A stretch of 64,000 bases of DNA, from assembly GCF_001005315.1 (NCBI RefSeq), contig NZ_LBMG01000003.1, positions 1-64,000 on the forward strand. Reading direction: 5' to 3'. The notes below the pieces were generated by a model. It searched no databases. It saw nothing but the letters and a program-made list of their open reading frames with translations, and was not told the origin of the DNA. Made by a program: the position numbers and the translations under genes. Source of the DNA: Kordia jejudonensis. GTDB taxonomy: Bacteria > Bacteroidota > Bacteroidia > Flavobacteriales > Flavobacteriaceae. Below, in pieces: positions 1 through 64,000 of the stretch (positions are counted from its first letter, which is position 1; each line of letters starts with the position of its first letter).

Positions 1-270
1 AAAGTGGTCAACACATATCAGGGACGTACAAATTTTATTCTTATAAGATACTTTTCGAGTAATTTAAAAAGAGTTGAATATTTTAGAATCCAACCTTCTA
101 AAAGGCAAAGCCGATCTAACAGCGAACCAGTCTAACAATCTTACATTATTTATCACTGTGATGTGAAGCTGCATCAAGTTCAGCTTCACATGAAGTATCC
201 AAAAATCTAATTGTCAAAACATCTAAGAGCAAAGCGAGTCTAGATTCCTGCCTACGCAGGAATGACAAAT
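1..270. repeat. Intergenic region with composite dispersed repeat
   Basis: No gene is seen here. The region is a mosaic of short blocks that recur elsewhere in the window. Block E (about 31-56) and block D (104-126) reappear inverted at 14066-14092 and 13970-13992, and D is identical over 23 bases. Block F (about 129-152) and block A (about 163-194, a GTGAAGCTG/CAGCTTCAC hairpin) reappear inverted at about 14129-14160 and 14093-14124. Block B (243-266, GATTCCTGCC...GCAGGAATGAC hairpin) recurs at 43503-43526 and 43719-43743. All copies are intergenic, so this looks like a family of small non-coding repeats. Confidence 0.7.
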
Positions 271-720
271 CTAAACAATCTTTTCAATCACAAAAGACTG
301 ATTTCTAAAGGTAATCGTATCGCCCACTTTTTTACCAAGTAATAATTTCCCAATGGGCGTATTGGTGGCAATGGCGTAGAATTTCTCGTTGTGAACCATA
401 ATTTCGCCAACACTTACCGAGATAAAATAATTGGCTTGCGATGTATATACAACGCTGCCCAAACAACCTTGGAAAACTTGTGCTGTTTGATCAATTTTAA
501 AAAGAATTTCTTTTACTTTCTGAATTTCCGCCAACTGATTGCCCAACTTTTCACGTTCCAATTGCAACATGGCTCTGCCCGTTTCATGCTTGTCGCCAGC
601 CGAACTTTTCGTTTCAGACAACATGGCTTCCTGAATACTTGAAAAATTCCGTTGAATATTCGCTTGACGCTCGTTTACAATTGCCAAACATTCGTTGTAT
701 AATTCTTCTTTTACATTCAT
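271..720 (-). CDS. GreA/GreB C-terminal-domain-like protein
   Basis: A 149-residue protein with an N-terminal alpha-helical, charged coiled-coil-like half (about 1-78) and a C-terminal beta-rich half (about 80-149). The C-terminal half contains the TPIGKLLLGKKVGDTI stretch typical of the FKBP-like C-terminal domain of GreA/GreB transcript-cleavage factors. The helical half keeps a GDKHET turn rather than the acidic GDLSEN tip of true GreA, so it may bind RNA polymerase without ordinary cleavage-factor activity; that part is inference. Its start codon overlaps the stop of the upstream FAD oxidoreductase gene by 4 nt, so the two are probably co-translated. Homologues in Flavobacteria are sometimes misannotated as 3-oxoacyl-ACP synthase. 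Confidence 0.75.
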   Translation of the reverse strand: MNVKEELYNECLAIVNERQANIQRNFSSIQEAMLSETKSSAGDKHETGRAMLQLEREKLGNQLAEIQKVKEILFKIDQTAQVFQGCLGSVVYTSQANYFISVSVGEIMVHNEKFYAIATNTPIGKLLLGKKVGDTITFRNQSFVIEKIV

Positions 721-1829
721 ACCAATTGTGCTAATTCTTTTCCAACCAAACTACCAATCGCAACGCCCATTCCGCCTAAGCGAACGCCGCAATACACATG
801 ATTTGAAAGTGGTTTTACAATGGCTTTTTTCTGATTTCCAACGCCCATAATTCCGCTCCAGCGATGTGCAATTTCAAAAGAAGTATTGGGCAAAATGGTT
901 GTTTTTAAAAGTGCTTCAAGCTTTTGTTGAATTAACTCGGTTTGAGCAAATTCGGTTGTTTCTTCGGCTTGAAAATCCAAATTTCGTCCGCCACCAAATA
1001 AAATTCGATTGTCAATATTTCTAAAATAATAATAACCTTTATCCAAGTGAAACGTTCCTTTGATGTGTAAATCAGGAATTGGCTTAGTAATCAACACTTG
1101 CGCGCGTGCTGGTTTTACATTTTCCTGCAGCAATTGTGACGCAAAACCGTTGGTAGCAATTAATAATTTTTTGGTATGAAAGTCAAAATGATTGGTTTCA
1201 ACATGTACTGTATTTCCGTTTTCTGTAAAGTTTTCTACCGTAATCGAATTTAAAATCTGAATATTGTTTGATAGCACTTTTTGCAACAAAGCATGCATCA
1301 TTTTTCCTGTATCTAGTTGTCCTTCAAACTGATTGAAAATATAGGTTTGTTGAATGTTTTTAAACTGAAATGTATTGGAAACTTCACTAAATACAGCTTC
1401 TTGAAAAATTGGTTTCAGCAATTGGTTGATGCTTTCTTTTTTAGATAAACAATTTTCATACAACGCTGCATCTTCTTGTGTAAACAATTCAAAACCACCT
1501 AATGCTTGATAATCAATCGTATCATCGCCAAGTGTTTCACGCAGCAATTGCAATCCGCTACAGCGTCTTTTGATGAGTTCTAACACTTCTTGTTCCGAAT
1601 GTGTGGCAAGATCATCTAAAATCTCCGAAAGGCTTCCAAAACAAGCAAAACCAGCATTTTTTGTACTGGCACCTTGTGGCAAAATTCCTTTCTCTAACAC
1701 GATAATTTTTGCTGTTGGATATTGCTTTCGAAGTTGCAATGCACAATTGAGTCCCACAATACCGCTTCCCACAATTGTGAAATCGACATCGGTCAACCAA
1801 GTTTTATATTCCCAAAAGCTCAAATTCAT
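717..1829 (-). CDS. FAD-dependent oxidoreductase (DAO family)
   Basis: A 370-residue cytosolic flavoprotein. A Rossmann dinucleotide-binding motif with G21, G23 and G26 (VGSGIVGLNCALQL) is followed by an acidic residue at the end of beta-2 (LEKG), the pattern for FAD binding in the D-amino-acid oxidase/glycine oxidase family. The C-terminus has a second conserved FAD-contact region (GVRLGGMGVAIGSLVG). The middle of the protein contains the substrate domain; its substrate cannot be told from the sequence. The gene overlaps the downstream GreA-like gene by 4 nt. The family call is secure and the substrate unknown. Confidence 0.85.
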   Translation of the reverse strand: MNLSFWEYKTWLTDVDFTIVGSGIVGLNCALQLRKQYPTAKIIVLEKGILPQGASTKNAGFACFGSLSEILDDLATHSEQEVLELIKRRCSGLQLLRETLGDDTIDYQALGGFELFTQEDAALYENCLSKKESINQLLKPIFQEAVFSEVSNTFQFKNIQQTYIFNQFEGQLDTGKMMHALLQKVLSNNIQILNSITVENFTENGNTVHVETNHFDFHTKKLLIATNGFASQLLQENVKPARAQVLITKPIPDLHIKGTFHLDKGYYYFRNIDNRILFGGGRNLDFQAEETTEFAQTELIQQKLEALLKTTILPNTSFEIAHRWSGIMGVGNQKKAIVKPLSNHVYCGVRLGGMGVAIGSLVGKELAQLV

Positions 1830-1954
1830 AATACATATTCATTTTGGCTTCAATATAATCAAACCTATGCTCTTTTTGAAGCAAGTATACAATTAATGAT
1901 TTCTTTTGAATTCTTGTGTAAATGCTGTTTGACACAAATCTCAGGAAAGGTCAT

Positions 1955-1989
1955 AAAAAAAAGCTCCTTAAAATTTAAAGAGCTTTTTT
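1955..1989 (-). terminator. Rho-independent terminator after accC
   Basis: An inverted repeat AAAAAAGCTC...GAGCTTTTTT with an AT-rich centre lies just 3' of the accC stop codon on the minus strand. The T-run follows the stem in the accC direction. Because the flanking A-run is symmetrical it may also work in the other direction. Confidence 0.75.
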
Positions 1990-2006
1990 GATATATATAG
2001 AATAAT

Positions 2007-3356
2007 CTATTCTTCTTCTGGTTGCATTTCAAAATCTTCCATGAATTTTGTAGTGTAGTTTCCAGCTACATAATCAGGATGATCCATCAATTGTCTGTGG
2101 AAAGGAATCGTAGTTTTAATTCCTTCAATTACGAACTCATCTAACGCACGTTTCATTTTATTGATCGCTTCTTCACGAGTTTGCGCTGTTGTAATCAACT
2201 TTGCAATCATTGAATCGTAGTTTGGCGGAATTGAATATCCAGCATATACATGCGTATCTAAACGAACTCCGTGTCCGCCTGGCGCGTGTAAAGTAGTAAT
2301 TCTTCCTGGAGAAGGTCTAAAGTTATTAAACGGATCTTCTGCGTTAATTCTACATTCAATAGAGTGTAAGTTTGGCGTATAGTTTTTACCAGAAATTGGC
2401 ACACCTGACGCGACTAATATTTGTTCACGAATTAAATCGAAATCAATTACTTGTTCTGTAATTGGGTGTTCAACTTGAATACGTGTATTCATTTCCATGA
2501 AATAGAAATTTCTGTGCTTATCCACTAAGAATTCAACTGTTCCGGCACCTTCATACTTGATGAATTCAGCAGCTTTTACAGCAGCTTCTCCCATACGTGC
2601 ACGTAAATCGTCTGTCATGAATGGAGAAGGTACTTCTTCTGTTAATTTTTGGTGACGACGTTGTACAGAACAATCACGTTCTGACAAGTGGCATGCTTTT
2701 CCTGAAGAGTCTCCAACTACCTGAATTTCAATGTGTCTTGGTTCTTCAATCAGTTTTTCCATGTACATGTCATCATTTCCAAAAGCGGCTTTTGATTCTT
2801 GTCGAGCAGAATCCCAAGCATCTTTTAAATCTTCTGGTTTCCAAACGGCACGCATTCCTTTTCCACCACCACCAGCAGTTGCTTTTAGCATGACAGGATA
2901 TCCTGTTTCTACGGCTAGTTTTTCACACTCTTCAAAATCTTCAATGATTCCTTCACTTCCTGGTACACAAGGAACACCTGCAGCTTTCATCGTAGCTTTT
3001 GCAGAAGCTTTGTCTCCCATTTTATCAATCATTTCGGCAGAAGCGCCAATGAATTTGATATCGTGTTCTTCACAGATTTTTGAGAATTTGGCATTTTCAG
3101 ATAAGAATCCGTATCCTGGATGAATGGCGTCTGCATTTGTAATTTCTGCAGCAGCAATAATGTTTGCCATTTTTAAGTACGATTCACTACTTGGCGCTGG
3201 TCCAATACAAACCGCTTCATCGGCAAAACGTACATGTAGGCTATCCACATCTGCTTTAGAATATACAGCAACTGTTTTGATACCCATTTCTTTGCAGGTT
3301 CTAATAACTCTTAGTGCTATTTCCCCTCTATTTGCAACTAATATTTTTTTGAACAT
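2007..3356 (-). CDS. accC: Acetyl-CoA carboxylase biotin carboxylase subunit
   Basis: 449 residues, the usual AccC length. It carboxylates the biotin on AccB using ATP and bicarbonate, the first half-reaction of malonyl-CoA formation in fatty-acid synthesis. The sequence starts with the biotin carboxylase N-domain ([15 protein letters not shown]), has the ATP-grasp glycine-rich loop ([12 protein letters not shown], about 159-169) and the [16 protein letters not shown] motif containing catalytic residues. It follows accB in the same direction with a roughly 90-nt gap and closes the fabH-accB-accC run before a terminator. The carboxyltransferase genes accA/accD are not in the window. Confidence 0.97.
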
Positions 3357-3447
3357 CTTTTGAAATTTTAAATTTTGAAATTTAAATCATTCACTATTGC
3401 ATCGTTTCGAATTGCTTCGTACGTGTGTAGTGTTATTTTAAAATTCC

Positions 3448-3936
3448 TTATGATGGATCTACCAAGAATAATGGTTGATCAAATTCTACTGGTGAAGAGT
3501 CATCTACTAAGACTTTCACTATTTTTCCTGAAACTTCTGATTCAATTTCGTTGAAAAGTTTCATAGCTTCAATTACACATAAAACGCTTCCTTCTGAGAT
3601 GGTATCGCCAACTTCAACAAAAACGGGTTTGTCTGGAGATGGTTTTCTATAGAAAGTACCAATAATTGGAGATTTTATAGTAATGTATTTTGCATTATCG
3701 TCTGACGCTGCAGATGTTTCGGCTGGTGGAGTTGCTGCTGATGGAGCTACGGGAGCTACAGGAGCGGCTGCTTGTGGAATTCCAGCCATTGGAATTTGTT
3801 GCACTACAGTTGTTGTTTCGCCTTTAGCTTCTCCGGTTTTAATGGTGATTTTTACGTCGTCCATTTCAAGTTTTACTTCACTTGCACCAGATTTAGCTAC
3901 GAATTTAATTAAGTTTTGAATTTCTTTTAAATCCAT
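3448..3936 (-). CDS. accB: Acetyl-CoA carboxylase biotin carboxyl carrier protein
   Basis: 162 residues. An N-terminal region (1-45) precedes an Ala/Pro-rich flexible linker (about 46-78, typical of BCCP) and a C-terminal biotinyl domain (about 84-160). The biotin attachment motif EAMK lies at 123-126, so K126 is the lysine expected to be biotinylated. The domain swings biotin between AccC and the carboxyltransferase. It lies 21 nt downstream of fabH and upstream of accC, all on the minus strand, which indicates co-expression. Confidence 0.96.
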
Positions 3937-3957
3937 GAGATAGGTTTTAGTCGTTTT

Positions 3958-4956
3958 CTAGTTTGAGTTATATGCCCATTTTAGGTAGATAGCTCCCCAA
4001 GTAAATCCACCACCAAAGGCAGCAAATACAAGGTTATCTCCTTTTTTGAGTTGTTTTTCATAATCGTGTAAACACAAAGGGAGCGTTCCGGAAGTTGTAT
4101 TTCCATAACGCTGTATGTTTACCATTACTTTACTTTCATCTACGCCCATTCGCCTTGCTGTGGCGTCAATGATACGTTTATTGGCTTGGTGTGGTACTAG
4201 CCATTGTACGTCTTCATTCGTCAGGTTGTTATCTTCCATGATTTTGGCACTCACATCTGCCATGTTAGATACTGCGAATTTAAAAACTGTTTTTCCATCT
4301 TGGAAAACAGTATGCTGTTTATTTTCAACGGTTGTTGTTGATGCTGGTAAGATAGATCCACCGGCATCTATTTTTAGGAAATCTCTACCGATTCCGTCAC
4401 TTCTTAAAAGTTCATCTTGCAATCCTAATCCTTCTTCATTTGGCTCAAATAATACTGCGCCAGCTCCATCTCCAAATATAATACAAGTTGCTCTGTCTTC
4501 ATAATCAATGATAGAAGACATTTTATCGGCTCCAATTAAAAGTACTTTTTTATAACGACCCGATTGTACATAGCTTGCGGCAGTTGACATTCCATACAAG
4601 AAACTTGAGCATGCAGCTTGCAAATCAAAGGCAAACGCGTTGGTTGCTCCAATTTTACTAGCCGTATACACAGCAGTTGAAGCTACAGGCATGTCTGGAG
4701 TTGCGGTAGCGACAATAACTAAATCTATTTCTTTGGGATCTAAGTTTTTCTTAGCAATAAGGTCTTCTGCGGCTTTGATAGCCAAGTATGAGGTGCCTTC
4801 TCCTTCTTTTTTAAGAATTCGACGTTCTTTGATACCTGTTCGAGTTGTGATCCACTCATCGTTAGTATCAACCATTGTTTCAAGTATCTTGTTGGTTAAT
4901 ACATATTCAGGAACATATGCTCCTACAGCTGTTATTGCTGCTGTAATTTTGGTCAT
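3958..4956 (-). CDS. fabH: 3-oxoacyl-ACP synthase III
   Basis: 332 residues, typical of KAS III. It condenses acetyl-CoA (or branched acyl-CoA) with malonyl-ACP to start fatty-acid chains. The Cys-His-Asn triad is visible: C116 in LQAACSSF, H256 in VPHQANKR and N286 in RYGNTTSG, with the glycine-rich C-terminal GGGFTWG. It sits between rpmF and accB on the same strand; the order DUF177-rpmF-fabH-accB-accC is a common fatty-acid cluster arrangement in Bacteroidota. Confidence 0.96.
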   Translation of the reverse strand: MTKITAAITAVGAYVPEYVLTNKILETMVDTNDEWITTRTGIKERRILKKEGEGTSYLAIKAAEDLIAKKNLDPKEIDLVIVATATPDMPVASTAVYTASKIGATNAFAFDLQAACSSFLYGMSTAASYVQSGRYKKVLLIGADKMSSIIDYEDRATCIIFGDGAGAVLFEPNEEGLGLQDELLRSDGIGRDFLKIDAGGSILPASTTTVENKQHTVFQDGKTVFKFAVSNMADVSAKIMEDNNLTNEDVQWLVPHQANKRIIDATARRMGVDESKVMVNIQRYGNTTSGTLPLCLHDYEKQLKKGDNLVFAAFGGGFTWGAIYLKWAYNSN

Positions 4957-5084
4957 ACCTTAACGTTGGTTTTTTTTGCTTTTTAACAAAAATTCATTAA
5001 AAACTAAACGAAATTACTAAAATTCTGCGATAATATCGGCAAAATATATCGTTTTTACATTTTTAACAAAAAAATTTGAACAAA

Positions 5085-5115
5085 TAAAAAACTCCCACAA
5101 AAGTGAGAGCTTTTA
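5085..5115 (-). terminator. Hairpin terminator between rpmF and fabH
   Basis: On the minus strand CTCTCAC-TTTT-GTGGGAG (one G-T pair) is followed by a T-run. It lies just after the rpmF stop and before fabH. It probably terminates or attenuates transcription from the ribosomal-protein part of the cluster, giving fabH-accB-accC partly independent expression. Confidence 0.7.
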
Positions 5116-5136
5116 TCACTATAGCAATTTATCAAG

Positions 5137-5337
5137 TTATGCTACGTTTTCTTCTACTGTATTGTCAATTAATACTTTTCCTCTGTAATATAATTTTCCT
5201 TCGTGCCAGTGAGCTCTGTGATATAAGTGTGCTTCACCAGTAGTTGGGCACGTAGCGATTTGAGGAACTGATGCTTTGTAATGTGTTCTTCTCTTATCTC
5301 TTCTTGTTTTCGAGATTTTTCTCTTAGGATGTGCCAT
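5137..5337 (-). CDS. rpmF: 50S ribosomal protein L32
   Basis: 66 residues, very basic at the N-terminus ([20 protein letters not shown]), the L32 signature. It is a small structural protein of the large ribosomal subunit. Only a single cysteine is present near the usual zinc-ribbon position ([16 protein letters not shown]), so this looks like a form without the four-cysteine zinc knuckle. It lies 8 nt downstream of the DUF177/YceD gene, the conserved yceD-rpmF pair. Confidence 0.97.
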
Positions 5338-5345
5338 TTTCTATC

Positions 5346-5894
5346 TTATTTATTATCCGTTAATAGTTTCTTTAATGTATTCCAACGAGGATCTATTTCC
5401 TCTTCAGTTTCTTTTTTTTCTGTACCAGGTTGTAATTCTTCTAACTTTTCTAGGATGTCCGACTGTAATGTACCGTCTTCTATTCCAGGATGAATTCGTT
5501 TTGAAGGAACTGCCAACACAATCATTTCATATATATATTGTGCAACATTGATTTCATATTCTCCATGTGGTACAATGAGAATTTCTTCATTTTCATCATT
5601 GTATTCGTTGCCGAATTTCACAATTAGATTCAAATTTCCTTCAACAGCTTGCCCAAACGGCTCGTTCGTAACATCACAATTTACAGTCACAGTTCCCGTT
5701 GCATTGAACGTTAGCTCAAGCATGGTTGCTTTTTTGTGAAATTCTAACGTTGCAGTAATCGCAGTTTCGTTGAATTCATCATAGTTAAAAAGTTCAAAGA
5801 ACGAATTATCAATTTGATATTCAAACTGGTGCTTTCCTTCTTTTAATCCTATAAAAGGAATGTTAAAGTCCTTTAGTTCCATCATCTTAAACAT
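5346..5894 (-). CDS. DUF177 / YceD family protein
   Basis: 182 residues. The family (YceD, DUF177) is found next to rpmF in most bacteria and has been linked to large-subunit rRNA maturation. The conserved core is the segment TGTVTVNCDVTNEPF (about 63-77) followed by an acidic stretch and the IHPGIEDG motif near the C-terminus. The Cys pairs seen in some homologues are not complete here. Start chosen at the ATG giving MFKMMELKDFNI; an internal ATG three or four codons later is possible. It lies between pdxA and rpmF. Confidence 0.88.
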   Translation of the reverse strand: MFKMMELKDFNIPFIGLKEGKHQFEYQIDNSFFELFNYDEFNETAITATLEFHKKATMLELTFNATGTVTVNCDVTNEPFGQAVEGNLNLIVKFGNEYNDENEEILIVPHGEYEINVAQYIYEMIVLAVPSKRIHPGIEDGTLQSDILEKLEELQPGTEKKETEEEIDPRWNTLKKLLTDNK

Positions 5895-5959
5895 CAGTTT
5901 CGAGCGTGCAAAGATATAAATTTTTTTAAACCAACGTTAAGTTGTTAACATTTTTTTGT

Positions 5960-7006
5960 TTATATCTTGCTAGGCTGCTTTTTTAAAGGATTTTTTGCGA
6001 TTTCTTGATATTCACTTCTGCTTCTAAAAATCTGTATTCCAGTGAATACCGCTTCCTTGAATGAGTTGTGATCTGCTTTGTTTTTTCCAGCAATTTCGTA
6101 TGCCGTTCCATGATCTGGCGAAGTACGCACTTTATTGAGTCCAGCCGTAAAGTTAACACCTTGTCCAAATGAAAGCGTTTTAAACGGAATTAAGCCTTGA
6201 TCGTGGTATGCTGCTAAAATGGCGTCAAAGTTTTTGTAATTGCTCGAAGCAAAGAAGCTATCAGCAGCATATGGTCCAAAAACTAATTTGCCCTCATTTT
6301 TTATTTTTTCTAACGTTGGTTTCAAAATCTCATCATCTTCTACACCAATAACTCCATTATCGCCTACATGCGGATTGATCCCTAACACTGCAATTTTCGG
6401 TTTGCTAATTCCAAAGTCTTGTTTTAAGGTGTTGTATATAATGTGTACCTTTTTCTCTATGAGTTCAGGTGTAATGGCTTCAGAAACATCTTTTACAGCA
6501 ACATGATCTGTGAGTAAACCAACGCGTAACGATCCGTTGACCATTAACATTAAGCTGTCGCCTTCTAAATTTTCGCCTAAATAATCTGTATGTCCTGGGA
6601 ATTTAAATTCTTCCGACTGAACATTGTGTTTATTTATAGGAGCTGTTACCAACACATCAATAGTTCCTTCTTTTAACGCGTTTGTAGCTGACACAAATGA
6701 TTTTATAGCAAATTGCCCAATGGCTTCTGACGATTTTCCATATTCAATATTAATTTGATCTTTGGAAATATTGACCACATTTATTTTTCCGTGTTGTGCT
6801 TTATCGGCACTTGGAACTCCGTGAAAATTGGTATGTATATTGAACTGCTTTTTCTGAAATGATAAAATTTTAGTGGAACCAAAAATAACAGGCGTACACA
6901 ATTCTAACATTCTATTGTCTTGGAATGTCTTCAGAATTACCTCTGTTCCGATACCATTTAAATCTCCAACTGAAATCCCTACTTTTATTTTTTCCTCTTT
7001 CTTCAT
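5960..7006 (-). CDS. pdxA: 4-hydroxythreonine-4-phosphate dehydrogenase
   Basis: 348 residues, typical of PdxA. It oxidises 4-phosphooxy-threonine with NAD(P) and a divalent metal in the DXP-dependent pyridoxal 5'-phosphate pathway. Motifs seen are the metal and substrate histidines in FPGHTDYLGE, LLTDHVAVKDV and AAYHDQGLIPFK, and the C-terminal TSPDHGTAYEIAGK. The gene is divergent from ribE across a 57-bp gap, so two vitamin-cofactor genes share one intergenic region. Confidence 0.95.
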   Translation of the reverse strand: MKKEEKIKVGISVGDLNGIGTEVILKTFQDNRMLELCTPVIFGSTKILSFQKKQFNIHTNFHGVPSADKAQHGKINVVNISKDQINIEYGKSSEAIGQFAIKSFVSATNALKEGTIDVLVTAPINKHNVQSEEFKFPGHTDYLGENLEGDSLMLMVNGSLRVGLLTDHVAVKDVSEAITPELIEKKVHIIYNTLKQDFGISKPKIAVLGINPHVGDNGVIGVEDDEILKPTLEKIKNEGKLVFGPYAADSFFASSNYKNFDAILAAYHDQGLIPFKTLSFGQGVNFTAGLNKVRTSPDHGTAYEIAGKNKADHNSFKEAVFTGIQIFRSRSEYQEIAKNPLKKQPSKI

Positions 7007-7063
7007 CTAAGTATTCAGACTTTTATTTCTTAATTTTACATGCAAATTTAACGAAATAAATAC

Positions 7064-7654
7064 ATGTTTACAGGGATTATTGAAGAATTAGGTGTGATCA
7101 CGCATCTTGAAAAAGAAAAAGAAAACCTTCACATTACAATTCAAAGCACATTAACGCCAGAATTGAAAATTGATCAAAGTGTTGCTCACAACGGTGTTTG
7201 CTTGACTGTTGTAGAAAGAAATCTTGAAAAAAACACGTATGTCGTTACGGCAATTCAGGAGACGTTAGAGAAAACAAATTTGAACACATGGCGTATAAAT
7301 GATCGGGTAAATTTGGAACGTGCGATGAAATTGGGCGATCGATTAGACGGTCATATTGTACAAGGACATGTAGATCAAGTAGGAACATGTACAGCAATTA
7401 AAGAAAGTCACGGAAGTTGGTATTTTACTTTTGAATACGATTCATCATTACATAATATTACCATAGAAAAAGGTTCTATTACCGTGAATGGAACAAGTTT
7501 AACAGTTGTAAATTCTGAGAGAAACGCATTTTCAGTTGCCATCATACCGTATACATACGAACATACAACGTTTCAATATTTCAACGTTGGTTCAGTAGTA
7601 AATTTGGAATTTGATGTCATAGGGAAATATGTAGCAAGACTTCAGGGGCTATAG
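7064..7654 (+). CDS. ribE: Riboflavin synthase alpha subunit
   Basis: 196 residues with two similar lumazine-binding domains (about 1-95 and 96-190), the classic tandem-barrel layout. It dismutates two 6,7-dimethyl-8-ribityllumazine molecules to riboflavin. Diagnostic segments are MFTGIIEELG at the N-terminus, VAHNGVCLTV in domain 1, GHIVQGHVDQVG at the domain junction and ITVNGTSLTVV in domain 2. It stands alone on the plus strand and converges with the small gene that follows, with 3 nt between stops. Confidence 0.96.
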   Translation: MFTGIIEELGVITHLEKEKENLHITIQSTLTPELKIDQSVAHNGVCLTVVERNLEKNTYVVTAIQETLEKTNLNTWRINDRVNLERAMKLGDRLDGHIVQGHVDQVGTCTAIKESHGSWYFTFEYDSSLHNITIEKGSITVNGTSLTVVNSERNAFSVAIIPYTYEHTTFQYFNVGSVVNLEFDVIGKYVARLQGL

Positions 7655-7657
7655 AAG

Positions 7658-7855
7658 TTAATTACCTTTCACTTTTTTCCGTATACCATACAAAAGTCCA
7701 GCTGCAAGTACACCAACAAGGCCTGCATCAATCGGGAATCCCGGAGGTGCTGGTGGTCCTGGCGGTGGAGGCGTGATTTGGGCGTGTGTTTCAGTTAAAA
7801 AAGCGACTGCTAATACAACTAAACACAACAGGGTCTTTTTATTTATTTGTGCCAT
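7658..7855 (-). CDS. Small secreted protein with PID-CTERM-like sorting signal
   Basis: 65 residues from the ATG giving MAQINKKTLL; a longer start at 7891 would add 12 residues that spoil the signal peptide. It has a signal peptide (about 1-24, ending THA), a Pro/Gly-rich segment (PPPPGPPAPPG) and a C-terminal PIDAGLVGVLAAGLLYGIRKK segment: a short PID motif, a hydrophobic helix and basic tail. This matches the small PID-CTERM-type sorting-domain proteins of Bacteroidota. It is almost only sorting signals with no folded middle. Function unknown. Confidence 0.7.
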   Translation of the reverse strand: MAQINKKTLLCLVVLAVAFLTETHAQITPPPPGPPAPPGFPIDAGLVGVLAAGLLYGIRKKVKGN

Positions 7856-7891
7856 AACGGTGTAAAAGTAAAAAATTATAAGATTTGACAA

Positions 7892-8225
7892 AAGATTTTA
7901 CGACATATCATTCATAAATAATCTACAAAACGACAAAAATCTTCGACCAAGCAAGTATTTTCGTATTTTTTCTGCCTACTTATTACAAAATCCAATATAA
8001 AAACTAAATTTAATTTCACAAAAGGATTTTTTACATCCTTACAGTTTAGTAACGCTATTTTTACATTGTTCTTATACTATTATTTAAAATGGATGAATCA
8101 AAAAAACATGCCATTACATCTTCACTAATATATACGTAGTTTAGGATATTAAGGTTTTTTTAAGAGTTTTAAAAGAATGGAATAGATAAATTTGCAGGAT
8201 AACCATCTAAAATATCCTTCCCAAA
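7892..8225 (+). promoter_or_regulatory. Intergenic region with candidate promoter for efflux operon
   Basis: 334 bases without a convincing ORF. TAAATTTG at 8187-8194 fits the Bacteroidota -7 box TAnnTTTG and lies 31 nt upstream of the adaptor ATG. A clear TTTG at the -33 position was not found, only a T-rich run around 8155-8165, so the call is moderate. No operator for a TetR/AraC-type regulator was recognised and no regulator gene adjoins the operon. Confidence 0.4.
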
Positions 8226-9347
8226 ATGCGAAATATTGTACTTTCGGTTCTTGGAGCATTACTTATTGTAGGCGCCATTTACTTTGGAAATATCCTTGCA
8301 AATAGTAAAAAGAAACTAAGACCTGTTGCAGAAAAGGTAGTGAAAACTGTGTTTACAGATACGGTTCAGAATACGACTATTCCTATTATTATTCCAGCCA
8401 ATGGAAGCTTGGTAGCAAAACGCAGAGTAGAACTATTTTCGGAAGTTCAAGGAATTTTCAAAGCAGGTAGAAAACTATTTAAGCCTGGACAAACTTTTAG
8501 AAGAGGAGAAACACTCATTCGTATTGATGCCGCCGAATATTATGCAGGTGTACAATCGTCTAAAAGTAATTTGTACAATTCTATCGCGGCCATTATGCCC
8601 GATTTGCGCTTAGATTTCCCAGAAATATATCAAAAATGGCAAAACTACCTTACCAGTTTCGATCTGAATAAAACCACGCCGAAATTACCTGAAATGACTT
8701 CTGAAAAAGAAAAATATTTCATTACAGGACGAAATATTGTCACCAATTATTACAATGTGAAAAATTTAGAACAACGTTTGGCAAAATACACCATTAGCGC
8801 TCCTTTTTCAGGAATTTTAACGGAAGCGTTGGTTACAGAAGGTTCTTTGGTTAGAAACGGACAAAAATTAGGCGAGTTCATTGACACTTCAATCTATGAA
8901 ATGGAAGTTGCCTTGAGTAAAAAATATGCAAGCCTGTTGAAAGTTGGCGAAAAAGTAATACTGAATAATCTGGAAAAAACACAAACGTTTTCAGGTGTCG
9001 TTTCGCGTGTAAACGGAAATATTGATCAAACAACACAAACAATTACCGCATTTATTGAAGTAAAAGATGATGCATTGCGAGAAGGAATGTACTTGGAAGC
9101 TAATTTAAATGCGAAAGAAGAAGCAGACGCTATTGAAGTCAACAGAAGTTTAGTATTGGATAATGATCAAATTTTTATTGTTAGAGATAGCATTTTAGAT
9201 GTTATTGATGTAAAACCAGTATATTTTTCAGACACCAAAGTCGTTTTAAAAAATATTCCTGATGGAACTATTATTTTATCAAAACCTGTTCCTGGCGCGT
9301 ATGCTGGAATGATGGTAAAACCTTTCCAATCTAACAAAACAAAGTAA
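8226..9347 (+). CDS. RND efflux periplasmic adaptor subunit
   Basis: 373 residues, HlyD/AcrA-type membrane fusion protein. An N-terminal hydrophobic segment (about 1-25) precedes a basic region, then biotinyl-lipoyl halves (around VELFSEVQGIFKAG...GQTFRRGETLIRID and ISAPFSGILTEALVTEGSLV) flanking an alpha hairpin that looks short, and a beta-barrel domain. It bridges the inner-membrane pump and the outer-membrane channel. It is first in a three-gene operon; the permease starts 3 nt after its stop. The exported substrate is not predictable. Confidence 0.9.
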   Translation: MRNIVLSVLGALLIVGAIYFGNILANSKKKLRPVAEKVVKTVFTDTVQNTTIPIIIPANGSLVAKRRVELFSEVQGIFKAGRKLFKPGQTFRRGETLIRIDAAEYYAGVQSSKSNLYNSIAAIMPDLRLDFPEIYQKWQNYLTSFDLNKTTPKLPEMTSEKEKYFITGRNIVTNYYNVKNLEQRLAKYTISAPFSGILTEALVTEGSLVRNGQKLGEFIDTSIYEMEVALSKKYASLLKVGEKVILNNLEKTQTFSGVVSRVNGNIDQTTQTITAFIEVKDDALREGMYLEANLNAKEEADAIEVNRSLVLDNDQIFIVRDSILDVIDVKPVYFSDTKVVLKNIPDGTIILSKPVPGAYAGMMVKPFQSNKTK

Positions 9348-9350
9348 GTC

Positions 9351-12300
9351 ATGAGAAAAATTATTGCTTACTTTATAAAGCATAGTGTTGCTGTAAATAT
9401 CGTAGTCCTCATGTTTGTGGCGTTCGGTTTTTATGGAGCGTACACGCTAAATTCGTCCTTTTTTCCACTAGTCGATTCTAAAAATGTTACAATTAGTATT
9501 GCCTATCCTGGCGCTTCTCCACAAGAAATTGAAGAAGGAATTGTACTCAAAATAGAAGACAATCTAAAAGGTCTAAATGGCGTGGAACGTGTGACCTCAA
9601 CATCGAATGAAAATAGCGGAACCATCAATATTGAGATCGAAAAAGGCAAAGATATTGACTTTATGCTGTTGGAAATAAAAAACGCCGTCGATCGTGTGCC
9701 TACATTTCCCACAGGAATGGAACCGTTGGTTGTTGCCAAACGTGAAGCCGTTCGTGAAACAATTTCGTTTGCCATAAGTGGCAATAAAATTCCGTTAGCA
9801 ACTTTAAAGCAAATTGGGCGACAAGTTGAAAACGATTTGCGCGCTATTGATGGAATTTCGCAAATTAATATTTCAGGCTATCCTGATGAAGAAATAGAAG
9901 TTGCCATCAATGAAACCAATTTGTTAGCATACAATTTATCGTTTACCGAAGTTTCGCAAGCCATCAACGAAGCAAGTTTAATTACCACTGGAGGAACCAT
10001 AAAAACAGACGCAGAAGAATATCTCATTCGCGCCAACGCACGATCGTACTATGCTGATGAATTGTCTAATTTGGTTGTAAAATCAGATGCTTCAGGTAGA
10101 ATTATTCGTTTAAAAGATGTTGCTACCGTTCGCGATCGGTTTTCAGAAACACCAAATGCAAACTATTTTAACGGCAATCTTTCCATAAATATAAGTATTA
10201 CAAGTACCAACTCGGAAGATTTAATTTCTTCCGCAGAAAATGTAAAAGAATACATTACAGAGTTCAATCAAAAGTACGACAATGTACAACTAAATGTAGT
10301 CGGCGATCGATCTACAACGTTGGTACAACGTACCGAATTGCTAACCGAAAACGCGATTATCGGAATGATTCTCGTACTGATATTCTTATCAATATTTCTA
10401 AACACACGTTTGGCATTTTGGGTAGCTTTTGGTTTGCCTGTCGCCTTTTTGGGAATGTTTATGTTTGCAGGCTATTTTAACATTACCATTAATGTATTGT
10501 CCCTTTTCGGAATGATTATCGTAATTGGTATTTTGGTAGATGATGGAATTGTAATTGCTGAAAATATTTACCAACAATACGAAAAAGGAAAATCACCTGA
10601 AGAAGCGGCTATTGATGGTGTTATGGAAGTATTACCAGCCATTATTTCTGCCATTGCAACGACTATTTTAGCCTTTAGTATTTTCCTGTTTTTAGATGGA
10701 CGAATTGGCGAATTTTTTGGCGAAGTTTCCGTTGTGGTAATGCTTACGTTATTGGTTTCACTAATTGAAGCTTTGATTATTTTACCTGCGCATTTAGCAC
10801 ATTCCAAAGCATTGCGTGCAGAAAACAAAGAACCAGAAGGTTTTTTTCCAAGACTTTTCTCCAAATTACGATACGTTAATAAATTTGGTGATTTCATCAT
10901 GAGTTGGTTGCGCGATAAAGTATACAGTCCCACATTGCGATTTGCGTTGAAATACAAATTTTTAATGTTTTCGTTCTTCATTGTCTTTTTAATTTTGACC
11001 AAATCAAGCTTTGAAGCAGGAATCATTAGAGGTGCGTTTTTCCCAAGAATTGCCAGCGATAGAGTCACCATTACGCTCAACATGCCAAATGGTACCAACG
11101 AAAACGTGACCGATAGTATCATTTCCTACATTGAAGAAACTGCAAAAATTGTTACAAAAGAAATTAACGACGAATACATTGGCGCTGACGCAGATAAATA
11201 TTTGGTTGAAAATATGATTCGAAAAGTTGGACCAGGTTCGGCAACTGCTTCACTGGAAATCAACTTATTACCTGGAGAAGAACGTCCAAATGCAATTACG
11301 TCCAATATTGTATCAAACCGAATCAAAAACGCAGTTGGTCCTGTAATTGGTATTGAAAGTTTAGTCTACGGAAGTGGCGGAAATTTTGGTGGACTTCCTG
11401 TTTCAGTTTCCTTATTAGGAAATAATATTGCCGAACTAAAAGCCGTAAAAACAGAGCTGAAACAAGTCTTAGAAAACAATATTTTACTAAAAGATGTTAC
11501 CGATACAGATCCTGCGGGAATTAAAGAAATTCGTTTAGAACTCAATGAAAGTGCGTATGCGTTAGGTTTAAATTTACGCACCGTAATGTCGCAAGTACGT
11601 GCCGCATTTTTTGGTGCACAAGCACAACGTTTTCAGCGAGGACAAGATGAAATTCGTGTGTGGGTTCGGTACGATAGACCCAATCGTTCTTCTATAAGTA
11701 GTTTGGACAATATGCGCATCGTAACGCCAAGTGGACAACGCGTTCCTTTGAAAGAAATTGCAAGTTACAGCATCGATCGTGGTGAAGTGGCAATAAATCA
11801 TTTGGAAGGAAGAAGAGAAATTCAGGTTTCGGCAGATATAAAAGACACTAAAAAAACGAGTCCAACCGATATTATGGCAGAGCTTCAAAACGAAATTATG
11901 CCTGAAATTTTATCACGTTATCCAACTGTAACACCTTCCTACGAAGGACAAAACAGAGAACGTAACAAATTGTTCGATTCCTTAGCACCTGTTGGTATCA
12001 CTGTATTAATTTTAATCTACATTGTGATTGCATTTACCTTTAGAAGTTACAGTCAACCGCTATTACTTTTATTGCTAATTCCGTTGAGTTTGCCAGCCGT
12101 AGCTTGGGGACATTGGATTCACGATTTTCCACTGAATATTCTATCCATGTTAGGAATTATCGCTTTAATCGGAATTATGGTCAACGACGGATTGGTGCTT
12201 ATCGGGAAATTTAACAACAATTTACGCGAAGGAATGCTGTTTGACGAAGCGTTGTACGAAGCTGGTCGTTCGCGTTTTAGAGCTATTTTCTTAACCTCAA

Positions 12301-12653
12301 TTACAACGGTTGCAGGATTGGCACCATTAATTTTGGAAGAAAGCAGACAAGCACAATTTTTAATTCCGATGGCGGTTTCCATTGCATACGGAATTGGGTT
12401 TGCTACCGTGTTAACCTTAATTGTATTGCCGATTTTCTTATCGTTTAGTAATTATATCAAACAACATGGAAAATGGTTGTATTACAACCGAGATATTTCT
12501 AAGGAAGAAGTAGAACGTGTGGTAAGAGAACGCAATCATGAATTGCAACAATTGAAACAAAAGGAAATTCAACCTGTACGACCGCCAATCAAGGAAGTTG
12601 AACCTGTATATATACCTAATGAAACTACTGAAAACGAAGCAGATGAACACTAA
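9351..12653 (+). CDS. RND family efflux permease
   Basis: 1100 residues, the usual AcrB/MMPL-like length for a 12-TM proton-driven pump. An N-terminal TM helix (about 12-32) is followed by a periplasmic porter domain, a TM block with the proton-relay motif (GILVDDGIVIAEN), a second porter domain, and a second TM block with GIMVNDGLVLIGKFN. The C-terminal tail after the last TM is long and charged. It is preceded by the adaptor (3-nt gap) and overlaps the TolC gene by 11 nt, so the operon encodes a full tripartite pump. The DD pair suggests a drug/lipid (HAE-type) exporter, but this is inference. Confidence 0.93.
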   Translation: MRKIIAYFIKHSVAVNIVVLMFVAFGFYGAYTLNSSFFPLVDSKNVTISIAYPGASPQEIEEGIVLKIEDNLKGLNGVERVTSTSNENSGTINIEIEKGKDIDFMLLEIKNAVDRVPTFPTGMEPLVVAKREAVRETISFAISGNKIPLATLKQIGRQVENDLRAIDGISQINISGYPDEEIEVAINETNLLAYNLSFTEVSQAINEASLITTGGTIKTDAEEYLIRANARSYYADELSNLVVKSDASGRIIRLKDVATVRDRFSETPNANYFNGNLSINISITSTNSEDLISSAENVKEYITEFNQKYDNVQLNVVGDRSTTLVQRTELLTENAIIGMILVLIFLSIFLNTRLAFWVAFGLPVAFLGMFMFAGYFNITINVLSLFGMIIVIGILVDDGIVIAENIYQQYEKGKSPEEAAIDGVMEVLPAIISAIATTILAFSIFLFLDGRIGEFFGEVSVVVMLTLLVSLIEALIILPAHLAHSKALRAENKEPEGFFPRLFSKLRYVNKFGDFIMSWLRDKVYSPTLRFALKYKFLMFSFFIVFLILTKSSFEAGIIRGAFFPRIASDRVTITLNMPNGTNENVTDSIISYIEETAKIVTKEINDEYIGADADKYLVENMIRKVGPGSATASLEINLLPGEERPNAITSNIVSNRIKNAVGPVIGIESLVYGSGGNFGGLPVSVSLLGNNIAELKAVKTELKQVLENNILLKDVTDTDPAGIKEIRLELNESAYALGLNLRTVMSQVRAAFFGAQAQRFQRGQDEIRVWVRYDRPNRSSISSLDNMRIVTPSGQRVPLKEIASYSIDRGEVAINHLEGRREIQVSADIKDTKKTSPTDIMAELQNEIMPEILSRYPTVTPSYEGQNRERNKLFDSLAPVGITVLILIYIVIAFTFRSYSQPLLLLLLIPLSLPAVAWGHWIHDFPLNILSMLGIIALIGIMVNDGLVLIGKFNNNLREGMLFDEALYEAGRSRFRAIFLTSITTVAGLAPLILEESRQAQFLIPMAVSIAYGIGFATVLTLIVLPIFLSFSNYIKQHGKWLYYNRDISKEEVERVVRERNHELQQLKQKEIQPVRPPIKEVEPVYIPNETTENEADEH

Positions 12654-13959
12654 ATATTACATCACATATGTGTTAGTTTTGTTCGCAATCTTCGCGAATG
12701 CGCAAAAAATAGTAACTCCCGAAGAAGCTATTGAATTAACATTGTCGCACAATTACGGAATTCAAATTGCCAATAATACCGTTGAAGTTGCCAAAAACAA
12801 TACAAGTGTTTTAAACTCTGGATATTTGCCAACTTTGACAGGAAATGCTGGAGCAACTTATAATTTGGACAATACGGAAGCCGAATTTTCCAATGGAAAT
12901 TCAACCGTTTTAAATGGTGCCGAAAGTTCACGCTACAATGCTTCGGTAAACTTAAATTACACTTTGTTTGACGGTTTGGGTCGTTTGTACAATTACAGAC
13001 GCTTAAAAGAGCAATATCAATTGTCTGAATTGGAAGCGCGTGAAACTATTGAAAACACTTTATTACAACTATTCTCAGTGTATTATTCGGTAGCACAACT
13101 TTCGGAAAACAACAAAGCAATTCTAGAAACGTTTGCGATTTCTAAAGATCGTTTGACGCGTTCCTCCTATCAATTTGAATATGGTCAGAATACAAAATTA
13201 GATGTTTTAAACGCGCAAGTTGATATCAATAATGACAGTATTAATATTGTAAATACGGAACAACAACTTATTAACACAAAACGTGATTTGAATGTGATTT
13301 TGGGTAATAAACTGTCGGAAGCATTTGATGTAGACACAGACATTTCATTTTTAGTTCAGATTACAAAAGATGATTTATGGGAAAAGACAAAAGTGAATAA
13401 TATTTCGTTGCTACAGATTGAAAAAAACATCAGTATCAGTTCGTTAGATGTAAAAACGAATCGTTCACAATACTTACCAACTGTTGGTTTAACAGGAAGT
13501 TACGGCTGGAATCAGAATAATAACAATGCCGCAGCTTTCGTTGCAGTATCTACCAATACTGGATTATCAGGCGGTATCAATTTAACTTGGAATTTGTTTG
13601 ATGGTGGCAGCACCATAACACGTGTTAAAAATGCTAAGATTGCGCTTGAAAACCAACAGCTTCAAAAAGAGCAAGTGATGATCGATTTGGAACGTAATTT
13701 TAACAATGCTTGGGACGATTATCAAAATAAATTGTTGATTTATGAATTGCAAGAGGAAAACATTGCAACGGCTAAAAATAATTTTGATCGAACTAAAGAA
13801 AAGTTCAAAATTGGACAAGTAAACTCTATTGAATTTCGCCAAGCACAATTGAATTTATTAAATGCGGAACTTAGCAGAAATCAAGCAAAATACAACGCAA
13901 AATTATCTGAATTAACTGTCTTACAAATTAGTGGCGAATTGTTGAATGTGAAATTTTAA
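12643..13959 (+). CDS. TolC family outer membrane efflux protein
   Basis: 438 residues from the ATG giving MNTKYYITYVLVLFAIFANAQ, a clear signal peptide ending ANAQ; two upstream in-frame ATGs (12598, 12619) would put a charged extension in front of the signal. Repeated amphipathic helices and internal duplication (NLNYTLFDGLGRLYNY and NLTWNLFDGGSTITRV are the paired beta-barrel entries) mark the TolC fold. The start overlaps the permease gene by 11 nt. It forms the outer-membrane channel of the pump encoded by the two genes before it. Confidence 0.92.
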   Translation: MNTKYYITYVLVLFAIFANAQKIVTPEEAIELTLSHNYGIQIANNTVEVAKNNTSVLNSGYLPTLTGNAGATYNLDNTEAEFSNGNSTVLNGAESSRYNASVNLNYTLFDGLGRLYNYRRLKEQYQLSELEARETIENTLLQLFSVYYSVAQLSENNKAILETFAISKDRLTRSSYQFEYGQNTKLDVLNAQVDINNDSINIVNTEQQLINTKRDLNVILGNKLSEAFDVDTDISFLVQITKDDLWEKTKVNNISLLQIEKNISISSLDVKTNRSQYLPTVGLTGSYGWNQNNNNAAAFVAVSTNTGLSGGINLTWNLFDGGSTITRVKNAKIALENQQLQKEQVMIDLERNFNNAWDDYQNKLLIYELQEENIATAKNNFDRTKEKFKIGQVNSIEFRQAQLNLLNAELSRNQAKYNAKLSELTVLQISGELLNVKF

Positions 13960-14177
13960 TTTGGAGCGCTTCGCTGTTAGATCGGCTTTGCCTGTTGGAT
14001 TTTTGGACTCGGCTTTGCCTTTTGGTTAGTTAGATCGTAAAACATTCAATTCTTTTTCAATTGCTAGAAAAGTATTTTATAAGAATAAATTCCATCAAGC
14101 TGAACTTGATTCAGCTTCACATCAAACTGAGAAATAATGTAAGATTGTTAGATCGTTGTACATATAGAATTTAAACA
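13960..14177. repeat. Composite dispersed repeat, inverted relative to 1-250
   Basis: Convergent intergenic region between tolC and the regulator. Block D (13970-13992) is the exact reverse complement of 104-126. Block E (14066-14092), block A (14093-14124, AAGCTGAA/TTCAGCTT hairpin) and block F (about 129 bases after D, ending near 14160) are all reverse complements of blocks at the window start. Read on the minus strand the order is F-A-E-D, whereas at the window start it is E-D-F-A, a circular permutation. Confidence 0.7.
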
Positions 14178-15047
14178 CTAAATCTCCAATTTGTAGCCAA
14201 CTCCGTGAACATTAGTCAATTTAATAGCGTCGTCTTCTTTGAGTTTTTTACGGATTTTAGAAATGTACGTATCTAAGCTTCTTCCGACAATAACACCATT
14301 GTCTTCCCAAACTTTTTTGGTCAATTCGTCTCGGGTGACTATTTGATTCGGGTTTGCAATGAAAATCTTCAGCAATTCACATTCTTTCTTCGATAAACTA
14401 ATCTCTGTTGCTTCTTTGATGAGTTTATTCTGATCAGGATAAAATTGGAAACTGCCCAATTGCGCGTAAGTTTCATCATTTTCAGGAAGAATTTCTACAG
14501 TTTTTTTTCTAAGAAAGAACAATTCCATCACAATGAAAATCATAATAATAAAACCATATAAAAACGTAGAAATATTCGTATACGCCGTTTTTATTTCGGT
14601 AAATCGAACTTGAACCGTGTAGCAATTTTTAGGCAACACACGACCGTTACACGGAATGATAGTCGTTTCTTCAGATCGCGTCATTTGATAACTATAACCT
14701 ACTTCTCCATCTTTACATTGAATTACCTCAACACGATATTGACCAGGCAGTGCCGCTTTTTGAAAACTGTTTTCTACAATACTTACCAAACTCGTGGGTT
14801 CAAAAGTAAGCTGACTTTGAAAGGAAAGTTCATATTTAGAATTGCCAATTTCTTTTACGGGTAAAATCAAAGATGTACTATCTTTTTCAGACAATAATAA
14901 TTTGTTTCCTGCATCGCGTAAAGCAATTTTTACCTTTTCAGAAAATTGCTTGTGTGCTTTGGTTGGTTTTGAAAATTGCCAAATCAATAATCCAATCACG
15001 ATCAATACACTATATAGATAGATTCGTTTTTTGTTCATAACATACAT
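14178..15047 (-). CDS. Membrane-anchored winged-helix transcriptional regulator
   Basis: 289 residues. TM1 at about 10-26 (YLYSVLIVIGLLIWQF), an extracytoplasmic domain (about 27-160), TM2 at about 161-178 (FLYGFIIMIFIVMELFFL) and a C-terminal OmpR/PhoB-type winged helix (about 190-289: LSKKECELLKIFIANPNQIVTR and a final HGVGYKLEI wing). There is no receiver domain and no kinase neighbour, so it resembles ToxR/CadC-like one-component membrane regulators but with the domain order reversed (DNA-binding part C-terminal). It is divergent from the YceI-like gene, a plausible target. The sensing domain ligand is unknown. Confidence 0.82.
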   Translation of the reverse strand: MYVMNKKRIYLYSVLIVIGLLIWQFSKPTKAHKQFSEKVKIALRDAGNKLLLSEKDSTSLILPVKEIGNSKYELSFQSQLTFEPTSLVSIVENSFQKAALPGQYRVEVIQCKDGEVGYSYQMTRSEETTIIPCNGRVLPKNCYTVQVRFTEIKTAYTNISTFLYGFIIMIFIVMELFFLRKKTVEILPENDETYAQLGSFQFYPDQNKLIKEATEISLSKKECELLKIFIANPNQIVTRDELTKKVWEDNGVIVGRSLDTYISKIRKKLKEDDAIKLTNVHGVGYKLEI

Positions 15048-15196
15048 CCGTTGCTTTGGAATACTTCCACAAGATATTTTTTATAAAATTTAATATAACA
15101 AACTGAGACAAGTCAAAGCATTTATAGCTCGATTATCGGGTAAATAACATACAATTTCGCGACTTTTTACAACTGTTGACACTTCTTTTACACTTT

Positions 15197-15232
15197 TTTG
15201 ACATTTTTCACGCCGTGTTCCCGCTAGTTTTG
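15197..15232 (+). promoter_or_regulatory. Candidate Bacteroidota promoter for the YceI gene
   Basis: TTTG (15197-15200) and TAGTTTTG (15225-15232, fitting TAnnTTTG) are separated by 24 nt, slightly longer than the usual 17-23, and lie 30 nt upstream of the YceI ATG. The regulator gene at 14178-15047 is divergent, so this intergenic region may hold its binding site. Confidence 0.45.
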
Positions 15233-15261
15233 AGACGAAATTAATCTTAAAAACGAAACAG

Positions 15262-15816
15262 ATGAAAAAATTATGTACATGTCTTGCTATTTTATTTTTC
15301 ACACAAATGTATGCACAAGATGTTCTTCCTATTGATACGAAGAAAAGTGAAATAAAATGGTCGTGCGATTATAGCTTTTATTTTAATGGTCATTATGGAT
15401 TTGTGAAATTTAAAGATGGCTTTTTTTCAAAAACTAACGATAAAATAACTGGCGGAAGTTTTACTATTGATTTACATACGTTGGAAGCGACAGACATGGA
15501 AGAAGAAGGAAATAAAGGTTTAACTGAACATTTGAAAGATCCTGATTTTTTTGAAGTTGTAAAGTTTCCTACTGCAACTTTGGTCATAACACGTGTAAAT
15601 TATCTACAATCGGATAAAATTCGTGCAGAAGCCGATTTGACAATTAAAGGCATTACACAACCTGTAAAATTTGATGCAACGCTTGACTTTGCGAATAAAA
15701 CGATGAAAACGAAGTTCAAAATTGATCGTACGCGTTGGGGAATTACGTACAATAGTGAAATTAAAGATAGTGCTATTTCGGATGCGATTGGATTTGATGT
15801 AACGTTGAGTTTATAA
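15262..15816 (+). CDS. YceI family periplasmic protein
   Basis: 184 residues with a signal peptide (about 1-19, ending MYAQ). The rest is the YceI lipocalin-like beta barrel, known to bind polyisoprenoid or other amphiphilic ligands. Typical segments are the N-terminal DTKKSEIKWSC, the HLKDPDFFEVVKFPTATLVI motif and the C-terminal RTRWGITYNS. It is followed after 9 nt by another secreted protein, so the two are probably one operon, divergent from the membrane-anchored regulator. Confidence 0.9.
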   Translation: MKKLCTCLAILFFTQMYAQDVLPIDTKKSEIKWSCDYSFYFNGHYGFVKFKDGFFSKTNDKITGGSFTIDLHTLEATDMEEEGNKGLTEHLKDPDFFEVVKFPTATLVITRVNYLQSDKIRAEADLTIKGITQPVKFDATLDFANKTMKTKFKIDRTRWGITYNSEIKDSAISDAIGFDVTLSL

Positions 15817-15825
15817 CTTACATAC

Positions 15826-16416
15826 ATGAAACGTTTTACACTTTTAATCACTCTTTTTAGTGCGTTTGCGCTATTTGGACAAGAAAAAAAAGAAGCCGAT
15901 TTGTTAATTTCTGATGCTTCTTGGACAAAAGAAATTATCCAAATGCCATTGCATTTTGCGCCTGAAATTCCGTATAAAGGTGTGGAAGAATTGCGTTTTT
16001 CGCCAGATTGGTCCAAACAAGATCGTGAAGGTTTTTGGACGTATGCGTTTGTTTGGAATGTTGATATAGACAAACAACTAACCGCAACTGCCATAGAAAC
16101 CGACTTACAGTATTATTTTGATGGTTTAATGGCTGGCGTAAATAAAGACAAAGGCAAAGTTTTACCCAAAACTATTGCGTTAATCCTCAAAAAAGAAAGT
16201 GCGAATGATACAGTCAAATTTGAGGGAAAACTTCAAATTTACAACTCGTTTCACACTAAAGATACCATGATTTTATATTGTACCGTAACGCACTATTATT
16301 GTGCGGACAAACAGCAATCGATGGTGCTTTTTCGTTTTTCTCCAAAGCCTTTTGAGCATACCATTTGGAATGAATTGAATAACATAAAAGTAAAGAAGAA
16401 ACCTTGTGAGGATTGA
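15826..16416 (+). CDS. Hypothetical secreted protein
   Basis: 196 residues with a clear signal peptide (MKRFTLLITLFSAFALFGQ). The mature part is a mix of beta-type segments rich in Trp and aromatic residues (SDASWTKEI, WSKQDREGFWTYAFVW) and ends with a Cys pair-like motif (KKPCED); another Cys is in ILYCTVTHYYCADKQ. I do not recognise the family. It lies 9 nt after the YceI gene and probably acts in the periplasm or at the cell surface. Confidence 0.7.
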   Translation: MKRFTLLITLFSAFALFGQEKKEADLLISDASWTKEIIQMPLHFAPEIPYKGVEELRFSPDWSKQDREGFWTYAFVWNVDIDKQLTATAIETDLQYYFDGLMAGVNKDKGKVLPKTIALILKKESANDTVKFEGKLQIYNSFHTKDTMILYCTVTHYYCADKQQSMVLFRFSPKPFEHTIWNELNNIKVKKKPCED

Positions 16417-16437
16417 TTTTTCATAAGGTGTAAAAAT

Positions 16438-16572
16438 AAAAAAGGCTGTTTAAAAAGTATAAAAAAGCGTCATTCTGAATTCAATTCAGAATCTCATTAC
16501 ACTGATTTTCAATGATGATGAGAAACCGAATCAAGTTCGGTTTGACGAAAATTTAGCTTTTCAGAAAGCCTC
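16438..16572. repeat. MITE-like multi-hairpin intergenic repeat
   Basis: A region of about 135 bases bounded by imperfect inverted ends (AAAAAGGCTGTTTAAAAAG and, at the far end, CTTTTCAGAAAGCCTCTT). Inside are two compact hairpins: ATTCTGAAT-TCA-ATTCAGAAT (about 16473-16493) and AAACCGAA-TCAAG-TTCGGTTT (about 16523-16543). The GTCATTCtgaa...cagaATCT core resembles the GTCATTCCgc...cgGAATCT blocks at 43463 and 43679. Confidence 0.5.
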
Positions 16573-16601
16573 TTACTTTTATATAATTGTACTATACTTC
16601 A

Positions 16602-18953
16602 TTAAAAATCAATCACAACTCCTAAACTTGGAATTATTTGACCCGATTCGGTTTCTATTTGTTGTAAACTTCTTGGTTGTGCAACAGTTCCATTTGCGTT
16701 TCTTGCCAAACCAAATTGCGGCGTTTGAGGTATTTCTTGTCCTAAGATATTTTGTGCTTCTACAAATACATTTAAAGAGAGTTTTTCAAAATTCCACTTT
16801 TTGTCAATTCGTACATCTAATTGACTGAATATGTCTAACTTTTCTTCTCCCAATCGGTTATAATCTAAGACAACTTCTGGATAATTTGCTAATGTTTGAT
16901 TTTGGTCTGTTGGAACAAATGGCGTGTTTCCTGCAAAACGATAACGCGCACTTACTTCCCAGTTTCGCTTCAATTTGTATCCTCCTGTAAAGGAAATTAA
17001 ATGTCTACTATCCCAAACGGAAGGTTTGAATGTGTCACGATCAAATCCTGTAAATTCGCTGTAAAAGAAGGTATATGCAAAGATTCCGTAGAAATTATTG
17101 GTTAGTTTTTGCTGAAATTGTAATTCCAAACCATAACTTCTTCCTTTTCCAACCGTTTCTACGTCTTCACTTCCCAATACTTCAAAATCGGCACCTTTGT
17201 TGGCTAATGAAACGCCGTCTAATACAGAAACTGGATAATCGTCATAACGCTTGTAAAATCCTTCTAATGAAATACTTGATGATGGACTGAAATAATGCTG
17301 TAAACCAATGACATAATGGTCACTTACAGTGTATTCAGCATTTTGATTGATCAATGCGCCTTGATTATCTCTGAATCCTAAAATGGTGTATGGTGGCAGT
17401 TTAAAGTAGCGTCCAACTGAACCATTAAGTCGCCAATCGGCAGCAAATTCATAGGAAGCTGAAAAACGCGGCGAAAAGGTAGAAAGTAAGTTGTCTTCAC
17501 TTGTAAATGAATCGTCGTCCATTCTAAAACCAAAAGAAATATCGAGTTTGTCATCTAAAAAACTTTTGGTCACATTGGCAAAGATTCCGTATTTCATAAA
17601 ATCGATTTCCGTATTGAACGCAATATTATCGGTAAGATTGATGGTATTATTTTCATAGTCAGAATATTGCGCGTTAAATCCTGTCGTAATTTTCCAATCG
17701 TCCAAAAACTTTGTCAATTGATAACGGAGTTTTGTTTCGGACTCTCTTGAATCGTTATTGAAAAATACGCCTGTTTCATTTTCTGGATCTTCGTAGCGTG
17801 TAAATTCGTTTACCAACGTGTTATTACTCAACGTTGTTTGCATATAACCTGAACCGTCTTTGAAACGTTTTTTCCAAGTTACACCTAACGCATTTGTACG
17901 TTGATTGATAAAAGGTGCTTGTTCTAATTGCGCTTGTTGTTCGGCGTCAAAATCGTCTGGTGCTTCCACAGAAAAGTCATCTATAGAACCCAAACCAAGT
18001 AAGCTTACCGTATTAAAATCATCTATTTCGTGTGCTACTTTGAATTGATAATCCCAATAATTTGGTCGAAATGGCAATCCGATTGCTTCAAATAGAAATT
18101 GCAAATAACTACGACGTACGGAAGCTAAAATGGTGGTTTTACTTTCTTCATTGGTTCCTTTAAACAGAGGTCCTTCTAGCGTAAGCGCAGCTTCACTGGC
18201 ACTTACACGGAAGTTTCCGCTAAAGTTTCGTGCATTTCCATTCCGTTGACTAAATTGTAATACGCCTGATAATGGATTGTCGTATTGCGCACCAAATGCC
18301 GAAGTAGATAGCGTTACATTGTCAATAAATGATACATTGATCATTCCTACAGGTCCGCCCGCACTTCCTTGTGTACTAAAGTGATTGATGTTAGGAATTT
18401 CCATTCCGTCTAAATAATAAACCGTTTCGTTGGGCGCACCACCACGAATGATTAAATCGTTTCGAAAACCGCCGATAGAAGGTGAAACTCCGGGTAAGGT
18501 TTGTGCCACTTGTACAACATCGTTGTTACTTCCTGGATAGGTTGCAATTTCTACTGCGGATAATGATTGTGTTGAAAGCGGTGTTTCTTTCGGTCTGCTA
18601 ATTTTGTCAGCATTTGTAATAATGACGGCGTCTAAGAATTCTTTCGATTCTTTTAGCGTAAAATTATATGCAGGCGTTCCTTTTGATCGTACAATTATAT
18701 TGTATAATGTTTGTGTTTCAAAACCTTGATAGCTGACAATTAAGTTATAAGAACCTGGTGTTACTTTGGTAATTATGTAATTTCCATCAAAGTCGGTTTG
18801 TGCGCCAATGGTTGTTCCTTCTAGTAATACGCTGGCTCCTGGAATTGGTGTTCCTTTTTCATCCGTGACTTTTCCTGTTACTTCTCCTACAACTTGTGCA
18901 TACGCAGTTGAACATATACTTATTGATAGTAAAAAAATGAGTAGCTTTTTCAT
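16602..18953 (-). CDS. TonB-dependent receptor with carboxypeptidase-like N-domain
   Basis: 783 residues from the ATG giving MKKLLIFLLSISICSTAYAQ, a good signal peptide; an upstream in-frame ATG at 19001 would add 16 polar residues. Layout is signal peptide, CarboxypepD_reg-like beta-sandwich (about 25-105: GKVTDEKGTPIPGASVLLEGT), plug domain (about 115-230: RGGAPNETVYYLDGMEIPNINHFS), and a beta barrel to the C-terminus ending LGVVIDF. It imports a ligand through the outer membrane with TonB-ExbBD energy. There is no adjacent SusD gene, so it is not a polysaccharide-utilisation pair. Ligand unknown. Confidence 0.9.
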   Translation of the reverse strand: MKKLLIFLLSISICSTAYAQVVGEVTGKVTDEKGTPIPGASVLLEGTTIGAQTDFDGNYIITKVTPGSYNLIVSYQGFETQTLYNIIVRSKGTPAYNFTLKESKEFLDAVIITNADKISRPKETPLSTQSLSAVEIATYPGSNNDVVQVAQTLPGVSPSIGGFRNDLIIRGGAPNETVYYLDGMEIPNINHFSTQGSAGGPVGMINVSFIDNVTLSTSAFGAQYDNPLSGVLQFSQRNGNARNFSGNFRVSASEAALTLEGPLFKGTNEESKTTILASVRRSYLQFLFEAIGLPFRPNYWDYQFKVAHEIDDFNTVSLLGLGSIDDFSVEAPDDFDAEQQAQLEQAPFINQRTNALGVTWKKRFKDGSGYMQTTLSNNTLVNEFTRYEDPENETGVFFNNDSRESETKLRYQLTKFLDDWKITTGFNAQYSDYENNTINLTDNIAFNTEIDFMKYGIFANVTKSFLDDKLDISFGFRMDDDSFTSEDNLLSTFSPRFSASYEFAADWRLNGSVGRYFKLPPYTILGFRDNQGALINQNAEYTVSDHYVIGLQHYFSPSSSISLEGFYKRYDDYPVSVLDGVSLANKGADFEVLGSEDVETVGKGRSYGLELQFQQKLTNNFYGIFAYTFFYSEFTGFDRDTFKPSVWDSRHLISFTGGYKLKRNWEVSARYRFAGNTPFVPTDQNQTLANYPEVVLDYNRLGEEKLDIFSQLDVRIDKKWNFEKLSLNVFVEAQNILGQEIPQTPQFGLARNANGTVAQPRSLQQIETESGQIIPSLGVVIDF

Positions 18954-19088
18954 CGCTTTTATTTGATATAATTCTATAATAGAATTATTTTGTTTAAACA
19001 TTTTGTTGTTTCGTTGAACAAATATAGGAATAATATTGCGATCGTATCTGTTTGGTATATTTTTATAAGGAAAGAGATGTTGTAAATG

Positions 19089-19120
19089 AGAAAGCCTTTC
19101 GATTTCTCGAAAGGCTTTCT
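19089..19120 (-). terminator. Hairpin left of the left attachment site
   Basis: A perfect 14-bp stem (AGAAAGCCTTTCGA / TCGAAAGGCTTTCT) with a 4-base loop, 6 nt outside the left copy of the tRNA 3' end. Before insertion it would have stood immediately downstream of the tRNA gene and so is likely its original terminator. Confidence 0.6.
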
Positions 19121-19126
19121 AATAAG

Positions 19127-19144
19127 GTGGTCCCACTTGGGCTC
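19127..19144. repeat. attL: displaced tRNA 3' end
   Basis: 18 bases identical to 35573-35590. It matches the T-arm 3' half and acceptor end of the tRNA but is followed by unrelated sequence, so it is the chromosomal remnant left by integration. Confidence 0.85.
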
Positions 19145-19572
19145 TAGACATTGAAACTATCCTATTACAAATCAATTGTTTGTAAAACTTACAATTTTAA
19201 TGTGTGCCTAAAAGTGTGCCTTTTTGCCTAAAAGTTTAGGTCTTAAACTTCCCTATATTTAATGATATTTTACTTTTTTGAAAATATTATTTCATTTATT
19301 CCTGAATCTACCTTGTTACAAACCAGCTATGACTAGATCAAATAATTATCTTGAAAAAGTGTTTTAAAAGAATCTTCAAACTAATTTTAGCTATTAGGTA
19401 GTTATGCAGTAAGTTACCTCATTTTGACTAGAACAAAAGAGTATATTCATTTTACAGCTCTATACAAGCATTTTTCTTTCAGTTTTGGCTATAATATTAT
19501 ATGTGCATTTTTTCAATCTAGTCAAAATGACCACATTTTAGCCTTATTCACGCACTAGCACACTCAGTACTT
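19145..19572. other. Left end of the element, non-coding, repeat-rich
   Basis: 428 bases with no convincing ORF on either strand. It holds a GTGTGCCT-type tandem repeat (19202-19229) and three copies of TGACTAG: 19330-19336, 19435-19441 (within ATTTTGACTAG) and 19518-19524 on the reverse strand (CTAGTCAAAAT). A GTGTGCC...ATGCCTTTTT pair also lies near the other end (35449-35474). These are plausible integrase arm-type or excision-factor sites. Confidence 0.45.
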
Positions 19573-20010
19573 CTACAAAATATTTTTATTATCCTTAAAA
19601 CTATAAAAAGAGTCTTTTGTGACAATTAAATGATCTAGTAAAACTAAATCAACTAGTTCACAGGCTTCTTTAAGTTTTGAAGTTAAGTGTTTGTCAGACC
19701 TACTAGGAACTAACTTCCCTGATGGATGGTTGTGTAATAATACTATTGCAGAAGCATGCCCTTTTAATGCAATACTTAAAATGATTTTTATGTCTACATG
19801 ACTGCTTGCTACTCCACCTTTAGATAAATCATAAATTCCTAGTACTGCATTAGCCCTATTGAGTAGCATTATCTTCACTTCTTCTTGAAATTCAATGATA
19901 TTCATATCCCAATGAGCTAAAGCTACTTCATGTACTATTTTACTATTATTTACAGTGATACTCTTATCTTCATGATCTGAGTAAACCACTTTAATTTCTC
20001 GAACTTTCAT
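19573..20010 (-). CDS. RadC / JAB-domain protein
   Basis: 145 residues from the ATG giving MKVREIKVVYS; the longer frame to 20049 adds 13 unlikely residues over a hairpin. It has the MPN/JAB metalloprotease-like motif: LLHNHPSGKLVPSRSD (the HxH..S..D signature) and the ASSHVDIKIILSIALKGHA helix before it. RadC-like proteins are very common on Bacteroidota mobile elements; despite the name a DNA-repair role is unproven. The N-terminal HhH domain of full RadC is absent. It is the last gene of the element's minus-strand genes. Confidence 0.85.
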   Translation of the reverse strand: MKVREIKVVYSDHEDKSITVNNSKIVHEVALAHWDMNIIEFQEEVKIMLLNRANAVLGIYDLSKGGVASSHVDIKIILSIALKGHASAIVLLHNHPSGKLVPSRSDKHLTSKLKEACELVDLVLLDHLIVTKDSFYSFKDNKNIL

Positions 20011-20025
20011 AATTAAAAAATTAAA

Positions 20026-20080
20026 ACCTGTCCCAAAATGACTAGACACATATTTAGTGAAGTGTCAAAAAAGGACAGGT
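20026..20080 (-). terminator. Hairpin terminator between 131-aa gene and JAB gene
   Basis: Inverted repeat ACCTGTCC (20026-20033) / GGACAGGT (20073-20080) with an inner GACAC/GTGTC pair; on the minus strand it is followed by a T-rich run. It includes one TGACTAG motif (20039-20045). Confidence 0.5.
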
Positions 20081-20088
20081 AATTAAAA

Positions 20089-20484
20089 CTAGATAGCTTG
20101 TTGAGCTAATTGTGAAGCTCCATTTTGAGAGAATACAGAAGTATCTGCCATTAATTGGTTTATAGATTCATCTTGTTTGGCTTGCTCATTTTCTGGTACA
20201 AATACCCATCTGTGAGTAAGTACAAGTTCTTCTCCTGTTTCTTTAACCACGTAAGTGTATGGCTCTACTTCTTTCTTTACAATATTACCTTGCATCTCTG
20301 AGCCTATAAGAGCCTTGCAAGTTTTTTCATCAAATGTGCTTGTAACATAAGCCTTTTTAGCTGTAGCATAGAATTGCCCCGTTTCTTTACTTAAAGACAT
20401 TTCTACACCACCTTGTAATTCTAAAATAAAGAATGGAGTTCCATCCTCTTTTTCTCTTTGTTTAAATCCAATAATTCTAACCAT
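20089..20484 (-). CDS. Hypothetical element-encoded protein, 131 aa
   Basis: 131 residues. The N-terminal half is beta-rich (MVRIIGFKQREKEDGTPFFILELQGGVEM), followed by a basic-acidic mixed region and a Gln/Ser-rich tail (QNGASQLAQQAI). Its size, the beta-strand start and the polar tail are compatible with a small single-stranded-DNA-binding or recombination accessory protein, and the element also encodes a Sak4-like ATPase; this is inference, and no OB-fold signature is certain. It lies upstream of the JAB gene on the same strand. Confidence 0.6.
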   Translation of the reverse strand: MVRIIGFKQREKEDGTPFFILELQGGVEMSLSKETGQFYATAKKAYVTSTFDEKTCKALIGSEMQGNIVKKEVEPYTYVVKETGEELVLTHRWVFVPENEQAKQDESINQLMADTSVFSQNGASQLAQQAI

Positions 20485-20985
20485 TGTATAAATATTTTGA
20501 GTTGATAAAACCTAAATACTTATTTCAATAAATAACCACCTCAACTATCACCTTGAATGGAATACTATTAAAATAATTTTAGGCACAGATTTGATTCATC
20601 TGCAAAAATTAGCAAGGGTATTTAGTGCGGACTGATTGAGTTTGAGTGAGGGGTTGAACTACAAATTAAGCTCAATAAGTATCTTAAATGTTCTAGTCAA
20701 AGAAATGAAGTCTACAGAATAAAATTATGTCAACTTGAAATCTTCACTACACTACAACTCAAAAAGTTTATAAAAATTCAACTTTTATATATACTGCTTA
20801 AAAAAAATAAATTCTCTGTCAGATTGGAGTGGGGAGTTTGAAATTTGAAACACTAAGGGGTGTTTTATGTAAGGTGGTTTGGACACACATAATTGTTATT
20901 CAATTTTTTTATAAAAAAACACATATAAGCTTGCTAATAATTATAATATTTTTGATATTAGAGTAATTAATTTTGTAATCCAATT
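20485..20985 (+). promoter_or_regulatory. 501-bp non-coding leader before the defence operon
   Basis: Between divergent genes; every ATG I followed stops within a few codons. It contains a CTAGTCA copy (20693-20699), an AT-rich palindrome TTTTTTATAAAAAA near 20910-20925, and TAATTTTG at 20968-20975 that fits the -7 box TAnnTTTG, only 10 nt before the methyltransferase ATG. A TTTG at 20951-20954 is too close to be a normal -33 box. Transcription may start very near the ATG. A structured RNA is possible but not shown. Confidence 0.35.
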
Positions 20986-22221
20986 ATGACTAATTTTATA
21001 GATTTATTTTCAGGAGCAGGTGGTTTATCAGAAGGCTTTATGAGGGCTGGATTCAATCCAATTGCACATGTGGAAATGAACAAAGATGCTTGTGATACCC
21101 TAAAAACAAGAACTGCTTACCATTACCTAAAGGATAATAATAGCATAGAAACATACCACAAATACTTAAAAAAGAAAATAACTAGAGAAGAGTTTTGGAA
21201 TTCAGTACCTCGAAATTTAATTGACTCAGTTATCAATACTGAAATCTCAAAAAAAACTCTCAATCCAATATTTGAACAAATAGATTCTTCATTAGGAGAT
21301 AAGAATGTAGATTTAATTATTGGAGGTCCACCATGTCAAGCTTATTCAATTGTAGGAAGAGCTAGAGACCCAAAAGGAATGGTTGACGACCCAAGAAATC
21401 ACCTTTACAAGCATTATGTAGGCTTTTTAAAAAAGTATGAACCTAAAATGTTTGTGTTTGAAAATGTCCCTGGTATTCTATCTGCTAGTAATGGCTCTTT
21501 TTTAAAAAAGATTTTCAGTGCAATTGATAGAGCAGGTTATAAAATAGAAATTCCATCAACAAAACATCTTAACTCAAAAAACTTTAATGTCCTACAGGAC
21601 AGGAAAAGAGTTATAATGATAGGTTGGAAAAAAGGTTCTAAGTTCAAGTATCCTGATTTTGAAGAAAAGCCAATTGAATATAATCTCGGGAAGAGTTTGT
21701 TTTCTGATTTACCTAAACTAAAACATGGAGAAGGCTCTTTAGGTGTTGTTAAGTATGCCAAACCAGTAACTGATTACTTACAGGAAACAGGTATCAGAAA
21801 TGGAATTGATTTTACTACTCAGCATATTGCTAGACCCCATAATGAGACGGATTTAGAGATTTACAGAATAGCGGTTAACTTACTTCTTAAAAAAGGCAAA
21901 AGATTAAACTACGCTGATTTACCTAAAAGACTAATTAAGCATAAAAACACAACTTCATTTACAAACAGATTTCAAGTTGTAAACCCTAATGGCATATCAA
22001 ATACTGTAGTTGCACATATAGCTATGGATGGTCATTATTATATTCATCCAGATATCAAACAAAATAGGTCTATCTCACTAAGAGAGGCTGCTAGGCTTCA
22101 ATCATTCCCTGATGATTTCTTTTTTGAAGGTAGTAGGACTGCTGCATTTAAACAAATTGGTAATGCAGTACCTCCATTAATGGCTGAGGGTATTGCTCAT
22201 AAAATCAAGGAAATGCTCTAG
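20986..22221 (+). CDS. C5 cytosine DNA methyltransferase
   Basis: 411 residues with the ordered motifs of Dcm-type enzymes: motif I DLFSGAGGLSEGF (about 6-18, SAM binding), motif IV GGPPCQAYS (113-121, catalytic C117), motif VI FENV (158-161), motif VIII QDRKRVIMIG, and motifs IX-X ending QIGNAVPPLMAEGI. It transfers a methyl group to cytosine C5 in a specific DNA site. The insertion between motifs I and IV (about 40-105) is longer than in small enzymes. It is first in a five-gene operon; the next ATG is 1 nt after its stop. It likely marks self DNA for the system encoded downstream. Confidence 0.93.
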   Translation: MTNFIDLFSGAGGLSEGFMRAGFNPIAHVEMNKDACDTLKTRTAYHYLKDNNSIETYHKYLKKKITREEFWNSVPRNLIDSVINTEISKKTLNPIFEQIDSSLGDKNVDLIIGGPPCQAYSIVGRARDPKGMVDDPRNHLYKHYVGFLKKYEPKMFVFENVPGILSASNGSFLKKIFSAIDRAGYKIEIPSTKHLNSKNFNVLQDRKRVIMIGWKKGSKFKYPDFEEKPIEYNLGKSLFSDLPKLKHGEGSLGVVKYAKPVTDYLQETGIRNGIDFTTQHIARPHNETDLEIYRIAVNLLLKKGKRLNYADLPKRLIKHKNTTSFTNRFQVVNPNGISNTVVAHIAMDGHYYIHPDIKQNRSISLREAARLQSFPDDFFFEGSRTAAFKQIGNAVPPLMAEGIAHKIKEML

Positions 22222-22222
22222 T

Positions 22223-23692
22223 ATGGATGAATATAGAGCTGAAAATGCAAGACCTAACCCAAAATCAACAATAAATTCTTATAGAAGTTTTGGCTATAAT
22301 TTATCTACAGCTATTGCAGATATTGTGGATAATAGTATTTCTGCAAATGCAGACTTAGTAGAAGTAGACTATAAATGGGAAGGAAAAAAGTCATTCATCT
22401 CTATCATTGACAATGGCAATGGGATGAACCTGGAAGAGCTTATTGAAGCAATGACTCCCGGAAGCAAAGACCCTGAAGAAATTAGAAGCGAAAATGACTT
22501 AGGTAGATTTGGCATGGGACTTAAAACAGCTTCATTCTCTCAATGCAAACGACTTACTGTAATAACAAAAAAGAAAGGCTATAAAACAATAAAGAGGTGT
22601 TGGGATATTGACTACATCAATCAAGTTGAAGAATGGGTTTTATTAGATTATATTTCAGACTCAAGCTTTATAGAACTTCTAGACAAGTTTGATTCTGGAA
22701 CATTAGTATTATGGGAAAATCTAGACAGAATTGTTGGGGATGCTCAGAATAATAATGAAAGTGTAAAAAATGCTTTCTATCAAGAAATGTCTATTGTTAA
22801 AGAGCATCTTGGACTTGTTTTCCATAGATTCATTGAAAACTCTCGCCTAATCCTGAGCTCCAACTCTTATTCTATTGAGGCTTGGAATCCATTCCTTTAT
22901 AATCTTACTACTAAACCAGAGATGGGGCAACCTGAAAGATTAAGTAATAATGTTGAAGTAACATATTACATCCTACCCCATATGTCAAGAATATCACATG
23001 ACGAGTATGAAAAATCTGGAGGACCTCTAGGCTGGTTCAATCAACAAGGCTTTTATATCTATAGAGGAGATAGGCTTTTAGTATCAGGAGACTGGTTAGG
23101 ACTTGAAAAGAAAAGAGACTATTCCAAATTAGCTAGAATTGCTGTAAACTTTCCAAATACTGGAGATTTTGATTGGAATTTGGATATAAAAAAATCTACA
23201 GCAACACCTCCTATCGAAATACGTAGAGAATTATCTCGAATAGCTAAAATCGCTATTAAAAAGTCTGCTAAGATTTATAATTGGAGAGGGCAGAAATCTA
23301 TTTCACAAATCGGTAGTGAAAATAACTTGGAAAAGCTCTGGAAAGACACTACAAATAGGGAAGGAATTAAAAAATATCAGATAAATAGAAAACATCCAAT
23401 AGTAGTTCAAGCTCTAGAGATAGAAGGTTCAAAGAAGATTTTTTCCAAAACACTTAAGCTAATAGAAAGTAATATACCTATTGAACTTATTCTTTACAAT
23501 CAAAATGAAGACCCTTCTCATCATGAATTAGAAAAAATATCTGAAACTCCAGATGATGCTTTAATTCAGTTAGCTATTGATTTGTTTAAAATAAATATAG
23601 AAAATGGCATACCTGAGTCACTAGCAAAACAGCAAATAATGAACTCTGTACCTTTCAACCTTTTCCCACTAATAAACGACTATTTAAAATGA
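22223..23692 (+). CDS. MORC/MutL-like GHKL ATPase
   Basis: 489 residues from the ATG just after the methyltransferase stop; an upstream TTG-type start at 22193 would overlap that gene. The N-terminal ATPase has the three GHKL motifs: IADIVDNSISANA (31-43), DNGNGM (63-68) and GRFGMGLKTASF (94-105), followed by an S5-fold region. The C-terminal third is charged and helical and not recognised. MORC-like ATPases next to a methyltransferase, Z1 helicase and nuclease were described computationally by Iyer, Abhiman and Aravind (2008) as restriction-modification-type systems. It may act as an ATP-gated DNA clamp; that is inference. Its end overlaps the Z1 gene by 4 nt. Confidence 0.88.
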   Translation: MDEYRAENARPNPKSTINSYRSFGYNLSTAIADIVDNSISANADLVEVDYKWEGKKSFISIIDNGNGMNLEELIEAMTPGSKDPEEIRSENDLGRFGMGLKTASFSQCKRLTVITKKKGYKTIKRCWDIDYINQVEEWVLLDYISDSSFIELLDKFDSGTLVLWENLDRIVGDAQNNNESVKNAFYQEMSIVKEHLGLVFHRFIENSRLILSSNSYSIEAWNPFLYNLTTKPEMGQPERLSNNVEVTYYILPHMSRISHDEYEKSGGPLGWFNQQGFYIYRGDRLLVSGDWLGLEKKRDYSKLARIAVNFPNTGDFDWNLDIKKSTATPPIEIRRELSRIAKIAIKKSAKIYNWRGQKSISQIGSENNLEKLWKDTTNREGIKKYQINRKHPIVVQALEIEGSKKIFSKTLKLIESNIPIELILYNQNEDPSHHELEKISETPDDALIQLAIDLFKINIENGIPESLAKQQIMNSVPFNLFPLINDYLK

Positions 23693-26517
23693 GTAACATA
23701 AACGAAACTGCTAGAATGATTGCTCATTCTTTATTAGACCACGAGAAAAAAAATGCAGAAATAACAGAGGAAGTAATCCTTTCAATAATAGAGAAAGTAT
23801 CTGCAATAGATATTATACCTGGTCAAAAAATTAATAAAGAAGATTTATTTGAAGTTTTAATGTCTGATTTAAGTATTGGACAAGGCTCAATTACTTCAAT
23901 GACAGATGATATTGAACCTTGGCTAAATGATGAAAAAGCAAATATCGATTTTGAACTTTGGAACAGGTATAAACTATATTTAAAAGAAAAAGATAAGTCT
24001 TTTCCAATACCATCACTTGATGACTTTACTGATAAGATTCTGGATAAATGCGTTAATCCTAAACAGAAAGGTTCTTGGGATAGAAGAGGAATGGTAGTAG
24101 GACATGTTCAGTCTGGGAAAACCTCAAACTATGTTGGGCTAATTAATAAAGCTACTGATGCAGGTTATAAATTAATCATTGTTATTGCAGGGACAATAAG
24201 CTCTCTTAGAAGACAGACTCAAGAAAGGATTGATTCTGGGTATATAGGTAGGAATAGCTCCTTATACCTAAGAAATAAGGGAGAAAACCGAATTAAAGGT
24301 GTTGGAAAGTATAAGGTCAGGACAGATATATATCCTTTAACTTCCTCATATTATCTTAAAGGAGATGAAGGTGATTTTAGCACAAAACAATTACATAATT
24401 CTAACATACCAATAGGTAAAAACCCTGTTGTATTTGTCATAAAGAAAAACAAAACTATTCTTGAAAACTTAATAGACTGGTTGTCACACAATGAAGATAT
24501 TAAGACAATTGAAGGTCGGAAAAAATTGATGAATATACCTGCATTAATTATTGATGATGAATCAGATTATGCCTCAGTAAATACAACTAAAGATATTAAT
24601 GAAGTTAAGACAATAAATAAGCTAATAAGAGTCTTACTTAACTTGTTTGACCAAAATACATTTATTGGCTACACAGCTACACCTTATGCTAACTTATTTA
24701 TCTCTCAAGAATATAATGAAGACTTAACTACTTATGTTAAAGGCAAAGAATACTTCATTGGAGATGATTTATTTCCTAAGCATTTTATTGTCAATATTAA
24801 AGCCGCTAAAAACTATATAGGAGCTTCTACGTTATTTGGGCTAGAAGACCCTAATTCTGAAGAAAGCAGAGAGCCATTAGACATTTTTAGACCAATTTAT
24901 AGTGAAGAATATAATCCACCACTTTTTGAAAAAATAAATAAGCATAATAAAGACGATTTACCTGAACATCTTCCAAATAGTCTGAAGTATGCAATCAAAT
25001 CTTATATTCTTACTTGTGCAATTAGAAGACTTAGAGGGCATGAAAAAAAGCACAATTCAATGCTTATTCACGTTGCTTTATATGTTAAATGGATAGACAG
25101 AGTGTCTCTGCTTGTCAACGAATTAATAAAAGAGTTTACCAATAATATTGAGGCTAATGATGCTGAGTTCATTGAAGACATGAGAAACATCTTTGAATCT
25201 GACTTCAAACCAACTACTGAAAATGTTTTAGAAAATCTAAGGTATAAAGACAATAGGATTAAATCTCATACTTGGGAGGAAGTAAAACAAGAAATTAGAA
25301 CAGCTATTAAAAAGTTTGATGTTAGAGCTGTACATGGTACTACTTCATTATCAAAAATAGATTACCACAACATCTCCAACATAGACTACGACAGACATGA
25401 AAACGGCTTATCTGTAATTGCCATAGGTGGAGGTAAACTGTCAAGAGGAATTACCCTTGAAGGTCTTTCTGTTAGTTATTATTTGAGAACTACTAAAATG
25501 TATGATTCACTTATGCAAATGGGAAGATGGTTTGGATATAGACCAGGTTACGTTGATTTATGCAGACTTTTTACTAATAATAGAATCTTTGACTGGTTTA
25601 ACCATATCACAATGGCTACTGAGGAAATGAGAAATGATTTTGACATTATGAGTTCTCAAAACCTAAAGCCTAAAGATTTTAAATTAAAAGTTAGAAACCA
25701 CCATGGTCTATTGGCTGTAACAAGTGCTTCTAAATTATATTGGTCTACTAATATAAAAATTTCATTTTCTGGCACTAATCTTCAAACCTATCTTTTAAAC
25801 AAAGACTTTGACTCTATAAAAAATAACTTCAAACAATTACAGGCTTTAACCAAAAGGTTGAGTAATGCTAAAACAGTTGATAAAAGAGGAAAATTGAGAT
25901 ATTTAATCTTTAATGATGTGAGCACAGAACCTCTAACAGAATTTATAAATGGATTCAGTGTAGACACACCTCATATAAACAAGCAAGTAATAACAGACTA
26001 TATTGTATTACAAAAAGCTAAAAAGAGTGTAAAAGAGTGGACTATATGTATAGTTTCTAATACAGATAAAGAAGTAGGTTTTTATATAAATGAAGATGAT
26101 AGGAAAAACAGAAAAAAAACTAAAGGTCTTTCCACGCAGTACACTTTAATCTCTGAAGGGAAAACTCATGATATGACTTGTAGTATAAGAAACCAGACTG
26201 AACCATCTGAGCAATATAAAATAACAAAAAATCAAATTGATGACTTAGTTGATAGACAAGTTGATTTAGAAAAACAAGATTTAGGGTCATACAGTTCAAT
26301 TAAGCAACAAAGAAAAATAGAAAGAAAAGGATTGCTTTTAATTTATGGGTTAGATGAAAGAGGGACAAGTGATTTGACAAACAATATGCCTGTAGTTGGT
26401 TATAGTATTTATTTTCCTGAAATAGATAACGAAACCAAAACATCTTATACGGCTACAATCTTTGATGATTTTGACGAAGAAGTTATGCCTGAAGAGGTAA
26501 ACCATAAAAGCGAATAA
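23689..26517 (+). CDS. Z1-domain superfamily II helicase-like ATPase
   Basis: 942 residues. Walker A GHVQSGKT (138-145), a DEAD-box-like LIIDDESDYAS (about 287-296), motif III-like GYTATPYANLF (328-338) and, in the second RecA domain, GGGKLSRGITLEGLS followed by QMGRWFGYRPGYVDLCR (motifs V/VI with the arginine finger). The Z1 domain sits across the second helicase lobe. It is expected to hydrolyse ATP and translocate on or remodel DNA in the defence complex. The ATG overlaps the MORC stop (ATGA) and the next gene begins 2 nt after its stop, so the subunits are probably made in fixed ratio. Confidence 0.9.
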   Translation: MSNINETARMIAHSLLDHEKKNAEITEEVILSIIEKVSAIDIIPGQKINKEDLFEVLMSDLSIGQGSITSMTDDIEPWLNDEKANIDFELWNRYKLYLKEKDKSFPIPSLDDFTDKILDKCVNPKQKGSWDRRGMVVGHVQSGKTSNYVGLINKATDAGYKLIIVIAGTISSLRRQTQERIDSGYIGRNSSLYLRNKGENRIKGVGKYKVRTDIYPLTSSYYLKGDEGDFSTKQLHNSNIPIGKNPVVFVIKKNKTILENLIDWLSHNEDIKTIEGRKKLMNIPALIIDDESDYASVNTTKDINEVKTINKLIRVLLNLFDQNTFIGYTATPYANLFISQEYNEDLTTYVKGKEYFIGDDLFPKHFIVNIKAAKNYIGASTLFGLEDPNSEESREPLDIFRPIYSEEYNPPLFEKINKHNKDDLPEHLPNSLKYAIKSYILTCAIRRLRGHEKKHNSMLIHVALYVKWIDRVSLLVNELIKEFTNNIEANDAEFIEDMRNIFESDFKPTTENVLENLRYKDNRIKSHTWEEVKQEIRTAIKKFDVRAVHGTTSLSKIDYHNISNIDYDRHENGLSVIAIGGGKLSRGITLEGLSVSYYLRTTKMYDSLMQMGRWFGYRPGYVDLCRLFTNNRIFDWFNHITMATEEMRNDFDIMSSQNLKPKDFKLKVRNHHGLLAVTSASKLYWSTNIKISFSGTNLQTYLLNKDFDSIKNNFKQLQALTKRLSNAKTVDKRGKLRYLIFNDVSTEPLTEFINGFSVDTPHINKQVITDYIVLQKAKKSVKEWTICIVSNTDKEVGFYINEDDRKNRKKTKGLSTQYTLISEGKTHDMTCSIRNQTEPSEQYKITKNQIDDLVDRQVDLEKQDLGSYSSIKQQRKIERKGLLLIYGLDERGTSDLTNNMPVVGYSIYFPEIDNETKTSYTATIFDDFDEEVMPEEVNHKSE

Positions 26518-26519
26518 CT

Positions 26520-27500
26520 ATGTTAGATTTAAAATCAATTTGGGAATTGCAAAAGCCTTCAAAAGATGAATTAATAATAAAGACTAGAATTGATATACTA
26601 CCTCAATTCAATTGCTTTGCAGCTACAAATCATCTAACAGGGAATCATCTATATCTAATGGAGGTATCCTCACATACTATAATTCCTGAATTTAAAAATT
26701 CAAGTTTTAAAGGTGTTAGAATAGATATATTTGACCTTGATGACAGTAAAGAGTTAAATATATATTTAATTGATAATGAGCTTAAAGACATATTTAGCCT
26801 ATTTGTTGAAAATATTATTGAGGAAATTACAAATGTACCAACAGAAAATGAAGCAATTACAATTACATCAAACGTCATTCAAAAATGGAAAAAGCTATTT
26901 GACAAACTAAATACCCAAGGGTTGACACTAGAGCAACAAAAAGGGCTTTTAGGTGAACTTTTATTTCTAAATGAGTTAATTGACAGTAATATTAACCCAG
27001 ACTACCTTTTAAACTGCTGGACTGGTCCTGATTATGAAGATAAAGATTTTACTCTTGGAGCAACTTGTTTTGAAATCAAATTCACCACATCTAAACTGCC
27101 TAGAATTAAAATCACTAGTGAACGACAACTAGATACTTCTAATGTTGAAAATCTCTTTTTAAATAATTACGCATCTGAAACATTAAAGGAAAACGGTATT
27201 TCACTTAATTCTGCTGTAGATATTATTCGTGACAAAATATCTAATAACTCAGCTACTCTAAAGTACTTTAATGAAAAACTTGAATCAGCAGAATATTATG
27301 ATGAAGATAGAGATAATTACAATGCTCAATATGGAGTAAAATCAAGGTCTTTATATCAAGTCAATGATTCTTTCCCAAAACTAACTACTGATAGCCTACC
27401 TCAAGGAATTTATAACACCTCTTATTACATTGAAAATTCCGCTATTGAAGAATATAGAGTTGATTTTGATACAATAATTAATGAAGTAAAGAATGAATAG
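26520..27500 (+). CDS. PD-(D/E)XK motif nuclease-like protein
   Basis: 326 residues. The conserved core is GLLGELLFLNEL (142-153, with E146), then CWTGPDYEDKDF (166-177, candidate D176) and CFEIKFTTS (183-191, E185-x-K187): the E...D...ExK pattern of the restriction-endonuclease-like fold. This family (DUF4420-type) occurs with Z1 helicases and MORC ATPases. It is the likely DNA-cleaving subunit of the operon. The frame overlaps the AIPR gene by 8 nt. Metal dependence and cleavage site are not predictable. Confidence 0.85.
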   Translation: MLDLKSIWELQKPSKDELIIKTRIDILPQFNCFAATNHLTGNHLYLMEVSSHTIIPEFKNSSFKGVRIDIFDLDDSKELNIYLIDNELKDIFSLFVENIIEEITNVPTENEAITITSNVIQKWKKLFDKLNTQGLTLEQQKGLLGELLFLNELIDSNINPDYLLNCWTGPDYEDKDFTLGATCFEIKFTTSKLPRIKITSERQLDTSNVENLFLNNYASETLKENGISLNSAVDIIRDKISNNSATLKYFNEKLESAEYYDEDRDNYNAQYGVKSRSLYQVNDSFPKLTTDSLPQGIYNTSYYIENSAIEEYRVDFDTIINEVKNE

Positions 27501-29880
27501 AGCTTTAAGAAATTACATAGATGAAGTAAAGTCTGAAGTTGCAGCACTAGTATATTCAGATGGTGAGGGCTCTAGTTTCGAAGATAAATTTACTGAGTAT
27601 TGTATTGAGGTTCTTGAGTCCATAGGTAAGACTGATGGCGCTAGAGTTTTATCCTTCATTCATCCTAATTCAAAAGGGGGAATTGATTGGAAAATTAACG
27701 GTTATTGCTTGAAAGACTCTTACAAAGATGATGGTAATAAGAGTTATTTTGAAACCTTAGAACTGTTCATTACTTATTATAATCCTGATGATTATGATTA
27801 CAATATTCTTTCAACAGAATTTACTAAGACCTTAAATCAAATAAAGAGATTCCTAAACGGAGCTATTAAAAGGCATATAGACTATATAGATTCATCTAAT
27901 GATGAATTAGTCGAGCTTCTAAAAATTATAGGAAAGCAAAACCATCTTTTTGATAGAGTTAATATCTACTTATTAATGAATGGTAATTCAAATCAGAAAG
28001 TAGATAAAATAAAAATAAAAGGAATAGATGAAAGCTTAAGCATAAATCTTCATGTTTGGGACATAAATAGATTTTTTAGAATTAATGAGACGAATAGTAA
28101 TAGGGAGCCTATTGAAATTAATTTTGCTGATTTCTTAGATAACAATCAACAAGGAATTCAATGTTTAAAAGTCCCTACTATAGATGAATTATATGATTGT
28201 TACTTAGCTATTATTCCTGGTTATGTTTTAGCTAATTTGTATAAAGAGTTTTCTAATGAATTATTAGAAAGTAATGTAAGAGCTTTTCTTGGGCAAGCAG
28301 GTAGGTACAATAAAGGTATTAGAGATACTATTCGAGAAAAACCACAAATGTTCTTGCCATACAATAATGGTATAACTGCTACAGCTAATGAAGTCAAAAC
28401 AAAAGTCATAAACAACCAGTTATTCGTTACAAAATTAAATGATTTTCAAATTGTAAATGGAGGACAAACTACAGCTTCTTTGTATCACACCCAAAAAAAA
28501 TATAAAGATGCAGACTTAAGTAGTATTTCCGTTCAAATGAAGTTAACTGTTATTAAGGACATTGATAAGAAAAATATAGAAGTTCCTAATATTGCCAGAT
28601 ATGCTAATAGTCAAAATAAGGTTACAGAATTAGACTTATCATCTAACAACCCATATTTTGTAAAAATAGAAAGCTTATCTAGAAAGAAATATGTTGCTAA
28701 TCCAGAGAATAAAAACCAATCTATTCTGTGGTATTTTGAAAGAGTAAAAGGACAATACAGAGAAGCTATTAATAAGCTTACTCCAAGTATGCAAAAGAAG
28801 TTTAAAGAACAAAATCCAACAAAACAGAAGTTTGTAAAATCTGACATTGCCAAGTACATGAATCTTTGGGAGCAAAAGCCTTATATGGTATCAAGAGGTT
28901 CTCAGAAAAACTTTATTGATTTTACCAAAAGCATTAATGAGTTAGTTGAAAAAAACAAAATGCCAGGTGAGAATTTCTATAAAAAATTTATTGCCAATGC
29001 AATCATTTTCAAGACTGTTGATAAGCTCTTTGGAAGAAAGAATGTTGATGCTATAGGTGACACTAACTTAAAATCTTTTTCTGTAGCATATACTGTAGCT
29101 TACTACCATTTCTTAACTAATAATAGAACTGACTTGTGGAAAATCTACAATGAGCAAAGGCTTAAAGATTCTTTTATAGAGATGTTTAGAGAGCTACTTG
29201 TATTTGTGTATAACCATTTAACTAAAAATGCAGTAAATACGCTTATATCAGAATATGCAAAAAAAGAATTGTCTTGGAAAAGATTACAAGAAGAAAAGTA
29301 CAACCTTGACAAGAATGTTTTAGAGGAGTATTTAATTAGTCAAGAGGAGGCTAACATAAGAGCAAAGGAAAAAGAAGTTGATGAAAATGATACAGAAAAC
29401 AACCTTTTTGTAATAAGTGAAATCAAGAAACATGGTATACAGTTTTGGGATGGTCTAAAAAAGTACGTAGACAAAAACTCTGTTGATGGGTTAGATTTTT
29501 ATGAGCTATTTAATTTAGTGAAAAAGTTAAAAGAGAATAGAAACTTAAACTCTAAAGATTGCCATGTTGGTAAAAAAGGATTAGGATTCATAGTCAATAA
29601 CCCTGATAAAGTCGATGAAATTAAAAAGCTTTCAGACCTAAAGGAAAAAGAAGTAGTTGAGATAAAACCAATTTACGACAGACTAAAATTACTATCATCA
29701 GAAGAATGGAAAAAAATCATTGATTTAGGTGAGCAAACTAAGGTTTTTGAATATAAAGAACTATCCAATATTAAATACACTAGTTCAAAACTTTTAAAGA
29801 GGGAATCTATAAAAGAAAAAGCACTACTGAAATGTTTTGAATCTCTAAATAAAGTGAAAAAATTTGGGATCAAATATTAA
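27493..29880 (+). CDS. AIPR family protein
   Basis: 795 residues. The AIPR domain hallmark is seen at about 286-330: FLPYNNGITATANEV followed by FQIVNGGQTTASLYHT, and then IARYANSQNKVTELDLSSNN. The family is named for abortive infection phage resistance; members occur alone or in multi-gene defence operons. The N-terminal part (1-240) includes a restriction-nuclease-like region (EDKFTEYCIEVLE...GGIDWKINGY) that may be a degenerate PD-(D/E)XK domain; this is tentative. The C-terminal 250 residues are charged and helical. It is the last gene of the operon and converges with the DUF3871 gene. Confidence 0.88.
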   Translation: MNRALRNYIDEVKSEVAALVYSDGEGSSFEDKFTEYCIEVLESIGKTDGARVLSFIHPNSKGGIDWKINGYCLKDSYKDDGNKSYFETLELFITYYNPDDYDYNILSTEFTKTLNQIKRFLNGAIKRHIDYIDSSNDELVELLKIIGKQNHLFDRVNIYLLMNGNSNQKVDKIKIKGIDESLSINLHVWDINRFFRINETNSNREPIEINFADFLDNNQQGIQCLKVPTIDELYDCYLAIIPGYVLANLYKEFSNELLESNVRAFLGQAGRYNKGIRDTIREKPQMFLPYNNGITATANEVKTKVINNQLFVTKLNDFQIVNGGQTTASLYHTQKKYKDADLSSISVQMKLTVIKDIDKKNIEVPNIARYANSQNKVTELDLSSNNPYFVKIESLSRKKYVANPENKNQSILWYFERVKGQYREAINKLTPSMQKKFKEQNPTKQKFVKSDIAKYMNLWEQKPYMVSRGSQKNFIDFTKSINELVEKNKMPGENFYKKFIANAIIFKTVDKLFGRKNVDAIGDTNLKSFSVAYTVAYYHFLTNNRTDLWKIYNEQRLKDSFIEMFRELLVFVYNHLTKNAVNTLISEYAKKELSWKRLQEEKYNLDKNVLEEYLISQEEANIRAKEKEVDENDTENNLFVISEIKKHGIQFWDGLKKYVDKNSVDGLDFYELFNLVKKLKENRNLNSKDCHVGKKGLGFIVNNPDKVDEIKKLSDLKEKEVVEIKPIYDRLKLLSSEEWKKIIDLGEQTKVFEYKELSNIKYTSSKLLKRESIKEKALLKCFESLNKVKKFGIKY

Positions 29881-29913
29881 GCCCAACCTCTAATTAAAGA
29901 AGTTGAGCATTAA

Positions 29914-30933
29914 TCAACTCAAAAACCAACGGTAGTTAGAATTACCATTGAGAGTTTGTGCTAGACCTTTTGAAAATTCATAAGCATTGACGTTCCTTTC
30001 TGAAAAAGTATCAATATAGCTGCTCTTATTGGCTGATGTGAATAGATTGTATACATTCCAAAGATTAATATTTCCATCTTCATTTTTACAAAACCTTTCA
30101 TCTTGATAATAATCTTTAGCAATAGAACTAATCTGCCCATCATTTAAAAGCAATTGTGGAATCTGTAACTTTTCATTTTTTGGTAGATAGTTAAAAAGCT
30201 TTGCTCTTCCAATAAGTTGTGCGAACTGTGATTCAGTAATACTATATTCAGTTAGAGCTAACATTTCTTTTAAATGCTTTTCAGCATCATAATTGGTAAT
30301 TAAGTCCTGTACTTTTACTGCTAACTCATTTACACTACCTACACGTATTTCTGACTGCATACCATCTGTGTTTATACATAGATTGCAACATACCATATTT
30401 TGAAACCCTATAAATACTTGGAACTTCTCAACAGACTTCTTGGAATACAAATTCTCTCTATTATATGCTCGCACTCCACCAACCATCAAAGACAGCTTGT
30501 TTCCATTGATAGTTTCTGTGATACTAGGTACACGAATTATAAATGCCATTCTTTCGTAGTATTGTGTCTTTTCATGATCTAATAAGTCTTTAGCTGACTT
30601 GTGTATTGCACTAGGTGTTCTACCTTTAATTTGATGGCTTATTCTTATTTCTGGTGCATCTATGCTATGATGTGAAAACACCTTACTAACACAATTATAT
30701 GCTACCTCAACAAATTCTTGATGACTTATTGTGCGTTCATTATCCTTACTAAAGACTGGTATTATACAATCCTTTTGTAAATGAGAAAGACTAACATTTT
30801 TAGTATTAGCCTCTATAAATGGATTCTGTGAATACTCCGTTTTGACTAGTTGGATTGAGTTACTTTCAATTTGTGTCTTAGGAGTAATAGGAACTAATTC
30901 TAGGTTATGCATTGGTATGACTTGTCTGTCCAT
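29914..30933 (-). CDS. DUF3871 family protein
   Basis: 339 residues of the DUF3871 family, found mostly on Bacteroidota mobile elements; function unknown. Recognisable parts are the central SLMVGGVRAYNRENLYSKKSVEKFQVFIGFQNMVCCNLCI and a C-terminal NLWNVYNLFTSANKSSYIDTFSERNVNAYEF. The latter resembles DUF932-like proteins thought to be plasmid or phage encoded. The start is either here or at the ATG at 30912 (MHNLELV), which would cut the overlap with the upstream ATPase gene from 29 to 8 nt. Translationally coupled to that ATPase. Confidence 0.8.
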   Translation of the reverse strand: MDRQVIPMHNLELVPITPKTQIESNSIQLVKTEYSQNPFIEANTKNVSLSHLQKDCIIPVFSKDNERTISHQEFVEVAYNCVSKVFSHHSIDAPEIRISHQIKGRTPSAIHKSAKDLLDHEKTQYYERMAFIIRVPSITETINGNKLSLMVGGVRAYNRENLYSKKSVEKFQVFIGFQNMVCCNLCINTDGMQSEIRVGSVNELAVKVQDLITNYDAEKHLKEMLALTEYSITESQFAQLIGRAKLFNYLPKNEKLQIPQLLLNDGQISSIAKDYYQDERFCKNEDGNINLWNVYNLFTSANKSSYIDTFSERNVNAYEFSKGLAQTLNGNSNYRWFLS

Positions 30934-31774
30934 TTTGGCTAAAGTTTTGAGGATTTAATAATTGTTTTTTTGATTGAATAGTTTCTTTCTGAAGCTTAAA
31001 ATCTTCATCTAAATCTTTCATTGTATAATACTGATTGTAAAGCTGTCTTAAAGCTTCTATATCATTACAGTTCTTTATTTTCTCTCTAACCTCATCTAAA
31101 CTAGCACCAGAATTACACCATTCTAATATTTTCTTACCTGTAGAAGCATTAATTACAAATTCAGGTTTACCCATAAATAAGCCTGTACGATCTTTAGAAC
31201 TAGTAGCAAAGTGTTTAATATCTACATCAAATACAAGGGTAAATTCATAATCCGTTCCATCTCTAGAAATAGATTTAAGACCAACTTTTTCAGGAATGTA
31301 TTTTCCATCTTTTTGCTGTAAAACATAGTCTTGTTTAGTACGCATAGTGGCAATAATATGTGTTGGAGATTGAAGTATTTTGTTTAAAAATACTTTTTCA
31401 AGAGGTTTGATTTTTGCCCAATTTGTAAAGCTATTCCCTGCTAGTTTTGAATGGTAGTCTAATAGATATTCCCAACAGTGTGAAATACTATCTAAGATTA
31501 CAACTTCCATATTAGCTTTTTCACATACTTCTATTGCTTCTACATATTTTTTTGGTGTAAATGGTGGTTGTAATGATAATACATTATAATTACCTAAATG
31601 TGCATACAAATCTGCACTACCATTCTCAGTATCTATAATAGCAACTTTAGATAAGTCTCCATTAGTTAGTCCTTTTGCTAGAAGCAAACTAGAATATGTT
31701 TTACCACTTCCAGAACTGCCTTGTAATGCCAGTTTGATTTTAGCTTTCTTACGTTCAGATTGTCTTAATTTCAT
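30905..31774 (-). CDS. Sak4-like RecA-fold ATPase
   Basis: 289 residues. Walker A LQGSSGSGKTYSSLLLA (about 17-33), Walker B MEVVILDSISHCWEYL and a sensor-like HIIATMRTKQDYVLQ segment: the compact RecA-like NTPase of phage Sak4 single-strand annealing/recombination proteins. Such proteins help phages and mobile elements replicate or recombine DNA with a partner SSB. The C-terminal tail is helical. It lies between the DUF3987 gene and the DUF3871 gene, all minus strand; a hairpin at 31827-31854 precedes it. Confidence 0.8.
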   Translation of the reverse strand: MKLRQSERKKAKIKLALQGSSGSGKTYSSLLLAKGLTNGDLSKVAIIDTENGSADLYAHLGNYNVLSLQPPFTPKKYVEAIEVCEKANMEVVILDSISHCWEYLLDYHSKLAGNSFTNWAKIKPLEKVFLNKILQSPTHIIATMRTKQDYVLQQKDGKYIPEKVGLKSISRDGTDYEFTLVFDVDIKHFATSSKDRTGLFMGKPEFVINASTGKKILEWCNSGASLDEVREKIKNCNDIEALRQLYNQYYTMKDLDEDFKLQKETIQSKKQLLNPQNFSQNGQTSHTNA

Positions 31775-31826
31775 AATTTATATTTTTAAAGGTTAATATG
31801 TATTTTAATTGTGTTTAGATTAAACT

Positions 31827-31854
31827 AAAAAAGCAGGCATAATGCCTGCTTTTT
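31827..31854 (-). terminator. Strong palindromic hairpin between DUF3987 and ATPase genes
   Basis: GCAGGCAT-A-ATGCCTGC flanked by A- and T-runs, so it can terminate in both directions. On the minus strand a 10-codon ORF (31857 down to 31825, MKKQALCLLF) exactly spans it, which would allow coupling of translation to termination; that is speculative. Confidence 0.7.
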
Positions 31855-31894
31855 CATACTGCAACAATTGCAATTATTGCAAATTTTGTAATTC

Positions 31895-33226
31895 TTATAT
31901 GGGTAGTTTTTTATATTTCCCATGCTTTACTTTCTCTAGTATTCTTTCAACTTGCCATCTTTTCAATATTTCTGCAAAAGTTCTTTCAGGTATTTCAAGT
32001 TTTCTTCCAATTTCAACACCTTCACTTCTCTTAAAATCATCTGGGAGTTCTTTGTAAAGTTGTCTATCTTGTAGAGTTAATCTCTTTACTTCTTTTTCAT
32101 ATTTATCAAAAACAAACAAGCTATGATTTACTAAATATTTTATCAAACCTAATGCTGAATTTAAATCAATATCATTAGTATAAATCTCAACTGAATTATC
32201 TTCAATATTTGAAGAATTTCTTAGTACTGTAAAAATCATTATTATTCTAAAAACTATCAATCCCAATCTTTTAGTAACTGATACAAAAGCATCTTTATCC
32301 CCTAAAAAAGTATTGGTTATAGCACTCATTTCATCATTGAAGACTTTCCATTGAACAGAAGTCATTTTAACTTCTATTAGGTCTAATTTTAGAAGTCTCT
32401 CATATAATTGCTTAACATCATTTCCAGCTTGTTCGAAAAGTTGTTTCTTATTAGATGCATTTACTTTAGGGGAAACATCTTTCCACCCCTCAACTTCATC
32501 AAAATAATAAAATAAAAACCTACTAAAAAGTCCACTTTCCTTAGAGGAAATCAAAGGTTTTATTTGATTTGGTGTACCAGATAACACCATTGATAATTTT
32601 GGCTTATCTACTTCATAAAATCTATCGTTTCTACTAATACTACAAGTTTCGTGTTGAAATGCTTTTCTCATTAAATCTGAAAAATCCCCCCAATCTTGTT
32701 TTAACATGTTAGACAATGAATCTGCTTCACTCTCAAATATCAATGCACTATCTTCTGAATACTTCAAATGCATATAAAACTTGGAACTACTAACATTAGC
32801 AGGTATAATCTTTATAGCTAGTTTTGGTTGACTAACTAAATCATTTCCAGAACTATCTTGAAATTCCTTTAACTTCCTTTTATACTCTGCATATTTAGCA
32901 TCATGAATTGGTTTAATTAGTAATTTACTCCAATCCATTACTCCTTTCCCAGATGCTGGTGGTGCAATAATAAAAACGTACAAGTTTGGATTGTATTCCC
33001 TATCATCATATTGCCCATAAACATTAGGTAAACAAGCGCTTAAAACTCCTATTGAAGATAATAAGATAATATCTTTTTCCCTGTCTGAAAATTGATTAGA
33101 TAATCCGCTTAATGGCTCTGGTAAGTTGGTATATACTTCATTTGGTATATAGTTTTTTGAACTTACAGTCTCTGCAATAACTGATGAACCCTCAAAAATT
33201 GCTTTTAAATTTGTTTTGTTTTTCAT
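31895..33226 (-). CDS. DUF3987 domain protein (replication-type P-loop protein)
   Basis: 443 residues. A P-loop-like motif (FIIAPPASGKGVMDWSKLL, about 88-106) and the downstream IFESEADSLSNMLKQDWGDFSDLMRKAFQHE segment identify DUF3987. Homologues on mobile elements and phages resemble primase-helicase ATPase halves and often stand where a replication initiator would. Members are usually about 450-800 residues; this short form lacks an N-terminal primase domain. The C-terminal end has a likely winged helix (GVEIGRKLEIPERTFAEILKRWQVERILEK). Likely used for element replication after excision; this is inference. Confidence 0.8.
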   Translation of the reverse strand: MKNKTNLKAIFEGSSVIAETVSSKNYIPNEVYTNLPEPLSGLSNQFSDREKDIILLSSIGVLSACLPNVYGQYDDREYNPNLYVFIIAPPASGKGVMDWSKLLIKPIHDAKYAEYKRKLKEFQDSSGNDLVSQPKLAIKIIPANVSSSKFYMHLKYSEDSALIFESEADSLSNMLKQDWGDFSDLMRKAFQHETCSISRNDRFYEVDKPKLSMVLSGTPNQIKPLISSKESGLFSRFLFYYFDEVEGWKDVSPKVNASNKKQLFEQAGNDVKQLYERLLKLDLIEVKMTSVQWKVFNDEMSAITNTFLGDKDAFVSVTKRLGLIVFRIIMIFTVLRNSSNIEDNSVEIYTNDIDLNSALGLIKYLVNHSLFVFDKYEKEVKRLTLQDRQLYKELPDDFKRSEGVEIGRKLEIPERTFAEILKRWQVERILEKVKHGKYKKLPI

Positions 33227-33344
33227 TTTTTAAATGAATTAATTATATCACAGGATTATCCTGTAACTTTTACAAATTTCTTAAGAATTATGGGATAAGC
33301 TTAAAACAAAATTGAAGAAAAAAAAGGTGTAATTTGTTTTAGTA

Positions 33345-34160
33345 TTAAGTGTGAAAGTTTCTATCTCTAATAATATTATTTCTAATATGTTGGTAATCCA
33401 CTAAAGATAAAAGTGTTTTTATATCTGCTGTTATATCAATAGATTCAGCTTTAGTTTTATATGGAACAGAAAATATATGAAGAAATACACCTACAACCCT
33501 AAAACATTGATTTTCTGAGGTTAAATTCTCTTTCAAAAAACTAAAAAAAATCTTTATGAAATCATCTTTAAAACGTTCAGCATTCTTTTTTAAATCAAAT
33601 AGGTTTGTTCCATTCAGTATTTCTACTTTGCGAGTTTCAAAATTCTCTTTATTAATATTAAACCCTTTAAAAATAGCTTCATATACATCATCAATAACAA
33701 AGGGGTTTTGTAGTGATTCATTGCCAAGTTTATTTTTAAAGAGTATGCCGCTGTAGGGAGTTCTACTTTCACTGTGTAGATACTCTGAAAGAAAATTCAA
33801 AAGCTTTTCAAAATCTTTTTTGTAATTACTAAAGCCTATTCCTGCAAATCCTAATGATTCATTAAAATTATTTGAAAAGATTTCTTGTAATGCACAACCT
33901 AGTATTATGAAGTCTTCAACTTTATCCATCATGCATATATGAGTTACCAAAGATTCTAGAGTATCATTATTATACTTTGGTATTGAAAAACTTCTGTAGA
34001 TATTTACAAAAGGTTTAGAAAACTTATTTAATTCTTCATTAAGTGACATCTCTTTTACATCAAATGTAATGAGTTCAATATCTTCTGATATTGATTCATA
34101 AGTCTGGTTTTGCCCTTTAAACTTTCTCCAATTGTAAATCATTAACTGCAAATAATGCAT
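33345..34160 (-). CDS. Hypothetical element-encoded protein
   Basis: About 271 residues from the ATG giving MHYLQLMIYNW; a TTG start at 34178 (277 aa) and an ATG at 34142 (265 aa) are alternatives, and the sequence over these starts is a TTGCA-type repeat. The protein is soluble, mainly helical, rich in Asn, Lys and Phe. I do not recognise a domain. It lies just downstream of the integrase (about 40 nt) and upstream of the DUF3987 gene, where control or accessory proteins are usual. Confidence 0.6.
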   Translation of the reverse strand: MHYLQLMIYNWRKFKGQNQTYESISEDIELITFDVKEMSLNEELNKFSKPFVNIYRSFSIPKYNNDTLESLVTHICMMDKVEDFIILGCALQEIFSNNFNESLGFAGIGFSNYKKDFEKLLNFLSEYLHSESRTPYSGILFKNKLGNESLQNPFVIDDVYEAIFKGFNINKENFETRKVEILNGTNLFDLKKNAERFKDDFIKIFFSFLKENLTSENQCFRVVGVFLHIFSVPYKTKAESIDITADIKTLLSLVDYQHIRNNIIRDRNFHT

Positions 34161-34198
34161 AATTTGCAAATTCTGCAAATTGAACCTAAAAAAAATAA

Positions 34199-35407
34199 TT
34201 ATTTTAGTTTCTTTTTCAATGCTATAATATGCTCACTTACTTTCTTCTGTACCACTTTAGCATAATGCTTTTGAGTGATATCTAATTTAGAATGCCCTAA
34301 TAATTCAGAAACCACTTCCATTGGTACATCATTATATAGCAATACAGTAGTGGCAAATGTCTTTCTAGCAATATGATGAGTCAACCTTTTTTCAATACCT
34401 ACTATTTCTGCAATTTCCTTTAAGTATGAATTAAACTTTTGATTAGATATTACTGGCAGTAATTTATTTGAAGATATATTATTTTGACTAGTCAAAATAG
34501 CTAGAGCTTTTGGTAATAAAGGAACAGATACTTTAGCATTTGTTTTCTTCCTATGTATTTGAATCCATTTATTACCATCAAATCCATCAATTACATGTTC
34601 AGAACTTAAAGCTGACATTTCTGCATAAGCTAGTCCTGTATAACAGCAAAATATAAACATATCTCTTACCTGTTCTAATCTAGTTTGAGCAAAAGAATAT
34701 TCTTCTAGTTTAGCTAATTCATTACTATCTAAATAAATTATTTGGGTTTTAGGGTTTTTACATGTATACATAACAAAAGGATCTTTATCTAAATATCCTT
34801 CAGACAATCCAATTTTCACAATACGTTTAAATCTCTGAATTGCTTTATAAGTTGAGGATTGAGCCAGTTTCTTTTCAGTTTTAAGATAGAACTCGTATTC
34901 TTTAATAAAACTAATTTCAAGGTCTTTAAATTGAAAATCATTCTTCTTGTAATGAAATGAAATAAAGTCTTTTAAAAGAGTTTTAGCTTGCTTGTATTTC
35001 CACAATGTAGGCAATACATATTCCTTACCTATTAACTTTTCTACCTTATCATTGTGTGCTTGAAATACTTCTAAAATAGTCTTGTCTTTTTTTGTTGCTA
35101 TACCTTTAAGTTGAAGATAAATATCTTCTGCATCAAACTGTTCATTGTTAACTTGTAGAAACAAAAAAGCCTGATTAATTTGTTGTTTAATCAGACTTAA
35201 CTGTGTATTGAGATAATCATTGTTTTTATTGGGTGGACTAGCTTTTTGTAACTTACTTTTCCAATCTTTAGGATTAATAAAAAAACCTGTAGAAAACTGC
35301 TTTCTTTTACCTTTAAAAGTTAATCTACATTTAATAGGACACTTATTTTGCTTATTCTGTTTTGTCCTGTCAATTAAAAACAGAACACTTAATTTATTGT
35401 TATTCAT
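34199..35407 (-). CDS. Tyrosine-type site-specific integrase
   Basis: 402 residues. An N-terminal arm-binding Arm-DNA-bind_5-like domain (1-95), a SAM-like core-binding domain (about 100-200) and a C-terminal catalytic domain. The C-terminal box HIARKTFATTVLLYNDVPMEVVSELLGHSKLDITQKHYAKV carries H-x-x-R, the GH pair and the nucleophile Tyr. The usual first arginine in TGLR is Ala here (CCYTGLAYAEMSAL), as is known for many Bacteroidota integrases including IntDOT. It lies 165 bp from the tRNA target and is expected to integrate and excise the element at the 18-bp repeat. Confidence 0.93.
   Translation of the reverse strand: MNNNKLSVLFLIDRTKQNKQNKCPIKCRLTFKGKRKQFSTGFFINPKDWKSKLQKASPPNKNNDYLNTQLSLIKQQINQAFLFLQVNNEQFDAEDIYLQLKGIATKKDKTILEVFQAHNDKVEKLIGKEYVLPTLWKYKQAKTLLKDFISFHYKKNDFQFKDLEISFIKEYEFYLKTEKKLAQSSTYKAIQRFKRIVKIGLSEGYLDKDPFVMYTCKNPKTQIIYLDSNELAKLEEYSFAQTRLEQVRDMFIFCCYTGLAYAEMSALSSEHVIDGFDGNKWIQIHRKKTNAKVSVPLLPKALAILTSQNNISSNKLLPVISNQKFNSYLKEIAEIVGIEKRLTHHIARKTFATTVLLYNDVPMEVVSELLGHSKLDITQKHYAKVVQKKVSEHIIALKKKLK
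34491..34508. repeat. 18-bp perfect palindrome inside the integrase gene
   Basis: ATTTTGACTAGTCAAAAT, made of two inverted copies of ATTTTGACTAG, a word that also occurs in the left end of the element (19431-19441, and reverse at 19518-19528) and, nearly, at 30839-30849. Candidate binding site of an element-encoded protein. Confidence 0.5.
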
Positions 35408-35540
35408 AATGTTATGCTTTAAATTTTGGGGTACTTTTTTTGAGGAATGGTGTGCCGAATTGTATGCCTTTTTTTAATGAATTGTAGTGGATAAGTCTAG
35501 GAGAAGAAAAATACTAATAACTTGAATATGTGGTAAATAA

Positions 35541-35568
35541 TAAGAGTCAGACTTATGTCTGACTCTTA
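35541..35568 (-). terminator. Element-borne hairpin downstream of the tRNA
   Basis: A perfect 12-bp stem TAAGAGTCAGAC / GTCTGACTCTTA with loop TTAT, 4 nt from attR inside the element. It occupies the place where the chromosomal hairpin 19089-19120 stood before insertion, so it may replace the tRNA's terminator. There is no strong T-run. Confidence 0.55.
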
Positions 35569-35572
35569 AGTA

Positions 35573-35590
35573 GTGGTCCCACTTGGGCTC
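35573..35590. repeat. attR: 18-bp copy within the tRNA 3' end
   Basis: Identical to 19127-19144. It keeps the tRNA gene complete after insertion. Confidence 0.85.
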
Positions 35591-35647
35591 GAACCAAGGA
35601 CCCTCTGATTATGAGTCAGATGCTCTAACCAGCTGAGCTATGGGACC
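35574..35647 (-). tRNA. tRNA with CAT anticodon (Met or Ile2)
   Basis: 74 nt. Acceptor GGTCCCA pairs with TGGGACC plus discriminator A; D-arm AGCTCAGCTGGTTAGAGC; anticodon arm CTGACTCATAATCAG with anticodon CAT (35613-35611); T-arm TTGG-TTCGAGC-CCAA. CCA is not encoded. A CAT anticodon can be elongator Met or, after lysidine modification by TilS, an isoleucine tRNA reading ATA; the sequence alone does not settle it. It is the integration target of the element. Confidence 0.93.
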
Positions 35648-35699
35648 AATGCGGGTGCAATATTACTATTTTTTTTAATTCCGAAAAAATATAAGTGCA

Positions 35700-36101
35700 T
35701 TAAATTATCTCTTGACACAACTCTATGAGTGTTCCATTGGTGGATTTTGGGTGTAAAAAAACCACTAATTTATTGTCAGCGCCTTTTTTTGGTGTTTCGT
35801 TTAGCACGATAAACCCTTCGCCTTTAAGTCTTTCTACTTCTGCATGAATGTCAGTTACATCAAAAGCAATGTGATGTACGCCTTCGCCTTTTTTAGCAAT
35901 AAATTTCGCTATAGGACTGTCGTCACGCGTAGCTTCTAATAGTTCTATTTTACTTTCGCCCAACTGGAAAAAAGAGGTTTTTACGCCTTCACTTTCCACA
36001 GCTTCCATTTTGTAGTGTTCCTTGTTGAACAGCTTAGCAAATAATTGGTTGGAGGCTTCAATATCTTTGACAGCAATTCCAATATGTTCTATTTTATTCA
36101 C
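35700..36101 (-). CDS. mce: Methylmalonyl-CoA epimerase
   Basis: 133 residues, a glyoxalase/VOC-fold protein of normal length for this enzyme. It interconverts (R)- and (S)-methylmalonyl-CoA in the propionyl-CoA to succinyl-CoA route. N-terminal KIEHIGIAVKDIEASNQLFAKLF holds the first metal His, GEGVHHIAFDVTDIH the second, and the C-terminal HPKSTNGTLIELCQ gives the Glu ligand. It is a single gene, divergent from rbfA and immediately outside the integrated element. Confidence 0.92.
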   Translation of the reverse strand: MNKIEHIGIAVKDIEASNQLFAKLFNKEHYKMEAVESEGVKTSFFQLGESKIELLEATRDDSPIAKFIAKKGEGVHHIAFDVTDIHAEVERLKGEGFIVLNETPKKGADNKLVVFLHPKSTNGTLIELCQEII

Positions 36102-36187
36102 GTTTTTCCTTAATTTGGCGTAAAGTTATTGCAATTCAGTAGTAAAGTCAACGTTTTGTGGTGTTAATATTCTATTTTTGCAGCATT

Positions 36188-36589
36188 ATGAGTGATATCG
36201 AAAGTAACAGACAGAAAAAAATAGCAGGTGTCTTACAAAAAGATTTGGTAGATATTTTGCAAGGAGCAGCACGTGGCGGCGGAATGACAAACGTAATTAT
36301 TTCAGTAACGAAAGTAAACGTAACGGTTGATCTTTCCGTAGCAAAAGTATATTTGAGTATTTTTCCGCACGGTAAAGGAAAAGAATTATTAGAAGGCATA
36401 CAATCAAACGCGCCTTTGATTAAGCACGAATTGGCACAACGTGTAAAGCATCAACTACGAAAGGTTCCTAGTTTGACCTTTTATGTAGACGATTCATTGG
36501 AATATATTGAAAATATTGAAAAATCCCTGAAAGGAGAAGAAAACCCAATTGAAGATCCTAATTTATTAGATAAACGAAAGAAAGCGTAA
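36188..36589 (+). CDS. rbfA: 30S ribosome-binding factor A
   Basis: 133 residues from the ATG giving MSDIESNRQKKIAGVLQKDL; an earlier in-frame ATG at 36158 would add ten hydrophobic residues. KH-like fold protein that binds the 30S subunit during late 16S rRNA maturation and cold adaptation. Typical features are the N-terminal RQKKIAGVLQKDLVDIL, the VTVDLSVAKVYLSIFPHGK strand pair and LRKVPSLTFYVDDSLEYIENIE. The next gene starts right at its stop codon, so the two are coupled. Confidence 0.95.
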   Translation: MSDIESNRQKKIAGVLQKDLVDILQGAARGGGMTNVIISVTKVNVTVDLSVAKVYLSIFPHGKGKELLEGIQSNAPLIKHELAQRVKHQLRKVPSLTFYVDDSLEYIENIEKSLKGEENPIEDPNLLDKRKKA

Positions 36590-37798
36590 TTGAAATTCCC
36601 TTTTTACATAGCCAAGCGGTATTTGTTTTCTAAAAGTTCACAAAACGCTATTAATATTATTAACATTGTCACAAGTGTGGTTGTGGTTATTGGTGCATTG
36701 GCTTTGTTCATTGTACTTTCAGGCTTTGCAGGATTGAAGACTTTTAGCTTGTCGTTTAGTAACGATTTTGATCCTGATATTAAGATTGAAGCAGCAACTG
36801 GAAAGTCCTTTCGCGTAAGCGATACACAATTAAAATCTTTAGAAAAAGTTCCTGGTATTGCCTCTTTTTCGAAAGTGGTAGAAGAACGTGTAGTACTGAG
36901 TTTGAATAATAAACATCATATTGCCAACATTAAAGGAATCGATGCTTCTTTTGTAAATGTGAATGCAATTGATAGTATTATGTATGTGGGAAATTGGATA
37001 AATCCGCAAGTATTTGACGAAGCTGTTATTGGTGTCGGAACCGCCAATCTTTTAGGCGTTGTGGCTCAAGATTACAGCAATTTGTTAGAAATTATTGTTC
37101 CAAAGCCTGGTACAAAAAGCATTACCAGTAGTTCTAAAAGTCCGTATGAGAAGATTAATGTAATTACTAAAGGTATTTATCGAATTAATGAAGATTTGGA
37201 CAGTAAATATGTATTTACCAATATAGAATTGGCGCAAGAATTATTGGATTTAAACGCAAATGAAATTACACATATCGAATGCAAGTTGAAGCCAAATGCT
37301 GATGAAGTTTTGATAAAAGAGCGACTGACTTCTATTTTTGATAATGAGGTGTTAATTAAGACTAGAATTGAACTGAATAGCGCATTGTATAAGATGCTGA
37401 ATACCGAAAATATTGCGATTTACTTAATTTTTACACTTGTATTGATTCTAGCCTTGTTTAATGTTGTCGGAGCAATTGTGATGATGATTTTAGACAAAAG
37501 AAGCAATATGAAAACCTTGTTTAGCATGGGAACAACTGTTCTAGAAATTAAACAAATTTTCTTCTTTCAAGGAATTATTATTACCGTTTTAGGAGGTTTG
37601 TTAGGAATTGCGCTTGGTGTAATTATAATCTTCTGCCAATTACAATTTAAGCTATTTTACATAACACCTAGTTTGCCATATCCTGTAGAATTGCGTTTTA
37701 TGAACTGTGTGACAGTATTTTTGACGATTACTATTTTAGGTGTATTTGCTTCTTTTTTAGCAAGTCATAGAATCAATCGTAATTTTATTGTTAGATAG
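36590..37798 (+). CDS. LolC/E-type ABC transporter permease
   Basis: 402 residues starting with TTG directly after the rbfA stop. Layout is a TM helix near the N-terminus (about 20-45), a large periplasmic MacB-like core (about 50-265) and three TM helices at the C-terminus (about 272-300, 320-350, 365-390): the FtsX/MacB fold of lipoprotein-releasing permeases. In Bacteroidota the rbfA-lolE-like order is common. Its ATPase partner (LolD) is not in the window. A role in moving lipoproteins from the inner membrane is inferred from the family. Confidence 0.88.
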   Translation: MKFPFYIAKRYLFSKSSQNAINIINIVTSVVVVIGALALFIVLSGFAGLKTFSLSFSNDFDPDIKIEAATGKSFRVSDTQLKSLEKVPGIASFSKVVEERVVLSLNNKHHIANIKGIDASFVNVNAIDSIMYVGNWINPQVFDEAVIGVGTANLLGVVAQDYSNLLEIIVPKPGTKSITSSSKSPYEKINVITKGIYRINEDLDSKYVFTNIELAQELLDLNANEITHIECKLKPNADEVLIKERLTSIFDNEVLIKTRIELNSALYKMLNTENIAIYLIFTLVLILALFNVVGAIVMMILDKRSNMKTLFSMGTTVLEIKQIFFFQGIIITVLGGLLGIALGVIIIFCQLQFKLFYITPSLPYPVELRFMNCVTVFLTITILGVFASFLASHRINRNFIVR

Positions 37799-37924
37799 AT
37801 CTGATGAAAGAGAACTAAGAATATAGATAATAGACAGTTTTTGAGTAGCTTGAATCTAGTTGTTAAAATTGATCTTTCAGTTACTATTTCAATCTTTGAA
37901 TTCTTACATCATTCAATCTTCAAT

Positions 37925-38917
37925 CTACACAAATTGATGATCGCCAAATTTCTCAAAAACCTCATCAAATACTTGAAAAACGCCTGCAGAATCGTCCGTA
38001 GTTACCATGCGTTGTCTGTATTCTTTAAAATGTGGAATTCCTTTGAAATAGTTGGTGTAATGTCTTCTGGTTTCAAAAACACCCAAACGTTCGCCTTTCC
38101 AATCAATAGACATTTGCAAATGACGTCGCGCAGCATCTACACGTTCTTCCATTGTTGGCTTTGCCATGTGTTCTCCTGTTTCAAAAAAGTATTTTACTTC
38201 TCTAAAAAACCAAGGATAGCCAATACTTGCTCTACCAATCATGGCGCCATCTAAGCCAAATTTGTCTCGCATTAACATGGCTTTTTCTGGAGAGTTTACA
38301 TCGCCATTTCCAAATACAGGAATGTGCATGCGCGGATTGTTTTTTACTTCTGCAATTGGATGCCAATCTGCGTCACCTTTGTACATTTGTGCACGCGTAC
38401 GCCCGTGAATCGCAATTGCTGCACAACCGACATCTTGCAAGCGTTCGGCAACTTCTACAATTTTTATGGTATCATGATCCCAACCCAAACGTGTTTTTAC
38501 CGTAACGGGAAGTTTTGTGTGTTCAACCATGGCTTTCGTTAGTGAAACCATCAAGTCAATATCTTTTAAAATTCCTGCTCCAGCACCTTTACTAACTACT
38601 TTTTTTACAGGGCAACCAAAATTGATATCGATGATATCTGGACCTGATTTTTCAACAATTTCTACCGATTTTAACATGGAATCAAGGTTTGCACCAAATA
38701 TTTGAATTCCAACAGGGCGTTCTTTTTCGTAAATATCAAGTTTCATGGTGCTTTTTGCCGCATCACGAATGAGTCCTTCAGAAGAAATAAATTCAGTATA
38801 CACAACATCTGCGCCTTGTTCTTTGCATAACGCGCGGAATGGCGGATCACTTACATCTTCCATTGGCGCAAGCAACAACGGAAAGTCTGGTAACTCTATG
38901 TCTCCTATTTTAACCAC
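37925..38917 (-). CDS. dusB: tRNA-dihydrouridine synthase
   Basis: 330 residues, TIM-barrel FMN enzyme reducing specific uridines in tRNA with NADPH. N-terminal LLLAPMEDVSDPPFRALC, catalytic-Cys motif INFGCPVKKVVSKGAGAG, FMN/RNA-binding TVKTRLGW and the phosphate-binding IPVFGNGDVNSPEKA and GLDGAMIGRASIGYPW segments support the DusB group. The C-terminal helical RNA-binding domain is complete. It stands alone, converging with the permease gene. Confidence 0.94.
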   Translation of the reverse strand: MVKIGDIELPDFPLLLAPMEDVSDPPFRALCKEQGADVVYTEFISSEGLIRDAAKSTMKLDIYEKERPVGIQIFGANLDSMLKSVEIVEKSGPDIIDINFGCPVKKVVSKGAGAGILKDIDLMVSLTKAMVEHTKLPVTVKTRLGWDHDTIKIVEVAERLQDVGCAAIAIHGRTRAQMYKGDADWHPIAEVKNNPRMHIPVFGNGDVNSPEKAMLMRDKFGLDGAMIGRASIGYPWFFREVKYFFETGEHMAKPTMEERVDAARRHLQMSIDWKGERLGVFETRRHYTNYFKGIPHFKEYRQRMVTTDDSAGVFQVFDEVFEKFGDHQFV

Positions 38918-38982
38918 AATAGATTGTTTTTTAAAAGATTCGGCAAAGATACATGAAAATTTACAACGTTTTAAAAAGACGC

Positions 38983-41385
38983 TTATTTTAAACGTTCTTG
39001 TTCAGAAGAAGATTTTGTACGCTGATTGGTACTAAGCTTGGTATTTCCAAAATTGTAACGGAATCCTACACGAACCGTTTGTGTATCATAATCTGAACTA
39101 TAGGCACTATTTTGATTCGCAAAAACCGTAGTATTTGTAAATTTTTGTCCGTTAAAAATATCGTTGAAAGTTAAAGAAAGTGTTGCTTTTTTATTCCAAA
39201 TTGTTTTGCGAAGCGCTAAGCTTACCAAGTTCCTATTTGAAACTTCAGATAATCCTTGAATATTAGCTGATATGTATAAAAATGAAAGGTTTGCCGTTAA
39301 GCTTTCATCTTTTAGAAATGTAAAATTATTATCAAGTGTTGTATAATTTGCCCATTTTTGCTGTGTTGTACGCACGTTATTTCCTAAAGTAAATCGATCT
39401 GAATTTCGAAACATTGAAGTCACAAAAGAAACATCCCAATTATCAAGTATAGCAAAGTACGTCACAAAATCAAGTCCATACTCTACACTATTTTCTATAT
39501 TGGACGCAATATATTGCAATACATCATTATCGTTATCTTGAAGCGTTAATTCAAAAATTGCAGACTTATTGTATCTGTAATAAGCTTCAATAAAAAATTT
39601 ATCATTGATCTCAACTCCTACCTTATAACTATTAACAATGGCAGGTTGCAATCTTGGATTTCCAACAACAAACGAAAAATCAGTAAAGTTGAATCGGAAC
39701 GGATTCAAATTATCAAAACTTGGTCGTTGAATACGTCTACTAAAGTCTACATACGCATTTAATTTGTCGGATACTTTATGACTTAGATAAGCGCTTGGAA
39801 ATAATTCGAAGTAGTTTTGTGTGTTTACCTGATTTGTACTGAGAGAAGTTCCTTTGAGTTCTGTTTGTTCTCCTCTAAAACCAACTTTTACACTCCATTT
39901 GTCCCAATTTTTAGCGTAGCTCACATATCCTGCATAGATAGATTCATTGTATTGAAACGTATCCGAATTGCTAACATCTAATACAGGAACTCCGTTTTGA
40001 ATATTAAATTGCCATAAATTACTGTCCGTGTCAATGTTTGCAGCTTTTATACCTGCTTCAAAATTAGCAGATTCGCTTATAGGCAATTCATAATCGAGCT
40101 GTCCACTGACAATATTAGTTGCCTGACTCGCATCTGTGGTAAAAGCGGTTGAAAAATCTAAATTTGACACTACATCATAATCTGTAGCTACATGTTGGTC
40201 GCCACTTCTATCATAATCAGTATAATGCACATTTGCCGAAAGCTTTTCTCCTTCTTTTTCGAAATGATGTACATATTCTAGATTCAATCCTAAATTGTGT
40301 TTATCTTGATTGTAGTTGTTAATCGCCGCCAAAGAGAAGTCTTCATTCGCCATTGTTTGATCGTCCACCGTAGAATTCGTTAACGTTCTACGTTTCCAAT
40401 ACGGATTGTATAACAAACTTCCTGAGAAACTTAAGGTGTTTTTTTCATCAAATTCATAATCTATATTAAGATTAGCATTATGCCTTTTCTCAGTTGTATT
40501 TCTATTGATAGCTGAATTCCAAACTGATGTTGTTGTAGTATTATCTAAATAATTTATACGTTCATCATTATCTCTATTAATCTTTGTATGCGTATAACTA
40601 TAATTTCCAAAAATGTTAAGTTTATCACGTTTGTAAAAATGATTCATTCCACCATTGTAACGTGGAAAAACTCCTTGTGTAAAATTCCCGTAAATACTTC
40701 CATTATAACCTAAAATTAGATTTTTAGACATTACAATATTCAAAATCGTTCCACCTTGCGCATCATAACGTGCTGGCGGATTGGTAATTACCTCAACCGA
40801 TTTTACATTTTGTGCTGGCGTTCCTTCTAGTAATTGATATATTTCACTTGCAGATAAATGCACTTTTCGATCGTTAATATAAACCGTTGGCGTGCTATTT
40901 TTAACAGATAATGTGTTGTTAATAACAATCACTCCTGGCGTTCTGCGTAATACTTCCCACGTATTATCTTCAGTCAAAGCCGTACCTTCTACACTAAACA
41001 CCAACCGATCAACTTCGCGTTTCAACTTTGGTTTTTTGGCAGTAATGGTAACACCGTCTAAAGATTCGTTATCATCTTTAAGTGGAATAATACCAACATC
41101 AAGTTTAGACGTAACGTTGATTTCTTTACTGTATGAAGCAAAGCCTACATAACTAACACTAAGCGTATATTTTCCTGAAGTTACATTCGAAATTACAAAA
41201 GCTCCTGAAGTATCTGTTGAGCTTCCTTTGACTACGTTGCCATCTTGCAATAATACTGCATTGGCAAAAGCAATTGCAGTTTCCGTTTCGGAAGCAATTA
41301 CTTTACCTGATACTTGGTACTTTTCTTGACCAAACACAGTAAAAACTGTAAAAAACACAAATAAACTTGTGATTTTTAGATTCAT
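38983..41385 (-). CDS. Outer-membrane beta-barrel receptor (TonB receptor-like)
   Basis: 800 residues. Signal peptide (about 1-19, ending FGQ), a CarboxypepD_reg-like domain (about 24-105: SGKVIASETETAIAFANAVLL), a plug-like domain (about 120-215: RRTPGVIVINNTLSVKNSTPTVYINDRKVHLSASEI) and a large OMP_b-brl_3-type barrel. Compared with the receptor at 16602 the plug is shorter and there is no clear TonB box. These are usually outer-membrane receptors for iron, peptide or glycan ligands; this one has no partner genes nearby and no assigned ligand. The C-terminus is long, polar and Ser/Arg-rich (KSSSEQERLK). Confidence 0.85.
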   Translation of the reverse strand: MNLKITSLFVFFTVFTVFGQEKYQVSGKVIASETETAIAFANAVLLQDGNVVKGSSTDTSGAFVISNVTSGKYTLSVSYVGFASYSKEINVTSKLDVGIIPLKDDNESLDGVTITAKKPKLKREVDRLVFSVEGTALTEDNTWEVLRRTPGVIVINNTLSVKNSTPTVYINDRKVHLSASEIYQLLEGTPAQNVKSVEVITNPPARYDAQGGTILNIVMSKNLILGYNGSIYGNFTQGVFPRYNGGMNHFYKRDKLNIFGNYSYTHTKINRDNDERINYLDNTTTTSVWNSAINRNTTEKRHNANLNIDYEFDEKNTLSFSGSLLYNPYWKRRTLTNSTVDDQTMANEDFSLAAINNYNQDKHNLGLNLEYVHHFEKEGEKLSANVHYTDYDRSGDQHVATDYDVVSNLDFSTAFTTDASQATNIVSGQLDYELPISESANFEAGIKAANIDTDSNLWQFNIQNGVPVLDVSNSDTFQYNESIYAGYVSYAKNWDKWSVKVGFRGEQTELKGTSLSTNQVNTQNYFELFPSAYLSHKVSDKLNAYVDFSRRIQRPSFDNLNPFRFNFTDFSFVVGNPRLQPAIVNSYKVGVEINDKFFIEAYYRYNKSAIFELTLQDNDNDVLQYIASNIENSVEYGLDFVTYFAILDNWDVSFVTSMFRNSDRFTLGNNVRTTQQKWANYTTLDNNFTFLKDESLTANLSFLYISANIQGLSEVSNRNLVSLALRKTIWNKKATLSLTFNDIFNGQKFTNTTVFANQNSAYSSDYDTQTVRVGFRYNFGNTKLSTNQRTKSSSEQERLK

Positions 41386-41511
41386 GGCATTGGTTAGGTT
41401 AATTCAGGGCAAATATATTCATTTTTGTTTAACGTAGAAAAAAAGCTACATATTAAATTAAAAAATCTTTGTAAACACGCATAAAACATGTGTATTTACT
41501 CTGTAAAAAGC

Positions 41512-41519
41512 TATATTTG
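41512..41519 (+). promoter_or_regulatory. Candidate -7 box for lepA
   Basis: TATATTTG fits the Bacteroidota TAnnTTTG consensus and lies 23 nt before the lepA ATG. No TTTG at the right -33 distance was seen, so the call is tentative. Confidence 0.4.
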
Positions 41520-41542
41520 CAAATCATTAGCTATAGAATTAG

Positions 41543-43339
41543 ATGAAGCACATTAGAAACTTTTGCATTATTGCACATATTGATCATGGAAAGAGCACGT
41601 TAGCTGACAGATTGTTAGATTTTACAGGCTCTGTTACGGAACGAGAAAAGCAAGATCAATTATTGGATAGTATGGATTTAGAACGCGAACGTGGAATCAC
41701 GATTAAGTCGCATGCCATTCAAATGGAATATACGTTTGAAGGACAAGAATATGTTTTGAACTTAATTGATACTCCAGGACACGTTGATTTCTCTTATGAA
41801 GTTTCACGATCTATCGCTGCCTGCGAAGGTGCTTTACTTATTGTTGATGCTGCGCAAAGTATTCAGGCACAAACGATTTCAAATTTATACCTCGCTTTAG
41901 AGAACGATTTAGAAATTATTCCCGTATTAAACAAAGTAGATTTACCAAGCGCCAATCCTGAAGAAGTAACCGATGATATCGTTGATTTATTAGGTTGCGA
42001 TCCTGAAGAGGTAATTCACGCAAGTGGAAAAACAGGTTTTGGTGTAGACAATATTTTAGAAGCCGTTATCAACCGTATTCCTGCTCCTAAAGGAAATTAT
42101 GACGAGCCGTTACAAGCCTTAATTTTTGATTCTGTGTACAATCCGTTTCGTGGTGTTGAAACGTATTTTAGAGTCATGAATGGTTCTATTAAAAAAGGAC
42201 AACGTATTAAGTTTGTTGCTACTGGAAACGAATATGGTGCAGACGAAGTTGGAACTTTGAAGCTGAATCAAGTTGTAAAGAAAGAGATCAAAACAGGCGA
42301 TGTTGGATATCTAATTACAGGAATTAAAGACGCGCGCGAAGTAAAAGTTGGAGATACAATAACGGATGCTAAAACGCCCACAACAAACCCAATTGAAGGT
42401 TTTGAGGACGTAAAACCAATGGTTTTTGCCGGAATTTATCCTGTAGATACGGAAGATTATGAAGAACTTCGTAATTCGATGGAAAAACTACAGCTAAATG
42501 ATGCTTCGTTGGTATTTACGCCAGAAAGTTCAGCCGCTTTAGGTTTTGGTTTCCGTTGTGGATTCTTAGGAATGTTGCACATGGAAATTATTCAGGAACG
42601 TTTGGAGCGTGAGTTTAATATGACGGTAATTACGACAGTTCCTAACGTGTCGTATCATGCATATACAAAGAAAAATCCTGATGAAATTATCATCGTAAAT
42701 AACCCTTCTGATTTGCCTGATCCTTCAGGTTTAGATCGTGTAGAAGAACCGTATATTAAAGCAACTATCATTACAAAATCTGACTTTGTTGGAAATGTAA
42801 TGTCGTTGTGTATTGAAAAACGTGGTTTAATTACAAATCAAACGTATTTAACAACAGAACGTGTTGAGTTGTCATTTGATATGCCTTTGGCAGAAATTGT
42901 ATTTGATTTTTATGATCGATTGAAAACTGTTTCCAAAGGATATGCGTCGTTTGACTATTCACCAATTGGAATGCGCACATCGAAATTAGTGCGTGTTGAT
43001 ATTTTATTGAATGCACAATCGGTTGATGCACTTTCTGCGTTAATTCATGCTGACAATGCGTATAACATTGGTAAAAAGATGTGTGAAAAGCTAAAAGAAT
43101 TGATTCCAAGACAACAGTTTGATATTCCTATTCAAGCAGCTATTGGAGCAAAAATTATTTCGCGTGAAACCATCAAAGCACTTCGTAAAGATGTAACTGC
43201 AAAATGTTACGGTGGAGATATTTCGCGTAAGCGTAAACTTTTAGAGAAGCAGAAGAAAGGTAAAAAACGTATGCGCCAAGTTGGGAATGTAGAAATACCA
43301 CAACAAGCGTTTATGGCGGTTTTGAAACTAAATGATTAA
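41543..43339 (+). CDS. lepA: Elongation factor 4 (LepA)
   Basis: 598 residues, standard LepA length. A translational GTPase that acts on stalled or misposition ribosomes and in 30S biogenesis. G-domain motifs are [15 protein letters not shown] (G1), the ERGITIKSH switch [13 protein letters not shown] (G3) and NKVDLP (G4); domains II, III and V follow, with the LepA-specific C-terminal domain (about 490-598) ending [22 protein letters not shown]. No neighbours share its transcript; a repeat region follows. Confidence 0.97.
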
Positions 43340-43935
43340 AGTTAGTTGTGAGTATTGAGAGGAATTATGGTTAAAAAACTATGATTTTAAAAATACCTCT
43401 CGATACAATTTTTCTTCTTTTCTTTTCGAAATTTCACTCAAATTGACGTTTTGTTTGAACTTGTCATTCCGCACTTGATGCGGAATCTGTCTTTATTTTG
43501 TGGATTCCTGCCTGCGCAGGAATGACATTTGGTTTCGATTGCGTAAAGCTGAACTTGATTCAACTTCTCACGCGGGAAAAATTCATGGTAAAAAACTATG
43601 ATTTAAAAATACTTCTCCATACAATTTTTCTTTTTTTATTTTTGAAAAATCATTCGAAGTAACGTTTTATTTGAAATTGTCATTCCGCACTTGATGCGGA
43701 ATCTGTTTTTGTTTTGTAGATTCCTGCCTGCGCAGGAATGACATTTGGTTTCGATTGCGTAAAGCTTAACTTGATTCAACTTCTCACACAAGAAAAAATT
43801 CATGGTAAAAAACTATGATTTTAAAAGTACTTCTCAATACTAATTGCTATTTGTAAAGTTCTAACAGCTTCGAGCAAAGCGAAAAAGCGATCTCAATTCT
43901 AACAGCGTAAGCGGTCTAATATCTATATAAGTAAA
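43340..43935. repeat. Tandem intergenic repeat, about 218 bp x 2.2
   Basis: Two tandem units (43367-43584 and 43585-43801) plus a partial third (43802 to about 43841). Each full unit carries, in order, hairpin C (GTCATTCCGC...GCGGAATC; 43463 and 43679), hairpin B (GATTCCTGCC...GGCAGGAATGAC; 43503 and 43719) and block A (AAAGCTGAACTTGATTCAACTT; 43545 and 43761). The same blocks are scattered at 1-270 and 13960-14177. The rest (43842-43935) holds CTAACAGC-type short repeats. No ORF is seen. Confidence 0.8.
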
Positions 43936-45786
43936 TTAATTCGTTTCCGTATCTTCCACATCAAATGGTTTTCCTAAATAGACAAGCTTCCAGTTTTCAC
44001 CTATCTCGTCTACTTCCATATTGTGTGAAGAGATAATATAAAACTCGTTATCTTCTTTTTTAATGAACAACGGAATGATGTCTTTGTCTTTATTCGTAAT
44101 TTCAATCAAACCTTCGTAGTGTGCCTTATCGTTAATATCAATTTCTTGAATTGAAGGATATTTTCGCGTTACTTCCGTCAACGTACCATAATCATCAGTG
44201 TTAGAAAATAATCCTTCTTTCGGATTGTTAGTATCATCTAACATTTCTTCTCTGGTAACCAGTCGGAACGAACCATTTTCACCAAATTCTGCTCCAAACT
44301 TATCAATGGCGTACTTATTAATTCCAGAGTTTCCTGTCATTGCCATCAAATAACCAACATCGTTGAGTTCTATGTTGTCTGTTAAAGTATTGGAATAAAT
44401 ATCTGTATTAATCGCTTCTAAACCGAGTTCTTTTGCTTTTTCTATGTTGTTTTGATTGCTATCTATTAAAACTACATGGCGTCCATTGGTTTCTAAATAA
44501 TGTCCCAACAAGCGTGATATTTTTGAGGCACCAACTATTAAAATTCCATCTGATTTTGTCAAGAATACACCAACCAATTTTGCAAACAATCGCGCCGTCG
44601 TTGCGTTTAGTAAAACGGTTCCAAGCACAATCATAAATACCAATGGTGTAATATATTCTGCACCTTCAACTCCTTGTTTCACTAATTTACTTCCAAATAA
44701 AGATGCAATTCCTGCCGCTACAATACCACGTGGGCCAACCCAGCTGATAAATAGCTTTTCGTTGACTTTGAGTTTCGAGTTCGTGGTGCTTAAAAATACA
44801 CCTAAAGGTCTAATTACAAATACAACCACCGCAAATAGCGCCGCAGTTTTCCAATTGTATAACAACATCAAATCTTCCATATTAATGTTAGCTGCCAGTA
44901 GAATAAACAGTATGGAAATCAATAAGACACTGAGCGATTCTTTAAAGTATAAAAGTTCTTTTATGTTTTCTAATTTTCCGTTTCCAAGTACCATTCCCAT
45001 CACAACAACTGCCAGTAGACCAGATTCATGTGCAAATATTTCTGATTCTACAAAAACCAATAATACGGCGGATAATGATACTACATTTAGTAAGTAATGT
45101 GGAATGAATTTTTTGTTGATAGCGTAGGCCAATGCGTGTGCAAACGTGAATCCGAATGTAGTTCCAAAAAGGATAATTTTTCCAAATTCAATCAAAGCTG
45201 TTTTGGTAAATCCGCTATCGCCTTCTACACTTATAAATTCGAATACCAAAACGGCAACCAAGGCACCAATTGGATCAATTAAGATTCCTTCCCATTTTAA
45301 AACGGTTGAAATGTCTTTTTTCAAAGGAATGTTTCGCAAAATTGGTGTAATTACGGTCGGTCCTGTGACAATAATCAATCCTGAGAATAGAAATGACAGT
45401 TCAAAGCTCAATCCAAAAATAAAATGTGCTACAAGTCCAGCTCCAAAAAAGGTAATTGCAGAACCTAATGTAATGAGTTTTGTAATGACTGGTCCTACAT
45501 TTTTAATTTCAGATCGTTTCAGTGTCAATCCACCTTCAAATAGAATGATACTGATGGCAAGCGACACAAAATAGTACAAACTATCTCCAGGAAAAAGTCC
45601 TTTTCCTTTATCATTATCCCAAATTGGTTCAATCCACTTTGTTCCATCTTCTGATAAAAATTCTGCGGCAATTGGTCCCACTAACAGTCCAATAAGAATT
45701 AAGGGTAAAATTGCTGGAATTTTAAACTTCCACGCCACCCATTGTGCCAATATTCCTAAAATGATAATTCCCGCTAATTCGAGCAT
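43936..45786 (-). CDS. Cation:proton antiporter with RCK domain
   Basis: 616 residues. About 12 hydrophobic segments in residues 1-400 form a CPA1/NhaP-type exchanger core, with the acidic pore region in GFTFAHALAYAIN and VFVESEIFAHESGLLAVVVMGMVLGNG. A cytoplasmic nucleotide-binding TrkA-N/RCK-like domain follows (about 412-520: GILIVGASKISRLLGHYLETNG...VVLIDSN). A C-terminal tail of about 95 residues closes it. It exchanges Na+ or K+ for H+ across the inner membrane and is probably gated by a bound nucleotide. Which cation is moved cannot be told. Confidence 0.87.
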   Translation of the reverse strand: MLELAGIIILGILAQWVAWKFKIPAILPLILIGLLVGPIAAEFLSEDGTKWIEPIWDNDKGKGLFPGDSLYYFVSLAISIILFEGGLTLKRSEIKNVGPVITKLITLGSAITFFGAGLVAHFIFGLSFELSFLFSGLIIVTGPTVITPILRNIPLKKDISTVLKWEGILIDPIGALVAVLVFEFISVEGDSGFTKTALIEFGKIILFGTTFGFTFAHALAYAINKKFIPHYLLNVVSLSAVLLVFVESEIFAHESGLLAVVVMGMVLGNGKLENIKELLYFKESLSVLLISILFILLAANINMEDLMLLYNWKTAALFAVVVFVIRPLGVFLSTTNSKLKVNEKLFISWVGPRGIVAAGIASLFGSKLVKQGVEGAEYITPLVFMIVLGTVLLNATTARLFAKLVGVFLTKSDGILIVGASKISRLLGHYLETNGRHVVLIDSNQNNIEKAKELGLEAINTDIYSNTLTDNIELNDVGYLMAMTGNSGINKYAIDKFGAEFGENGSFRLVTREEMLDDTNNPKEGLFSNTDDYGTLTEVTRKYPSIQEIDINDKAHYEGLIEITNKDKDIIPLFIKKEDNEFYIISSHNMEVDEIGENWKLVYLGKPFDVEDTETN

Positions 45787-45878
45787 GTACGCAATTTTTA
45801 AAATTGAGTCGTAAATTTAACAATTATAATCTTAACAGAAGTGAGATGTTGTGATATTAAAGAAACTGTTTTTTAAAA

Positions 45879-48296
45879 TTATGTTTTTTCACTGTATTTC
45901 AACAATATTCGAAGTTCATTGTATGAAAAGTCAGTGCCTGCAATTTTTTTGAGTTCGTTTAAATCTTCAAAAGTATTGTCGTTGATAAGTACCAAACCTT
46001 TGGTAACTTTTGCTGCTGGTATTATTTCGGTAATATCCAATACATCTTCCTGAACATAATGTGCCAAATGTCCTAAAATAGTGGATGCCGCCAATGCTCT
46101 TTTGCCTGCAATTTTAGCAATAGACAAACCTTCCTTGAAAAAATCTAACGAAATTTCTTTGGTGTTTTTCTTTTCAACCTCAATCACGACCACTTCTTCT
46201 TTTGACTCCAAGTTGTGTTTAGTGGTATATTCTTGTATGATTTCTAAAATTTCGTCACCATATTTTTCTACACGTTTTTTGCCCATTCCGTGTATATTTT
46301 TCAGCTGTTTTAGTGTTGTTGGTAACAATTCGCACATTTCAAATAGTGATTTTTGGGTAAATATTTGAAACGGTGGAATGTCTTCAGAATTAGAAACACT
46401 TAATCTAAACATGCGTAAATCTTCAAATAATTCTTCGTGCGTAGTAGATGTTGCAATTGCGCGTTTTACAACCTTAACTTCTGAAACTTCTAAGATTGAA
46501 TTTGCACGTATTTTTAAGTAATTTTCTGTTGAAAAATTGCCTGATAATGCTTCTAAAATTTTAGATTTTATTGCCAATTGCGCTTCTACTTCTTTCAATT
46601 GTTTTTCAAAATCGCTTGATATCGCTTGATTGTCCGTTGTAAACGTTAACGTACTTAAAACGGTTGCAATATGCGCTTTTGTGTGTGTTTTAAAATAACC
46701 AATTGCCTTTTTAAAACGTTCCTGAATTGTAGCATCTTGTTCAGGATTTTCACTATTTTCTGCTAAAGTTTCCAATTGATTTTTAAACGAATTGTTAATC
46801 TTTAGTAACGGAATAATTCCTTTATCTTTTAGTGTTTCAAGCGGTTGCAAAATGTTTCCACTCAAAGTATTTTTATGATTGTGATACAAAGATATCAATC
46901 GATTTATCGGATGCATAAAATCATGATAATCAAACACTTCATGAATCAACTCTAATTGAAACGCCTTTTGCGAAGCTTTTAAATCAGCTTCATCGGGTTC
47001 GTTTTCTTCAACTTGTTTTGTAAAGGTATTTACCGTGGTATCACTGATGATATTTTCTGCTTTTATCGGGGTTTTTAGTACAATTCCTTCCAAAGTTTTG
47101 CATCGACTCAATGCTACATACGTTTGTCCGTGTGCAAAGGAAGCTTCGGCATCAATGATAGCTTTGTCAAATGTTAATCCTTGACTTTTATGAATGGTAA
47201 TTGCCCACGCTAAACGTAACGGAATTTGCGTATAAGTACCTTCTATAGTGTTCGAAATTTCTTTGCTTTCTTTGTCAAGCGTGTACTTTATATTTTCCCA
47301 AGTTTCATAAGAAGCTTCAATAATATCGTCATTTGAACATTTTACCGTGACTGTATCTTCGTCCAAATGCAAAACGGTGCCAATTTTACCGTTGTAATAA
47401 CGCTTTTCAATGGAACTATCGTTTTTTATAAACATTACTTGCGCGCCTTCTTTGAGCACTAAATGTTCACTATTTGGATACATTTTTTCACTAAAATCTC
47501 CTGAAACGTTAGCAGTGTATACGCTTTCTTTACTCGCCAAATTGTCTAATTCCTTTTTGTTGATAGCGTCTGCACGTTTGTTGTGCGTAGTCAGTGTAAT
47601 GTAACCATCTTCCTTTTTCGGATTGAAATCTGGCTGATATTGTGTGTTTAATATTTTAGCAGAAGCCGCAGAAAGTTGGTTGTTGCGAATTTCATTCAGA
47701 ATGGCGATAAATTTTTGATTTTGTTGCCGGTAAATATATTTCAATTCAATAGCCACAATAGCCGCTTTTTGATACGCTATACTGCTAAAAAAATAAGGAG
47801 TTTTGTAATAATCTTTCAGTAATTGCCATTCATGCGGACGCACAACGGGCGAAAGTTGTTGCAAGTCGCCAATTAATAGTAATTGTACACCACCAAAAGG
47901 CGCAGTGCTTCTTTTATATCTTCGCAACACCTCATCAATGCCGTCTAAAACATCGGCACGGACCATACTAATTTCATCAATAATGACAAGATCGAGCGAT
48001 TTTATAATATTGATTTTTGTTTTACTAAACTTGCGTTGAACTGTACTCGTTTTTCCTGTAGTGCTTGGAATAAACGGATCAAAAGACAACTGAAAAAAGG
48101 AATGAATAGTTACACCTTTTGCATTAATTGCAGCAACACCTGTTGGCGCAACTACGACCAATCGCTTTAATGATCTTGCTTTGAGTTCGTGTAAAAAGGT
48201 AGTTTTTCCAGTACCTGCTTTACCGGTTAGAAATAGATTTCTATTCGTTTTTTCTATAAAATTAAATGCTAAGTCTAGCTCTCTGTTAATTTCCAT
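45879..48296 (-). CDS. PIF1-like helicase with HRDC and C-terminal HTH
   Basis: 805 residues. Walker A LFLTGKAGTGKTTFLHEL (about 20-37), motif II LVIIDEISMVRADVLDGIDE, a second RecA-like lobe with LAWAITIHKSQGLTFDKAIID and VALSRCKTLEGIVLKTP (PIF1/RecD motif). After a helical linker there is an HRDC domain (about 640-710: FQIFTQKSLFEMCELLPTTLKQLKNIHGMGKKRVEKYGDEI) and an HTH_40/RQC-like tail (SLDFFKEGLSIAKIAGKRALAASTILGHL). SF1B 5'-3' helicase for replication-fork or R-loop maintenance. The combination is common in Bacteroidota. Stands alone. Confidence 0.88.
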   Translation of the reverse strand: MEINRELDLAFNFIEKTNRNLFLTGKAGTGKTTFLHELKARSLKRLVVVAPTGVAAINAKGVTIHSFFQLSFDPFIPSTTGKTSTVQRKFSKTKINIIKSLDLVIIDEISMVRADVLDGIDEVLRRYKRSTAPFGGVQLLLIGDLQQLSPVVRPHEWQLLKDYYKTPYFFSSIAYQKAAIVAIELKYIYRQQNQKFIAILNEIRNNQLSAASAKILNTQYQPDFNPKKEDGYITLTTHNKRADAINKKELDNLASKESVYTANVSGDFSEKMYPNSEHLVLKEGAQVMFIKNDSSIEKRYYNGKIGTVLHLDEDTVTVKCSNDDIIEASYETWENIKYTLDKESKEISNTIEGTYTQIPLRLAWAITIHKSQGLTFDKAIIDAEASFAHGQTYVALSRCKTLEGIVLKTPIKAENIISDTTVNTFTKQVEENEPDEADLKASQKAFQLELIHEVFDYHDFMHPINRLISLYHNHKNTLSGNILQPLETLKDKGIIPLLKINNSFKNQLETLAENSENPEQDATIQERFKKAIGYFKTHTKAHIATVLSTLTFTTDNQAISSDFEKQLKEVEAQLAIKSKILEALSGNFSTENYLKIRANSILEVSEVKVVKRAIATSTTHEELFEDLRMFRLSVSNSEDIPPFQIFTQKSLFEMCELLPTTLKQLKNIHGMGKKRVEKYGDEILEIIQEYTTKHNLESKEEVVVIEVEKKNTKEISLDFFKEGLSIAKIAGKRALAASTILGHLAHYVQEDVLDITEIIPAAKVTKGLVLINDNTFEDLNELKKIAGTDFSYNELRILLKYSEKT

Positions 48297-48503
48297 GCGA
48301 TATTTCTTGCCTTAAAGTTAACAGAAATAGCTGATCTAATTTTACTTTGAACTATTTTTTTGATTAAACGTAGCATGTATTGATTGTCTTCAAAATTGGT
48401 ACTTGCAACACTACATATTTTTAAAAAGTATGATTTTGGTAGAAGAACGATAATATCATCAAAAAAATACTATCTTTCAATCCGAATCCTAGAAATAACC
48501 TTT

Positions 48504-49352
48504 TTGCAACAAAAACCTTTTCAAATCATCGGAATTGGAGTCGCGTTTTCTCCAAATCTAAAAGCCAACATTTACGAAGCCGCACGATTATCTTTGCTTT
48601 TTCAAGCAACGTTGGTATTGATTCATGTTGGAGAAAAATCGTCCGAAAAGATTCAAAAACTTAAGGAAATTTTAAACCCATTTAGCGCGCAACATCTTTC
48701 TTACGAACTTGTATTTAAAACGGGCGAACCTGTTGATGTTATTTTATCTACAACGATAGAAAAAAAGATCGATCTGTTGATTTTAGGAGCCTTACAACGT
48801 GAAAATTTTGTAAAATATTATATTGGTTCTATTGCAAGAAAAATTACGCGTAAAGCAAATTGCTCTATTTTATTAATGATCAATCCTTCCGTAGAACGCG
48901 TTCCGTGCGAACATATCGTGGTAAATGGTTTGGAAGATCACAAAACAAAACAAGCCATTGCTTCTGCTTTTTATGTGGGACATCAATTGGGCGCTGAAAA
49001 AATTACGATTGTTGAAGAAATTAGTCAACAGGAAGTTGCTGTTAATGTTGATGATGACAAATCGTTACGAAAAGCTACACTTTTAAAAGAGCGGATTCGT
49101 ATGCGTGAAGAAAGCCGGATTCAAAAAATGGTAACCGAAATTCCTGAAAAACATATAGAAAAAATTGTCATAAAATCGCAACCCATTTTTGGAAAACGAG
49201 GTTATTCTATCGGACATTATGCACAAGTTGTCCGTGCCGATTTGCTCGTGATGAATGCGCCAGAAAAAATGACCTTTTGGGATCGTTTGTTTCCACATGA
49301 TATTGAACACATTTTAACCGAACTACCAACCGACGTACTAATTATTCAATGA
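48504..49352 (+). CDS. Universal stress protein, tandem domain
   Basis: 282 residues from the TTG giving LQQKPFQIIGIGVAFSP; the frame is open upstream to 48384 but that part is not conserved-looking and no ATG is available, so the start is uncertain. Two Usp domains: residues about 5-140 and 143-282. In the first, VILSTTIEKKIDLLILGALQRENFVKYYIGSIARKITRKANCSILLM holds the G-x2-G-x9-G-like ATP loop in a weakened form. It overlaps the SulP gene by 4 nt, indicating a transporter regulator role. Confidence 0.75.
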   Translation: MQQKPFQIIGIGVAFSPNLKANIYEAARLSLLFQATLVLIHVGEKSSEKIQKLKEILNPFSAQHLSYELVFKTGEPVDVILSTTIEKKIDLLILGALQRENFVKYYIGSIARKITRKANCSILLMINPSVERVPCEHIVVNGLEDHKTKQAIASAFYVGHQLGAEKITIVEEISQQEVAVNVDDDKSLRKATLLKERIRMREESRIQKMVTEIPEKHIEKIVIKSQPIFGKRGYSIGHYAQVVRADLLVMNAPEKMTFWDRLFPHDIEHILTELPTDVLIIQ

Positions 49353-51586
49353 GTCCCAAAAAAAATACTTTTAAAGATTTCCTAAAAACACTTCCCAAAA
49401 ACATTTTCTCTGGTTTTGTCGTAAGTCTTATTGCATTGCCACTTGGTTTAGGATTGGCTATGGCAAGTGAAGCACCACCAATTGCAGGAATTATTGCTGC
49501 CGTTGTTGGCGGATTTGTCGTGTCTATTTTAGGCGGAAGTTATGTCACTATTACAGGTCCTGGAAATGGTTTGGTTGGTGTATTACTCATTACCATTAGT
49601 ACACTTGGAATCAACGATGCGTACGGCGCTATTATATGTTCAGGTGTGTTGTTATTGCTTTTAGGTTTCTTACGATTGGGCAAACTTGCCGATTTTTTTC
49701 CATCGTCCGCAATTCAGGGAATGTTGGCAGCTATTGGACTCATTATTTTGGCAAAATCAACACATGTAATGCTAGGAAATCAGGGTTTTCAAGGCGTTCC
49801 TGTTAGTATTGGTTCGTTTACCATTTTTGAAGAAGGAAGCGTGTTGGCATTGCTTTTCGGGATTCCTAAAACAATTATTGGACTCTTTTCAAATAAAGAT
49901 TCTGGTCTTACATATGCCGCTTTTGCGGGAATTATTAGTTTGTGTATTATGGTGTTTTATCCAAAAATCAGAAACAAATATTTGCAATTGGTTCCTGCAC
50001 CAATGTGGATTGTATTACTCTCAATTTCATTTAGTTATTACTACGAATTGGTACTACAAATGCCAAATCCTATAGCGGCAAGCGCGATGATTCCTGCAGT
50101 TCCAAGTTTTAATGAAATTATAACCGATTTGCCCGAAATTAGTTTTGGTAAAATTGGCGAAGCTGGTTTTTGGTCAGGTGCTTTTGCCTTGACGCTCATT
50201 GCGAGTATTGAATCGTTATTAAGCATCAAAGCTGTTGACAAATTGGATCCTGAAAAAAGACGATCGAACGTAAATAAAGATTTAAAAGCGCTTGGTTTGG
50301 CAACCATTGGAAGTGGTTTTTTAGGCGGTTTGAATGTAGTTACCGTAATTGCCCGAAGCTCCGTAAATGTGAATAATGGCGGAAGCAACCGATCGGCAAA
50401 CTTTTTTCATGCATTTTTCTTAATACTTTTCATTGCTCTTTTTAGTACACAGTTAACTCGAATTCCGTTGCCCGCTTTAATGGCAATTTTAGTATATACA
50501 GGTTATAAATTGGCGTCTCCTGTCATTGTAACCAAAATATTTTCGATTGGAAAAGAACAATTGGTCATCTTTTTTGTCACCTTATTGACAACCTTAAAAG
50601 TAGGATTGATTACAGGAATTGCCGTTGGTGTTTTTACGACATTTATCATTCATATCATTATCAACAAAAGTCTTTCATTATTCATTCGAAATCTTACAAA
50701 GCCAAATGTATTGATGTTTAAAGAACAAGATACAAGCAATGATTATTTTTTGAGTGTGAAGCATTTCTGTAGTTTTTTAAACTATTATAAACTAAAAAAT
50801 AAGCTTGACGCAATTCCTGAAGATACAGACGTAATTGTTGATTTTTCTATGTGTGAATTTGTAGATCATACCGTAATGGAAAACCTCAACAATTACCAAG
50901 AAATATTTGCAAAACGTGGTGGACATTTTGAAGTTATCGGACTCGATATGCACGGAACAGATTCTAAACATCCGTTTGCATTGCGACGTATTTTGCCGAT
51001 TCCGAATTTGTTGTCAAACCTAACTCGACGACAAAAAACAATGGAAGAATTGTCGCTAGATTATGACTTGAGTTACGAATCAAACAAAAATAAAGACATT
51101 CACTTTTTGGAGAATTTTTTATTCTTTCGCACAAAAAAAATCAATCATACTTACAATCAATTGGCAGAAGAAAGCAATTCGGTTCGGTTGTTCGATTTAG
51201 AGTTTTCTGAAGGAGAATTTATTGCAAAAGAAGTGGTTCGTACTACCATGATGTATGTAGAACTCAATGAAGAAATCCCTGAATTTACGCTAGATAGAGA
51301 AGGTTTTCTGGAAAAAGTATATGCATTTGCAGGATTTGAAGACATTCCAATTGACAATCATTCTGACTTCTCCTATCGTTTCTATTTATTAGGCGAAGAC
51401 CGAAAAGCAATTCAGCAATATTTTAATGATGATTTGGTGCATTTCTTTGAAAGCAATCCGTATTATCATGTAGAATCGAACGGAAAAGCCTTGTTGATTT
51501 TTGGAAAAGAACGTTTGGCAAATATCAAGGAAATTAAAGTGCTTTTTGACTTTGGAAAACGCTTGAAAAATGTACTTCGAAAATAA
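49349..51586 (+). CDS. SulP family inorganic anion transporter
   Basis: 745 residues. N-terminal SulP domain (about 20-440) with around 12-14 hydrophobic segments and the signature PLGLGLAMASEAPPIAGIIAAVVGGFVVSILGGS and TGPGNGLVGV. A STAS domain follows (about 455-570: VDFSMCEFVDHTVMENLN). A soluble tail of about 170 residues after STAS is longer than in typical members and not recognised. Substrate may be sulfate, bicarbonate or another anion. The 4-nt overlap with the Usp gene supports a regulator-transporter pair. Confidence 0.9.
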   Translation: MSPKKNTFKDFLKTLPKNIFSGFVVSLIALPLGLGLAMASEAPPIAGIIAAVVGGFVVSILGGSYVTITGPGNGLVGVLLITISTLGINDAYGAIICSGVLLLLLGFLRLGKLADFFPSSAIQGMLAAIGLIILAKSTHVMLGNQGFQGVPVSIGSFTIFEEGSVLALLFGIPKTIIGLFSNKDSGLTYAAFAGIISLCIMVFYPKIRNKYLQLVPAPMWIVLLSISFSYYYELVLQMPNPIAASAMIPAVPSFNEIITDLPEISFGKIGEAGFWSGAFALTLIASIESLLSIKAVDKLDPEKRRSNVNKDLKALGLATIGSGFLGGLNVVTVIARSSVNVNNGGSNRSANFFHAFFLILFIALFSTQLTRIPLPALMAILVYTGYKLASPVIVTKIFSIGKEQLVIFFVTLLTTLKVGLITGIAVGVFTTFIIHIIINKSLSLFIRNLTKPNVLMFKEQDTSNDYFLSVKHFCSFLNYYKLKNKLDAIPEDTDVIVDFSMCEFVDHTVMENLNNYQEIFAKRGGHFEVIGLDMHGTDSKHPFALRRILPIPNLLSNLTRRQKTMEELSLDYDLSYESNKNKDIHFLENFLFFRTKKINHTYNQLAEESNSVRLFDLEFSEGEFIAKEVVRTTMMYVELNEEIPEFTLDREGFLEKVYAFAGFEDIPIDNHSDFSYRFYLLGEDRKAIQQYFNDDLVHFFESNPYYHVESNGKALLIFGKERLANIKEIKVLFDFGKRLKNVLRK

Positions 51587-51835
51587 ACATGCAATTGTCT
51601 AGACAATGTTCTTCACTTTAATCAAATTGTTTGATATTTACCAACAAAAAACTCCTAAATAGTATCATAACACACATAAGTCAATAACTGAGAACTTCTA
51701 TTAAAACCATACTTCTAAATTTAAAATAATCTCAAAAATCAAAAATATAGGATTGGTTTTCTTAATAAAAACTTAACGAACACGCTTTTTTGTTGCGGTT
51801 TTGTTAATTTGCAACACCTTAAAATTAAATGACCT

Positions 51836-52693
51836 ATGAAGCTTTATCCCATAGCTGCTGGAAATTTCAAATTAGATGGTGGTGCAATGTTTGGTGTAGT
51901 GCCAAAATCGTTGTGGCAACGTACCAATCCTGCTGATGCTGCTAATATGATTGATATTGCTGCACGCTGTTTGCTTATTGAAGATGGAAACCGATTAATT
52001 TTGGTAGATACAGGAATGGGAAATAAGCAAAGTGATAAGTTTTACGGATACTATCATTTGTGGGGCGATGACTCCATTGAAAAATCACTGAAACACTACG
52101 GATTTCACAAAGACGATATCACAGATGTATTTATGACACATTTACATTTTGATCATTGTGGTGGAAGTATTCAGTGGAATAAAGATAAAACTGGTTACGA
52201 ACCTGCTTTTAAAAATGCTCGTTTTTGGAGTAATGAAAATCACTGGCAATGGGCAACAGTACCAAACAGACGTGAAAAAGCTTCATTCCTAAAAGAAAAT
52301 ATCATTCCGATGCAAGAAAGCGGTCATTTGAATTTTATTGCGCAACCTGAAAATGATATCTTAACAAAATCAGCTTTGGGTTTTGACGTGTTTTTTGCTA
52401 ATGGACATACAGAAAAACAAATGATTCCGATGATTCATTACAAAGGAAAAACTATTTGTTTCATGGCCGATTTATTACCAACGGTTGGTCATTTACCACT
52501 TCCTTTTGTCATGGGTTATGATACGCGACCTTTGTTAACGTTGGACGAAAAAGAAAAGTTTCTAAACATGGCAGCAGACAATAATTTCTATCTGTTTTTA
52601 GAACACGACGCACATCACGAAATTATTACCGTAAAACATACCGAAAAAGGGGTAAGACTCAACGAAGTATTTACCTGCAAAGACATATTTTAA
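51836..52693 (+). CDS. MBL-fold metallo-hydrolase
   Basis: 285 residues. The metal-binding THLHFDHCGG (HxHxDH, 102-107) and downstream NGHTEKQMIPMI, FMADLLPTVGH and LEHDAHHEI segments supply the remaining zinc ligands of the metallo-beta-lactamase fold. Most similar in pattern to lactonase-type (AttM/AiiA-like) or glyoxalase-II-like hydrolases. No signal peptide, so cytosolic. Substrate uncertain. It lies upstream of the S8 and M1 peptidase genes but with a 35-nt gap and no obvious functional link. Confidence 0.88.
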   Translation: MKLYPIAAGNFKLDGGAMFGVVPKSLWQRTNPADAANMIDIAARCLLIEDGNRLILVDTGMGNKQSDKFYGYYHLWGDDSIEKSLKHYGFHKDDITDVFMTHLHFDHCGGSIQWNKDKTGYEPAFKNARFWSNENHWQWATVPNRREKASFLKENIIPMQESGHLNFIAQPENDILTKSALGFDVFFANGHTEKQMIPMIHYKGKTICFMADLLPTVGHLPLPFVMGYDTRPLLTLDEKEKFLNMAADNNFYLFLEHDAHHEIITVKHTEKGVRLNEVFTCKDIF

Positions 52694-52728
52694 ACACATT
52701 TATAAAAATAGAATAATAAATATCTCAC

Positions 52729-54357
52729 ATGAAATTAGTAAAATCCTCATTTTTAATTGCTACTGCGCTTATTATAGCTAGCTGCGGAAGTACACCTCCA
52801 ATTTTATCAACACCGATTGAAAATATTGATACAACTCCTCTCAAAGAATCGAAGCTCTCAGAAATGGAGTTGAAAACTTGGGGACACAAAGATTTAGTTA
52901 GTGATACCATTCCTGGAATGAGTGTTGACAAAGCATACGCTGAAATCATCAAAGATAGAAAAGGTAAAAAAGTAATTGTTGCCGTATTAGATTCTGGAAT
53001 CGATATCGATCATGAAGACTTAGATGATGTGATTTGGACCAACACAAAGGAAATTCCAAACAATGGAAAAGACGATGACAAAAACGGTTATGTTGACGAT
53101 ATTCATGGTTGGAACTTTTTAGGAGATTCGTATAACGAAAACTTAGAAATGACCCGAATTGTAAAAAAAGGAACGAGTCATCCTGATTATGCAGCAGCAA
53201 AAGCAGAACTTGATTCTGAATACCAAAGGTTTTCAAATATAAAGCAACGATATGATGTAATATATCAAAGAATCAAAGGTTCTAACGATGCTCTAAAAAA
53301 ATATTTCAAAAAAGATAAGTACACGCTTGCAGAGTTAAATGCGGTGAATACCAATGATGAAACATTGCAAAATCACATTGCTGTTGCAAAACAATCATAT
53401 GCAATGCTTGGTAGAGATGTAGAATCTATTGACGAAGTTGAAGAGGTTATCAAAGATGCTGTTGAGGGCATTGCAGAGCGTTTAAACTATAACTTAAATA
53501 CAAATTTTAACGGACGAACGCCAGTTGGAGACAATCCATACGACATTACAGATACAGGTTATGGAAACGGAAACGTAAAGCACGTTAAAAAGAGTGAATC
53601 ACACGGAACACATGTTGCTGGAATTATTGCAGCAGAGCGTAATAACGGTAAAGGTGTTAATGGAGTTGCCAATAATGTAGCAATTATGGCTGTACGAACA
53701 GTTCCTAATGGAGACGAATATGATAAAGATGTTGCTTTGGCAATTCGCTATGCGGTTGACAATGGTGCAAAAGTGATTAATACAAGTTTTGGAAAATATT
53801 TCTCTCAAAACTCTCAATGGGTTAAAGATGCCATCGCTTACGCAGGAAGAAACAATGTATTAATTGTAAATGCGGCAGGAAACGAAAACACAAACTTAGA
53901 CAAAAAAGAAGTATTTCCAAATGATCAAACTTTGACAGGAGCTGAAATTTCAGATACATTCCTTACTGTTGGAGCAATTCAAAATAAGTACGGATCACAA
54001 ATGGTTGCTGGATATTCTAATTATGGAAAAACAAATGTGGATGTATTTGCGCCAGGTTCTGCTATTTACTCTACATTTCCAGAAAACGACTATAAGTCTA
54101 TTGGTGGAACTTCAATGGCAGCGCCAGGTGTTGCAGGTGTTGCAGCCTTAATTTTATCACACTACCCAAAACTAACAGCTGCACAAGTAAAAAAGATTAT
54201 TATGCAATCAGGATTGGCTATCAATAGAAACGTTGTTGTCAATCAAGATGAAGACGCAGTTCCTTTCGCAAGCGCATCACAAAGTGGTAAAATTGTTAAT
54301 GCATACAACGCACTTATTTTAGCTGATAAAGTAAGTAGAGGACAAGTAAAATTGTAA
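52729..54357 (+). CDS. S8 family serine peptidase, lipoprotein
   Basis: 542 residues. Lipobox ALIIASC with acylation at C19, so anchored in a membrane. Subtilisin triad: D88 in VAVLDSGIDIDHED, H292 in SHGTHVAGI and S462 in GGTSMAAPGVAG. An insertion of about 170 residues between Asp and His (Lys/Asp-rich, helical) is unusual compared with the short loop in subtilisin and might hold a regulatory or propeptide-like part. No C-terminal T9SS domain is seen, unlike many Bacteroidota secreted S8 peptidases. Followed after 16 nt by an M1 peptidase gene. Confidence 0.9.
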   Translation: MKLVKSSFLIATALIIASCGSTPPILSTPIENIDTTPLKESKLSEMELKTWGHKDLVSDTIPGMSVDKAYAEIIKDRKGKKVIVAVLDSGIDIDHEDLDDVIWTNTKEIPNNGKDDDKNGYVDDIHGWNFLGDSYNENLEMTRIVKKGTSHPDYAAAKAELDSEYQRFSNIKQRYDVIYQRIKGSNDALKKYFKKDKYTLAELNAVNTNDETLQNHIAVAKQSYAMLGRDVESIDEVEEVIKDAVEGIAERLNYNLNTNFNGRTPVGDNPYDITDTGYGNGNVKHVKKSESHGTHVAGIIAAERNNGKGVNGVANNVAIMAVRTVPNGDEYDKDVALAIRYAVDNGAKVINTSFGKYFSQNSQWVKDAIAYAGRNNVLIVNAAGNENTNLDKKEVFPNDQTLTGAEISDTFLTVGAIQNKYGSQMVAGYSNYGKTNVDVFAPGSAIYSTFPENDYKSIGGTSMAAPGVAGVAALILSHYPKLTAAQVKKIIMQSGLAINRNVVVNQDEDAVPFASASQSGKIVNAYNALILADKVSRGQVKL

Positions 54358-54373
54358 AATAAAACCAAATCCC

Positions 54374-56212
54374 ATGAAAATTATTAGTAAAATAAGTATT
54401 CTAGTTCTTTTGGTAGTTGTGGCTTGCGCATCGCAAAAATCTATGACTAAAATCAACAATAATGGAACTTCTTCCAGTGCATCTTCAGGCTACTGGCAAC
54501 AACATGTTGATTATACCATGGACATCGACATGAATGTAAACAATTACCAATATGATGGAACACAAAAATTAGTATACACCAACAATTCACCAGACGTATT
54601 AAACAAAGTGTATTATCACTTATATTTTAATGCCTTTCAACCTGGAAGTGAAATGGACGTTCGTTCTAGAACCATTGCAGATCCAAGTCCAAAAATAGGA
54701 AGTAGAATTAGTAAACTTTCGGATACTGAAATTGGATACATAAAAGTACTTTCGCTTACGCAGAATGGACAAAAAGTGGTGCATACGACAGAAGATACTA
54801 TTTTAGAAGTAACGCTAGCAAAACCAATTCAACCAGGTGAGTCAACTACATTTGATATGACGTTTAAAGGACAAGTTCCTGTACAAATTCGCCGTTCGGG
54901 TAGAAACAACAAAGAAGGTGTCGCATTATCAATGACACAATGGTATCCAAAAATGGCAGAATACGACTTTGAAGGTTGGCATACGCCATCATATATTGGA
55001 CGTGAGTTTCACGGTGTTTGGGGAGATTTTGATGTAAAAATTACCATTGATAAAAGCTATGTTTTAGGTGGAACAGGATATTTGCAAAATCCGAATGAAA
55101 TAGGATACGGATACGAAACAGGAACCGTAAAACGTCCTGCGGGAAACACACTTACTTGGCATTTTAAAGCGCCAAATGTACACGATTTTACATGGGCTGC
55201 CGATCCTGAATATATACACGATACGTACAAAGGAGCAAATGGTGTAACACTTCACTTTTTATACAAAAATGATCCAAGTATTAGAGATAACTGGAAAAAA
55301 TTGCAACCTAGAACAGCCGAAATGCTTGCCTATTTTAACAAATATGTTGGACAATATCCATACAAACAATACTCTGTAATTCAAGGTGGAGACGGCGGAA
55401 TGGAATACGCAATGTGTACACTAATTACTGGAAAACGAAAATTTGGAAGCTTAGCTGGTGTTACTGCACATGAATTGGCACATACATGGTTTCAGTTCTT
55501 ATTAGCTACCAACGAATCGAAACACGAATGGATGGACGAAGGTTTTACATCGTATATTTCGGGCAGATATATGAATGAAAAAATGGGCAAAAATGTTGAA
55601 AACCCATATAAGGGTTCATATAGAGCATATTTTAGATTAGTAGAATCTGGCAGAGAACAACCGCTTACCACACATGCTGATCGTTATCAATACAACAGAG
55701 CATACGGAACTTCTGCATACAGCAAAGGACTTATTTTCTTATCGCAATTAGAATATGTAATTGGAAAAGAAAACGTAGAAAAAGCGCTAAGAAAATACTT
55801 TGACGACTTTAGTTTTAAGCATCCAACACCAAATGATATCAAACGAAGTGCTGAAAAAGTTTCAGGAATTCACTTAGATTGGTATTTGACAGATTGGGCG
55901 CAAACAACCAATACCATTGATTATGGTGTAAAAGATATCAAAGGAAACACTGTTGTGTTGGAAAGAATTGGTTTAATGCCAATGCCTATAGATATTATGG
56001 TAAATTATACAGATGGAACTAGTGAAGCATTTTACATTCCGTTACGTATGATGCGTGGCGAAAAGCCAACAACGGCTACACTAAAGGACGATTGGGCTTG
56101 GGCATATCCAACCTATGAATTAAAAACCAACAAGGAAGTAAAAAGCGTAGAAATTGATCCATCGCAGTTGATGGCAGACGTTGATAGAAATAATAATACG
56201 GCGAGAAAATAA
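54374..56212 (+). CDS. M1 family metallopeptidase, lipoprotein
   Basis: 612 residues. Lipobox VVVACAS (C at about 18). An N-terminal beta-saddle domain (about 35-270) precedes the thermolysin-like catalytic domain with GGDGGMEYAMC (the GxMEN-like exopeptidase motif) and HELAHTW...WMDEG: zinc ligands H366, H370 and E389, catalytic E367. It removes N-terminal residues from peptides. The two lipoprotein peptidase genes are 16 nt apart and likely act together in periplasmic or surface peptide degradation. Confidence 0.9.
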   Translation: MKIISKISILVLLVVVACASQKSMTKINNNGTSSSASSGYWQQHVDYTMDIDMNVNNYQYDGTQKLVYTNNSPDVLNKVYYHLYFNAFQPGSEMDVRSRTIADPSPKIGSRISKLSDTEIGYIKVLSLTQNGQKVVHTTEDTILEVTLAKPIQPGESTTFDMTFKGQVPVQIRRSGRNNKEGVALSMTQWYPKMAEYDFEGWHTPSYIGREFHGVWGDFDVKITIDKSYVLGGTGYLQNPNEIGYGYETGTVKRPAGNTLTWHFKAPNVHDFTWAADPEYIHDTYKGANGVTLHFLYKNDPSIRDNWKKLQPRTAEMLAYFNKYVGQYPYKQYSVIQGGDGGMEYAMCTLITGKRKFGSLAGVTAHELAHTWFQFLLATNESKHEWMDEGFTSYISGRYMNEKMGKNVENPYKGSYRAYFRLVESGREQPLTTHADRYQYNRAYGTSAYSKGLIFLSQLEYVIGKENVEKALRKYFDDFSFKHPTPNDIKRSAEKVSGIHLDWYLTDWAQTTNTIDYGVKDIKGNTVVLERIGLMPMPIDIMVNYTDGTSEAFYIPLRMMRGEKPTTATLKDDWAWAYPTYELKTNKEVKSVEIDPSQLMADVDRNNNTARK

Positions 56213-56229
56213 GCAAGCCATACAGTATA

Positions 56230-56262
56230 AAAAAATCCCGCTAATTTCTTAGCGGGATTTTT
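56230..56262. terminator. Bidirectional terminator
   Basis: AAATCCCGCTAA-TTTC-TTAGCGGGATTT flanked by A-run and T-run, between the convergent M1 peptidase and repressor genes. Confidence 0.9.
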
Positions 56263-56265
56263 TTA

Positions 56266-57069
56266 TTAATTTTTTTGTTGCAAAGCATTTTCGAGTAGTA
56301 CAATTTTACTTTCCAAATCGTGAAGTCTATCATAAACATCAACAGGTTCAGGCATTTGTTTGGATGCAAACATTGTTACATACCATATTTCCATAATTTC
56401 TTCTGCATTAATTGTATATGTTGGATAATTTCCATCTTTATTATCAGATTTTAAAATCAGCTTTCCACGTTCTTCAATTCTATTAATAACACGTTTCAGC
56501 ACAATTCCGTCATTACGACTCACAATAACATATACACGTCCGTCTTTTACATCGCTTAAATCCTCCACATACTTACCGAAGACTAAATCGCCATCAAAAA
56601 ACGTACGCACCATCGAATTTCCTTGTACTTCAAAGCAACGAAATGTTCCATTGGTTAAATGTGGCATGCTAAAAGAAGGAAGTGTTTCGATATAATCAGC
56701 ATCTCCATAACCGTCTAAATAACCAGCTCGTGCTTTAATAGGAACGTATACAACATTTTCTTCTCCATCTTGATTCACGGCAACTACTTGTGGAATTCCA
56801 GCATATGTTTGAAATTCTTTTTTATCAGATTTAAACAATTGTGTGCTTTTTCCAAATAAATAATCTGGATTAATCTCAAATTCATTAATAATACTGGTTA
56901 ATAAATCGTATCCAGGTTTTGTTCTTTTTCGCGTTCCATCTGCCTGTGGCCTACCGTTGGTAATACTATCAATAGTAGTACTTGTCACTCCTATTCGTTT
57001 GGAAAATGAATTATTATTAAGATGAAAATGATCTATAATCTCTTTTATTTTTTCATGTATTCCTTCCAT
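56266..57069 (-). CDS. XRE/S24 LexA-like phage-type repressor
   Basis: 267 residues. N-terminal helix-turn-helix (about 8-66: LNNNSFSKRIGVTSTTIDSITNGR), a linker, then an S24 peptidase-like domain. The probable self-cleavage site is A-G in VPIKARAGYLDGYGD, the catalytic Ser is in VQGNSMVRTFFDGDLV and the general-base Lys in DGIVLKRVINR. Cleavage would be stimulated by RecA filaments, as for CI and LexA. A helical tail closes the protein. It is divergent from the phage-like genes, and repeats upstream of it recur before the lysis genes. Confidence 0.88.
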   Translation of the reverse strand: MEGIHEKIKEIIDHFHLNNNSFSKRIGVTSTTIDSITNGRPQADGTRKRTKPGYDLLTSIINEFEINPDYLFGKSTQLFKSDKKEFQTYAGIPQVVAVNQDGEENVVYVPIKARAGYLDGYGDADYIETLPSFSMPHLTNGTFRCFEVQGNSMVRTFFDGDLVFGKYVEDLSDVKDGRVYVIVSRNDGIVLKRVINRIEERGKLILKSDNKDGNYPTYTINAEEIMEIWYVTMFASKQMPEPVDVYDRLHDLESKIVLLENALQQKN

Positions 57070-57106
57070 ATCTCGCTTACTTAAAATTAAACATTTTACA
57101 AAAAAT

Positions 57107-57163
57107 TCTGTTTTTTGTTTTATATATTCTGTAATTTGTTTTATATTTGTATTGTAATTTGTT
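57107..57163. promoter_or_regulatory. Repressor-side operator/promoter repeats
   Basis: Three imperfect tandem units of about 21 bases with a core like TGTAATTTGTT (57130-57140 and 57153-57163, and a diverged one at 57109). The element at 57130-57151 differs at one base of 22 from 58451-58472. TTTG (57114) and TATATTTG (57142-57149) could form a plus-strand promoter (24-nt spacing). Probable binding site of the S24 repressor. Confidence 0.6.
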
Positions 57164-57267
57164 GCTAAGATATGAATTTTTATTGAAAATCAAACATTTG
57201 TGAGTATAAATGTCGATTTTATTCTTCATAAATACAATAAAAGCAACAAAATATAGACTGATGGTTA

Positions 57268-57293
57268 CGTGTTGAAAATGATTTTCGAACACG
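57268..57293. repeat. Imperfect 26-bp palindrome
   Basis: CGTGTT...AACACG with an inner GAAAAT/ATTTTC pair, 47 nt before the 51-residue gene. Possible operator or RNA hairpin. Confidence 0.4.
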
Positions 57294-57339
57294 ATTTTAG
57301 AAATATAAAACATATAGAATACACATACATTTAACGGCT

Positions 57340-57495
57340 ATGAAGCGAAGTAAAGAACTTTTAGACAGACGAAAACAATTTGTGCAGAACTACGTAAAAG
57401 ACAATTCTGCAAAGCAGATGAAAGTAATCATTAACGAATTAGTAGAACAACTATTCATCTCAGAAAAAACCATATACAATATTTTAAAACAGTAA
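57340..57495 (+). CDS. Small HTH-like protein, 51 aa
   Basis: 51 residues: basic N-terminus MKRSKELLDRRKQFVQNYV, then QMKVIINELVEQLFISEKTIYNILKQ, which has the shape of a helix-turn-helix (INELVEQLFISEKTIYNIL) with SEKT as the start of the recognition helix. Similar short homeodomain/transposase-like HTH proteins occur as control genes of phage remnants. It lies between the repressor operator and a terminator (57540-57574) and may be transcribed from that operator. Confidence 0.6.
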   Translation: MKRSKELLDRRKQFVQNYVKDNSAKQMKVIINELVEQLFISEKTIYNILKQ

Positions 57496-57539
57496 TTAGC
57501 TAGTCACTCATACGCATTAAAATATATGTATATCCGAAG

Positions 57540-57574
57540 GCTCCTTTATTAGGGTAAAGGAGCTTTCTTTTTTT
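57540..57574 (+). terminator. Terminator after the small HTH gene
   Basis: GCTCCTTTA-TTAGGG-TAAAGGAGC followed by TTTCTTTTTTT, 25 nt before the tail-collar gene. Readthrough or a separate promoter is needed for that gene. Confidence 0.85.
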
Positions 57575-57598
57575 AATAATAATACAATAACATATACC

Positions 57599-58270
57599 AT
57601 GAAACAAACAATTGAAACCTTAAAATCCTATTTTGAAACAGGAGACAAACCTACAGAAAGTCAATTTGCAGACTTAATTGACAGCTTAGCAATGCCAATG
57701 ATTGGCGAAATTAAAACAGTTAGTTTCGCCAGTGTGCCGAGTGGCTGGGCAAAATGCAATGGCCAATTATTAAATATTGCTGAATATGAAACACTATTTA
57801 ATATAATTGGAAACACCTATGGAGGTAATGGAACTACAAATTTTGCCTTGCCAAATTTACAAGGGAAAACCATGATTCATAGCGATCCAACGTATCCACT
57901 TGGACAAGCTGGTGGAGAAGCACAAAATACACTTTCCGAAAGTCAATTACCAGCGCACAGTCACGGCGTTGGAACTTTAACTGCTTCTCATAGTTTAACA
58001 GGAACAGTAAAAGCTTTAGCTGACGAAGGGCTTTCAGATGAAGCGATAGAGAATCATTTTTCTTCAGGAAGAGACCAAAATTTTTCAGAAACTACTTCTA
58101 CTGTTAATTTAGATTTAATGAGAGCCGACAACGTTCAAATCAACGGAAATGTAACACTTTCAGGAAATACAGCCACTACTGGAAGTTCAACACCTGTAAA
58201 CAACATGCAACCGTATTTAGTGGTAAACACAATCATTGCATTAGAAGGAATTAATCCTTTAGCGAGTTAA
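57599..58270 (+). CDS. Phage tail-collar domain protein
   Basis: 223 residues. N-terminal helical segment (1-32, LKSYFETGDKPTESQFADLIDS) shared with the fibre protein at 59609, then a phage tail-collar domain (about 34-110: GEIKTVSFASVPSGWAKCNGQLLNIAEYETLFNIIGNTYGGNGTTNFALPNLQG), and an MdpB/microcystin-dependent-protein-like C-terminal part ending MQPYLVVNTIIALEG. Such proteins form or attach to fibre tips. No tail-tube or baseplate genes are near, so its present use is unclear. Confidence 0.85.
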   Translation: MKQTIETLKSYFETGDKPTESQFADLIDSLAMPMIGEIKTVSFASVPSGWAKCNGQLLNIAEYETLFNIIGNTYGGNGTTNFALPNLQGKTMIHSDPTYPLGQAGGEAQNTLSESQLPAHSHGVGTLTASHSLTGTVKALADEGLSDEAIENHFSSGRDQNFSETTSTVNLDLMRADNVQINGNVTLSGNTATTGSSTPVNNMQPYLVVNTIIALEGINPLAS

Positions 58271-58294
58271 TTTATTTATCAGATTATTAGTTTT

Positions 58295-58335
58295 AAAAAT
58301 CTCTTTGGTCTTTCACTATCAAAGAGATTTTTTTT
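58295..58335 (+). terminator. Terminator after the tail-collar gene
   Basis: AAATCTCTTTG / CAAAGAGATTT with a 12-base loop, followed by a T-run. Confidence 0.85.
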
Positions 58336-58438
58336 ATTCTATTATGTACGCTTACACAATAACTTTTCTTCTTAAAAGCATACATAGCAACTCTTTCCAA
58401 CAAAAAACAGAAAAATCTATATAATATGTTGTAATATG

Positions 58439-58472
58439 TTTGTTTTGTGTTGTAATATGTTTTATATTTGTA
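58439..58472 (+). promoter_or_regulatory. Repressed promoter of the lysis genes
   Basis: TTTG (58439-58442), 20-nt spacer, TATATTTG (58463-58470): a good Bacteroidota promoter. It overlaps two GTTGTAATATGTT copies (58428 and 58448) and the 22-base element also found at 57130-57151 upstream of the S24 repressor. Probably the repressor's second operator, controlling the hydrolase-holin-fibre genes. Confidence 0.65.
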
Positions 58473-58750
58473 CTCGCTTTTCTAATGAACAGTACAACTT
58501 TTTTGTACGATTCATATCAAAAATACTGTTGAGAAGAACCATAATATAGATGCAAAAGCCCCATTCTGGTTAAGAAAATACAAAAACACGGTTGCACTAC
58601 TTAGTTACTTTTTCTTCTCAAATTAAAAATTCCAACATTTTCATGAATATATACACATGTACTGTATCCATACAGTTGCAAAATTATAGTGTATAAAAAT
58701 TATATGTCAGACAATAACAGTTGTCGTTCAAACTGAAAAAAGTAAAAACT
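58473..58750 (+). other. 278-bp leader before the lysis genes
   Basis: No convincing ORF (the longest starting at an ATG is 15 codons). A perfect 10-base inverted repeat TTGAGAAGAA (58529-58538) / TTCTTCTCAA (58612-58621) encloses 73 bases, so the leader RNA may fold into a closed structure that affects translation or stability. Confidence 0.35.
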
Positions 58751-59185
58751 ATGAACTTAATTCAAAAAGCATTATCACAATATGGTGTTAGAGAAATTAC
58801 TGGAAAGGAATCTAATCCTCAAATCATTAGATACTTTGAAACATTGGGATACGACGGAAACAAATTGCATGACGAAACTGCTTGGTGTAGTGCATTTGTG
58901 AATTGGGTCACCAAAACTCAAAATTACCCTTATAGCGGAAAATTAAATGCACGAAGTTGGCTAAATATTGGAGAATCAACAGCAATTCCCGCACTTGGAG
59001 ACCTTGTCATATTATGGCGTGAATCTCCTAGTAGTTGGAAAGGACACGTTGGCTTTTTTATCAAACAAACTAGACGTTATGTTTATGTTTTAGGTGGAAA
59101 CCAAAACAATAGTGTTTGTATAAAAGCCTATCCTAAAAACAGAATCTTGGATTATAAAAAATTATATAAAAATGGAGAAGATTAA
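58751..59185 (+). CDS. TIGR02594-type peptidoglycan hydrolase
   Basis: 144 residues from the ATG giving MNLIQKALSQYG; a TTG start at 58721 would add ten residues. NlpC/P60- or CHAP-like cysteine hydrolase: catalytic Cys in TAWCSAFVNW, His in KGHVGFFIKQ, and a polar residue in VLGGNQNN. In phages this family acts as an endolysin cutting peptidoglycan peptides. No signal peptide, so it needs the holin encoded next, whose start overlaps its end by 14 nt. Confidence 0.85.
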   Translation: MNLIQKALSQYGVREITGKESNPQIIRYFETLGYDGNKLHDETAWCSAFVNWVTKTQNYPYSGKLNARSWLNIGESTAIPALGDLVILWRESPSSWKGHVGFFIKQTRRYVYVLGGNQNNSVCIKAYPKNRILDYKKLYKNGED

Positions 59186-59612
59186 AATATATGTTTTTTG
59201 GTTGTTGGCTTTACTATCGCCAATGGTCACCATAATGTTAACGATCATTTTTCTAATAATTGTTGATTTTATTACTGGAGCGTATGCCTCTTTTAAAAAC
59301 AACATTCCTATTAGTAGCAAACGTATCGGAAATACGATCTCAAAATTTTTCATCTATAACTTGGTCATACTTTCGGCCTTTTTATTGGAAAAATATATTG
59401 TAAATGAAATCCCTTTTCAGAGAATCATTACAGGATTTATCGCCATAGCAGAAGTGAAATCTATTTTAGAAAACTTCAACAAAATATATGGCATCAATCC
59501 GTTCAAAGCTTTAATTAATTTAATAAAAAAAAAGTCTCTCGACAGTTTAGAAGAAACCATAGATATTCTTGTAAATGACAAAGAGCAAAATCATAAAATT
59601 CAAAAAAAATGA
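59172..59612 (+). CDS. Phage holin family protein
   Basis: 146 residues with two to three hydrophobic segments (about 7-36, 52-70 and 80-98) and the holin-4 signature DFITGAYASFKNNIPISSKRIGNTISKFFIYN. A charged tail ends in KIQKK. It would permeabilise the inner membrane for the preceding hydrolase. The start overlaps the hydrolase gene and its end overlaps the fibre gene by 4 nt, so three genes are translated together. Confidence 0.85.
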   Translation: MEKIKIYVFWLLALLSPMVTIMLTIIFLIIVDFITGAYASFKNNIPISSKRIGNTISKFFIYNLVILSAFLLEKYIVNEIPFQRIITGFIAIAEVKSILENFNKIYGINPFKALINLIKKKSLDSLEETIDILVNDKEQNHKIQKK

Positions 59613-60949
59613 AACAATCATTAGAAATATTAAAATCCTATTTCGAAACAGGTGACAAACCTACACAAGCAGAATACGAAGATGTGTTTGATAGTCTTGT
59701 ACATAGAGACGAAATGGAAACAACAACAAATACTGTATACGTATCTGCAACAAATGGAAATGATGTTACAGCACAAATAGGTGAACCAAGAAAACCTTTT
59801 CTAACCATTGATGAAGCCATTGCTGCTTTTGAAAGTGAATATCCAAGAGAAGGCGATTTAACAAGCTTAGATCATCCTTTTTTAACAATCAAATTGCTCA
59901 CGGATGAAACCTATGAAATAAACGCATTGTTACCTCAAAGAAATATTCGTTTCGAATCTAAAGCGTCTTGTACAATTGACTTTTCAAATAACACAAACGA
60001 GTATTTCCACAACAGAGTAGAAGATGTGTACAATAAATATGTGTTTTCATTACCAAATGGTAGGTTACTAAACAATTCTGAAAATACCTTCTTAGGAGGC
60101 ACTTTATATTTTGAAGGGGAATTTGACGTAATCGAAACCTACGGCGCTCCATACTCAAATTTTAATAAAGGTTTCATTAGTGCTAACCAAATAAATGTTA
60201 CGTATAATTTATTAAAAGGAAGTGGAGTTGCATTCACTGCTTTAGGTATAAATAGTATTAATTATTTTAATGGTAATATTGAAAGTGTTGGAGCTGACTT
60301 AATGGTTCATAACGAAGGACGCGGAACCTGCTATTTTGATTTTGATGTAGCTGAAGGAACACATAAAGTTTCATTATTAAAAGCAGGACTTGTATATACA
60401 GCGTATGTCAACTTCGGTAAGCACAAACCCGATGTTGCAAGCGAAATTGTAAAAACTGGTACAAATGGAAAAATCTTCGTTAACTTTAAAGACAATGCAG
60501 AAGTTTATGGCAATTTTAATGCTACAGAAACCTATTTTACAGGCGATAATGTAACCGTAAATGCTCCACTTGCTAGACTACAAAACAAATTGTTTTTTGA
60601 AGGTTTATCAATAAAAGCATCCACATATTTATGTACATATATTGGTGTTGCAGCACAAGTTTCTATTAAAAACTGTCATGTAGAAGTACATTCAAGTCTT
60701 GTATACATAGAAACCAATACCGCTTTTAATCAAGATATTCTACAATTTATTGGATACAACTGTATTTACCAAACAGATGATCCAGGAACAAACTTAGTAG
60801 TAAAGTTTTCAACGGCTATACCTACAAATGTGAGTTACAATGTAGCACTTCAAAACTCTTTAATTACCAATGGTATTCTAAATACAACGCTTACGGGAAC
60901 TAACACAGCAACAGCAACCGTAACTATCGGAAATACCAATACCTACTAA
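59609..60949 (+). CDS. Beta-helix-type fibre protein
   Basis: 446 residues. The first 32 residues (LEILKSYFETGDKPTQAEYEDVFDSL) match the N-terminus of the tail-collar protein at 57599, also at DNA level over about 70 bases, so it is a common attachment module. Then a segment VYVSATNGNDVTAQIGEPRKPFLTIDEAIAAF, the typical start of pectate-lyase-like right-handed beta-helix fibres, and a long Asn/Thr/Gly-rich repeat region to the C-terminus. Probably a surface or tail-fibre receptor-binding protein. Confidence 0.75.
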   Translation: MKQSLEILKSYFETGDKPTQAEYEDVFDSLVHRDEMETTTNTVYVSATNGNDVTAQIGEPRKPFLTIDEAIAAFESEYPREGDLTSLDHPFLTIKLLTDETYEINALLPQRNIRFESKASCTIDFSNNTNEYFHNRVEDVYNKYVFSLPNGRLLNNSENTFLGGTLYFEGEFDVIETYGAPYSNFNKGFISANQINVTYNLLKGSGVAFTALGINSINYFNGNIESVGADLMVHNEGRGTCYFDFDVAEGTHKVSLLKAGLVYTAYVNFGKHKPDVASEIVKTGTNGKIFVNFKDNAEVYGNFNATETYFTGDNVTVNAPLARLQNKLFFEGLSIKASTYLCTYIGVAAQVSIKNCHVEVHSSLVYIETNTAFNQDILQFIGYNCIYQTDDPGTNLVVKFSTAIPTNVSYNVALQNSLITNGILNTTLTGTNTATATVTIGNTNTY

Positions 60950-60978
60950 ACATACAATTATTAATAGTACTAATTCAA

Positions 60979-61006
60979 GAGCCTTTGATAATCAAAGGCT
61001 CTTTTT
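60979..61006 (+). terminator. Terminator after the fibre gene
   Basis: GAGCCTTTGA-TAA-TCAAAGGCTC followed by TTTTT. The next gene starts only 13 nt later. Confidence 0.85.
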
Positions 61007-61018
61007 ATCTCAATACCT

Positions 61019-61630
61019 ATGAATACAAAATATATATCTACCGAACGTATATTACTTGTCATCATTATCGGTTTATTATGGTATAGCTTATTGCTAAAAT
61101 CGTGCGAAAGTGATGTTCAACTCAATACAAAACCAACAATTACCATTGTAAAAGATACCATTTGGCAAACAAAAGTTGATACATTACATATTGAAACAAC
61201 AAAGTTTGAATATGTATACATTCCTGTGAAGGGAACAAAAGAAGAACGTAAAAATTTTCAAAAAGAAATCAACGCAAAAGAAATAGCAAAATTTGCCAAA
61301 GGAAAACTCTACAAAGACACTTTACAAACCGACGATATTGACATTTTTACACACAACTTAGTCGATGGAACGTTGATTGACAGTAAATTTTCATACAAAT
61401 TAAAAGTTCCCAGAGAAATTACCATTACAAAAACCATTGAACATCCGCCAATCTATAAAAGTGGATTGTATGTTTTTGGAGAAATTGGTGGCAATAAAAA
61501 TCAGTTTGATAACCTAAGTCTTGGTCTACAATATCAACACAAAGGAAATTGGTTTGCGTCTTACCGTGTAAATCTCAATCAAATACAAGAAACCACACAT
61601 AATATTGGTGTTGGTGTTCGGTTGTGGTAA
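61019..61630 (+). CDS. Membrane-anchored hypothetical protein, possible spanin-like
   Basis: 203 residues. N-terminal TM helix (about 9-26, ERILLVIIIGLLWYSLLL), a periplasmic Lys/Glu-rich helical part (about 50-105) and a beta-rich, aromatic C-terminal region (SGLYVFGEIGGNKNQFDNLSLGLQYQHKGNWFASYRVNLN) ending VGVRLW, the kind of C-terminus seen in outer-membrane strands. Proteins of this plan follow holin genes in Bacteroidota phages. A spanin-like role in joining inner and outer membrane during lysis is inference. Confidence 0.6.
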   Translation: MNTKYISTERILLVIIIGLLWYSLLLKSCESDVQLNTKPTITIVKDTIWQTKVDTLHIETTKFEYVYIPVKGTKEERKNFQKEINAKEIAKFAKGKLYKDTLQTDDIDIFTHNLVDGTLIDSKFSYKLKVPREITITKTIEHPPIYKSGLYVFGEIGGNKNQFDNLSLGLQYQHKGNWFASYRVNLNQIQETTHNIGVGVRLW

Positions 61631-61668
61631 TACAAAACGATTCCAATTGATGTCGTAAGGTGTAGCTT

Positions 61669-61824
61669 TTATAAATCTTTCTTACCTCTTTTTGTTTTAG
61701 ACCAAACCAATAAAAAGATGATAATTGCAGTCATTACAACCAAAGCCGCACCTAAAAAATACTTTTCCTCTATTGTTTGTTGTAAAAGTATTGTGATCAA
61801 AAATAGCTGTTTAAAAAATATCAT
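61669..61824 (-). CDS. Small single-TM membrane protein, 51 aa
   Basis: 51 residues starting MIFFKQLFLITILLQQ, with a hydrophobic helix (about 24-42, LGAALVVMTAIIIFLLVW) and a basic tail (SKTKRGKKDL). No family recognised. It lies alone on the minus strand after the phage-like cassette; coding is supported only by the charge and TM pattern. Confidence 0.4.
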   Translation of the reverse strand: MIFFKQLFLITILLQQTIEEKYFLGAALVVMTAIIIFLLVWSKTKRGKKDL

Positions 61825-61964
61825 ATCCTATTATTTTAGTGAAATTAAAAATAGGTAATATACCCTGATAAATCTATGATATAAATCAGCTTACAGAGTT
61901 TGCCAATGACTATTTCCAAGTACGCTAAAAAATTGAAAGTTGTCTTTTCAAACGAAGAATATTT

Positions 61965-62279
61965 TTACAAACGAAGAATAATCACAATAATAATCCCTAT
62001 CAATACGAGCATCAATAAAAGCTCTATTGCATAGGGTTTATTGTGTTTTTTCGAAGTAAGTCTGTTGGTTTCTTCCGACTCTACTTCTTTCAGTTTTTCA
62101 TTGATAATTTCAACTAAAAAAATATCATTTTTATGAAAAAAATACTCTGAAAACTTAGAATCTGGAATGTCACGCTTCACAAACTTAATATGCTGCTCCC
62201 GCAAAGCCGAATCGAAGAAATCTTCAGCTTCTTGATTGGTAAATAATTTAAAATAACGCTCTAAATCTGTTTTTTTCAT
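61965..62279 (-). CDS. Hypothetical C-tail-anchored protein
   Basis: 104 residues. A soluble charged N-terminal domain (1-82: ERYFKLFTNQEAEDFFDSALREQHIKFVKRD) and one C-terminal TM helix (about 84-102, IELLLMLVLIGIIIVIILRL). I do not recognise the family; the plan recalls small signal-type proteins attached to the membrane by their end. A 13-base direct repeat (CAAACGAAGAATA) lies at 61949 and 61968 across its stop codon. Confidence 0.55.
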   Translation of the reverse strand: MKKTDLERYFKLFTNQEAEDFFDSALREQHIKFVKRDIPDSKFSEYFFHKNDIFLVEIINEKLKEVESEETNRLTSKKHNKPYAIELLLMLVLIGIIIVIILRL

Positions 62280-62352
62280 TCGTGGTTCGTGTACAATAAA
62301 GATAGTAAATACAATCTTATTTTCTATTTTTACCGAGATTCAATAAATTTTC

Positions 62353-62745
62353 ATGAATTATAGTTTTCCAAAAGAAGAAAAATTAAAAAGCAAAAAGTGT
62401 ATTGATCTACTTTTTAGTGAAGGAAATTCAGTTTCAAAATTTCCACTCAAACTCATCTATACAGCTACAGAGTTGCCAAAAAATGTACCTGCACAAGCGG
62501 GCGTTTCAGTCACAAAAAGAAGATTTAAAAAAGCGGTAACACGCAATCGCATCAAAAGATTAATGCGTGAAGCCTATCGTTTGCACAAAAATGACGTTTT
62601 TAACACAATATCAACATCCTATGCTTTTATGTTTTTGTATATTGGAAAACAAGAACCAACTTTTGAAGAAATTGAAAACGCAATGATTGGTTTGTTGCAA
62701 AAATTTTTAGCGAAAACCGCAACACAAAACACACCCGAAAAATAA
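62353..62745 (+). CDS. rnpA: Ribonuclease P protein component
   Basis: 130 residues, basic. The RNR signature KRRFKKAVTRNRIKRLMREAYR is complete, preceded by the N-terminal FPKEEKLKSKKCIDLLFSEGNSV. It binds the catalytic RNase P RNA and helps 5' maturation of tRNA precursors. rpmH, its usual partner upstream, is not here. The S41 protease gene follows after 42 nt on the same strand. Confidence 0.95.
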   Translation: MNYSFPKEEKLKSKKCIDLLFSEGNSVSKFPLKLIYTATELPKNVPAQAGVSVTKRRFKKAVTRNRIKRLMREAYRLHKNDVFNTISTSYAFMFLYIGKQEPTFEEIENAMIGLLQKFLAKTATQNTPEK

Positions 62746-62787
62746 TGTTATTCCTGCTATCTTTCTAGCTATTAATGATATAAGAAG

Positions 62788-64000
62788 ATGAAAAAAATAT
62801 TAAGAAAAAGAATTCTAATTCCAGTATTGGCTACCGTTTTTCTATTTGGAACCGTAAGTTTTAAAAGTGATTTTTTTGAAATTGCCAAGCAAATTGAAAT
62901 ATTCACGACCATGTTTAAGCAATTGAATATGAATTATGTGGACGAAACCAATCCTGCCGATTTAATGGATGGAGCCATCAAAGAAATGCTCAACGATTTA
63001 GATCCGTATACCAAGTTTTACAATGAACAAGATGTGGAAGCGGCAAAAATTAGAAATGCTGGCGAATATTCAGGAATTGGCGCTTCTGTTCGAAGAAATA
63101 ACAAAAAAATTACTATCATCGAACCGTATAAAGATTATCCTGCGGACAAAGCTGGTTTAAAAGCAGGTGATGAAATTATTCAGATTGATGATATCGTTAT
63201 TGCCAACTTTAAAGAAGACACAGGAGAATTGCTAAAAGGTGCCGCAAATAGCACTATCAACATTGTATACAAACGTCAAGGGAAAGAATACAAAACACAA
63301 CTTACACGTAGTAAAATTGAAGTAGATGCTGTTCCGTTTTTCAAAATGATTGATGACAAAACAGGATACATTGTACTGGCAAAATTCAACAAAAAAGCCA
63401 GCGCACAAACCAAAGATGCGCTTGAACGACTCAAAGAAGATGGCGCAGAACGTATTGTACTTGATTTGCGCAGTAATCCAGGTGGATTGCTTAGAGAATC
63501 GATTGACATTGTAAATTTATTTGTGCCAAAAGGAGAAGTAATAGTAACCACAAAATCAAAAGTTAAAAAATACAACAGAACCTACAAAACCAGAAAAAAA
63601 CCAGTAGATACGGAAATTCCACTTGTAGTTTTGGTAAATGGACGAAGCGCTTCGGCAAGTGAAATTGTTTCGGGTGCTTTGCAAGATTTGGATAGAGCTG
63701 TTGTAATTGGCGCACGTAGTTTTGGAAAAGGATTGGTACAACAGCCTAAAAAACTTACCTACGGAACGCAATTGAAAGTTACCATTTCAAGGTATTACAC
63801 ACCTTCAGGACGTTGTATTCAGGCATTAGATTACTGGAATAGAGATGCCGATGGAAACGCCGTTAGAACCAATGAAAACGATTATACAGAATTCAAAACG
63901 AAAAAAGGAAGAAGCGTATATGATGGTGGCGGAATTAATCCAGATATTGAAATTTCTTCACAAAAAACAAGCGATTTTACAAAATCGTTAATCGGAAACT
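62788..64000 (+). CDS. S41 family C-terminal processing peptidase (partial)
   Basis: 404 residues in the window, open at the right edge. Signal-type TM (about 9-25), an N-terminal helical region, a PDZ domain (about 95-175: AGEYSGIGASVRRNNKKITIIEPYKDYPADKAGLKAGDEIIQIDD), and the tail-specific protease core with DLRSNPGGLLRESIDIV and the catalytic Ser in VNGRSASASEIVSGALQD and Lys in RSFGKGLVQ. CtpA/Prc-type enzymes trim or degrade periplasmic proteins by their C-termini. Frame and start are clear. Confidence 0.92.
   Translation, partial: MKKILRKRILIPVLATVFLFGTVSFKSDFFEIAKQIEIFTTMFKQLNMNYVDETNPADLMDGAIKEMLNDLDPYTKFYNEQDVEAAKIRNAGEYSGIGASVRRNNKKITIIEPYKDYPADKAGLKAGDEIIQIDDIVIANFKEDTGELLKGAANSTINIVYKRQGKEYKTQLTRSKIEVDAVPFFKMIDDKTGYIVLAKFNKKASAQTKDALERLKEDGAERIVLDLRSNPGGLLRESIDIVNLFVPKGEVIVTTKSKVKKYNRTYKTRKKPVDTEIPLVVLVNGRSASASEIVSGALQDLDRAVVIGARSFGKGLVQQPKKLTYGTQLKVTISRYYTPSGRCIQALDYWNRDADGNAVRTNENDYTEFKTKKGRSVYDGGGINPDIEISSQKTSDFTKSLIGN

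Follow-up and report, generated by a model that had tools for sequence, protein, structure and literature searches.

A putative MZA-type restriction-modification-like operon with a seemingly exchangeable methyltransferase on a tRNA-Met element of Kordia jejudonensis

The genome of Kordia jejudonensis carries, at positions 20986-29880 of contig NZ_LBMG01000003.1, five intact, closely packed open reading frames, all on the + strand, that probably encode an ATP-dependent, multi-subunit, restriction-modification (R-M)-like defence system of the MZA or Miller et al. 2022 Type II kind, with m5C as the mark of self, borne by an integrative element. Judging by comparison with related loci, four of the genes (B-C-D-E) seem to form a DNA-cutting core that evolves as a whole, with the methyltransferase (MTase) as an exchangeable partner.

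Gene organization and conservation of the operon

The operon lies in a stretch of 64,000 nucleotides that starts at position 1 of the contig (hereafter, the window). The gene order is m5C MTase (A), MORC ATPase (B), Z1 SF2 motor (C), DUF4420 PD-(D/E)XK protein (D) and AIPR (E):

20986-22221, + strand: A, m5C DNA methyltransferase, 411 aa; Pfam DNA_methylase, 5.9e-63; motifs PPCQ (Cys117), ENV and QxRxR
22223-23692, + strand: B, MzaB-like MORC/GHKL ATPase, 489 aa from the ATG; Pfam HATPase_c_3, 1.7e-35
23689-26517, + strand: C, MzaC-like Z1 protein with SF2 motifs, 942 aa; Pfam Z1, 2.4e-78
26520-27500, + strand: D, MzaD-like DUF4420 PD-(D/E)XK protein, 326 aa; Pfam DUF4420, 5.7e-66
27493-29880, + strand: E, MzaE-like AIPR, 795 aa; Pfam AIPR, 6e-90, and AIPR_N, 5.6e-20

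All the reading frames of the original prediction were recovered at these coordinates, with Pfam matches that agree with its gene identities, and the tight packing that it described (overlaps of 4-8 nt or gaps of 1-2 nt) was confirmed and is operon-like: A and B are separated by 1 nt, B and C overlap by 4 nt, C and D are 2 nt apart, and D and E overlap by 8 nt. The A/B gap is counted from the ATG of B at 22223, which is internal to the longest B frame (22193-23692, TTG start); the MzaB residue numbers given below are counted from the TTG. Compared with their counterparts in a congeneric species, all five genes evolve under purifying selection (dN/dS 0.012-0.057). Scans for promoters, terminators and Bacteroidetes-type promoters performed no better than on shuffled sequences, and a tRNA was the only Rfam match over positions 16000-38000.

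The key motifs that had been reported as kept are indeed present here and conserved over the window and 78 related loci (79 rows, with gapped rows left out for the MTase and MzaE). The MTase C117 is found in 78 of 78 ungapped rows, and N291-N292-G293 and N322-G323/Q325-T326 of MzaE in 77 of 77. All 79 rows retain D46-N47-S48 and G104/R105/G107/G109/K111 of MzaB, in which Asp43 takes the general-base position in place of the usual Glu; G143-K144-T145, D289-D290-E291, T329-A330-T331-P332 and Q610-G616 of MzaC, which belong to the Walker A (138-145), DDESD (289-293), TATP (329-332) and QMGRWFGYR (610-618) motifs; and E146/D176/E185/K187 (E-D-ExK) of MzaD.

The operon is cargo of an element integrated at tRNA-Met

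The moving unit is a 16.4-kb integrative element at tRNA-Met, which comprises, besides the operon, the following features:

19127-19144, strand not applicable: left attachment-site repeat; its 18 bp match the tRNA-Met 3' end exactly
19573-20049, - strand: RadC-like gene; RadC, 3.8e-34
20089-20484, - strand: gene for a 131-aa protein without Pfam match, common to related elements
29914-30933, - strand: DUF3871 gene, 7.5e-141
30905-31774, - strand: AAA_24 ATPase gene, 2.3e-17
31895-33226, - strand: DUF3987 gene, 1.3e-52
33345-34178, - strand: gene for a 277-aa protein without Pfam match
34199-35407, - strand: tyrosine integrase; Phage_integrase, 1e-16, and Arm-DNA-bind_5, 9e-14
35573-35590, strand not applicable: right attachment-site repeat, within the tRNA-Met 3' end
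35573-35647, - strand: tRNA-Met, the integration target

Homology with the element of the congener begins at 19124. Related elements keep the backbone and carry other R-M genes as cargo. A clean empty site was not found; in genome G301 (locus L212), about 100 nt separate a left-flank gene from the tRNA, yet the gene at 16.6-19.0 kb is absent as well.

An apparently co-evolving core and an exchangeable methyltransferase

Archaea as well as many bacterial phyla carry the core, in varied surroundings. B-C-D-E are collinear in 81 of the 81 loci that hold all four, and, because this order is invariant and purifying selection acts on all five genes, the gene set is beyond chance. Of these loci, 78 have an m5C MTase, and the remaining three end at a contig boundary before B; the MTase is often encoded on the opposite strand or kilobases away. 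The identities of B-E correlate pairwise (Spearman 0.67-0.85) but hardly with that of the MTase, which in some clades has been replaced in place: across the 81 loci, the MTases range from about 330 to 720 aa, and between close cores their identity falls to 28-34%. The proposal that the five genes are one functional unit accordingly stands for B-C-D-E and has to be modified for the MTase, a constant but exchangeable partner.

We looked within B-E for a cassette of specificity that varies with the MTase and saw none, and searches with Pfam, PADLOC and NCBIfam recognised no specificity domain in these proteins. Among close pairs, B has the strongest partial correlation with the MTase (0.38-0.42), which linkage might explain. 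E may be involved in specificity: in the case of locus L106, it is lower overall (mean 0.725 vs 0.810) and B-D are not, but the wider set of close pairs shows no such shift of E relative to B-D (+0.010 in 44 swapped pairs, +0.017 in 92 unswapped ones).

Repair genes accompany many of the loci: 52 of the 81 contain Vsr or HhH-GPD genes (Vsr in 46, HhH-GPD in 14), compared with Vsr in 27 of 99 whole genomes of the class. There is no Vsr in the clade of the window or elsewhere in its own genome.

Subunits and the nuclease site

M.HaeIII is among the nearest solved relatives of the MTase (4e-32), and MzaB matches the structures of MORC4, MutL and PMS1 (2e-4 to 2e-3). Searched by sequence against solved structures, singly or as profiles, C, D and E yielded only a few weak, chance-looking matches.

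The D...QxK nuclease site of the AIPR N-domain is present in none of 50 MzaE-type rows, the window included, vs 12 of 15 other AIPRs, such that, by alignment, the MzaE subgroup is an AIPR without the nuclease site of the others. MzaD, with its E-D-ExK motif, is therefore the likely nuclease of the system. Thus, the view that subunit roles, and the way in which AIPR works with the others, are unreadable from sequence was in part too cautious, since this absent site can be read. The predicted structure of MzaD (pLDDT 93) retrieved nothing at E <= 0.001 in Foldseek, only kinase-like matches, and thus no significant fold match to a nuclease.

The predicted structure of MzaE (pLDDT 86) has a helical extension of about 190 aa at the C terminus; its N-domain matched McrC, NucC and HamA, but below significance. 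The model of the AIPR core retrieved from the PDB pNOB8-like ParB-N at ranks 1, 2 and 6 (weak, E 0.16-0.51); other matches were viral GmrSD_N-annotated proteins (E 0.003, 0.03 and 0.27) and, weakly, a DNA-sulfur-modification-associated protein (E 0.09) and a ParB-like protein (E 0.31); the positive control, an AIPR protein, scored 3e-11. These weak structural matches suggest that the core may adopt a ParB/GmrS/DndB-like fold; comparison of its profile with the GmrSD_N and DndB families, from small, rough alignments, gave probabilities below 1%.

Relationship to known systems

B-E are homologues, in the same order, of MzaB-E of MZA (PADLOC, 3e-149 to 8e-21). MZA is reportedly the mzaABCDE system of Gao et al. 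2020. The four proteins score below the NCBIfam equivalog cut-offs (MzaB 390/850, MzaC 600/1500, MzaD 123/420 and MzaE 348/1050 bits, or 29-46%). The first gene here is an MTase, and a Pfam scan of the 12 element proteins found no sigma domain of the MzaA kind; among the 81 loci, an MzaA-like sigma factor occurs in 13 by clustering and in 16 by a profile whose hits may include other sigma proteins.

Although the operon had been singled out as a little-studied system, it is closer to described ones than claimed, namely to MZA and, more than any other, to the putative Type II of Miller et al. 2022; we conclude that it is of this kind and not new. In the relevant sections of that paper (PMC9523054), Type II combines a Z1 protein of about 925 aa, a PD-(D/E)XK protein (printed as DUF4220), a cytosine MTase, AIPR and a MORC association, mostly lacks the sigma factor and shows about 20% identity to mzaBCDE. 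The Z1, DUF4420 PD-(D/E)XK and cytosine MTase core is all present here and collinear in relatives, the additional AIPR and MORC association are present too, and nothing decisive in those sections, whose text does not allow subtypes II-A and II-B to be distinguished, sets the two apart.

The suggested link to the MORC restriction systems predicted by Iyer, Abhiman and Aravind (2008) was borne out by the motifs. The pertinent sections of that work (PMC2292703) predict operons of MORC, Z1-helicase and RE-fold proteins, frequently with an MTase; the MORC S5 motif GhXhhpXXRhl corresponds to GFYIYRGDRLL in B, which also has the GHKL motifs, and the Z1 motif DThhQXuRhFG to DSLMQMGRWFG in C. The E-D-ExK protein and the MTase are common to both, whereas AIPR, a full gene here, is touched on there only in passing. 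CglI and NgoAVII, as covered in sections of PMC4267653, likewise have an m5C MTase and an ATPase with SF2 and Z1 domains whose activity is site-dependent, but their nuclease is PLD-B3 and they are described without MORC or AIPR, in contrast to DUF4420, MORC and AIPR here; none of the five proteins has a Pfam match to a PLD-family nuclease. As for DISARM, the best PADLOC model of the MTase is DrmMII (569 bits), MzaD is weakly similar to DrmE_C (2.4e-4, below the curated cut-off), and no other Drm model has a PADLOC match among the five. MTase and nuclease genes occur together, as in R-M systems, the nuclease being recognised by motif only. The relevant parts of PMC10855318, PMC12629846 and PMC5379612 report occurrence alone, and our literature search found no mechanism for the B-E core.

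Proposed mechanism and alternatives

In the R-M-like reading, the MTase would keep host DNA marked as self with m5C, MzaE (the AIPR without nuclease site) and the MORC clamp (B) would come together on DNA, the Z1 SF2 motor (C) would move or remodel it, and MzaD would cut DNA not taken as self, so that B-C-D-E would be one co-evolving machine with an exchangeable MTase. DNA restriction, the order of the steps, self-protection by methylation and complex formation are what we infer from sequence. The defence role put forward in the original prediction is, on this putative footing, probable, given the collinear B-E genes with correlated identities and the near-constant MTase, the m5C-repair companions in many loci, the conserved MzaD, SF2 and GHKL motifs together with the low dN/dS, the loss of the AIPR site, the other R-M genes on related elements, and the precedent of the CglI/NgoAVII Z1 ATPase, with MZA being called validated in the sections of PMC9523054 noted above. 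The Vsr-free clade and genome and the fold search with MzaD weigh against it.

B-E show no cassette that switches specificity when the MTase is swapped. Classical R-M would call for one, except where the different MTases have a target in common or themselves bring in the core. Recruitment, with the MTase acting as the specificity subunit when it occupies an unmodified site (compare Type III and BREX), would allow exchange without change in B-E and would fit both an MTase that is constant in uncut loci yet replaced in place and a core in which no specificity domain is recognised. We consider it quite unlikely, as a docking surface common to such divergent MTases is not obvious and their genes are often on the other strand or kilobases away. 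Alternatively, B-E could be an abortive defence that senses an infection cue via MzaE and acts on host and phage nucleic acid, with the MTase serving an independent orphan or addiction function. The naming of AIPR after abortive infection, an MTase not co-inherited with B-E and the hint of regulation from the MzaA-like sigma factors favour this, but the MTase occurs in every locus not cut before B and lies 1 nt from B in the window, and the AIPR nuclease site is gone in the MzaE subgroup; we regard this alternative as unlikely. A DNA-maintenance module of the element, for example, a mismatch-repair-like function or a replication aid, is suggested by the resemblance of the MORC ATPase to MutL and by the carriage of the operon on an integrative element; it appears highly improbable, because related elements with the same backbone bear other R-M genes and the core is also found, in different surroundings, across many phyla.

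Implications

To the R-M-like system of the MZA or Miller Type II kind, the present analysis adds the apparent co-evolution of the core, the exchange of the MTase, the repair companions, the loss of the AIPR site, the tRNA-Met element and purifying selection. The contrast between an AIPR site that is lost and an MzaD site that is invariant allows a prediction of the mutants that would lose defence. Because the MTase changes while the core stays conserved, it also becomes testable whether a methylation-based defence has to recognise the sequence that its methylase does. In the relevant sections of PMC2292703, prokaryotic MORCs are proposed to be kin of the eukaryotic MORC chromatin proteins. 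Tentatively, and as a possibility that we would not favour at present, a four-part engine (MORC clamp, Z1 motor, PD-(D/E)XK nuclease and a pseudo-nuclease AIPR with a ParB/GmrS/DndB-like core) might check m5C with no specificity of its own, differing MTases being swapped as its licence; if so, this would be a restriction system whose code for self changes through the replacement of a single gene.

An MZA-related operon on a mobile element

The features of the Kordia jejudonensis window that matter here are:
19127-19144 and 35573-35590: 18-bp sequence repeat of the tRNA-Met 3' end
20986-29880, + strand: five-gene operon (A to E), including MzaB at 22193-23692 and the AIPR gene at 27493-29880

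The five genes are intact and run in a single direction, as originally predicted, and the key residues of their products are kept across the window and 78 loci. Pfam, PADLOC and NCBIfam identify them as an m5C methyltransferase (MTase; A), MzaB (MORC/GHKL; B), MzaC (Z1; C), MzaD (DUF4420; D) and MzaE (AIPR; E). The genome contains one AIPR match and one Z1 match; it also encodes a second m5C MTase (G000:C35:45885-47090, G000 being this genome).

B-E reach 29-46% of the NCBIfam MZA equivalog cut-offs, and a Pfam scan detected no sigma domain in 12 proteins of the element, so the operon is not a strict MZA system. It fits the putative Type II defence system of Miller et al. (2022; PMC9523054) which, in the passages covered, comprises Z1, PD-(D/E)XK, cytosine MTase and AIPR proteins with an association to MORC, about 20% identical to mzaBCDE, with MzaA mostly absent. 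MORC operons with the same helicase type and an E-D-ExK protein were predicted by Iyer et al. (2008), in the portion of PMC2292703 covered. The original prediction was real and largely well read, and this kind of system is already described.

The operon resides on a 16.4-kb integrative element in which a tyrosine integrase adjoins tRNA-Met. In a same-genus genome (L138), homology starts at window position 19124, and the operon proteins are 96-99.9% identical. The dN/dS values between the two are 0.040, 0.035, 0.037, 0.057 and 0.012 for A to E, respectively, whereas dS is 0.045 for E (L138:11072-13459) vs 0.215-0.454 for A-D; E being nearly identical between two species while A-D diverged is a sign of recombination inside the operon. 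In two relatives, L139 and L140, common backbone genes flank other cargo. L139 encodes an MTase there, along with a UvrD-like helicase and a protein weakly matching a Type III nuclease; judged by length, the ORFs of L140 are nearly the same. Beyond DUF3871, and perhaps still within the respective elements, L141 carries Type III and L143 Type I-like restriction-modification genes, and L144 a Type I MTase with a weak S-subunit match; the one protein tested in L142 had no match. TTGCAA-type repeats, candidate operators or iterons, precede two minus-strand element genes (31858-31900 and 34145-34178).

Distribution of the B-C-D-E core

A Z1-profile scan with one genome per species yielded at least 596 pattern matches, at least 591 of them relatives; the 101 loci analysed are the best 80 of these relatives, 20 stretches from genomes of the same class and one viral contig, so that all tallies hold only given an MzaC relative. 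All of B-E are present in 81 of the 101 loci, invariably in the order B-C-D-E on a single strand (81/81). These complete loci come from Bacteroidota (27), Pseudomonadota (13), Actinomycetota (9), Methanobacteriota (4) and others, with 15 lacking an assigned phylum. At least one of the four genes is missing in the other 20, many of which are cut contigs and others divergent (L044-L046 without E; L060, L063 and L065 without D and E).

Across 295 genomes of the class, Z1 matches above 200 bits occur in 17 places, 15 of which have an AIPR match close by, the other two being cut by contig ends; none of the eight weaker Z1 places has one. Two genomes combine a high-scoring AIPR with no Z1 match: G237, where it follows a DUF4420 gene in the part of the stretch covered, and G118, where the surrounding stretch is cut.

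Several variants were also observed. L018-L023, L025, L026 and L044-L047 have a shorter Z1 protein (~620-790 aa) in a separate arrangement; four such stretches covered further contain B-like and D-like genes, A in three of the four, and no AIPR. In L060, L062, L063 and L065, the Z1 protein is enlarged (1046-1284 aa), A and B are present, a separate D is absent and AIPR is kept in L062 only. Four actinobacterial loci (L079, L081, L107, L120) carry a second MORC-like gene close to the MTase and a large protein (~920-1370 aa) which in L120, the only one tested, contains RNA polymerase alpha-CTD and sigma region 4 domains. A 251-263-aa protein recurs in seven loci (L058 and six others), with a NO VEIN C-terminal domain in L058, where this was tested.

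A constant but exchangeable MTase

An m5C MTase is found in 78 of the 81 stretches, and the remaining three stop just before B; in the class at large, any match to this MTase family occurs in 43 of 99 whole genomes. In 35 loci, the MTase sits immediately upstream of B-E and on their strand; in 43 it lies elsewhere. Pairwise identities correlate among B-E (Spearman 0.67-0.85) but hardly with A (0.11-0.28). The pattern holds for the 36 sets, the window among them, whose MTase is the upstream neighbour (0.79-0.92 vs -0.02 to 0.09). The MTase is a constant but exchangeable partner of B-E. Between L106 and L087, L031, L105 and L127, it is swapped in place (33-34% identity for A vs 81-86, 82-87, 76-85 and 72-73% for B, C, D and E). 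The seven-member group including L106 forms one side of a fully supported branch in the AIPR tree and is rejected by the MTase tree (p-AU 3.6e-33, descriptive only, given that the group was chosen after the identities were seen). Between rhizobial-type L116/L123 and L119/L109, A is 28-29% and B-E are 79-91% identical, with the MTase in a different place.

In loci with the B-E core, m5C is probably a standing mark. Among the 81 loci, 46 encode Vsr, 14 an HhH-GPD glycosylase and 52 either, whereas in the class at large any Vsr match occurs in 27 of 99 whole genomes; 32 of 51 Vsr matches in MTase-holding loci lie within 1 kb of an MTase. The K. jejudonensis genome contains no Vsr.

Active sites of the core proteins

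MzaB has Asp in 79/79 rows at the position of the Glu in MORC4, PMS1 and MutL that we take to be the GHKL general base, a replacement that would imply a slower or longer-held ATP state.

The MzaE-type AIPR has lost its predicted nuclease site. Of 15 other AIPRs of the class, 12 have the N-domain D...QxK set, and of the three that do not, one is incomplete. The set occurs in 0 of 50 MzaE-type proteins, where the D column holds N/S/T/H in 49 cases and D in the remaining one, the Q column V/I/L in all 50 and the K column never K. Given that the MzaD E-D-ExK is kept in 79/79, we infer that MzaD would cut DNA and MzaE would act as a platform or sensor. In the AlphaFold2 model of E (pLDDT 86), the N-domain is alpha-beta-beta-beta-alpha, which differs from the HEPN label given to the AIPR N-terminal domain in the covered part of a 2012 paper (PMC3506569). 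Weak structural matches of the model to GmrS, DndB and ParB agree with the assignment, in the same part of that paper, of the DndB N-terminal domain to the AbiU1/AIPR family; profile comparison gave no support for this link.

Mechanism

We lean, with modest confidence, toward ATP-dependent restriction by the operon, with m5C marking self; in the passages of PMC4267653 covered, CglI/NgoAVII provides a precedent for pairing a Z1 ATPase with an m5C MTase. A difficulty for the restriction reading is that sliding identity detected no stretch of B-E turning unrelated upon MTase change. This leads to two other, less favoured readings: B-E may check m5C self-marking without sequence specificity of their own, making MTases swappable, or the MTase may be the specificity subunit that recruits the B-E core. 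Against the absence of a switch, E is lower throughout in the L106 case (mean 0.725 to L106 vs 0.810 among the other six), whereas B, C and D are not, which slightly lowers the odds given here; E might adapt to the MTase. This drop is not general: over all close pairs (C >60%), which are not independent of each other, the offset of E from B-D is +0.010 across 44 MTase-swapped pairs and +0.017 across 92 unswapped ones.

The value of the finding lies in the testable details given above, which are absent from the covered passages of the open-access literature.
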